Below, piece by piece: positions 1 to 36,448 of a stretch of 36,448 bases of DNA (the first letter of the stretch is position 1; each line of letters starts with the position of its first letter). Position numbers and translations under genes: made by a program. The notes beneath the pieces are model-generated. The model was not told where the DNA came from and searched no databases. It worked only from the letters and a program-made list of their open reading frames with translations. The stretch is from the NCBI GenBank assembly GCA_946562005.1, contig CAMNVD010000003.1, forward strand, positions 1 through 36,448, written 5' to 3'. This stretch comes from an uncultured Clostridia bacterium. GTDB lineage: Bacteria > Bacillota > Dehalobacteriia > UBA4068 > JAAVYR01.

Positions 1-72
1 AAACCGTCAGCTAACAGTGATAAGTGAATTTAGTTCCTTATCACTATAAAGGCAATAGTAAGAAGGATTATA

Positions 73-1110
73 ATGAAACAAGAAATAAAGTTTCCAAACA
101 AGTATAATCAGTGTCCTTCGTTTTGTAAAAAAACAAAATGCGCTTTTGCGGGTAATTGCATATTTGGTTTTAATAGAATATTTGGCGGTGCAAGGGAATT
201 ACGGCTGGATTTTAACCGCTGCAATTTGCAATGCGAGCTATGCTGGTCAAATAACAATGATCTGCATAAAGCTTTTTCTGTAGAATATGTTTTTGAGAAC
301 TTTATGGCATGTATATCTGCAAATCACAAATATATAAGTGAGATTGTAAAACCCCAAAAACCAGATACGTTCAAGCTTCAAAGCCTACAAATAATAGGTG
401 GGGAACCCCTTATAAGTTTTGAAAGGTTTAATTTTATTCTTGAATTACTAAAAAGAATTGACAATTCATTTGCTGAAGATTTCGAATTTTACCGCTCTTG
501 TTTGAAATTTGATTCGAAAGAAAGATTTAAAATCAAGCTGTTCACCAATGGGATCACCATTGGTAATGGGGAAATAAGTATATCTGACATAGACAAATTA
601 GGGCAATTTAAGAATATAAGGCTTGATTTATTAGTATCCATAAAGGGCTTTTATGAAGAGGCTTTCTGTTCTTTGCAAAGTGACGCTTCTTATCGTAGTG
701 ATTATTTTGAACATCAGGTTGTATGTTTGGAAAAATTGGTGAATTCCACTCGGTATAATCTTTATATACAGCCTGTTCTCGGGTTTTATCACAGCAATAT
801 CTTTAATATAAAAGCGCCTCATATAGAAGCAAAAGAAATGTTCGTGTTTAAGGAGACTCCATTATCAGGAAGATTACATAACATTTTAGAGAACTATATA
901 TCTAAAAAAATTAAATTCTTTGTTGAACCTGTCCACGCTTTGGGGAAAACTGCAAAAGACATAGATGCATTTTACCAAAAAAAATGTCTCTATTTGGAAA
1001 AATCAGGTTTAATCGAACCCGAACTCAAAAGCAATTCAAAGACAGACCATCAAAAAACTAAATTAAAATATCTATTTAATTCAAAAAAATCGGATGTTGG
1101 TAAAGCCTAA
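73..1110 (+). CDS. Radical SAM domain protein with Cys-rich N-terminus
   Basis: RLDFNRCNLQCELCW contains CxxxCxxC; IIGGEPL resembles the GGEP motif of radical SAM enzymes. Confidence 0.75.
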   Translation: MKQEIKFPNKYNQCPSFCKKTKCAFAGNCIFGFNRIFGGARELRLDFNRCNLQCELCWSNNNDLHKAFSVEYVFENFMACISANHKYISEIVKPQKPDTFKLQSLQIIGGEPLISFERFNFILELLKRIDNSFAEDFEFYRSCLKFDSKERFKIKLFTNGITIGNGEISISDIDKLGQFKNIRLDLLVSIKGFYEEAFCSLQSDASYRSDYFEHQVVCLEKLVNSTRYNLYIQPVLGFYHSNIFNIKAPHIEAKEMFVFKETPLSGRLHNILENYISKKIKFFVEPVHALGKTAKDIDAFYQKKCLYLEKSGLIEPELKSNSKTDHQKTKLKYLFNSKKSDVGKA

Positions 1111-1145
1111 CGGTTTGACCAGCGAAGGCTTGCCTCCACCATAAA

Positions 1146-1186
1146 AAGCACCTGGTATCTGTTGTGATATCAGGTGCTTTTTCTTT
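1146..1186 (+). terminator. Intrinsic terminator
   Basis: AAAGCACCTGGTATC ... GATATCAGGTGCTTTTTC hairpin with T tract. Confidence 0.8.
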
Positions 1187-1212
1187 TGTATTATGTGGTG
1201 AGGTACATACTT

Positions 1213-1848
1213 TTATTTGATTCTGCTTTGAAAGGAGACGGCCTTACCTAAAATTTTTATTTGTTCTAATTGCTCATTGGTATAAATCAAAGGAGGATAG
1301 AGTGGATTTTCTGCAATTAGGGAAATCCTGTTTTCTTGGGGGTAGTAATAAACTCGTTTTAATGTGGCCTCATCACCAATAATAACAGCGGCAATTTCCC
1401 CATTCTCTACTGCCTCTTGTTTGCGGATAAACACGATGTCTCCATCATGGATACGGGCGTTAATCATGCTGTCGCCTTTGCATTTGAGACAGAAATCAAT
1501 TTGGAGCCCATCTTCTATTTTAATGTAAGAATCATACTCCTCGGCAGCAAAGATTGGTTCCCCACAGGCAATTTCTCCTAATAAAGGTACCTTTTTTATT
1601 TTTGATAAGGGCATGATATTATCTGCCAAAGAGAACATATAATCGTTTTCATCCCATCCCATGAGATAGGCCGGGGAGCAATGTAGGGCTTTTGCTAGAA
1701 GCAAGACCTTATCCGGGGGGATGTTATTAATCAATCCTGTTTCATATTTATGGATGGTTGCTCTGCCTGTGTTGAGCGCCTGAGCAATATCTTCCTGGGT
1801 TTTTCCTTGCTTGATTCTTTGTTGTCTGATTCTTTCGCCGATAGACAT
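1213..1848 (-). CDS. XRE-family HTH / S24 LexA-like peptidase repressor
   Basis: N-terminal HTH (IGERIRQQRIKQGKTQEDIAQALN) and C-terminal S24 region (CKGDSMINARIHDGDIVFIRK). Confidence 0.9.
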   Translation of the reverse strand: MSIGERIRQQRIKQGKTQEDIAQALNTGRATIHKYETGLINNIPPDKVLLLAKALHCSPAYLMGWDENDYMFSLADNIMPLSKIKKVPLLGEIACGEPIFAAEEYDSYIKIEDGLQIDFCLKCKGDSMINARIHDGDIVFIRKQEAVENGEIAAVIIGDEATLKRVYYYPQENRISLIAENPLYPPLIYTNEQLEQIKILGKAVSFQSRIK

Positions 1849-1920
1849 AATATCCCCTTCTTTCTAGATATAGTATACCATAGATTTCCTAATACGCAAC
1901 ATAAAGTTTTGTGTTGTATC

Positions 1921-1950
1921 TTGACTAGAAACATTGTTTAGCGGTATAAT
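1921..1950 (+). promoter_or_regulatory. Putative promoter of the tailocin regulator operon
   Basis: TTGACT - 18 bp - TATAAT upstream of the 2049 ORF, divergent from the repressor. Confidence 0.55.
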
Positions 1951-2048
1951 TGTATCGTAGTAGGAAACACAGAGATTGGTCTTGTTTTCTCAAAACGGTG
2001 TGTTGAGAAGAAACCCAGAAAATGAGGAAAAGCAGAGAGGTGAAAGCA

Positions 2049-2437
2049 TGAACAAAGAAACATTGCAGCAGTATATCTATTTAGAAAATAAAATCAACGC
2101 TTTGCAGGAGCAAAAAGAAATGATGCAAAAGACGTTCCTGAGTGTAAAACAGCCTGACGGTATGCCCCATGGTAGTGGCATCAGTGATATGGTGGGAAAG
2201 ACCGTTTGTAAAATAGATGCGTTAGAACAGAAAATCAATGAAAAGATTGATGAACTACTGGTTTTGAAAAGTGAGATACAGTTGTTTGTTATGGAGTTGC
2301 CTTCCCCTTACTATGAAATCATGTGGAAGCGTTATATTGAGGGAAAAAGTTGTAAGGTGGTGGCAAATGAAATGGGTTATAGTGAGAGATGGTTTTATGA
2401 AAAACAAAGCGAAATCATGCGGAAGATTGCAGTCTAG
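2049..2437 (+). CDS. DUF1492/ArpU-like sigma-like phage transcriptional regulator
   Basis: Start ATGAACAAAGAAACATTG after AGAGAGGTGAAAGC; C-terminal HTH-like YEIMWKRYIEGKSCKVVANEMGYSERWFYEKQSEIMRKI. Confidence 0.7.
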
Positions 2438-2548
2438 CTGGTGTTTGCAGTTCCTTTCAGTATGTTACATCCGGTTGCAGAAGAAATCAGTTTTATGTTG
2501 TTGGTAAGTGTGGTATTCTTAAGATGCAGGAAAGGACGAGAACCGAAA

Positions 2549-2579
2549 CCTACAAGAAAATTCTTGTGGGTTTTTTTAT
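2549..2579 (+). terminator. Intrinsic terminator between regulator and structural genes
   Basis: AACCTACAAGAAAATTCTTGTGGGTTTTTTT. Confidence 0.7.
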
Positions 2580-2660
2580 GTTCTTGCTGCCGATTATTTG
2601 CATATGCAACGGGAAAAATCAGTCTGGACTATTGAGAGGAGTTGATAAACAATCAATGAA

Positions 2661-3107
2661 ATGATGGAACAAATTTGCAAAGGGATGCAGGATGCTATCC
2701 ATGAGGCATTTGGCGTTGGGTACCCTATTTATACAGAGGACTTAGAACAAGGTTTTTTGAAACCTTGTTTTTTTATTTCCTTGGTTCGGGGTAGTCGTAA
2801 GCCGCTTCCGGGCAAACGTTATTACTGTGAAAATCAGTTTTTAGTTCGGTATTTTACGGAAAAGGAGCAGGTAGAAACGGCGGAGGTTTTGCGGGTGTGC
2901 CAGTCTCTGTGTGATTGTCTTGCCTTGGTTTCTGTGGATGACGGTTGGGTACGAGGTAGCAATATGCAGTATGAAATGGCAGATGGCGTATTACGGTTTC
3001 TGCTGAATTATAACGTAACCATGTTGCAGCTAGAGGAAGAGGTCCCTATGGAAGCGATGACGGCAGGCATAAAAACAGTGGGAAATACAGAAAGGATGAG
3101 TCGGTAA
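2661..3107 (+). CDS. Phage tail terminator-like protein (DUF6838-like)
   Basis: Length and position directly upstream of the sheath gene; YPIYTEDLEQGFLKPCFFISLV-type N-terminus. Confidence 0.6.
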   Translation: MMEQICKGMQDAIHEAFGVGYPIYTEDLEQGFLKPCFFISLVRGSRKPLPGKRYYCENQFLVRYFTEKEQVETAEVLRVCQSLCDCLALVSVDDGWVRGSNMQYEMADGVLRFLLNYNVTMLQLEEEVPMEAMTAGIKTVGNTERMSR

Positions 3108-3172
3108 TGAAAAAAAATAAGGATATGATGAAAGAATCCATGAAGGAATTTATGAAAGGTAGGGTGATGTAA
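3107..3172 (+). CDS. Very short Met-rich ORF (21 aa: MKKNKDMMKESMKEFMKGRVM)
   Basis: TAATG overlap with the upstream gene and immediate continuation into the sheath gene. Confidence 0.3.
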   Translation: MKKNKDMMKESMKEFMKGRVM

Positions 3173-3173
3173 T

Positions 3174-4490
3174 ATGGCATTAGGCGGCGGTATATTTACA
3201 ACACAAAACAAAGTATTACCAGGGGCATATTTGAACTTTATCAGTGTAGCAAATGCAAGCGCATCTCTTTCTGACCGGGGTATCGCAACAATGCCTTTGG
3301 CAATGGACTGGGCGCCGGAACAAACCGTATTTACAGTGACTGCGGCAGAATTTTTGAAAGATAGCCGGAAGATTTTCGGTTATGACTATACAGCGGAGCA
3401 AGTAAAACCAATGCGGGAAATCTTCCAGCACGCAAGAACAGTCCACTTTTTCCGGTTAAATGGAGCTGGGAAGAGGGCGGAAAACACTTTAGCTGTAGCA
3501 AAATATCCGGGCATTAGAGGGAATGATTTGCGCATTGTAGTAGCGGAAAATGAGAACAGTACAGAAGATATGCCTCTTTATGATGTAACTACTTATTTTG
3601 ATACTGTTAAGGTGGATGAGCAGCTTGGCGTTCGGCAAATTTCTGATTTAGCGAATAACGACTATGTGGACTGGAAAAGCACCAGTACATTAGCTCTTTC
3701 TGCTGGGACGCCTCTTACGGGCGGAGAAAACGGCGCTGTAGAAAATAGCGCTTATCAAAGTTATCTAGACCAGGTAGAGGGGTATACCTTCCATGCAATG
3801 GGTTGTTCTTCTTCTGAGGAGACGATTATGCGGTTATTTGCCGCCTTTACCAAACAAATGCGGACGGATGTTGGTAAAAAGTTCCAATGTGTTGTTGCTG
3901 GTTATTTGGCGGATGATGAAGGCGTTGTCAGTGTGAAAAACAAAACAGTAGGTGCGGAAGACGGGATGGCTTTGATTCCTTGGGTGACTGGTGTGATGGC
4001 TGGCATGGCGGTAAATCAATCGGCGACCAATATGACCTATGACGGCGAATGTGAGATTGCTGTCGGTTATAGTCAAAAAGAATTGGAAGATTGCATTAAA
4101 GAGGGATCTCTTGTTTTTCATCAGGTAGATGGGACGCCTAGAATTTTGCGGGACATCAATACCTTGGTTACCTTTACGGAAGAAAAATCAAAAGATTTTG
4201 CAGCCAATCAAACCATTCGAGTGTTAGACCAAGTTGCCAATGATATTGCGCTGCTCTTTAGTCAAAAATACATTGGTAAGATTGCCAACGATGGAGCAGG
4301 GCGTATCTCTCTCTGGAATGATATTGTGAAACACCATCAAGAATTGGAAAGAATCGGTGCCATCGAAGACTTTGACCCAGAGCAGGTAGTAGTAGAGAAA
4401 GGCGATAGTAAGCAGGCGGTCGTAGTAACAGACTGCATTATGCCGGTGAACGCCATGGAACAACTATACATGACCATTTATGTGGCCTAG
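3174..4490 (+). CDS. Contractile tail sheath protein (XkdK-like)
   Basis: MALGGGIFTTQNKVLPGAYLNFISVANASASLSDRGIATMPLAMDW is a typical sheath N-terminus. Confidence 0.9.
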   Translation: MALGGGIFTTQNKVLPGAYLNFISVANASASLSDRGIATMPLAMDWAPEQTVFTVTAAEFLKDSRKIFGYDYTAEQVKPMREIFQHARTVHFFRLNGAGKRAENTLAVAKYPGIRGNDLRIVVAENENSTEDMPLYDVTTYFDTVKVDEQLGVRQISDLANNDYVDWKSTSTLALSAGTPLTGGENGAVENSAYQSYLDQVEGYTFHAMGCSSSEETIMRLFAAFTKQMRTDVGKKFQCVVAGYLADDEGVVSVKNKTVGAEDGMALIPWVTGVMAGMAVNQSATNMTYDGECEIAVGYSQKELEDCIKEGSLVFHQVDGTPRILRDINTLVTFTEEKSKDFAANQTIRVLDQVANDIALLFSQKYIGKIANDGAGRISLWNDIVKHHQELERIGAIEDFDPEQVVVEKGDSKQAVVVTDCIMPVNAMEQLYMTIYVA

Positions 4491-4505
4491 AAAGGAGATA
4501 TTTTT

Positions 4506-4970
4506 ATGACAGTGATGAATGCAAAAGACGCTATCTCTGCATCCTTAGCAGAGTGCTTCGTAACCATTGAAGGAAACCGCTATAACTTTATGCAGGCCAT
4601 TAACCTGGAGGCCAGTGTGGAAAAGACAAAAACAGAGGTGCCAATCTTAGGGAAAACCGGGAAAGGTAATAAAGCTACCGGGTGGAAAGGCACAGGCTCT
4701 GCTACCTTCCACTATAACACCAGTATTTTCCGGGAGTTACTCTTGCGGTACAAAAACACCGGAGAAGATATTTATTTCGATATTCAGATTAGCAATGAAG
4801 ACCCAACCTCTTCTGTGGGGCGTCAAACGGTAGTCCTCAAAGACTGTAACATCGACGGCGGCATCCTTGCTAAGTTTGATGCTGATGCGGAATATTTGGA
4901 TGAAGAGATGAACTTTACCTTTGAAGACTTTGAAATCCCGGAAAAATTCCGTACTTTAGCCGGCATGTAA
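4506..4970 (+). CDS. Tail tube protein (XkdM-like)
   Basis: 154 aa directly after sheath; MTVMNAKDAISASLAECFVTIEGNRYNFMQAINLEA. Confidence 0.88.
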   Translation: MTVMNAKDAISASLAECFVTIEGNRYNFMQAINLEASVEKTKTEVPILGKTGKGNKATGWKGTGSATFHYNTSIFRELLLRYKNTGEDIYFDIQISNEDPTSSVGRQTVVLKDCNIDGGILAKFDADAEYLDEEMNFTFEDFEIPEKFRTLAGM

Positions 4971-4986
4971 CAAAAAAGAACTGAAA

Positions 4987-5147
4987 AAGATTTTTCGCTG
5001 TGCTCAGAATGACAGGAATCCGCCACTTAGTACGAGGGCAAACCTTACTGCCCCTTTGGTAAAGTGTAATTGTCGGAAGTAGACGGTAATGCTTTGTACT
5101 ATGTGGCATAGTCTGTCATTCTGAGGAGTGAAACGACGAAGAATCTT
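4987..5147 (+). repeat. MITE/REP-like interspersed palindromic element
   Basis: Terminal inverted repeats AAGATTTTTCGCTGTGCTCAGAATGACA / TGTCATTCTGAGGAGTGAAACGACGAAGAATCTT and inner IR GCCACTTAGTAC / GTACTATGTGGC. Confidence 0.65.
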
Positions 5148-5188
5148 GAAAAGGATGGGAGAATTTTGAAAAATAGGAGGAATCACAT

Positions 5189-5614
5189 ATGAGTTTATCT
5201 GCGTTTTTAGCAGAAAATGCTATTGCAGTGGAAAATATCAAATTTGCTGCGTCGAATCGTTTTTTAGATGAGGAAGGGAAACCGATGCGCTGGGAAATGA
5301 AAACCATTACCAGCACAGAAGATGAAACCTTGAGAAAATCCTGCGCCAAACAAGTAGCAGTTCCTGGACGGAAAAACCAATATCAACGGGAAACCGACTA
5401 TGATATGTACCTGGGAAAACTGGCTGTTGCCTGCACCGTGTACCCAAACCTCAACGACAAGGGGTTACAGGATAGCTACCATGTGATGGGAGCAGAAGCG
5501 CTCCTTAAAACTATGCTAACACCTGGGGAGTATGCGGGCTACATTGGTAAGGTTCAGGAGATTTGTGGCTTTGATGTAACCTTCCAAGATGAGGTAGCAG
5601 AAGCAAAAAACTAA
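5189..5614 (+). CDS. Tail assembly chaperone, zero-frame product (XkdN-like, gpG analogue)
   Basis: Position between tube and tape measure; 141 aa. Confidence 0.85.
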   Translation: MSLSAFLAENAIAVENIKFAASNRFLDEEGKPMRWEMKTITSTEDETLRKSCAKQVAVPGRKNQYQRETDYDMYLGKLAVACTVYPNLNDKGLQDSYHVMGAEALLKTMLTPGEYAGYIGKVQEICGFDVTFQDEVAEAKN

Positions 5615-5799
5615 TCAAAGAAGGCGATAGTGAGGCCAGTGTGGCTTACTATTGCCTTCATGAATTACACCTGCTACCCTCTAAATTTTTACTGCTAGAC
5701 AGACGAGAGCGAGCCTTTATTGTGGCGGCTATCGAACATCGTATTGAGCAGGAAAAGAAAAAAGAAAAGGGGATGAGAAGAAAACCCCATTTGAAATAA
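5189..5799 (+). CDS. Tail assembly chaperone -1 frameshift product (gpGT analogue)
   Basis: Heptamer A AAA AAC at 5605-5611 just before TAA; -1 frame open to TAA 5797-5799 encoding LIKEGDSEASVAYYCLHELHLLPSKFLLLDRRERAFIVAAIEHRIEQEKKKEKGMRRKPHLK. Confidence 0.82.
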
Positions 5800-5818
5800 A
5801 GAAAGGAGGCGAGCGCAT

Positions 5819-7372
5819 ATCGCAAGTGCAAGACAATCTATTTCAATGTTTAACGGACAGTCTGCTGTCTGGAATGTTAATAGTATAAAGAATACGTTAA
5901 AGGATGCGGTAAAACCTGAAAAGATAATGACGCTTTCTGACCAATTAGCGAACAGCAGGGCGAGATTGGACGCAGTAACTATGACTTTTGATGACGGCGG
6001 CAGCATTGCAGAAATAGAGAAAAGGGTAATGGCTTCTGCTCAGCGGTCAAGAATTGCTTATTTTGACGCTGTAGATAGCGTTACAAATTTAGCCTTGAAT
6101 GCACATGGTATTTTTGGTAGCTTTGAGGAAGCCATTGGTTTTCAAGAGTTAATCAATAAAGAATTTGGCTTGGGAAGCGCAAGTATCCAACAACAAAAGA
6201 CTGTAATGGAGCAATTAACTGAGGCAATGTCAGGAGGGGGGCTGACGGCTAAGAATATCGCAGATATTTGGGAGACGGCTCCTGATATGGTGCAAAACAT
6301 CGCAGACTATATGAATGTACCGGTTGAACGAGTGCAAGGTCTTGCGGCAGAGGGCCGAGTCACTGCCCAAGTGGTGAAAAATGCCATGTTTGCCGCTAGT
6401 GATGAGATAGAAAGCAAATTTAACAATATGTCCATGACCTGGGGACAAGTATGGACAAATATGAAGAATATAATGATTGCAACATTTAATCCTATTTTGG
6501 AAGGTATTAACGCTATTGCAAATAGTCCGATTATAGAATATCTTGCTGAGAGCATAGCCCGTGAGGGACGAGCGATTGTTAATGCCTGGGGATTGATAGA
6601 ACCAATTATTATTGGAGTTGCTGGGGCATGGTTAATTTATACAGCAGCAACAAAAGCGGCTGCAATAGCGCAGTGGGCGTTAAACTCCGCCTTTCTTTCA
6701 AACCCCCTGACTTGGGTTTTGGTAGTGATTATCGCTATTATTGCGGCTCTTACAAAATGGGTGCAAAAAATGGGCGGCTTGCGTATTGCCTGGGCTACTG
6801 TAATGACAGGAATTGTTGATTTTGCCGGATTTGCAAAAACTCAATTTCTATTAACACTGGAATCCATGGTAAATAAAGGGATCGATATTATCAACGCTCT
6901 GATTAACACATTAAACAAAACCGGTCTTGTTAGTTTTGATACTATTTCACATGTTATATTTGGCACAAACGTGGCAATAAAAGAAAATTTTAAGAGAATG
7001 GAACGGGGATTTGAGTTAGAAATACTAAAGCTTGAGGTTGCAAAAGGAAAAGAAAACCAAAAGGAAAAAGGCTTTAATTATGATGATTTTGGTCTTGACC
7101 TGGATAGCCTTTATAGTCCCAGCGTCCAAACAGCAGAAAACACTGCTGTCATGGCTGATGCTATGAGTATATCTGAGGAGGACTTGGCTTATATGCGGGA
7201 TATTGCAGAGCGAGAAGCCATCAATCGTTTTACCACGGCGGAAGTGAAAATCGACATGACCGGCATGACCAATCGGATTGACTCTAATATGGATTTAGAC
7301 GGTGTGCTGACGACTCTCACAGACGGCTTTGCTGAAGCCTTAGAAGTGGCGGCAGAGGGGGTGCATATGTAA
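5819..7372 (+). CDS. Short tape measure protein (track start 5846; possible upstream non-ATG start near 5819)
   Basis: Tape-measure domain with hydrophobic segments; C-terminus EEDLAYMRDIAEREAINRFTTAEVKIDM..; frame open upstream with AAAGGAGG 9 nt before ATC at 5819. Confidence 0.8.
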   Translation: MASARQSISMFNGQSAVWNVNSIKNTLKDAVKPEKIMTLSDQLANSRARLDAVTMTFDDGGSIAEIEKRVMASAQRSRIAYFDAVDSVTNLALNAHGIFGSFEEAIGFQELINKEFGLGSASIQQQKTVMEQLTEAMSGGGLTAKNIADIWETAPDMVQNIADYMNVPVERVQGLAAEGRVTAQVVKNAMFAASDEIESKFNNMSMTWGQVWTNMKNIMIATFNPILEGINAIANSPIIEYLAESIAREGRAIVNAWGLIEPIIIGVAGAWLIYTAATKAAAIAQWALNSAFLSNPLTWVLVVIIAIIAALTKWVQKMGGLRIAWATVMTGIVDFAGFAKTQFLLTLESMVNKGIDIINALINTLNKTGLVSFDTISHVIFGTNVAIKENFKRMERGFELEILKLEVAKGKENQKEKGFNYDDFGLDLDSLYSPSVQTAENTAVMADAMSISEEDLAYMRDIAEREAINRFTTAEVKIDMTGMTNRIDSNMDLDGVLTTLTDGFAEALEVAAEGVHM

Positions 7373-8035
7373 ATGTATCGTTTTCAATTTGGCAGATTAG
7401 TCTTGCCGGTAACGCCGTCTAAGCTGACGGTGAAAATCAAAGGAAATAATAAGACCTTATCACTGGTAAACGAGAGGGAAATGAGTATTTTGAGAGCGCC
7501 GGGGCTAACGGAAATCACCTTTGATGCGGTCCTTCCTATGCTGGGGCGTTATCCTTTTTCCGCAGTGTCTTATCGATGCCCGGATTATTATTTGAATGCC
7601 TTTGAAAAACTAATGCTGGCCAAAAAGCCTTTTCAGTTTTCTGTCATTCGGAAGGCTCCAGATGGTAAGGAGCTCTTTGATACTGATATGAAGGTAAGTC
7701 TGGAGAGCTATACCATTACCGAAGACGCAAATCAGGGTTTAGACCTGACGGTATCCATCACGCTAAAGCAATACATAGAATATACAACTAAAACAAAATC
7801 AGTTATTCAGCCAAATGAAGAGAGTGAGCCGACTATCATTGAGGAAAACATCCGAGATGCAAGCTCTGCGCCAAAGGAGAAAACTTATATGGTGAAACCT
7901 GGTGATTGTCTTTGGACCATTGCGAAAAAGTATTATAACGATGGAGCGCAGTACAAAGAAATTTATGAGGCCAATAAGGATAAGCTGAAAAGCCCAAATC
8001 TGATTTATCCTGGACAGGAGTTGATATTGCCATGA
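7373..8035 (+). CDS. LysM-containing tail protein (XkdP-like)
   Basis: C-terminal LysM: TYMVKPGDCLWTIAKKYYNDGAQYKEIYEANKDKLKSPNLIYPGQELILP. Confidence 0.88.
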   Translation: MYRFQFGRLVLPVTPSKLTVKIKGNNKTLSLVNEREMSILRAPGLTEITFDAVLPMLGRYPFSAVSYRCPDYYLNAFEKLMLAKKPFQFSVIRKAPDGKELFDTDMKVSLESYTITEDANQGLDLTVSITLKQYIEYTTKTKSVIQPNEESEPTIIEENIRDASSAPKEKTYMVKPGDCLWTIAKKYYNDGAQYKEIYEANKDKLKSPNLIYPGQELILP

Positions 8036-8997
8036 AGGTAGATTTAATCATCACTCACGGTAGTACGCTGTATTATCCTATTGTAGAAGAGGATATCAGT
8101 GTGGAGTGGGACAGAAAAGGTGTGCCTGGTAAATTAAAATTCAAAGTAGTAAAAGACGATGTGCTTTCCTTCCAAGAAGGAGATGCCGTAAAGCTATCTG
8201 TAGACGGGATAGATTTATTTTACGGCTTTGTTTTTACCAAAAGCAAATCAGGGAAGTCGCCCTATCTTATCGAGGTGACGGCTTATGACCAGCTGCGGTA
8301 TTTCAAAAATAAAGATACCTATCATTACACCAACAAAAAGGCCAGTGAGGTGGTGCAGATGATAGCCGAGGATTTTCGCCTGAGCGTTGGAGAGCTGGAC
8401 GATACAGGGTATGTGATTCCTTTTCGTTCTGAGCCGGATAAGACGCTCTTTGATGTTGTGGGAAATGCTTTGGATGAAACAGTACAGGCCACAACAAAGC
8501 TCTATGTGCTTTATGACGATGTAGGCAAGCTAACGCTAAAAAACATTGAAAATATGAAGCTGAACCTCATACTGGACGCTGATACCATTGGCAACTATTC
8601 CTACGCTAGCACCATCGACAGCATGACCTACAACCAAATCAAAATCACCTTTGAGAACCAGGATACTGGGGCCCATGAAATCTTTATCGCCAAGGACAGC
8701 TCCAATATTAACCGTTGGGGGTTGCTCCAATACACGGATAATGTGAAAAATGCTGTAAATGGTGCGACTAAAGCAGAGGCGCTATTAAAACTTTATAATA
8801 CCAAAACCCGCACGCTATCCATTTCTGATGCGTTAGGTGACAAACGGGTGCGGGCAGGGTCCTCTGTCATCGTAAAGCTAGATCTTGGCGATATTAACAT
8901 TCAAAGTTATTTATTAGTGGAAAAGGTAACTCATAAATTCAAACAGGAACAACATCTGATGGATTTAAGATTGCGAGGTGGTACATTTGTCAGCTGA
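8032..8997 (+). CDS. Tail hub/late control D-like protein (XkdQ-like)
   Basis: 321 aa, ATGA-coupled to XkdP-like gene; synteny. Confidence 0.82.
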   Translation: MKVDLIITHGSTLYYPIVEEDISVEWDRKGVPGKLKFKVVKDDVLSFQEGDAVKLSVDGIDLFYGFVFTKSKSGKSPYLIEVTAYDQLRYFKNKDTYHYTNKKASEVVQMIAEDFRLSVGELDDTGYVIPFRSEPDKTLFDVVGNALDETVQATTKLYVLYDDVGKLTLKNIENMKLNLILDADTIGNYSYASTIDSMTYNQIKITFENQDTGAHEIFIAKDSSNINRWGLLQYTDNVKNAVNGATKAEALLKLYNTKTRTLSISDALGDKRVRAGSSVIVKLDLGDINIQSYLLVEKVTHKFKQEQHLMDLRLRGGTFVS

Positions 8998-9382
8998 TAT
9001 TAACGCTTTTCTTGGTAACGTGAAGCGTGCGGCAGTAGAAGCAGTTGCTGCTGGAAGCCCAATGTCTTTTCTTCTCGGTAAGGTAACCAGCGTTTCACCT
9101 CTCAAAGTTCAGATAGACCAAAAGCTGGAGCTCATAGAAGCCCAGCTTATCCTTACCAATGCGGTGCGGGATTACACCGTCAATATGACGGTAAACCATG
9201 AAACAGAAGCGGCCGCTGGCGGCAGTGGTGATGCAGCCTTTGCTAGCCATAAACATAGCTACACAGGAAAGAAGGCCTATACCGTTCATCTAGGACTAAA
9301 GCCTGGTGAGCAAGTGTTGCTCTTAAGGACAGATGGCGGACAGAAATTCATTATTTTAGATAGATTGGAGGCGCTAGCATGA
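8978..9382 (+). CDS. DUF2577 family tail protein (XkdR-like)
   Basis: Synteny; GKVTSVSPLKVQIDQKLELIEAQLILTNAVRDY; likely TTG start near 8987. Confidence 0.75.
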   Translation: MVHLSADINAFLGNVKRAAVEAVAAGSPMSFLLGKVTSVSPLKVQIDQKLELIEAQLILTNAVRDYTVNMTVNHETEAAAGGSGDAAFASHKHSYTGKKAYTVHLGLKPGEQVLLLRTDGGQKFIILDRLEALA

Positions 9383-9771
9383 TACCGAAAACAGATATGG
9401 ACATGGTAACCTTAAAAACACAAATCCAGTCCAGCGCCACTTATTATCTGGATAAGGAAAACGGAAGAATCCGAGGCGCTGTAGATAAGTTGGAAGCAAT
9501 GAAGCAGGCTATTTATCTCATTCTTCATTCAAAAAGATATGCGCACCTTATTTATTCCTGGAACTACGGTACAGAACTACGAGACCTGATAGGGGGCAAT
9601 AAAGCATATGTATTGCCGGAGATAAAGCGCTGCATTACCGAAGCGCTCCTCCAGGACGACCGTATCACAGAAGTGGATAACTTTGTCTTTGAGACACGTG
9701 GAGCAAAAGTCCATGTGTCTTTTACGGTTCATACCATTTTTGGTGAGATAGCAGAGGAGGTGAATATTTAA
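9379..9771 (+). CDS. DUF2634 baseplate wedge protein (XkdS-like)
   Basis: ATGA coupling and synteny; YSWNYGTELRDLIG. Confidence 0.82.
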   Translation: MIPKTDMDMVTLKTQIQSSATYYLDKENGRIRGAVDKLEAMKQAIYLILHSKRYAHLIYSWNYGTELRDLIGGNKAYVLPEIKRCITEALLQDDRITEVDNFVFETRGAKVHVSFTVHTIFGEIAEEVNI

Positions 9772-10829
9772 TGTATGAAAATAAAACCTATGAAATCATT
9801 CTACGGGAGAAGTTAGCACGGGTAGCCGACAGCCTGGATAAGCGGGAGGGCTCTATCATCTATGACGCCTTGGCGCCGAACTCTTTAGAGAGTGCCATGA
9901 TTTATGCGGCGCTGGATGCTGTCCTTAATGAAACGTTTCCTGATACGGCAAGCAGGGAATACTTGATTCGTCGTTGTGCAGAACGGGGCATCAAGCCCTA
10001 TGTTGCCACAACGGCTCTGGGTATTGGTGAATTTAATGTGGCGGTACCGCTAGGCAGCCGTTTTTCCTGTGGCAAATACAACTGGGTGGTGACGGAACAA
10101 ATAGACACAACACAGTTTTATCTCACTTGTGAGACGGCAGGGGCAGACCCTAACGGCTACACGGGAACGCTTATTCCTATTGATTACATCGAGGGGTTAA
10201 CCATGGCGGCGCTCGTTTCTATTGCTATTAACGGTGAAGATGAAGAGGATACGGAATCTTTGCGGCTGCGCTACTTAAACAGCTTTCACGGGCAGTCTTA
10301 TGGCTTTAACCGTGCTCAGTATGTAGAAGTGGTGGAGGCTCTTCCTGGTGTAGGCGGTTGTAAACCATACCGGGCCTGGAATGGTCCGGGAACGGTGAAG
10401 CTAGTCATTACTGACAGTGAGTATGGTGTGCCATCAACAGAACTGATTGATTCTGTGCAAACTGCCATGGACCCGATTCAGAACAGCGGTGAAGGTGTGG
10501 GACTGGCGCCTATCGACCATGAAGTAACGGTAGCAGGTGTGGCTGCAAGCGCAATCAATATTGCAACCTCTCTTACCTTTGCGTCTGGTTGGACCTTGGA
10601 AGAAGCTTTGCCTTACATCCAACAAGCTATTGATGACTATTTTGACGAGTTAAACGTTACTTGGGCAAGAGAAGAAAATCTCTTAGTGCGGATTTCTCAG
10701 ATTGAATACCGGTTGCTTGCGCTTGCCGGGGTGGTGGATATTAGTGGTACCACCTTAAATGGCAGCACTGGTAATCTTCTGCTGGATAAAAATGCTATTG
10801 CCGTAAGGGGGACTTTTACCAATGAATAA
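9771..10829 (+). CDS. Baseplate J/gp47 family protein (XkdT-like)
   Basis: Baseplate J-like: REGSIIYDALAPNSLE, SREYLIRRCAERGI, GEDEEDTESLRLRYLNS. Confidence 0.92.
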   Translation: MYENKTYEIILREKLARVADSLDKREGSIIYDALAPNSLESAMIYAALDAVLNETFPDTASREYLIRRCAERGIKPYVATTALGIGEFNVAVPLGSRFSCGKYNWVVTEQIDTTQFYLTCETAGADPNGYTGTLIPIDYIEGLTMAALVSIAINGEDEEDTESLRLRYLNSFHGQSYGFNRAQYVEVVEALPGVGGCKPYRAWNGPGTVKLVITDSEYGVPSTELIDSVQTAMDPIQNSGEGVGLAPIDHEVTVAGVAASAINIATSLTFASGWTLEEALPYIQQAIDDYFDELNVTWAREENLLVRISQIEYRLLALAGVVDISGTTLNGSTGNLLLDKNAIAVRGTFTNE

Positions 10830-11382
10830 TTTTAACACAGCTAGAACTATTGATTTATTGGGGTATTTGCCGGATGTGTTAAAAGATACTAAGGAAATGC
10901 AGGCCATTATGGCGGCAGAAATGCCGGAAATCCAGGCTCTTTGGCAGGCTTGTGAGGATGTGCTAAACGACCAATTCATTGTGGAAGCGACAGAAAACGG
11001 CGTGGCACGCCGAGAAAAGATGCTTGGTATATCTCCTTTTGCAACAGATACCTTAGATGATAGAAAATTCCGCATTTTGAGCCGCTATAATGAGCAGCTG
11101 CCTTATACGCGGCAAAGCCTTAGGCAACGGCTAGCCACTCTTTGCGGCGAAGATGGCTATAGTATAGAATTTCTCACCAAAGATTTTACGGTGAAAGTGA
11201 AAGTGGAATTGACTGTTAAAAAGCAGGAGGCAGCAGTTGGGGAAATGCTGGAGCGAGTGTTGCCTTATAATATGGCGTTTACCGTGGAGCTATTGTACAA
11301 CCAATGGCAAATGTTGGAAGATAGCACCTGGGAAGCTTTTGCTTCCAAAACTTGGAATGAAATACGAGAGGAGGTTTTATAA
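10822..11382 (+). CDS. DUF2313 tail protein (XkdU/YmfQ-like)
   Basis: Synteny; LLGYLPDVLKDTKEMQAI. Confidence 0.85.
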   Translation: MNNFNTARTIDLLGYLPDVLKDTKEMQAIMAAEMPEIQALWQACEDVLNDQFIVEATENGVARREKMLGISPFATDTLDDRKFRILSRYNEQLPYTRQSLRQRLATLCGEDGYSIEFLTKDFTVKVKVELTVKKQEAAVGEMLERVLPYNMAFTVELLYNQWQMLEDSTWEAFASKTWNEIREEVL

Positions 11383-13506
11383 ATGGCGGATTATACGAAA
11401 AATTACAACTTAAAAAAGCCCTCCCCCGAGGACTTTGTGGATATTGCCGACATCAACGGCAATATGGATAAGATAGATGAGGCGTTACAGGAATGTAAAG
11501 ATAGTCTTTTAAGCAAAGAAGACAAAGAAAGGCTTGACACATTGCTGAATCCTGCTGATGAAGATATCCTTTTTGCTGTGCCAGGCGAAGATGGTGATAA
11601 TGCCATAGAAGTGAAAAAAGACAAAGAAACAGTTATCCGGAATAATCTTAATGTGGGAGAGGATAACCTTGTTTATGGGAAAGGCGCTGTTGTCGAAGGA
11701 CGAAAATCTATAGCTGTACCAGGCACGCTATATAATATTATAAGTTCTGATATTGAAAACAACCAGATTACCCTAGAAAACCCTTTATCTGCTAATGAAA
11801 TAGGGCGAAAGGTTATTCTCCATGCTACATCTGCTGCTAGAATTCCAGTGGAAGTAGAAATTTTAGGGATAGATGAAACTGGTCAAATTGTTACTGTATC
11901 AGAGTTAGCATATTCTTATAATAAATTGCTTTTACCTACAACAATCAGTACAAGCAGCTTTAATTATACAGCTCATGCAGAGGGTTCTAAAACCATTGCC
12001 TGTGGGATTACCGGTAGTCACGCAGAGGGGCGGCGAACAATTGCAAGTGGTATCAATGCTCATGCGGAAAATTTTGCTACAGAAGCAAGGGGGAGTTATT
12101 CTCACGCTGAAGGATATTATACGAAGGCAAATGGAGGCTATCAGCACGTACAAGGGAAGTATAACATTGAAGATACGGAAAGCAAGTATGCGGATATTGT
12201 TGGTAACGGCTCATCGGAAAGCAGTCGCTCTAATGCTTATACCTTAGACTGGAATGGTAACGGTTGGTATGCTGGAGATGTGGAAAGCGCTGTCGGTGGG
12301 AAGCTTAGTGAAAAGGCGGATAAAATTTATGTTGACAGTGCGGTTGCTAATTTAGGGCAAGCCGGAATAAAATTTACCAATGTTACAATTGGCGGGAAAA
12401 TGCAAAAAGCGAGTTCTCCATCGGTTTTAAGTGAGAGTCGAAGCGAACCTGCTACAACGTCAATTGGTAATTATGCCTTATTCGGAGGGGGTGGAGGTAG
12501 TTCATCGGTGGTAGATGTGTATAATACCAGTTTGAGTAGAAGCACACCAACCCCATTAAGTGTGGGAAGAAGTGAATTAGCGTCTACAACAGTTGGAAAT
12601 TATGCCTTGTTTGCGGGAGGTTATGCCAGTGCCGCCTCTGCAGTAGTGGATGCATATAATGCCAGTTTAAGCAGAAGCACTCCAGCGCCTTTAGCAACTG
12701 CTAAACGTTCTATGCTAGGGGGAACTATTGGAAATTATGCACTGTTTGCTGGTGGGAGCGCGACAACTATTGATGCTTATAATACCAGCTTAACTAAAAT
12801 AACAGTTACGGATTTAAGCCGAATGGCATCGAATAGTAGTGCTGTAACAGCTGTTGGTAATTATGTTCTTTTTAATAGTAGCTATTACAATAGTGGCCCA
12901 TGGTATACTCAAGTAGATGCTTATAATACAAGCGTTACTAAAACCTTGTTGGATGCTTATGAGGCAGGGTGGTCGGAATCAGCTGCGACAACGATTGGTG
13001 GCTATGCTTTATTTGCCGGAGGTTATCATCAGTCTTCTATCTTTACTGCAAATATATATGTTTATGATGCTGGTTTAACAAGAACAATGCCTACTCAATT
13101 AAGTAAGGCAAGGGAATTTATGGGCGCAACAACTGTTGGCGGATTTGCTTTGTTTGCGGGTGGTAGCAGTGGTAGGGGAAGCGCTACCACTTATTATGAT
13201 GTTGTGGATATTTATAATGAAAATTTAACAAAATCAGTTGGCTCAAGTTTAAAAGAAAAAAGGAATCATCTCGTAGGCGGAACTGTTGGCAGTTATGCCC
13301 TATTTGCCTATAGTGATGGCACCTTTGATACTTACAAAGAGATTGTTGCCGAACTTGCTATACCTGCTTTTAGTAAATACTATTTTACCGGGGTTACAAC
13401 AAGTGAGCAAACAACTATTAAAGGAAGAACGATTACCAGTAGTATTCCGTTAACTGGATATATCAAAAAAATTACAGAATTAAGCGGCATGATAACCGCA
13501 AATTAA
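11383..13506 (+). CDS. Tail fibre / receptor-binding protein with HAEG (YadA-like) stalk and Kelch-like propeller repeats
   Basis: N-terminal NYNLKKPSPEDFVDIADINGNMDKID; AHAEGSKT..SHAEG..; about seven repeats of GNYALFAGG..VDAYNxSLxRSTP. Confidence 0.87.
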   Translation: MADYTKNYNLKKPSPEDFVDIADINGNMDKIDEALQECKDSLLSKEDKERLDTLLNPADEDILFAVPGEDGDNAIEVKKDKETVIRNNLNVGEDNLVYGKGAVVEGRKSIAVPGTLYNIISSDIENNQITLENPLSANEIGRKVILHATSAARIPVEVEILGIDETGQIVTVSELAYSYNKLLLPTTISTSSFNYTAHAEGSKTIACGITGSHAEGRRTIASGINAHAENFATEARGSYSHAEGYYTKANGGYQHVQGKYNIEDTESKYADIVGNGSSESSRSNAYTLDWNGNGWYAGDVESAVGGKLSEKADKIYVDSAVANLGQAGIKFTNVTIGGKMQKASSPSVLSESRSEPATTSIGNYALFGGGGGSSSVVDVYNTSLSRSTPTPLSVGRSELASTTVGNYALFAGGYASAASAVVDAYNASLSRSTPAPLATAKRSMLGGTIGNYALFAGGSATTIDAYNTSLTKITVTDLSRMASNSSAVTAVGNYVLFNSSYYNSGPWYTQVDAYNTSVTKTLLDAYEAGWSESAATTIGGYALFAGGYHQSSIFTANIYVYDAGLTRTMPTQLSKAREFMGATTVGGFALFAGGSSGRGSATTYYDVVDIYNENLTKSVGSSLKEKRNHLVGGTVGSYALFAYSDGTFDTYKEIVAELAIPAFSKYYFTGVTTSEQTTIKGRTITSSIPLTGYIKKITELSGMITAN

Positions 13507-13519
13507 GGAGGAAAAGAAA

Positions 13520-13876
13520 ATGAGTAGATATGCAATTTGGAACAAACAAGATTCTATTATCACCCCGATTGGGGAAGTATTAACAGCCCAGCAGTGGAAG
13601 GAACGCTACCCTGTAGCCGGTGTAGACAGTATCAAAGTGGTATGCGCAGCCGGGGAAATCAACGGCGCCTTCTTTGGTACGCTGGGGCAAATGGTAGATA
13701 TGTATAGTAATCAGGGGTGCGACTTTTCTGCTTGCGTGACAGATGAGGACAAGCTGGCAGCGATTGAAGCCTTTGAAGATGAAATGAATAAACCAGACGA
13801 TACGCCAAGCGCAGAAGAACGAATTGCCGCTGCTATGGAGTACCAAGTAATGGCCACATTACCGGATGCGGAATAA
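13520..13876 (+). CDS. Tail fibre accessory/hypothetical phage protein
   Basis: 118 aa directly downstream of the fibre with RBS AAGGAGG. Confidence 0.5.
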   Translation: MSRYAIWNKQDSIITPIGEVLTAQQWKERYPVAGVDSIKVVCAAGEINGAFFGTLGQMVDMYSNQGCDFSACVTDEDKLAAIEAFEDEMNKPDDTPSAEERIAAAMEYQVMATLPDAE

Positions 13877-13892
13877 GAAAGGAGAAATAGGA

Positions 13893-14027
13893 ATGAACTT
13901 TGTAACCATTAAACGAAACTTTGATAAAGGATTATGGAATCTGGCTATGGTGAAAATGGCAGTAAGGAAGGGCATTATTTCTGCCGAGCAATATGCTGAA
14001 ATCACCGGGGAATCCTATACAAACTAA
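13893..14027 (+). CDS. XkdX family protein (44 aa)
   Basis: MNFVTIKRNFDKGLWNLAMVKMAVRKGIISAEQYAEITGESYTN; RBS GGAG; typical XkdX. Confidence 0.75.
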   Translation: MNFVTIKRNFDKGLWNLAMVKMAVRKGIISAEQYAEITGESYTN

Positions 14028-14064
14028 CCCATTTGTACAATAAAAACATAGAAAAATAGATATA

Positions 14065-14136
14065 AGAAAACACCTGCTACACGAGCTAAAATAAAGTGTT
14101 TTAAGCGTTGTGTTTTAGGGGTGGCAGGTGTTTTCT
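14065..14136. terminator. Long hairpin before holin gene
   Basis: AGAAAACACCTGCTAC / GTGGCAGGTGTTTTCT, 16-bp arms with one G-U. Confidence 0.55.
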
Positions 14137-14577
14137 ATATGGATAATGGATAAAGGAGGCGTGATATTGCGAGAATGTGTTTGTAGTTTATTGGGCGCAT
14201 TAGGCGCCGCTATTTCATATTTATTTGGGGGCTGGGATACGGCCATGATGACCTTACTGCTTTTTATGGGTATTGACTATGTTTGTGGTTTGGTTGTAGC
14301 AGGCTTTTTTAAGAATTCTCCTAAAACGGAAAGCGGTGCATTGGAATCTAGAGCTGGCTGGAAGGGGTTATGTAGAAAGGGTATGACCCTTTTGATCGTG
14401 TTGGTGGCTTATCGTCTGGATTTGATGATGGAAACTGCCATCGTAAAGGATGGTGTGGTGATTGCTTTTTTAGCAAATGAGGTGATTTCCATTATTGAAA
14501 ATGCAGGCCTAATGGGAGTGCCGATTCCTGCTGTGATTACCAATGCCATTGATATGCTAAATAAAAAAGTAGAATAA
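14128..14577 (+). CDS. Phage holin family protein
   Basis: Hydrophobic segments and GWDTAMMTLLLFMGIDYVCGLVVAGF; actual start probably GTG/TTG about 14161-14167 after AAAGGAGG. Confidence 0.82.
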   Translation: MFSIWIMDKGGVILRECVCSLLGALGAAISYLFGGWDTAMMTLLLFMGIDYVCGLVVAGFFKNSPKTESGALESRAGWKGLCRKGMTLLIVLVAYRLDLMMETAIVKDGVVIAFLANEVISIIENAGLMGVPIPAVITNAIDMLNKKVE

Positions 14578-14639
14578 AAATAAAAAGATGGTGAATCACG
14601 CAAGCAAATATGTGGTAAAATAAGTATAGATGGAAATAG

Positions 14640-14683
14640 GAAAAGCACCCAAGGCAGTAGAGCCGGGGGTGCTTTTTTCTATG
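14640..14683 (+). terminator. Intrinsic terminator
   Basis: AAAAGCACCCAAGGCAGTAGAGCCGGGGGTGCTTTTTT. Confidence 0.75.
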
Positions 14684-14702
14684 GAGAAAAGGAGGTGAGA
14701 AT

Positions 14703-15281
14703 ATGACATTACCATATGAAGGGAAAATCCGGGTAACGAAACTCTATGGTACACCGCCGCCTAAAGGCTTTACCTATGCGGCAGGGAAACATAGCGGTAT
14801 GGACCTTGTAGGGGTGAATAGTAAAAATGTCCGGGCTGTTGCAGCAGGGACAGTGATTCGTTCTGGCTATGACCCTAGTGGCTGGGGTAACTATGTGGTT
14901 ATCTCTCAAGTGGATGGCTATAGCTGCATCTATGCTCATTTAAATAAACGAAATGTGGTAGTAGATGAAAAAGTCCAGGCTGGGCAGATTCTGGGTATAG
15001 AGGGCAATACCGGCAATGTAACCGGTAGCCACCTGCACTTGGAGCTAAGGAAAGTCTATGCGGACCGAATGACGACTATAGACCCGGCAGAGTACTTAAA
15101 GATTAAGAAAAAGACAGGAGACTTGGAAATGGAAAAAGACACGAATGCTGTAAGCGACTGGGCGAAGGAAGCCTGGGCTTGGGCAAAAGAAAAAGAGCTC
15201 TTGGATGGCACTCGTCCTCAGGAGCCTATTACCCGAGAAGAAATGGCGGTAGTTCTGGAGCGGTTGGCTGCTGCAAACTAG
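14703..15281 (+). CDS. M23 family peptidase endolysin with C-terminal SLH-like segment
   Basis: HSGMDLVGVNSKNVRAVAAGTV, GSHLHLELR; C-terminal WAKEAWAWAKEKELLDGTRPQEPITREEMAVVLERL. Confidence 0.87.
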   Translation: MTLPYEGKIRVTKLYGTPPPKGFTYAAGKHSGMDLVGVNSKNVRAVAAGTVIRSGYDPSGWGNYVVISQVDGYSCIYAHLNKRNVVVDEKVQAGQILGIEGNTGNVTGSHLHLELRKVYADRMTTIDPAEYLKIKKKTGDLEMEKDTNAVSDWAKEAWAWAKEKELLDGTRPQEPITREEMAVVLERLAAAN

Positions 15282-15382
15282 ATAAGATTTAGGTTATCCG
15301 GGAAGGTTGCGAGGCGAGCTGTATAGGTCTAGTTTTAGTTGTGTTTGTAAAAATATGGTTTTGCAAAAGATGAAAAATTTCC

Positions 15383-15411
15383 TTGACACCATTACCATGA
15401 AAGCTTATAAT
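15383..15411 (+). promoter_or_regulatory. Promoter of the T-box/trpB unit
   Basis: TTGACA - 17 bp - TATAAT. Confidence 0.8.
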
Positions 15412-15414
15412 GCA

Positions 15415-15710
15415 ACTAAACCAGAGAGAAAGTGTAAGTAGGCAAAGCAGGTACCTTACAGAGAGCCGCCGGCGGTGTGAGTGTGGCAGGGAGTGTTTCG
15501 CTGAATGGGCTTTTGAGGGCAATCCGAAATGGATGATAACATCATCTGTCAGTAGGTGCGACGGAGGGGCACTCCGTTATCAAGACCGGCGTATGTATGT
15601 ACGCGCAGAGGTGGACGCAAAAGATGATGCGTCAAGCCGGGTGGTACCGCAGAAGTGTATGTTAACGCTTTTGTCCCAGCATTTTATGGGGCAAAAGCGT
15701 TTTTTTATAT
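15415..15710 (+). promoter_or_regulatory. T-box leader, probably tRNA-Trp responsive
   Basis: T-box sequence CCGGGTGGTACCGCAG; candidate UGG specifier in CCGAAATGGATGA; terminator AACGCTTTTGTCCC...GGGGCAAAAGCGTTTTTTT. Confidence 0.9.
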
Positions 15711-15763
15711 TCTTTTCTCTATTTTGTCCCTTGAGAAAATATGAAACAAAGGAGAGACTGCAC

Positions 15764-17137
15764 ATGACAGAAAAGAAAATCCCTTATAAAATCTATCTAA
15801 CAGAAGAGGAAATGCCCAAACAATGGTATAATCTCCGGGCTGATATGCCTACCAAACCGGCGCCGCTTTTAAATCCTGCTACCTTAGAACCAATGACTGC
15901 CGCAGAGTTAGAAGGCGTATTCTGTAAAGAGTTAGTACGGCAAGAACTGGATAATGATACCCCTTATTTTGATATTCCTACGGAAATCCGTGATTTCTAT
16001 AAAATGTATCGTCCAGCGCCGCTGGTGCGGGCTTATTGCTTAGAGGAAAAACTGCAAACACCGGCAAAAATTTATTATAAATTTGAAGGCAACAACACTT
16101 CCGGTTCTCATAAGCTGAACTCTGCCATTGCTCAGGCTTATTATGCCAAGGCCCAGGGGCTCAAAGGGGTAACGACGGAAACCGGCGCCGGACAATGGGG
16201 AACGGCGCTTTCTATGGCTTGCGGTTACCTAGGTCTGGACTGCAAGGTATTTATGGTGAAATGCTCCTATGAACAAAAGCCATTCCGCCGTGAAGTCATG
16301 CGGGTACACGGTGCATCCGTGGTGCCATCTCCTTCAGAAAGCACAGAGGTAGGCCGGAAAATCTTAGCGGAGTTTCCCGGGACCACTGGTTCTCTGGGGT
16401 GCGCTATTAGTGAAGCAGTAGAAGTAGCGGTGAAAACGCCGGGTTATCGTTATGTATTAGGCAGTGTGCTTAATCAGGTATTACTTCATCAATCCATTAT
16501 TGGTCTGGAAGCAAAGCTAGCCCTAGATAAATATGATGTGAAGCCGGATATTATTATTGGCTGTGCTGGGGGCGGCAGCAATTTAGGCGGGCTCATTGCG
16601 CCTTTTATGGGGGAAAAATTAAGGGGCGAGGCAGATTATCGTTTCATTGTAGTAGAGCCGGCTTCCTGTCCATCCTTTACTCGTGGGGAATATCGCTATG
16701 ATTTCTGCGACACGGGAATGGTTTGTCCTCTTGCTAAAATGTATACTCTGGGTAGTAGCTTTATGCCGTCTGCCGACCATGCAGGGGGCTTACGTTTCCA
16801 CGGCATGAGTAGCACATTAAGTCAGCTTTATGCGGACGGCTATATGGAGGCTACTTCTGTCTGCCAAACAGAGGTGTTCCAAGCGGCGGAAGAATTTGCT
16901 CGGGTAGAGGGCATCCTGCCGGCGCCGGAATCTAGCCATGCCATCCTTGCAGCTATCAATGAAGCGAAGAAATGTAAAGAAACCGGTGAGGAAAAAACCA
17001 TTCTCTTTGGCCTGACGGGGACTGGTTACTTTGATTTTTTTGCTTATGAAAAATTCCATGATGGTGAAATGAAAAACTATATTCCTACCGATGAAGAAAT
17101 CGCAGCTTCGCTAGGAAAGCTACCAAAAGTAGAATAA
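15764..17137 (+). CDS. trpB: TrpB2-type tryptophan synthase beta subunit
   Basis: KFEGNNTSGSHKLNSA PLP-lysine motif, TGAGQWGTALSMA, GCAGGGSNLGG; long TrpB2-like N-terminus. Track start at 15410 lies inside the T-box. Confidence 0.92.
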   Translation: MTEKKIPYKIYLTEEEMPKQWYNLRADMPTKPAPLLNPATLEPMTAAELEGVFCKELVRQELDNDTPYFDIPTEIRDFYKMYRPAPLVRAYCLEEKLQTPAKIYYKFEGNNTSGSHKLNSAIAQAYYAKAQGLKGVTTETGAGQWGTALSMACGYLGLDCKVFMVKCSYEQKPFRREVMRVHGASVVPSPSESTEVGRKILAEFPGTTGSLGCAISEAVEVAVKTPGYRYVLGSVLNQVLLHQSIIGLEAKLALDKYDVKPDIIIGCAGGGSNLGGLIAPFMGEKLRGEADYRFIVVEPASCPSFTRGEYRYDFCDTGMVCPLAKMYTLGSSFMPSADHAGGLRFHGMSSTLSQLYADGYMEATSVCQTEVFQAAEEFARVEGILPAPESSHAILAAINEAKKCKETGEEKTILFGLTGTGYFDFFAYEKFHDGEMKNYIPTDEEIAASLGKLPKVE

Positions 17138-17198
17138 AGAGATAACCGTACCTGAGGCGGTATGGGATAGGTTAGCGGGTAGACAGGGTCTTAGGGCC

Positions 17199-17211
17199 TA
17201 TGGTAAAATAA
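17199..17211. repeat. Putative attL core (13-bp direct repeat TATGGTAAAATAA)
   Basis: Identical 13-mer at 32288-32300, bracketing the integrase-containing region. Confidence 0.6.
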
Positions 17212-17216
17212 AAACC

Positions 17217-17262
17217 AGCCCCCCAAAAAACCTTGATTTTATAAGGGATTTCGGGGGCTTTG
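17217..17262 (-). terminator. Terminator of integrase gene
   Basis: AGCCCCC...GGGGGCT hairpin immediately downstream of the integrase stop. Confidence 0.65.
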
Positions 17263-17299
17263 TTGCAAATGTGTTACATTGAACTATTGAATTGAACAC

Positions 17300-18301
17300 C
17301 TAAATTGAAATCAGTTCAACGGTTGCCCGTAGTTCTTCTATTGTCTTGTGGTTATATACCCGGTTGCCCGTATCTTTGGAAGTATGCCCCATAAGTAAAT
17401 CAATGCAGCGGCGATTTCCCCCAGCAGCATCAAGCAAGGTTTCAAAGGTGTGGCGGCACTCATGCGGGGTGTGCTGCATTTCCAGCTTCCCCATGATTTC
17501 AGCCCATATTGCCCGGTAAGCGGTGGTTGAAATTGGCTTGCCATTTTGGGAGATCAGCCGGGGCGGGTTGCTGGCAAGGCGGGCTTCTATAAATCCCTTG
17601 ATTTTGGGGTGTATGGGAACAATGCGCCCTTTTCCGGCTTTCGTCTTTGTGCCGCCCTTCATAGTTCCGGCTTCAAGGTCAATATCTTCCGGGCGTAACG
17701 CCAACAGTTCAGAGATACGCCAACCGGAATATATGAAGATAAGCACGGTATCAATCCATTCTTCCACTTGGTGTTTCCATAACCGGGCAATTTCTTCATT
17801 GGTGAACGGTAGGCGGCTTGTGGGCGGGATAGGTTCAGAAGAAAGCAGATCAGAATAACGGCAGGACGATATATCCAGTTCAAGGGCGAATTTATCTAAA
17901 TGCCCCCAAAGGTTTTTGATTGCGCCTTGCGTGGAATAGCCCTTGCCGCAACTATCAATAATATCTTGCATATGATAGGCTTTGATTTGTCTGTATGGCA
18001 TACTGCTTAATGGGGCGCAGTATTTGAAGGCTGATTTCAGGGAACTTTGGTTTGACTTACCCAATTTTGGGGCTTTCTTCTCTTGCCAAAGGTCAAACAA
18101 TTCTTGCAGCGTGATTTTCACCTTGTCAATATCCCACGGGTTGGCGTTGTACGCCGCCAACATTGCAAGCCCTTCTTCCCGGCTTGCCGCATAGCCGATA
18201 ATGGCACAACCCCCGCCTTCGTCTGTTTTCCGCACGATATACGGGCGGCGGCGTTTTCCTGATAGTTTGCTGATTGATCCGTATTTGTTGGGTAGCTTCA
18301 T
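17300..18301 (-). CDS. int: Tyrosine-type site-specific integrase
   Basis: FIYSGWRISELLALRPEDID, HTPHECRHTFETLL, LMGHTSKDTGNRVYNH (R...HxxR...Y pattern); likely start ATGAAGCTACCC after GGACGG. Confidence 0.92.
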   Translation of the reverse strand: MKLPNKYGSISKLSGKRRRPYIVRKTDEGGGCAIIGYAASREEGLAMLAAYNANPWDIDKVKITLQELFDLWQEKKAPKLGKSNQSSLKSAFKYCAPLSSMPYRQIKAYHMQDIIDSCGKGYSTQGAIKNLWGHLDKFALELDISSCRYSDLLSSEPIPPTSRLPFTNEEIARLWKHQVEEWIDTVLIFIYSGWRISELLALRPEDIDLEAGTMKGGTKTKAGKGRIVPIHPKIKGFIEARLASNPPRLISQNGKPISTTAYRAIWAEIMGKLEMQHTPHECRHTFETLLDAAGGNRRCIDLLMGHTSKDTGNRVYNHKTIEELRATVELISI

Positions 18302-18510
18302 TGTACCGTCCTTTCTTGACTTCTGAACCAAAGAACGGTATAATAACAATAGCCATTCAATGATTCTTTGATCGGGTTCGTTGTTTGGTGCTTCGGAAAT
18401 CCTCTGGTATTGCAGTACCGGGGGATTTTCTTTTACCTGAATACTCCCCGCTATCACTTGCAGATGATTAGCGGGCGTTTAAGCCGTTGCCCTTTGCAGA
18501 GGGTGGCGGC

Positions 18511-18975
18511 TTATTTCTTTTTCTGTTGTTCTAAAACTTTCTTGTAAAACCTTCCTTCAATCGCTTCTTTTGCCCCAGCTTGCAGTTCTTCAAATTCTGA
18601 TTGTGTAAATTTCGCCTGGTGTCCATCTTTTCCCAATTCAGCAGTATAACTTTCGCCTTCTTCATTTTCTGGTGTAAAGTCAACGGAAAAGCCCATTTCT
18701 TTCAAATAAGCTGTTACCGCCCCAAAGCGTGCTACATTTTCGCCCATATCAGGATATTGCTTATCAAATTCTTCCCAAATGGAAGTATCAGCTAAATCCC
18801 GCAAGTGAACGCCCAAAGCCTTAGCAATTTTGATTAGTATATCTTGCTTAGGTTCACGCTGTTCCTTTTCATATCGCATGATGGCAACACCTGATAAACC
18901 AACCATATATCCTAATTCCTCTTGCGTGTATCCTTTTTCTTTTCTGAAATGCTTGATATTTTCGCCTACGGTCAT
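18511..18975 (-). CDS. XRE-family HTH repressor
   Basis: MTVGENIKHFRKEKGYTQEELGYMVGLSGVAIMRYEKEQREP after AAGGAGGTGAATTT. Confidence 0.85.
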   Translation of the reverse strand: MTVGENIKHFRKEKGYTQEELGYMVGLSGVAIMRYEKEQREPKQDILIKIAKALGVHLRDLADTSIWEEFDKQYPDMGENVARFGAVTAYLKEMGFSVDFTPENEEGESYTAELGKDGHQAKFTQSEFEELQAGAKEAIEGRFYKKVLEQQKKK

Positions 18976-19016
18976 AAATTCACCTTCTTTCAAATTACCA
19001 ATAGTATATACTAAAA

Positions 19017-19080
19017 CAACCAAAATGTCAAATTGTTTTTGAAAACCCCTTGACAATCAACCAAAATGTCAGTATAATAT
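19017..19080. promoter_or_regulatory. Divergent early promoter/operator region
   Basis: CAACCAAAATGTCA at 19017-19030 and 19058-19071; plus-strand TTGACA(19050)-17-TATAAT(19073); minus-strand TTGACA-17-TATACT. Confidence 0.8.
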
Positions 19081-19135
19081 AGAAAAACAACCGAAACGGT
19101 AGTTTTCCAGCGGGAGTAGAAAGGCGGTAGCAGAT

Positions 19136-19810
19136 ATGAAAGAAACAAGTTTGAAACCCGTGATTGAAAAACTTGAAAATTTATTTTCAAAGTTCAATGA
19201 AAAGTTCTATAACGGTGAACTTCAAGCCCCCGTTATCACGGTAAGCCCGGACACAACAAAAGGTGCTTATGGGTGGTGTACCGCTTGGAAGGCGTGGAGC
19301 GTTGGCGAACAGAAAAAAGTTGCTGACCTTGCAACCCTGACAAAAGAAGCCCTTGAAGCAATGAAGAAAGATGATGGCTTCTATGAAATCAATATTTGTG
19401 CGGAACACCTTGCAAGACCTTTTGAACAGGTTGCGGAAACCCTCTTACATGAAATGGTTCACCTTTACAATCTGCAAATTGGGGTTCAGGACACAAGCAG
19501 GGGCGGCACATACCACAATAAGAAATACAAAGAAGCGGCTGAACAGCACGGCTTGACGGTTGAAAAGGATGCAAAATACGGCTGGACTAAAACAAGCCTG
19601 AATGATGAAGCAAAAGCCTTTGTTGCCGGGATGCAGGATAAGAAGTTTGAACTTCACAGAAAGAGCCTTCCGAAAATCCCCGGTGCAGCTAAAACAAAGC
19701 AGAGTTCCCGGAAATATGTTTGCCCCGTGTGCGGGTGCATTATCAGGGCAACAAAGGAAGTTCATGTTATATGCGGCGATTGCAATGTAGAGTTTGAGGA
19801 AGAAGCCTAA
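19136..19810 (+). CDS. SprT-like zinc metallopeptidase domain protein with C-terminal zinc ribbon
   Basis: ETLLHEMVHLYNLQ (HExxH); YVCPVCGCIIRATKEVHVICGDCNVEF. Confidence 0.87.
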   Translation: MKETSLKPVIEKLENLFSKFNEKFYNGELQAPVITVSPDTTKGAYGWCTAWKAWSVGEQKKVADLATLTKEALEAMKKDDGFYEINICAEHLARPFEQVAETLLHEMVHLYNLQIGVQDTSRGGTYHNKKYKEAAEQHGLTVEKDAKYGWTKTSLNDEAKAFVAGMQDKKFELHRKSLPKIPGAAKTKQSSRKYVCPVCGCIIRATKEVHVICGDCNVEFEEEA

Positions 19811-19845
19811 ACAGCTTCTTCCCCACCCAAAGAAAGGAAGCTGAC

Positions 19846-20007
19846 TATGAAGCGAATGAAAAGAAAAACCGTTTGGGCGTATTTAGACGGAAAGAAACTT
19901 GTTGATGTAGTGAAAGCAGCCCTTGATAATAATATGATGGTTGACGATATGAAAGCCATTCTGATTAAAGAAAATCCGGGGCATGAAGTAACTTTCAAAT
20001 GTGAATA
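19846..20007 (+). CDS. Small hypothetical protein (53 aa)
   Basis: MKRMKRKTVWAYLDGKKLVDVVKAALDNN...; RBS AAGGAAG. Confidence 0.5.
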
Positions 20008-20099
20008 GCCCACCTGATGATGGCAAAGTTGGTTACTTGCCGAAATCCCCAATATGGGGATCGTGGGAAACCACAAAATCAAACAAGGAAGGTGATAAT

Positions 20100-20336
20100 G
20101 TGAAAATTGATAACAGTAAGTTGGATGTGTTGTTAGCCCGGCGTTGCATGACGATTGCAGACTTGCGAAAAGAAGCATCTTCACAAACCCTAACAAGAAT
20201 TCGACGGGGTGAAAGTGTAAAACCTATCACAGCCGGAAAAATCGCCCTTGCGTTGGGTGTGGATGTAACTGACATTATCGAAAATACCGCTGCAACGGTT
20301 GATAATGGTAAACAGGGGATTTCCGAAGCAAAATGA
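20100..20336 (+). CDS. Cro-like HTH protein / possible excision regulator
   Basis: GTG start after GGAAGGTGATAAT; KLDVLLARRCMTIADLRKEASSQTLTRIRRGESVKPITAGKIALALGVDVTDII. Confidence 0.65.
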   Translation: MKIDNSKLDVLLARRCMTIADLRKEASSQTLTRIRRGESVKPITAGKIALALGVDVTDIIENTAATVDNGKQGISEAK

Positions 20337-20433
20337 AACAGTTTGAACAATCGGCGGCAATGCTGCAACATTCGCCGCAAAATCAAAATCAGGATGAAGT
20401 TTTAGAAAATATAGGAAAGGGGGGATTGTTAAG

Positions 20434-22425
20434 GTGCTGACTTTAGAAGAAGTTGGAAGAATCATATTCAACAATGAATACTGGAAAGGCGGCAACGGCG
20501 GGAATTTCAAAGCCCCGTACAATAACAATGCCCCAAAGCCATTTGAAGAAGCCAAACAATACCGCTACATTTGCGGTGTAATTCAGGAATTTGTTGTTAT
20601 GGTGGATATTGATGATGAAGCCGCTTTTCAATGCAGATTGAACATTGCAAAAGCATTGAAGCAGCATTGTATTGTTATCAAATCACCAAACAAAGGCGGG
20701 CATTTTTATTGGTTCAATCGTGAGATGCAGCCAATCAAGAACAACAGCGGCAACAAAACGCTTCTGACATTGTACCCGGTAGATTATAAAACCGGAATAC
20801 GGCGAATTGAAAGCACCGGGGAAATTAAGAAAGCGAAGTGTGCAGCTTCCCTTTCAAAAGAAGATGGTTCTTTGCGTGAAATCCTCTATGCAAATATCCG
20901 GGAAGATGGAACGCTGGATGAAGTGCCGTTCTATGATTTGCCGCTGAAATCCGGCGCAAAGCATGAGTTCTTGAACATGGGTGAAGGTGACGGAAGGCAG
21001 GACGGGCTTTTTACTTACATGAACCCAATGAAGGCGGCGGGCTATTCCTATGAACAGTTCAAAGAAATTGCTGAATTGATTGAACAATTTGTGTTTGCCA
21101 TTCCTTTGGGTGATGAATTTGAAAATGCAATCCGGCGTGAAGCGTGGGATTCTGTTGATGCCGTAGATCAGGAACGCTTTTTCAGCAAGGGAAAATTCCT
21201 TCATAACAAGTTCGCTGATTATCTAATGGAGAAATACCATATTCGGAAAATCAACGGCTACATTCATAGCTACCAGAACGGGGTTTATATTCCGGGCTAT
21301 GATGCCATTGAAAAAGCCATGCTGAAAGAGATTTCCAGCTTGACACGGACAAAGCAAAATGAAGTGCTGAATTATATTCGGATTCAGGCAGCGGAAATCC
21401 AAAACAGCAAACCCGAACTAATACCGTTCAAAAATGGTTTGCTTGATATTGAACACACTGAACTATTACCGTTTTCCCCGGATTTGGTTGTCACCAATAT
21501 GATCCCGTGGGAATATCGCCCGGAAGCTGTTTCAGAATTGGTTGATGCAGTGCTTGACCGTCTTTCATGCAGGGATGCTGAAATCCGGGCATTGCTGGAA
21601 GAAGTCGGCGGTATGTGCCTTTATAGGGATAACACCATAGGAGGCGGCAAGGCGGTAATTCTGACCGGGGATAAATCCAACGGCAAAAGCACATTCATTT
21701 CAATGCTGCAAGCTATGCTTGGGGCTGACAATGTTTCAAACCTTGATTTTAAGGAACTGGATGGGAAATTTTCAACGGCTATGCTGTTCGGCAAACTGGC
21801 AAATTTGGGGGATGATATTTCAGACAGCTACAAGGAAGATGTTGCGATTTTTAAGAAGATTGTGACAGGCGAACCGATAAAGGCAGAGGAAAAAGGCAAG
21901 CCGCCCTTCAATTTCAAACCCTATGTGAAGCTGGTGTTTTCAGCAAACAGTATTCCCCGGATCAATGATTCAACGGGTGCAGCCTTGCGACGATTGCTGA
22001 TTATTCCCTTAAACGCAAAGTTTTCCGAAAATGATTCCGGCTATGATCCGCAAATTCGGTTGAAGCTATCACAGAAAGAAGCCGTTGAATATTTCATAGT
22101 GCTTTCGATTCAGGGCTTGCAGCGGGTGTTGACAACAAAGAAGTTCACTATTCCGGTAAAGGTGCAGGATGAAAAGGATTCCTATGAGAAAGAAAACAAC
22201 CCTGTTTTGGCATTCATTGATGAAATCGGTACAGATGAAATTATCAATGAACCTACTGCAAAGGTATATAGCCGCTATTGCGAATTTTGCCTTGCGAATG
22301 GATTTAAGGAAATGAGCAAGCTAACTTTTTCAAAGCGGATCAATCAGGCGTTGGGAACAAAAGTTACAACAGCACATACCGGAACGGGTAAAAATCGAAA
22401 ATCTATAAAAGTATTTTCGTTGTGA
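20434..22425 (+). CDS. P4/D5-type primase-helicase with N-terminal primase-polymerase-like region
   Basis: Walker A-like LTGDKSNGKSTFISML; FSANSIPRINDSTGAALRRLLIIPL; N-terminal VMVDIDDE / KGGHFYWF. Confidence 0.85.
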   Translation: MLTLEEVGRIIFNNEYWKGGNGGNFKAPYNNNAPKPFEEAKQYRYICGVIQEFVVMVDIDDEAAFQCRLNIAKALKQHCIVIKSPNKGGHFYWFNREMQPIKNNSGNKTLLTLYPVDYKTGIRRIESTGEIKKAKCAASLSKEDGSLREILYANIREDGTLDEVPFYDLPLKSGAKHEFLNMGEGDGRQDGLFTYMNPMKAAGYSYEQFKEIAELIEQFVFAIPLGDEFENAIRREAWDSVDAVDQERFFSKGKFLHNKFADYLMEKYHIRKINGYIHSYQNGVYIPGYDAIEKAMLKEISSLTRTKQNEVLNYIRIQAAEIQNSKPELIPFKNGLLDIEHTELLPFSPDLVVTNMIPWEYRPEAVSELVDAVLDRLSCRDAEIRALLEEVGGMCLYRDNTIGGGKAVILTGDKSNGKSTFISMLQAMLGADNVSNLDFKELDGKFSTAMLFGKLANLGDDISDSYKEDVAIFKKIVTGEPIKAEEKGKPPFNFKPYVKLVFSANSIPRINDSTGAALRRLLIIPLNAKFSENDSGYDPQIRLKLSQKEAVEYFIVLSIQGLQRVLTTKKFTIPVKVQDEKDSYEKENNPVLAFIDEIGTDEIINEPTAKVYSRYCEFCLANGFKEMSKLTFSKRINQALGTKVTTAHTGTGKNRKSIKVFSL

Positions 22426-22426
22426 T

Positions 22427-22610
22427 GGCACGATTGCGGCACGATTTGGCACTATTGGCGGCACTGTAAAAAGTAATAGAAGTCAATAATGGCACTGTTG
22501 GCACTGTTACGCAGAACTTCTATATAAGAAAAATGATGTTACTTTTATCATAATTTTTTAGAAATATAAGGATATATATAGAAACGCTTAAACCGTGCCA
22601 ACCATGCCAC
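22427..22610. other. Putative replication origin (iteron-like GGCAC array plus AT-rich stretch)
   Basis: GGCAC at 22427, 22438, 22448, 22460, 22491, 22500 and inverted GTGCC at 22595, directly 3' of the primase-helicase gene; AT-rich 22520-22585. Confidence 0.5.
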
Positions 22611-22652
22611 AAATGAATATTGAAAATTAACTTTCAAGAAAGGCGGTAAACT

Positions 22653-22862
22653 ATGGATCAGGTAAAGATGGAAGAACGCACAGAAATTGAAGGGGTGTTT
22701 TGCCCGTTCTCCGGTAGATTATGCCGGATGAATTGCAGATTTCTAATTGATGTTGAAGAAGGCTGCATAATTGAACAGGGTTGTAAAAACCTTGAACGGA
22801 TTCGGGAAACCCTTGATGAAATGCAGGAACAGGGATTTCAAAAAACAATATATGAGGATTGA
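22653..22862 (+). CDS. Small Cys-containing hypothetical protein
   Basis: 69 aa with RBS AAAGGCGG; CPFSGRLCRMNCRF. Confidence 0.55.
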   Translation: MDQVKMEERTEIEGVFCPFSGRLCRMNCRFLIDVEEGCIIEQGCKNLERIRETLDEMQEQGFQKTIYED

Positions 22863-22879
22863 GAAAGGCGGTAAGCACT

Positions 22880-23146
22880 ATGTCAAATGAATTTGTATTG
22901 AACAGGGAAACAATGAACGAACTTGAAACATTTTCAGCGAAGTTTGAACAAATGCGGGGATTGGTTGAATTCCTGAAAGTATTTGTTTGGGGCGAAGTCA
23001 CTGAACGGCATGAAGGCAAGGAAATTGAAAGGCTTGGTTGCTTGGTGGATGCGCTTCTTGATGTATCAATCAGCCGGGAAAATAATTTAGAAACGATTAT
23101 CAAGAAAATCAACACCTTGCCCGATTCGGTAGAAAGTGGTGATTGA
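22880..23146 (+). CDS. Hypothetical protein
   Basis: MSNEFVLNRETMNELETFSAKFEQM...; ATGA coupling to the next ORF. Confidence 0.5.
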   Translation: MSNEFVLNRETMNELETFSAKFEQMRGLVEFLKVFVWGEVTERHEGKEIERLGCLVDALLDVSISRENNLETIIKKINTLPDSVESGD

Positions 23147-23313
23147 ATGAAAATCAGAGTTGCATATACAGAGGGCGAACAGGACAAGAAGAAACTGCTT
23201 GAAGAAGCTGCAAAAGCCCTGTTTCCTGATACCAAAGTGAGAGAAACAGCCCCGAAAAACGGCTTTTTACATACGGTTTTGACCGTGCCAAAGCCCGAAA
23301 ATACCACAAAATA
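23146..23313 (+). CDS. Small hypothetical protein (55 aa)
   Basis: MKIRVAYTEGEQDKKKLLEEAAKALFPDTKVRETAPKNGFLHTVLTVPKPENTTK. Confidence 0.5.
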
Positions 23314-23324
23314 AGGTGTTTCAC

Positions 23325-23354
23325 TTGACGGATACCCCCTATATATGGTATAAT
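23325..23354 (+). promoter_or_regulatory. Promoter
   Basis: TTGACG - 18 bp - TATAAT with upstream TGG. Confidence 0.75.
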
Positions 23355-23360
23355 TATCAA

Positions 23361-23478
23361 AAATAAATATGGCGTGAGTACCGCATACCCCGCTTGTGGG
23401 GCGTGTTAGTCTTGATTTCAAGGCATGGGAAGCAATCAGACGGAAACCGTCTTTTTGTTGCTCATGCCTTTTTCATTT
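23361..23478 (+). ncRNA. Structured leader / small RNA with nested terminators
   Basis: Hairpins ACCCCGCTTGTGGGGCG, CTTGATTTCAAG, and nested GGCATGGGAAGCAATC[AGACGGAAACCGTCT]TTTTGTTGCTCATGCCTTTTT downstream of a promoter. Confidence 0.6.
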
Positions 23479-23507
23479 GGAAATTACAGAAAAGAGGTTA
23501 AAAACAT

Positions 23508-24249
23508 GACGAAAGATCAGTTGAAAAAATATCTTGATGGCGTGATTGATGATATTCGCACCTTGTATATCAAGACACAGGAAAAGTTGCGGGAGATTCA
23601 AAAGAAAGCAAACAGCGAATGGACAACGGTTTATAATGTTCCGGTTCATATGACACCGGATCAGCAAGCGGCGAATGCGGCGGTTATGCAGGATGCCGCA
23701 AATAAACTGAATCAGGAATACAAAGAAGCTGTTGAAAAGGCAATTCAGGAAGCCACAGATACGATTGCAGCGGTGAAGAAATCTGCAATTCAGGATTTAA
23801 CCGCCGCTGAACCCGTTCCCACCGATATTCAGTTGCGGATGGCTGAACAGATCAAGAAAGAGTACAGAAACGGCAATAACGCCCTTTCCCTTGACCGGGT
23901 AAAGCAGTTTGAAGCTGATATGAATTATCATGTGGAAAATGAAACGGTGAAGGCATACCCCTTCTATTTGGCGGCTAAAGACCTGTTCCCGGATAATGGC
24001 GGCAATGCGGATATTCTGAACGCTGCATATATGAAGTTGTTCCCAGCGATTGCTGAAAAGCAGGATGTTCTTGATGGAATTGGAGAGTGTGAACGCTTTT
24101 TCAGGGCGGCAATTATCACACATAAACTTGATACGATTACCGCCATAAATTCAGAAGCAGATCAACTTGAAGTAATCCGTTTGAAGGAAGAACTTGCTTC
24201 ACTTGGCGAAATTGGAAGCCTGAATCAGCGTGTTATTCAATATTCATAA
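23508..24249 (+). CDS. Coiled-coil-rich hypothetical protein
   Basis: Start ATGACGAAAGATCAG after AAAGAGGTTAAAAAC; MTKDQLKKYLDGVIDDIRTLYIKTQEKLREIQKK. Confidence 0.6.
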
Positions 24250-24269
24250 GAAAGGCAAGGTGTAGATCA

Positions 24270-24439
24270 TGTTCAAGGTATCAAAGAAACCGAAAACCCC
24301 TAATATGATTTGGGATAGTGAAAAGAACTGTTTGCTTTGCAAATTTGTAAAGGGCATTTTTGAAACTGATGATGCGGGTGTGGCTGATAAGCTGGAAAGC
24401 ATGGGGCATACAGTAACAGAGATTCCGAATGAATCTTAA
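24270..24439 (+). CDS. Small phage-type protein (56 aa)
   Basis: MFKVSKKPKTPNMIWDSEKNCLLCKFVKGIFETDDAGVADKLESMGHTVTEIPNES; resembles short proteins found in phage structural operons. Confidence 0.5.
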
Positions 24440-24493
24440 CTTTTCAAATGGGGGTTGTGGGGACTTTCTCGCAATCCCCATTGTGCTATCAAA

Positions 24494-24784
24494 ATGAAAG
24501 GTGTGAAGCAGATGAAAGCATTAGACAGGCTTATTATTAAGGCGAAGAAGAAATGCGGTGTTGACCGTTTGGAAGTCGGCTTTATTTCCCCATCTGAAAA
24601 GCAAAAGGGGAAATGGGTTGCAAGGGGTGACATTTGGAACGGTGTACCCGGCAACGGTGTTAGGTCAATTATGTATGGCGAATATGATTCTGTTGAAGAA
24701 GCGGAAAAGGCTTTGAACGAGTTAGCGGAACAATACCCCAATAATAAAGATGTTTTTATATTCATTGAAAATATTCTTGAATAA
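24494..24784 (+). CDS. Hypothetical protein
   Basis: RBS/start context; KALDRLIIKAKKKCGVDRLEVGFISP. Confidence 0.45.
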   Translation: MKGVKQMKALDRLIIKAKKKCGVDRLEVGFISPSEKQKGKWVARGDIWNGVPGNGVRSIMYGEYDSVEEAEKALNELAEQYPNNKDVFIFIENILE

Positions 24785-24822
24785 TTGAAAATTAACTTTC
24801 AAAAGTGAAAGAAGGTGATTAT

Positions 24823-25032
24823 ATGGCAAGGCGAAACTTAAAACTTGATACCCCGGATAATATCAGAAAAGCCCTTGCTAAAGTGGCAAATATGGTTTAC
24901 AAAGGTGAACTTGATACAAAGATTGTAAACAGCTTTATTCTTGCCTGTAACGCTATTTTAAGCGGCATACGCACGGATGAACAGGAAAAGAAGATTGCTG
25001 AATTGGAACGGATTATAAACGAAAATGAATAA
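24823..25032 (+). CDS. Small hypothetical phage-type protein
   Basis: MARRNLKLDTPDNIRKALAKVANMVYKGELDTKIVNSFILACNAILSGIRTDEQEKKIAELERII after GAAGGTGATTAT. Confidence 0.55.
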   Translation: MARRNLKLDTPDNIRKALAKVANMVYKGELDTKIVNSFILACNAILSGIRTDEQEKKIAELERIINENE

Positions 25033-25061
25033 TCCAATTCAGCGGAAAGGAGATTCGGAGC

Positions 25062-25259
25062 ATGAGAAAACCAATACCCATTTCCGAAACACTGATTCTT
25101 CAAGAAGAAAAACGCCTTCGGGAACAGGCTGGAAATATTATCGCCGCTAAAGAAATTGGAATCAGTCAACAGAGCATTGATAAAATGATTGCTTGTTTCT
25201 CCATTTCAAAGGCGTATTATGACGATCTGAAAAGGCGGTATGAAGAAAATGGAAAATGA
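25062..25259 (+). CDS. Small hypothetical protein
   Basis: RBS AAAGGAG; overlaps the sigma gene start. Confidence 0.5.
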   Translation: MRKPIPISETLILQEEKRLREQAGNIIAAKEIGISQQSIDKMIACFSISKAYYDDLKRRYEENGK

Positions 25260-26214
25260 AGAATTGGTTGAACAAATACAAGCCGGGATTAAGCCAACTG
25301 AAAATATGGAACAGCTTTATTTGCAGAACCGTTCTTTCATTTACCAGCAGGCAAAGAAATATGCCGCTTATGCTGATATGGATGATTTAATGCAGGAAGC
25401 CTATTTTGGACTACATGAAGCCGTGAAGCATTACAAGCCCGATAAAGAAACAAAGTTCCTTACTTATCTTCCCTTCCGGCTGCAAAAGGCGTTTCGCCGT
25501 TATATCGACAATAACGGACATACCAAAAGAATTCCGGTTCATTTGGTTCAACGAATTTCAAAGTATAGGAAATATATTTCTGAACAGGCAAAGCAAGGTG
25601 TTGAACCGTCTGATTTTGAAATATGCCGGGATTTGGAATTGTCTGAACAGCAGCTTAAAGATTTACGGAAGGCAATGCGTGAAGCGGAATGTATCAGCAC
25701 AAGCGATTTTGTACCCGGTTTAGATAATATGACCGTGGAAGAATCCCTTGCCGATCCGCTGGGTATGGAAGAACAAGTGATTGATGAAGTCGCAAGAGAA
25801 CAAGCGGAAAGCCTGATCTGGAAGATTGTTGATGAACTGGAAGAACGGCAAGCAGAAGTGATTGTTGGGCGGTATAAAGAATTGGCTACTTTGAAAGAAA
25901 TCAGCAAGCGGTTGAATCTTTCATATCAGCGTATCAGGCAAATAGAAAAGAAAGCCCTATACATTCTACAAAGCAAGCATGAAATCAGCGATATAGCCGA
26001 AATATACGGTTATATGAACGCTTACCGGGGAACAGGGTATCAGGCTTTCAAGAATGGCGGTTCTTCCGTTGAAAACGCAGCTATCAAGCATATAGAAGGA
26101 GAAGCGAGGATCAAGGCAATGCAGCAGAGAATCAAGCAGCAGAAAACGGAAATTCTAACTACTTTGAATATGGATGAACTATTTTCAAAGGTTCTGAACC
26201 TTGCTTCACAGTAA
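25249..26214 (+). CDS. Sigma-70 family RNA polymerase sigma factor
   Basis: Region 2: DMDDLMQEAYFGLHEAVKHYKPDKETKFLTYLPFRLQKAFRRYI; region 4: TLKEISKRLNLSYQRIRQIEKKAL. Confidence 0.88.
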   Translation: MENEELVEQIQAGIKPTENMEQLYLQNRSFIYQQAKKYAAYADMDDLMQEAYFGLHEAVKHYKPDKETKFLTYLPFRLQKAFRRYIDNNGHTKRIPVHLVQRISKYRKYISEQAKQGVEPSDFEICRDLELSEQQLKDLRKAMREAECISTSDFVPGLDNMTVEESLADPLGMEEQVIDEVAREQAESLIWKIVDELEERQAEVIVGRYKELATLKEISKRLNLSYQRIRQIEKKALYILQSKHEISDIAEIYGYMNAYRGTGYQAFKNGGSSVENAAIKHIEGEARIKAMQQRIKQQKTEILTTLNMDELFSKVLNLASQ

Positions 26215-26230
26215 AGAAAGGGGATTTGAA

Positions 26231-26512
26231 ATGTATAAGCATCAGGAACAGTTTTTGAAAATTACACAGGAGTATAACAGACAGATCAGTTTGCTTTTGG
26301 GTATGGCAGAAAAGGCTAACCGAAAGCAAATTGAACGGCTAACGCCAATTTTGCAGAAATTGAAAAGTTCACTTCAAAAATTGATAAATCAGCAAGAGCG
26401 ATTCAAACAGTGCGTTCATAATCCAGGGAAATATAAAGCCCTCTTGCAGCCTTATATTTCTTTGCTGGATGAAACAAAGGCAGAGATTGAAAAGCTAGGT
26501 GAAAAGACTTGA
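26231..26512 (+). CDS. Hypothetical coiled-coil protein
   Basis: MYKHQEQFLKITQEYNRQISLLLGMAEKANRKQIERL after GAAAGGGGATTTGAA. Confidence 0.5.
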   Translation: MYKHQEQFLKITQEYNRQISLLLGMAEKANRKQIERLTPILQKLKSSLQKLINQQERFKQCVHNPGKYKALLQPYISLLDETKAEIEKLGEKT

Positions 26513-26940
26513 ATCCCAATATTGAAGTTATTACGCCGGAATTGTGGGCGGTAAACAGTGGCTACATAAAAGCCGGATGGATTCGGGAATTATCGCCTGT
26601 TCCGGGGCTGGAAAGCGTAAACAAATATGCTTCCCTGACAAATGACGGTATTATGATCCTGAAAAAAGAATCAGAGTTTTACCCGATATTGAAACAGCTT
26701 GTACCTAAAATTATGCTGCATACGGATGAAGAATTGCAACTTTGCCACAAGTTGAATCATAAGGCGGTGCTTGATGATTATGAAAAGCTATATTTGAATG
26801 TTATGGAATGGGAAATTGAAAGGCGGCGTGTTCGGGCGGATTATCTGAACCGCTTCCCCCGCCCAACATTGAAAAACAGGATCAGAAAATTATTGCAGAA
26901 GGTAGGTGAAAAATTTGGCTACTATCAGAACAGCGATTGA
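26509..26940 (+). CDS. Hypothetical protein upstream of tape measure
   Basis: 143 aa, overlapped by the tape-measure start. Confidence 0.5.
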   Translation: MNPNIEVITPELWAVNSGYIKAGWIRELSPVPGLESVNKYASLTNDGIMILKKESEFYPILKQLVPKIMLHTDEELQLCHKLNHKAVLDDYEKLYLNVMEWEIERRRVRADYLNRFPRPTLKNRIRKLLQKVGEKFGYYQNSD

Positions 26941-29500
26941 ACTTTATGATGCGTTTTCTGCACCGCTTATGAATGTAATTCAAGCGGTAAATCAGGGAGT
27001 TTCTGCAATGGAAACCATGCACGCAACCATGAATGAACCTGTTTCCGTGTCGATTGCGGACGGGATTGCAGAGCAAATGAATCAGGCGGTGCAAGCTATT
27101 GAAGAAGCAAGGGCGGCATTGTCTGAACCTGTTACCCATGAAAATACAAGCGTTACTTGGGATAGCCTCACAATGCCAACCTTCACAAATTCCGGGGCTG
27201 ACCGTTTCCAGCAGGAAGTTCAGAGTGCAAACGCCATGTTGGAGCAACTGAACCAGACCCAACGGAATATAGCGGCACAGGCTGAACGGGTGCAACTGTT
27301 CCCTTCAAATATGGTGAATGATATGAATACCATGCAAAGCCGTATTCAAGGCATTCAGGAAAGAATTCAAACCATAGAAAATAACCCCTTGAATTTGGGA
27401 ACAGATCAAGCTAACGCTGAATTGGAGTATTTGCGTAACAATTTGAATCAGGCAGTTCAGACACAGAATGAAATGAACGCTGCAATTCAGAACATGGACA
27501 TTACAACCGCCAATGATGCGTATATCCGGCTTTCAAATACCATTTCAGGAACAGAAAGATATATCCGTGATAATGTTGACGAACAAGGGCGGTTCAACCG
27601 TGAAATTGAAGAAGGCACGAATGAAGCCAATGAACTAATGCAGACAATCAAGGGGGCGGTTGCGGCATACGCTACAATTCAAACCCTTTCAGCGGCGTTG
27701 AACTTATCGGATCAGCTTACTTCCACAACCGCCCGCTTGAATTTGATGAATGACGGGCTGCAAACCACACAGGACTTGCAGAACATGATTTATCTTTCAG
27801 CGGAACGGGCAAGGGGCAGCTATCAGGCAACCGCTGATGCCGTTTCCAAACTTGGACTTATGGCGGGTGATGCGTTCAGCAGTTCGGAAGAAATCATTGC
27901 CTTCATGGAACAGGTGAATAAGCAATTTACCATTGCTGGAACGGAAGCGGCGGGCATTGATGCCGCTATGTTGCAGCTTACACAAGCAATGGGTTCAGGC
28001 GTTCTTCGTGGCGAGGAATACAACAGCATTTTGGAGCAAGCCCCGAATATCATTCAGGCGATTGCTGATTATATGGAAGTTCCAAAGGGGCAATTAAAGG
28101 ATATGGCAGCGGAAGGACTAATCACCGCTGACATTGTAAAGGCGGCTATGTTTGCGGCGGCTGATGATACCAATGCAAAGTTTGAACAGATGCCGAAAAC
28201 CTTTTCGCAAATTTGGACTTCTTTTCAGAATACCGCTTTGATGGCATTTCAGCCCGTTCTTCAAAGAATGAATGAAATTGCCAATAGTGAAGCGTTTCAG
28301 GGCTTTGTGAACAATGCGATTGAAGCCCTATCAATGGTGGCGGGCATTGCCCTTGAAATCTTTGATTTGCTTGTGGGCGTTGCTGAAATCGTTGGTGAAA
28401 ATTGGTCGTGGCTATCCCCTATCATTTACGGTGTAGCCGGGGCTTTGGCTGTTTACTACGGCTGGTTGCTGTTGACAAAAGGGGCAGCGTTAGCAACCGC
28501 AGCGGCACAAGGTGCATTGACACTTGCTAAAATGCTTGCCGTTCCTGTTTACGCCGCTTTAACGGGTGCGACAATGGCAGATACGGCGGCACAATGGGGG
28601 CTGAATTCTGCAATGTACGCTTGCCCTATCGTGTGGATCATTATTCTTATAATCGCCCTGATAGCCCTATTCTATGCGGCGGTGGCGGCGGTGAATAAAT
28701 TCGCCGGAACTTCCGTTTCCGCAACGGGTATAATTTGCGGGGCGTTCATGGTTGCCCTTGCCTTTATCGGCAATATCTTTGTTGCCCTTTGGAATTTGGT
28801 TGTGGATGTGTTCGTGCTTATCTATAACCTTGTGGCAACCGTGGCAAACTTTATCGGCAATGTATTCACCGATCCTATCGGTGCGGTTTGTCGATTGTTC
28901 TTTGATTTGGCTGATACCGTGCTTGGAATTCTTCAAGCGTTGGCTTCGGCTATTGATGCAATCTTCGGTTCAAACCTTGCGGGAAGTGTTCAGGGTTGGC
29001 GTGATTCTCTTGGCGGTTGGGTTGATGAAACCTTCGGTAAGGGTGATGAAGTAATGGCAAAAATGAACGCTGACGATATGAAACTTGGGCGGTTTGAATA
29101 CGGGGCAGCTTGGGATGCCGGGTATTCCTTTGGTGAAGGCATTGATGAAAGCATTGCGAATTTCGATCCTTCCAGCCTGTTTGATACCAATGTACCGGGT
29201 GCGGGTGACTACGCCGATTTGAGCAATTACGGGGCGGGGCTTGCCGGGGATGTTGGCGATATAGCGGGCAACACCGGGGCAATCAAGGATTCAATGGATA
29301 TTACAGAAGAAGATTTGAAATATCTTCGTGACATTGCCGAACAGGAAGCGATAAACAGATTTACAACCGCTGAAATCAATATAGAAGCACCAATAACCAA
29401 CCAAATTTCTAAAGATGTTGATTTGGATGGAGTAGTTGACGGGCTGACGGGTGCAGTAAATGAAGCGGCTGACATTATAGCGGAAGGCGTACACATTTAG
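26906..29500 (+). CDS. Orphan phage tape measure protein
   Basis: ATIRTAIELYDAFSAPL N-terminus; tape-measure domain SLDQL-type NLSDQLTSTTARLNLM...QAIADYMEVPKGQLKDMAAEGLITADIVKAAMFAA; C-terminus EEDLKYLRDIAEQEAINRFTTAEINI. Start may be TTG 26915. Confidence 0.88.
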   Translation: MKNLATIRTAIELYDAFSAPLMNVIQAVNQGVSAMETMHATMNEPVSVSIADGIAEQMNQAVQAIEEARAALSEPVTHENTSVTWDSLTMPTFTNSGADRFQQEVQSANAMLEQLNQTQRNIAAQAERVQLFPSNMVNDMNTMQSRIQGIQERIQTIENNPLNLGTDQANAELEYLRNNLNQAVQTQNEMNAAIQNMDITTANDAYIRLSNTISGTERYIRDNVDEQGRFNREIEEGTNEANELMQTIKGAVAAYATIQTLSAALNLSDQLTSTTARLNLMNDGLQTTQDLQNMIYLSAERARGSYQATADAVSKLGLMAGDAFSSSEEIIAFMEQVNKQFTIAGTEAAGIDAAMLQLTQAMGSGVLRGEEYNSILEQAPNIIQAIADYMEVPKGQLKDMAAEGLITADIVKAAMFAAADDTNAKFEQMPKTFSQIWTSFQNTALMAFQPVLQRMNEIANSEAFQGFVNNAIEALSMVAGIALEIFDLLVGVAEIVGENWSWLSPIIYGVAGALAVYYGWLLLTKGAALATAAAQGALTLAKMLAVPVYAALTGATMADTAAQWGLNSAMYACPIVWIIILIIALIALFYAAVAAVNKFAGTSVSATGIICGAFMVALAFIGNIFVALWNLVVDVFVLIYNLVATVANFIGNVFTDPIGAVCRLFFDLADTVLGILQALASAIDAIFGSNLAGSVQGWRDSLGGWVDETFGKGDEVMAKMNADDMKLGRFEYGAAWDAGYSFGEGIDESIANFDPSSLFDTNVPGAGDYADLSNYGAGLAGDVGDIAGNTGAIKDSMDITEEDLKYLRDIAEQEAINRFTTAEINIEAPITNQISKDVDLDGVVDGLTGAVNEAADIIAEGVHI

Positions 29501-29507
29501 CCCCACG

Positions 29508-29538
29508 ATCCCCCGGTGAAATATCCGGGGGATTTTTC
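29508..29538 (+). terminator. Intrinsic terminator after tape measure gene
   Basis: ATCCCCCGGTGAAATATCCGGGGGATTTTTC. Confidence 0.85.
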
Positions 29539-29543
29539 TTTAC

Positions 29544-29572
29544 TTGACTATTCGTTACCAATAGTATATAAT
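29544..29572 (+). promoter_or_regulatory. Promoter of AbrB-like gene
   Basis: TTGACT - 17 bp - TATAAT. Confidence 0.75.
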
Positions 29573-29613
29573 AAATTCAAAGTAATTGAACACATTTCAA
29601 AGGGGGTGTAAGT

Positions 29614-30177
29614 ATGGAAACACGAAAGGGAAATATGATTTTTGGGAAAGCTGGCGGTAATGCAAGCCGGAATTCTTATACTTGTAAAGTATCTGTTCCC
29701 AAAACATGGGTTGACCGAATGGGGCTAACCCATGAACAGCGGGAAATAGAACTTGCCTTTGATGGAGATAGGATCACGATTGATAGACCGGAACACAGCC
29801 CGGTAAAACATACCCCATTAGCAAGCAATCAGAAAATCCGGCGTTTTGCCTTGCTTTGGATGCAGATGTATAAAAACCACGCTTCCACACCCGGCTTCTA
29901 TTTTGAAGATGTTTCCTTTGTTGGTGAAGGGCTTGCAGATTTAGGCTTTGAAATGGATTGTGGGGAATCCTTCAAGGCAGCTTTCCCAAACTGTAATTTA
30001 GGCGATTGCGAAGCGTGGAAACGGATTGTGAATCAGATTGACAGTGTGCAGCTTTTGGGGGATGCGATTTTCTCACAATGGCGGTACTGGAATCATTGGA
30101 GTAATGCACCAATGGAAGAAGCTGATTTTGAATGGTTTGCGCTTGCCTTTTCCCGGCTGGCTGAACTGGCGGCATGA
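29614..30177 (+). CDS. SpoVT/AbrB-like N-terminal domain protein
   Basis: NSYTCKVSVPKTWVDRMGLTHEQREIELAFDGDRITIDRP resembles an AbrB swapped-hairpin domain. Confidence 0.6.
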   Translation: METRKGNMIFGKAGGNASRNSYTCKVSVPKTWVDRMGLTHEQREIELAFDGDRITIDRPEHSPVKHTPLASNQKIRRFALLWMQMYKNHASTPGFYFEDVSFVGEGLADLGFEMDCGESFKAAFPNCNLGDCEAWKRIVNQIDSVQLLGDAIFSQWRYWNHWSNAPMEEADFEWFALAFSRLAELAA

Positions 30178-30278
30178 TGTTTTGAAAATTAACTTTCAAT
30201 CTGTTTTCCCCTTTCATATTGCAAGCCCCTAACCAAAGTATCAAAGCCTTTCTGTTTCCGCTTATATAGCCGTTATAT

Positions 30279-30339
30279 GAACCTCTGATATAATATTCCT
30301 TGCCGTTTGTGCGGCAAAATCTTATATTTCAGGAGGTTC
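30279..30339 (+). promoter_or_regulatory. Extended -10 promoter inside an RBS-sequestering inverted repeat
   Basis: GAACCTCTGA(30279) pairs with TCAGGAGGTTC(30329); TGATATAAT extended -10; 5' hairpin TTGCCG-TTTGTG-CGGCAA. Confidence 0.5.
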
Positions 30340-30344
30340 AGAAG

Positions 30345-32015
30345 ATGAACAGAAACAGAAGAACAGTATTTTTCAGGATCATGGCAACAATTATGTGTGC
30401 CGCTTGCGTGGTGGTTATGTGTTCGGGCTATCAGGCAAGGGCAGAAACAACCGCTGATTTCCCCATAGCGAAAAATGGGAATCAGCTTCTTCAAGCGATT
30501 GCCGCCGCTGATGATGGCGATACAATCGGAATTTCTGATATGATTGCCTTTTATGAGGGGGTAACGATTGGAGCAGAGGACAAACGAATTACTATTGTTC
30601 GGATGAATGAGAATGCTTTTTTGTCCTTTACCGGATCGGATTCTTCTTTGGTGCAAAATGTTGTATTTGACGGGGGAAACATAGAATCCAATTACCCTAT
30701 GATTAGTTCACAATGTTCTTTAACCGTTGAAAACAGCATTTTTCAAAATTGCATTTGCAATGGTGAAGGTGCTGCACTTGGATTTTATTCTGATGAACTT
30801 AACATTGCAAGTTGTGTTTTCAAAGATAATTGGGCATATCGTGGCGGTCATGTTTACATAGCCACTTTGAGAGAAGCAACAATTTCAAGTTGCACTTTTA
30901 AGAATGGAGAAGCCAAAGAACAAGGTGGGGCATTGTATGTAACAGGTGAAACCAAAATAAGAAATAGTGTTATTACTAACAATCGGGCGAACTATGGCGG
31001 TGGCATTTATCACGGCAGTCAAAATTGTATTATATCCGGCACAAAGATTTATTATAATTCGGCTAACATTTATGGTTCAGATTATGCTACTGAAACTCCT
31101 TATTTCTATTTTGCCGAATCGGTTGCTGAACTTACGGAATTATTTGCACCTGATAATTTGAAACCTGTTGAATGGGAGATTTCTAACAATAGCGGGGTTG
31201 ATGGATTTAAGTTGATTTTGGAAACACTTACACCTATTGAACCTGAACAACCCACAACTCCAGAAAAACCGGAAACGCCGACAGAACCAGAAAACCCGGA
31301 TGAACCCGACAAGCCAACCGAACCGGAAAACCCCGAGAACCCCGAGAACCCGAATCAGCCGGACACGCCCACAGAGCTGGGGGAGAATGAGCCGCCCAAA
31401 GATGAATCGGGAACAGGAACGGACAAGCCCGCAGAAGGTGAAAATAAGCCTTCCGAACCTGAAACACCCCCGGATGATACCCAAAATAAGGGGGATGAAC
31501 AGCCGCCCGCCGATAACCCGGAAGAAAAACCCGGTGTAAGCGGTTCAGGGAACGCCCCGGCAACCCCTTCCGATTCAACGGGGAATAATGGCGGCAATAA
31601 TACCAGCAATTCAACAAGCACCACCACAACCAGCGACAACAGAACAACGGATAATTCCGACAATTCCCGGTATTCCAGCACCAGCGATTCTAACAATACA
31701 TCCACGGTGAATAATTACTATCAGCAGGAAAAACAACCTTCCAGCAGCGGGGAATCGGTTCAAACAATCGTTGTCCCTGTTGGCAACACTGGAAACGGCG
31801 AACCGCTGCAACAAACAATCAGAGTTGAAAACCCGGAAGGAACAACGGCAACGGGAAGTTTGGAAGGCTTGACCTTGAATATCAATGTGAACACAGCTTC
31901 ACAGGATCAGGCGGCAAATACTTCCCCTGTTCAGCAAAGCGGAATATCTTGGTATCAAGCAATCGTTTTGTGCCTTCTGTCTGCTATTTTGGTTTGCTTG
32001 TTGAAAAGCCGCTGA
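30345..32015 (+). CDS. Secreted/surface-anchored beta-helix protein with Pro/Glu-rich spacer
   Basis: Signal peptide (RTVFFRIMATIMCAACVVVMCSGYQARA); right-handed beta-helix-like repeats; EPENPENPENPNQPDTP spacer; C-terminal TM WYQAIVLCLLSAILVCLLKSR. Confidence 0.8.
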   Translation: MNRNRRTVFFRIMATIMCAACVVVMCSGYQARAETTADFPIAKNGNQLLQAIAAADDGDTIGISDMIAFYEGVTIGAEDKRITIVRMNENAFLSFTGSDSSLVQNVVFDGGNIESNYPMISSQCSLTVENSIFQNCICNGEGAALGFYSDELNIASCVFKDNWAYRGGHVYIATLREATISSCTFKNGEAKEQGGALYVTGETKIRNSVITNNRANYGGGIYHGSQNCIISGTKIYYNSANIYGSDYATETPYFYFAESVAELTELFAPDNLKPVEWEISNNSGVDGFKLILETLTPIEPEQPTTPEKPETPTEPENPDEPDKPTEPENPENPENPNQPDTPTELGENEPPKDESGTGTDKPAEGENKPSEPETPPDDTQNKGDEQPPADNPEEKPGVSGSGNAPATPSDSTGNNGGNNTSNSTSTTTTSDNRTTDNSDNSRYSSTSDSNNTSTVNNYYQQEKQPSSSGESVQTIVVPVGNTGNGEPLQQTIRVENPEGTTATGSLEGLTLNINVNTASQDQAANTSPVQQSGISWYQAIVLCLLSAILVCLLKSR

Positions 32016-32028
32016 TTTTGGCTTTATA

Positions 32029-32078
32029 TGGGGTTTTCCCCCGCAGTCTATAACTTCATAGGTTGCGGGGGAAACTCT
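32029..32078 (+). terminator. Terminator/hairpin at the right end of the element
   Basis: GTTTTCCCCCGCA...TTGCGGGGGAAACT. Confidence 0.6.
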
Positions 32079-32269
32079 CTATATAGGGCTTATATGAGGG
32101 CGTAGGGAGCAAGGGAAACCATGCTTCAACCTTTGCTTTTTGATTGTCTGAACGGGCGAAAGGCGGTGTTGTAAATTTGTTGCAAATACCCCTGAAAAAA
32201 TGCAAAGTTTCACAGAGCATTATATATTGAACCCGCATAAAATCAGGGCTTTTCACGCCTTGCATAGCA

Positions 32270-32298
32270 TTGAATTTTGAACTATTTTATGGTAAAAT
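32270..32298 (+). promoter_or_regulatory. Promoter of cobalamin riboswitch transcript
   Basis: TTGAAT - 17 bp - TAAAAT with TGG extension. Confidence 0.7.
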
Positions 32299-32300
32299 AA
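32288..32300. repeat. Putative attR core (TATGGTAAAATAA)
   Basis: Identical to 17199-17211. Confidence 0.6.
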
Positions 32301-32317
32301 GGATGCAAAAATAGCAT

Positions 32318-32540
32318 CATGACTCGGGGTCTGTTGGGCAGGCGTCAAGGCGGACAGATGTCGGGATGAGGGAATCCGGTGAGAATCCGGAGCAATACCC
32401 GTTGCCGTATGTGCAGGAGTTTGCAGTTCGTGGCGTGAGCCGGTCATTGAGGGGAAACTTTTGAGAAGGCGGAGCTGTAAGCGTTGGGATTTTTTCTTGA
32501 AACTGTACGAGCCGGAAGACCTATGATGTTTATAGGCTTG
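32318..32540 (+). promoter_or_regulatory. Cobalamin (AdoCbl-type) riboswitch
   Basis: GGGAATCCGGTGAGAATCCGGAGCAATACCCG core and B12-box-like GAGCCGGAAGACCTATG. Confidence 0.92.
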
Positions 32541-32589
32541 TTTTGGTGCGTCCAAAATTAGCGAGAAAATGTGTTCCGCAGAAAAGTTC

Positions 32590-32630
32590 GGCTGCGGCAG
32601 TGTTTGTATACGCTGCCGCAGCCTTTTTTG
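32590..32630 (+). terminator. Riboswitch expression-platform terminator
   Basis: GGCTGCGGCAG-TGTTTGTATACG-CTGCCGCAGCCTTTTTT. Confidence 0.85.
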
Positions 32631-32682
32631 TTTTTTGCAGGGATACGCCTATTTGCGGGAAGACAAAAGAGGAGGAATATTT

Positions 32683-35600
32683 ATGAGAAAAACAAAGGTG
32701 TTTCTTTTGCTGTGGGTATTCATGTTGTTCCTTTGTTTATGGAGCGGTATGGCTTGGGCGGCTGAGGTACCTGTTTCCACTGCTGAGGAATTTGCCGCAA
32801 TGTCTGCGGACGGCAGCTATGTGCTGGAGGCCGATATTACCATTCGTGCGCCTTGGGGCGATATGAGTACGCCTTTTCAAGGTAGCTTCAATGGGAATGG
32901 CCACAAGATTACCTTAGACATCCAGGCGACTGCTGCTTACCAAGGGGTATTTGCTGTTTTGGATGGCGCAACGGTGGAGAATCTATTGGTCGATGGGGAG
33001 ATTCATACGACCCTGGGCTATGCGGCAGGTATTGCAGCAAAAATGACCAATAGTACCGTGAGAAACTGCGGCAGTGAAGTGATGATTGTTTCTACTGGGA
33101 ATAATAGCACTAATTTTGGTGGTATTGCTGGTTGGGCTAGTGGCAGTACCATAGAAGGGTGCTACAGCAATAGTGCCATTAGCGGAAAAATCAAAAATGT
33201 AGGCGGTATTGTAGGACAAACCCAAAGCGTTGGTTGTATCATACGAAATTGTTATAATTTAGGTGATATTACCTCTACTGGTACTTCTGCAGTGCGGGCA
33301 GGCGGCATCGTGGGCTATGGCAACAAAGCTGGTACGATAGAAAACTGTTATACTGCTGGCGTCATTGATAATACTGTTCAGAGCGGGGCCTTTGCTGGGT
33401 ATCTAACGGGGACTACTGCGGAAAATCTGAAAAGTTGTTATTATTTCACAGCAGGCCATAGCCAAGCAGTGGGATTTGCTGTTTCTGGTTCTGATACTAC
33501 TGGTATTACAGCTAAATCCAAAGAAGATTTAAAGGGGTTAACGGTGGATTTAGGACCGGCGTTTGCAGAGAATCCTAAAGGAGGCTATCCTATTCTTACC
33601 TGGCAGGTGGTAAGCGCTCCAGAACCGGCAAAACCAAGCATTGCTATTGTATCTAGTAATGGGGATATTCTCTGGGCAGAAAAAGGCGGTAATCACGAAA
33701 ATGACACGACCTTAAAAGTTACTTATAAAGAAATGGGTGACGGGACGCCTGCTGTTACCTGGTCTGTTGATGATACGGAAATTATCAAAGGGCAACTGGC
33801 GGAAAATAACGGTGACTATATCGTGACAGCCCAAAAAGGCGGTGTGGCTACGGTAACTGCTACAGTGGAATATGAAGGAGAAATCTACACAGCATCTTGT
33901 GAGATTAGGGTAGTTCCTCATTTTACCACTGTAGAAATTAAGAATATGGAATCTGCATATGCTGGAAATATTGCGGTGGGACAAACTGTCACTGCTGTGG
34001 CAAATACTTTTGGTGGAGCGGAATTTGATGCAACAGCGTATCCGGGCCTTTCTCTGGATTATCAATGGTATCGTTATGAGCCCATAGCAAATCAAGTAAC
34101 AATGATTTCTAGGGCCACTGGGAAAACTTATACCATTACAGAGGATTTTCAAGAGGGGGATAAGATTGGTGTTTCTGTCTATTGTAATGGGCAAGAAGTT
34201 CATTCTTATGTAGATGGCCAAAAAACTGTCCGCTCGGCAGATTATGGTAAGCTATATGCCATTGCCTATGGGGAAGATGTTATGAACTTGCCGGTGGATG
34301 TGAAAGAAGATATACAGTTGATGTTGCCTTTCTCTGTAACCAGAGATGACATTACTGCCCAAATAGAATGGAGCGGCTTCAATGCAATCATCGCTGCTGA
34401 TGGCGGTGTAACTCGTCCGAAAAGCGGGAAAATACAAGTGACCTTACGGGCAAAATTTATCTACGGTGATGCCTTCTGTAACCGTGATATAAAAATCACA
34501 GTGTGGTCTGATGAGGCGATAGATGCTGATGTTAACGATAAACAAATCATATTAAAAGAAGCTCTTGGCTCTTTGGGCAGTTCCTACACCATGTATCCAG
34601 TCTATGGCAAAGACAGTAATATAAATACCATGTTGTCAGAGGCATTGGCAGCAAAAGGCTATGCGGACATTACTGCTTCTGTAAAAACTGTGCAGGAAAT
34701 CTATGGCGGTGCTGCTATTAGGGAGAATGGTGATATTGTCTATTTCTATGCAGAGCCGAATCTTTTGCCGGTTATCAAGCATGGCAGTTATCGAGTGACC
34801 TTTACTTTGGAAAAAGATGGTGTAGCGCTGGATTATGAAGATGTGCCTGTTATCATTTATTGGGATAGAGACCTGGTAAAGGCAGTGATGACCAGTGAAA
34901 TCTTAGATAAGGTTACACTGGATAGTGAAAACTTACTAACAGGGAATATTTCTTTGCCCAAGGTGGTAGACGGTAAACGCTGGACGCAAATTTCTTGGCA
35001 ATCCTCTAATGACCGTGTGTTATCCATCAGCAGTGAAAATCAAACTACGGCTGATACGCTTTTTGCTCCTTATGTGGGGGTAGTAAAACCAGGACAGGCC
35101 GAGCAATCTATTACCTTGACGGCAGCTTTTACCTTCCAGTTTACCAATGATGTGACGGGCCGGGAGGAACCTATCGTTCTCTATAAAACCTTTGATATGA
35201 CGGTAGCACCGCTTGATGCAGAACAAGCGGCAGCCATTCAAGCAGAACTATGGGCTAAACTAGACCAAGGCTTTGCAGCCAAAGGCTTACGGGATGCCGT
35301 GACAGGAGAACTGTTAGCATCAGATGCAAATGGTGTTTACACCGTAGGGAATGATATACAGTTGCCTACTACTAGAGATTTCGGGGTAGATGGTAAGTAT
35401 TATCCGATTACCATTACCAGTGATGATGAGACAGTCGCAAAAGCGCCTGATGTGGCAAATGCTGCTCGAGTAGAAATCTATCGTCCTGGGGTAGGACAAC
35501 CGGACGCTATGGCAACGATTACTGTAACTATGCAGGATAAGGATACTAGTGTGGTGGCTTCCCGCACCTTTACCATCTCGGTATCAGCACTGACCCAGGC

Positions 35601-36448
35601 GGAGGTAGAAAAGGAACTTGCATTGATGCGGCAGGTAAAAGCGGCCTATTTTGATGGGCTGAAGGGAGAGAATGTTGCTCGTGATGATGTGCGGACAGAC
35701 CTTATGCCGTTCCTGGAGGTATATCAAGATGCTAATGGAAATCTTGTCTGGGTGCGAAACCACAGTGACAGCGTAGGCTATGGTATTGTACCCACACCTA
35801 TAAAGGGTTGGGAAGATTTGGAGCTGTGGCGGCTTTTCAAATCCAGCAATCCCAATGTAGTCAGCCATGAGACGTTGGAGGTAACTCGACAGCCAGAGGC
35901 AAAAGGGGTAACGGTGACTAGTTATCTTTCCAGTGAGACCCTGGGAAGGTATGGAGAACTATACAAAAAAGACCCTGTCCGTTACAGTGAATATGCAGAT
36001 TGTGCAGAACTGTATTATCAAGAGGTTTCTACTGATGCAGTGGGGTCTGCTGCAAGGGTTATGAAAAAGGTTTCTCCAAAAGCGTCTATCCCGGTGGAAA
36101 TGAATGCGTTGTTTATGCCAAATAGGACAGTGTCTATGGTGGTGAGAGGTACTAAAAACCCCGATAGCGCTGTGCCGGTAGTGGAGACCATAGATGTTTC
36201 TTTTTCCCTCCTGGGGCTGGATGGAACGGAATGGATTTCGGCTACGGACTTGACTGATTTAGAGGAATCGTCTACTGTATATGATGTGTTTACCAGAATG
36301 TTAACAGATGAAGGATACACTGCTACCCGGCAAAGGGGTACCTATATCGTTTCTATCAGTGGTCCAAAGGGGACTTTATCAGAAAAAGAATATGGGGACC
36401 GTTCTGGTTGGATGTACCGTGTTAATGGGAAAATCCCTGATGTTTATA
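32683..36448 (+). CDS. Large secreted surface protein with GLUG/beta-helix-like repeats and C-terminal DUF4430-like end (partial)
   Basis: ATG 32683 after GAGGAGG; signal peptide MRKTKVFLLLWVFMLFLCLWSGMAWA; frame still open at window end; GTYIVSISGPKGTLSEKEYGDRSGWMYRVNGKIPDVY. Missing from ORF track because it runs off the edge. Confidence 0.85.
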   Translation, partial: MRKTKVFLLLWVFMLFLCLWSGMAWAAEVPVSTAEEFAAMSADGSYVLEADITIRAPWGDMSTPFQGSFNGNGHKITLDIQATAAYQGVFAVLDGATVENLLVDGEIHTTLGYAAGIAAKMTNSTVRNCGSEVMIVSTGNNSTNFGGIAGWASGSTIEGCYSNSAISGKIKNVGGIVGQTQSVGCIIRNCYNLGDITSTGTSAVRAGGIVGYGNKAGTIENCYTAGVIDNTVQSGAFAGYLTGTTAENLKSCYYFTAGHSQAVGFAVSGSDTTGITAKSKEDLKGLTVDLGPAFAENPKGGYPILTWQVVSAPEPAKPSIAIVSSNGDILWAEKGGNHENDTTLKVTYKEMGDGTPAVTWSVDDTEIIKGQLAENNGDYIVTAQKGGVATVTATVEYEGEIYTASCEIRVVPHFTTVEIKNMESAYAGNIAVGQTVTAVANTFGGAEFDATAYPGLSLDYQWYRYEPIANQVTMISRATGKTYTITEDFQEGDKIGVSVYCNGQEVHSYVDGQKTVRSADYGKLYAIAYGEDVMNLPVDVKEDIQLMLPFSVTRDDITAQIEWSGFNAIIAADGGVTRPKSGKIQVTLRAKFIYGDAFCNRDIKITVWSDEAIDADVNDKQIILKEALGSLGSSYTMYPVYGKDSNINTMLSEALAAKGYADITASVKTVQEIYGGAAIRENGDIVYFYAEPNLLPVIKHGSYRVTFTLEKDGVALDYEDVPVIIYWDRDLVKAVMTSEILDKVTLDSENLLTGNISLPKVVDGKRWTQISWQSSNDRVLSISSENQTTADTLFAPYVGVVKPGQAEQSITLTAAFTFQFTNDVTGREEPIVLYKTFDMTVAPLDAEQAAAIQAELWAKLDQGFAAKGLRDAVTGELLASDANGVYTVGNDIQLPTTRDFGVDGKYYPITITSDDETVAKAPDVANAARVEIYRPGVGQPDAMATITVTMQDKDTSVVASRTFTISVSALTQAEVEKELALMRQVKAAYFDGLKGENVARDDVRTDLMPFLEVYQDANGNLVWVRNHSDSVGYGIVPTPIKGWEDLELWRLFKSSNPNVVSHETLEVTRQPEAKGVTVTSYLSSETLGRYGELYKKDPVRYSEYADCAELYYQEVSTDAVGSAARVMKKVSPKASIPVEMNALFMPNRTVSMVVRGTKNPDSAVPVVETIDVSFSLLGLDGTEWISATDLTDLEESSTVYDVFTRMLTDEGYTATRQRGTYIVSISGPKGTLSEKEYGDRSGWMYRVNGKIPDVY

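Follow-up and report, generated by a model that had tools for sequence, protein, structure and literature searches.

To our knowledge, a satellite tape measure protein (TMP) in stolen helper tails has so far been demonstrated only in a satellite of Vibrio cholerae, and we know of no tail structural gene or sigma factor in SaPIs. The PLE satellites of V. cholerae encode a TMP and a chaperone (TAC), and PLE11 in addition BhuB (PMC12987554, Nature 2026). The PLE TMP replaces the phage TMP in chimeric tails, and deletion of tmp cuts PLE transduction by 96-99.9 % (PMC12987554). Putative tmp genes are reported in other satellites, including some cf-PICIs (Extended Data Fig. 10 in PMC12987554).

The DNA analysed here, referred to as the window, is a stretch of 36,448 nt from an uncultured Clostridia bacterium (contig C3 of a 1.23-Mb assembly, 87 % complete). 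It contains a resident tailocin and an integrated element with a TMP gene. In common with PLE, the element is integrated and has its own TMP without sheath or tube; some PLE variants also encode a baseplate protein, and PLE parasitises a contractile-tailed phage (PMC12987554). The PLE TMP has about 20 % identity to that of its helper and the tail becomes 10 nm shorter, the TAC is recognisable and the helper is virulent (PMC12987554). In contrast, parts of the window TMP are 93-99 % identical to phages on the DNA level, its length is that of phage TMPs, its gene undergoes exchange with phages and has a non-TAC protein as partner, and the likely helpers are temperate. Classical PICIs and SaPIs resemble the element in the size of about 15 kb, the integrase, the divergent repressor, the primase and the att repeats, and its relatives also in TerS; in addition, a tail structural protein and a sigma factor are encoded in the window element, features not known from SaPIs. 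Two relatives (L043, L163) resemble cf-PICIs: besides a TMP they have genes for scaffold and major capsid, but no sheath or tube. The window element, in contrast, lacks genes for capsid, portal and terminase. A temperate myophage of the type present in [Clostridium] asparagiforme (L007) has TerL, TerS, capsid, sheath and baseplate; the window element has none of these.

A limited literature search revealed no account of this clostridial satellite family. The concept of a satellite that supplies its own TMP is already published for PLE; the clostridial elements are a separate family, in which the TMP behaves as an exchangeable helper-matching module, and they most likely work like PLE satellites. 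Judged from its genes, the element is probably a phage satellite from a PICI-like family in gut Clostridia. Its helpers would be temperate phages with contractile tails, of the type of L007, and its own TMP would be built into their tails. A phage satellite is the most likely assignment because the element has no tail genes except the TMP, and this gene has been swapped repeatedly with complete phages.

Boundaries and gene content of the element

The element has a length of 15.1 kb and clean ends, defined by the att repeats (Table 1). A sister species (G001) has an empty site: 42 nt separate the two flanks that adjoin the element in the window (at 17136 and 32288), and the 13-bp sequence TATGGTAAAATAA, present twice in the window (17199 and 32288), occurs once. 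The right junction lies apparently within the promoter of a cobalamin riboswitch. TATGGTAAAATAA resembles a promoter -10 box that is restored by the element insertion (32288-32540). The A. muris copy of the element occupies another locus, with an insertion site that is similar and TGGTATAAT-like, and the element integrase may target promoters. In a second sister genome (G002, contig C135, L138, 365-1027), a copy of the tailocin lysin gene has the TrpB-like gene on one side and the riboswitch on the other, and occupies the insertion site of the window element.

Table 1. Features of the integrated element in the window
Feature	Position	Strand	Basis or remark
attL core TATGGTAAAATAA, element left end	17199..17211	.	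exact repeat of 32288-32300; single copy at empty site, G001 contig C15
Tyrosine integrase	17300..18457	-	PF00589 E 3.4e-17, phrog_1; 57.7 % identity to C. asparagiforme prophage integrase
CI-type repressor	18511..19056	-	HTH_3 E 2e-13; DNA-binding half different in A. muris copy
SprT-like protein	19136..19810	+	PF10263; 81.5 % identity to C. asparagiforme prophage gene
Cro-like HTH protein	20001..20336	+	HTH_26
D5-type primase-helicase	20434..22425	+	DUF5906, D5_N, Pox_D5; phrog_864 E 1e-144
Palindrome TTGAAAATTAACTTTCAA	22620..22637	.	pattern search
247-aa coiled-coil protein, no function assigned	23506..24249	+	homologues in L006, L041, L045; directly after TerS in L006
Palindrome just upstream of sigma-TMP gene run	24785..24802	.	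pattern search
Small conserved protein	24820..25032	+	95 % in A. muris, 51 % in L166
Sigma-70-family factor	25240..26214	+	Sigma70_r2 and r4, phrog_351
93-aa helical protein	26231..26512	+	kept in close relatives; not TAC homologue
143-aa partner protein	26509..26940	+	directly before TMP
Tape measure protein (TMP), 864 aa	26906..29500	+	PF20155, phrog_1068
187-aa conserved protein	29614..30177	+	phrog_2329 over residues 1-59; 65-97 % identity in L006, L014, L018, L021, L043
Palindrome between 29614-30177 and surface gene	30182..30199	.	pattern search
Surface protein, C-terminal membrane segment, variable N-terminal part	30345..32015	+	71 % identity in A. muris
attR core, element right end	32288..32300	.	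30 nt before cobalamin riboswitch 32330-32540

The layout shows traits of PICIs, namely an integrated element with an integrase at the left end, att repeats and an empty site, and divergent regulators followed by a primase module, with CI on the minus strand opposite SprT, Cro and primase on the plus strand. The SprT-like gene (19136-19810) follows directly after the repressor gene; here and in its counterpart in the C. asparagiforme prophage, a palindrome copy lies inside the coding sequence. The helicase-primase recorded in the initial annotation as a P4 primase is present, but its type is D5. The sigma-70-family factor is a probable late activator; no homologue was present in the pieces of the L007 prophage searched. 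The N-terminus of the 187-aa protein is, in our reading, AbrB-like. A reasonable AF2 model of the 247-aa coiled-coil protein (pLDDT 82.5) had no match in the PDB with E <= 0.001.

Genes for sheath, tube, chaperone, baseplate, capsid, portal or terminase were not detected in the window element, and the tail-module proteins of the window had no match but the TMP in the DNA between the att repeats. The search was sensitive enough, since in most phage loci these queries recovered genes for sheath, tube, TAC, hub and baseplate. The initial observation of an 864-aa TMP on an element of about 15 kb without other tail genes is thus confirmed. Neither TerS nor a known packaging gene was found in the element; its DNA may be packaged by means of a cos/pac-type sequence or by the TerS of the helper.

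The tape measure gene and the resident tailocin

The TMP gene is an intact open reading frame with a GTG start, and the protein matches PF20155 (TMP_3) with E 2.7e-43 and phrog_1068 with E 4e-249. Its first 35 nt are shared with the end of the preceding gene, and an overlap of this kind is seen in most close relatives. The similarity to the TMP of the resident tailocin, emphasised in the initial annotation, was found in local alignments over the core (39 % identity) and the C-terminus (56 %; 53 % over the last 85 residues), but the TMPs of related phages are much closer to the window TMP, with 67-84 % identity over the C-terminus and 59-77 % over the full length. The large difference in length, given before as 864 versus about 508-517 aa, holds for the resident TMP (5846-7372, 508 aa), which is however itself short: the TMP in a sister genome (L005) has 631 aa. 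The resident TMP is without an N-terminal part that is present in this 631-aa protein, and the tail of the resident tailocin may be shortened.

The initial annotation had suggested that the element may hijack the resident tailocin or a helper phage by substitution of the TMP; the long TMP could then lengthen or repurpose the neighbouring tailocin. Tailocin and element are on one contig and their TMPs are related in the core and C-terminus. Yet the genomes of four other carriers of the element (L006, L014, L018, L021) contain no other related TMP, the exchange partners of the gene are phages, the palindrome described below is missing from the tailocin, and the nearest copy, in A. muris, resides in a different locus in another family. 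The hijack of the tailocin is therefore very improbable, while the idea of substitution persists in the form of a satellite-like element that would replace the TMP of a helper phage. A phage rather than the resident tailocin is regarded as the helper because the TMP lengths equal those of the matching phages and because the four carrier genomes have no related tail. For the window element itself, the helper would be a related myophage.

Recurrence in other Clostridia

TMP relatives were collected from 35 loci in a scan of one genome per species and from 80 loci in IMG/VR, and the loci were typed by tblastn with all window genes. Most had a full myophage tail module with sheath, tube, TAC, TMP, LysM, hub, W25, J and I, and a minority was of the element type, without sheath, tube or TAC (L006, L014, L018, L021, L041-L046, L084). 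Separate searches with the partner gene in 397 Lachnospiraceae genomes and 397 genomes from the order of F. gallinarum yielded six clear new loci (L162, L163, L165-L168), all with an adjoining TMP and none with sheath, tube or TAC. Incomplete contigs are included in the element-type set (L041-L045), and the lack of tail genes is established for the available sequence only. The element-type loci are spread over several clostridial genera and families. Cultured carriers, all commensals, are Acetatifactor muris DSM 23669, Faecalibacterium gallinarum JCM 17207 and Pseudoflavonifractor An85. A common plan was observed in the 16 related loci: integrase/repressor/primase/(TerS)/(capsid)/(sigma)/small gene/TMP. 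Orphan TMPs thus recur beside integrase and primase, in some loci also with the sigma factor, as the initial annotation had proposed to check. Sheath, tube and XkdN-type chaperone were found in none of the 16 loci, at least one baseplate-region gene after the TMP in five. A homologue of the window gene 8978-9382 follows the TMP in L046, L163 and L167, and a few additional parts of the tail tip may be encoded by some members of the family. Baseplate genes follow the TMP in L041 and L044. In L044:88-6883 and L041:3320-6306, the satellite partner gene lies upstream of the TMP, and LysM, hub and others lie downstream; these two loci may be chimeras of the assembly; otherwise they are satellites, or phages, in which a larger block has been exchanged.

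TerS is encoded in L006 (PF03592, E 5e-34), L046 (phrog_2538, E 3e-32), L165 and L167, and a TerS fragment in the elements of A. muris and L042, close relatives of the window element. L043 and L163 have genes for scaffold and major capsid, and L043, L084 and L165 have adaptor or neck genes. According to these assignments, the TerS/capsid gene set of the relatives is that of PICIs and cf-PICIs. L043:2-1632 and L163:8162-9460, with scaffold, major capsid and TMP, are candidate capsid-forming satellites of Clostridia.

A chance survival of the TMP in the remnant of a decayed prophage would account for the integrase, SprT and TMP that the element has in common with complete phages, as well as for other phage genes kept in some relatives and the TerS fragments in A. 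muris and L042. It is hardly credible in view of a plan that recurs over several clostridial genera and families, an intact TMP with dN/dS values of 0.11-0.38, a partner gene that is always beside the TMP bar one deletion, the repeated, gene-confined exchange of the TMP, and the clean insertion; sheath, tube or TAC are not beside the TMP in any of the 17 element-type loci, two of which (L041, L044) have baseplate genes after it. The initial annotation had named related elements with a full tail module, or prophage decay, as evidence against its view; instead, 16 other loci of headless-tailless type, purifying selection and the clean att insertion were found.

Exchange of the tape measure gene with phages

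The match between the element L043 and the prophage L007 of C. asparagiforme, with 92.6 % DNA identity, begins 7 nt upstream of the TMP start and runs to the stop; elsewhere they match only in a 246-nt head-tail-adaptor segment with 66.7 % identity. The A. muris TMP has 90.6 % DNA identity to the phage contig L058 (sheath-tube-TAC-TMP), as far as that contig reaches. Tiling of the window TMP revealed 95-99 % DNA identity to L058 from nt +675 to +1425 and mostly 90-97 % to L047/L048/L054 from nt +1725 to +2400, while the first ~600 nt are a cassette found in several elements. Tiles wholly outside the TMP gene had no phage match. The variation within the TMP is arranged in sharp blocks. According to these alignments, elements and complete myophages have repeatedly exchanged the TMP by recombination that does not extend beyond the gene. 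The phage L058 and the element L042 both stem from metagenome 3300006217. The prophage L007 is complete, with TerL, TerS, minor head protein, scaffold, major capsid and sheath, and shares with the window element the integrase and SprT (Table 1), the TMP (77 % identity) and the palindrome. The C-terminal part of its minor head protein (L007:784-3291) matches ADP-ribosyltransferase profiles (phrog_16625, phrog_3895).

The TMPs of the elements nearest to the window have 860-908 aa, those of most phages of the clade 863-921 aa. The TMP gene of L043, which is frameshifted in its metagenomic contig, and that of L007 are 3 nt apart in length. These phage-equal lengths and the dN/dS of 0.11-0.38 between the window TMP and its relatives indicate a TMP that is maintained, not resized; the resizing of tails considered in the initial annotation finds no support in the lengths. 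Phage-matched length and updated sequence argue for compatibility, not tail length, as the selected property.

Alternatively, the element TMP, together with its partner, may compete with the phage TMP, spoil the tails and so protect the host population, with transfer of the element being secondary. Satellite-borne defence acting on tail assembly is known from Tai (PMC11364771) and likewise from Rta of PLE11, and the TMP and the surface protein are variable modules. Such an anti-phage role is nevertheless rather unlikely: a spoiler is expected to be truncated or divergent, whereas this TMP looks fully functional, with phage-like length and sequence and long stretches of 95-99 % DNA identity, the TerS and capsid genes of the relatives point to particle formation, and a PADLOC search for defence genes gave nothing convincing.

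The partner protein

The profile of the partner gene detected 16 of the 17 element-type loci and none of 107 other loci. In the sole exception, L014, the partner gene is missing and the TMP is kept, which looks like a deletion relative to L021. An identity of the two genes before the TMP as TACs was rejected, as hhalign comparison to eight TACs, all of the XkdN type, gave probabilities of 0.4 % and 0.2 %. Foldseek with an AF2 model of the partner protein had no match with E <= 0.001 in the PDB or BFVD. In cultured phage collections the partner gene had no match; the window TMP reached at most ~43 % identity in cultured phage and plasmid collections. As a marker, the partner gene makes it simple to detect such satellites in gut Clostridia.

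A palindrome common to element and phages

The palindrome TTGAAA-N6-TTTCAA is present in four copies in the window, all of them in the element, with an expectation of 0.43 even when one mismatch is allowed. With a slightly stricter pattern, all hits of the 1.23-Mb window assembly were inside the element, as were five of five in A. muris (6.0 Mb) and the single hit in F. gallinarum; in C. asparagiforme (6.35 Mb), four of six were within the prophage region. The window search found no copy in the resident tailocin. Several phages have one copy ~156 nt before the sheath gene. A function as operator of the element's own CI is unlikely, since the DNA-binding half of CI differs between window and A. 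muris and the sites are identical. A mere promoter element was also rejected: several of the phage copies are located inside coding sequences, in different frames, and a scattered binding site fits better with this arrangement. The simplest reading is a putative regulator-binding site, scattered and common to phage and satellite, which suggests a shared regulation of element and phage.

Proposed life cycle

Upon infection or induction of a helper, the element would be excised by the integrase and replicated by the primase. Late genes would be turned on via its own sigma factor, probably together with a helper-shared signal at the palindrome, and the element would make its TMP along with the partner protein. 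This TMP would be built into tails of helper sheath, tube, chaperone and baseplate, resulting in chimeric tails of normal length, and the element would be packaged in helper particles. Since the TMP has to suit the helper of the moment, its gene would be updated again and again through recombination with co-circulating phages. More tentatively, the TMP could be a swappable helper-compatibility cassette in a widespread, previously undescribed clostridial satellite family, with updates from co-circulating phages, a new partner family (26509-26940) that loads the TMP or favours it over that of the helper, and a shared palindrome that co-regulates satellite and phage.

Mobility and the copy in A. 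muris

The elements of A. muris and the window have 90-98 % DNA identity over most of their length. The transfer crossed families, as the family of the window comprises 3 genomes and that of A. muris is a different one, with 397 drawn. The TMP of phage HK97 reportedly has a role in genome injection (work cited in PMC11364771). TMPs of other phages act in DNA injection and are targets of exclusion, and an ejected satellite TMP might let the satellite DNA into new host species or avoid an exclusion aimed at the helper TMP, consistent with an element that has crossed bacterial families. Such a role in DNA entry appears improbable as the explanation of the gene, and it is compatible with the incorporation of the TMP into helper tails, not exclusive of it.

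Proteins conserved between both copies are SprT (99.6 % identity), the primase (95.6 %), the sigma factor (95 %), the partner protein (96 %) and the post-TMP protein (97 %), in contrast to the divergent TMP (78 %), surface protein (71 %, mainly in the N-terminal part) and repressor (67 %, in the DNA-binding half). Like the TMP, the DNA-binding half of the repressor (18511-19056) and the N-terminal part of the surface protein (30345-32015) have been replaced between the copies next to neighbours with 95-99 % identity, giving three specificity modules.
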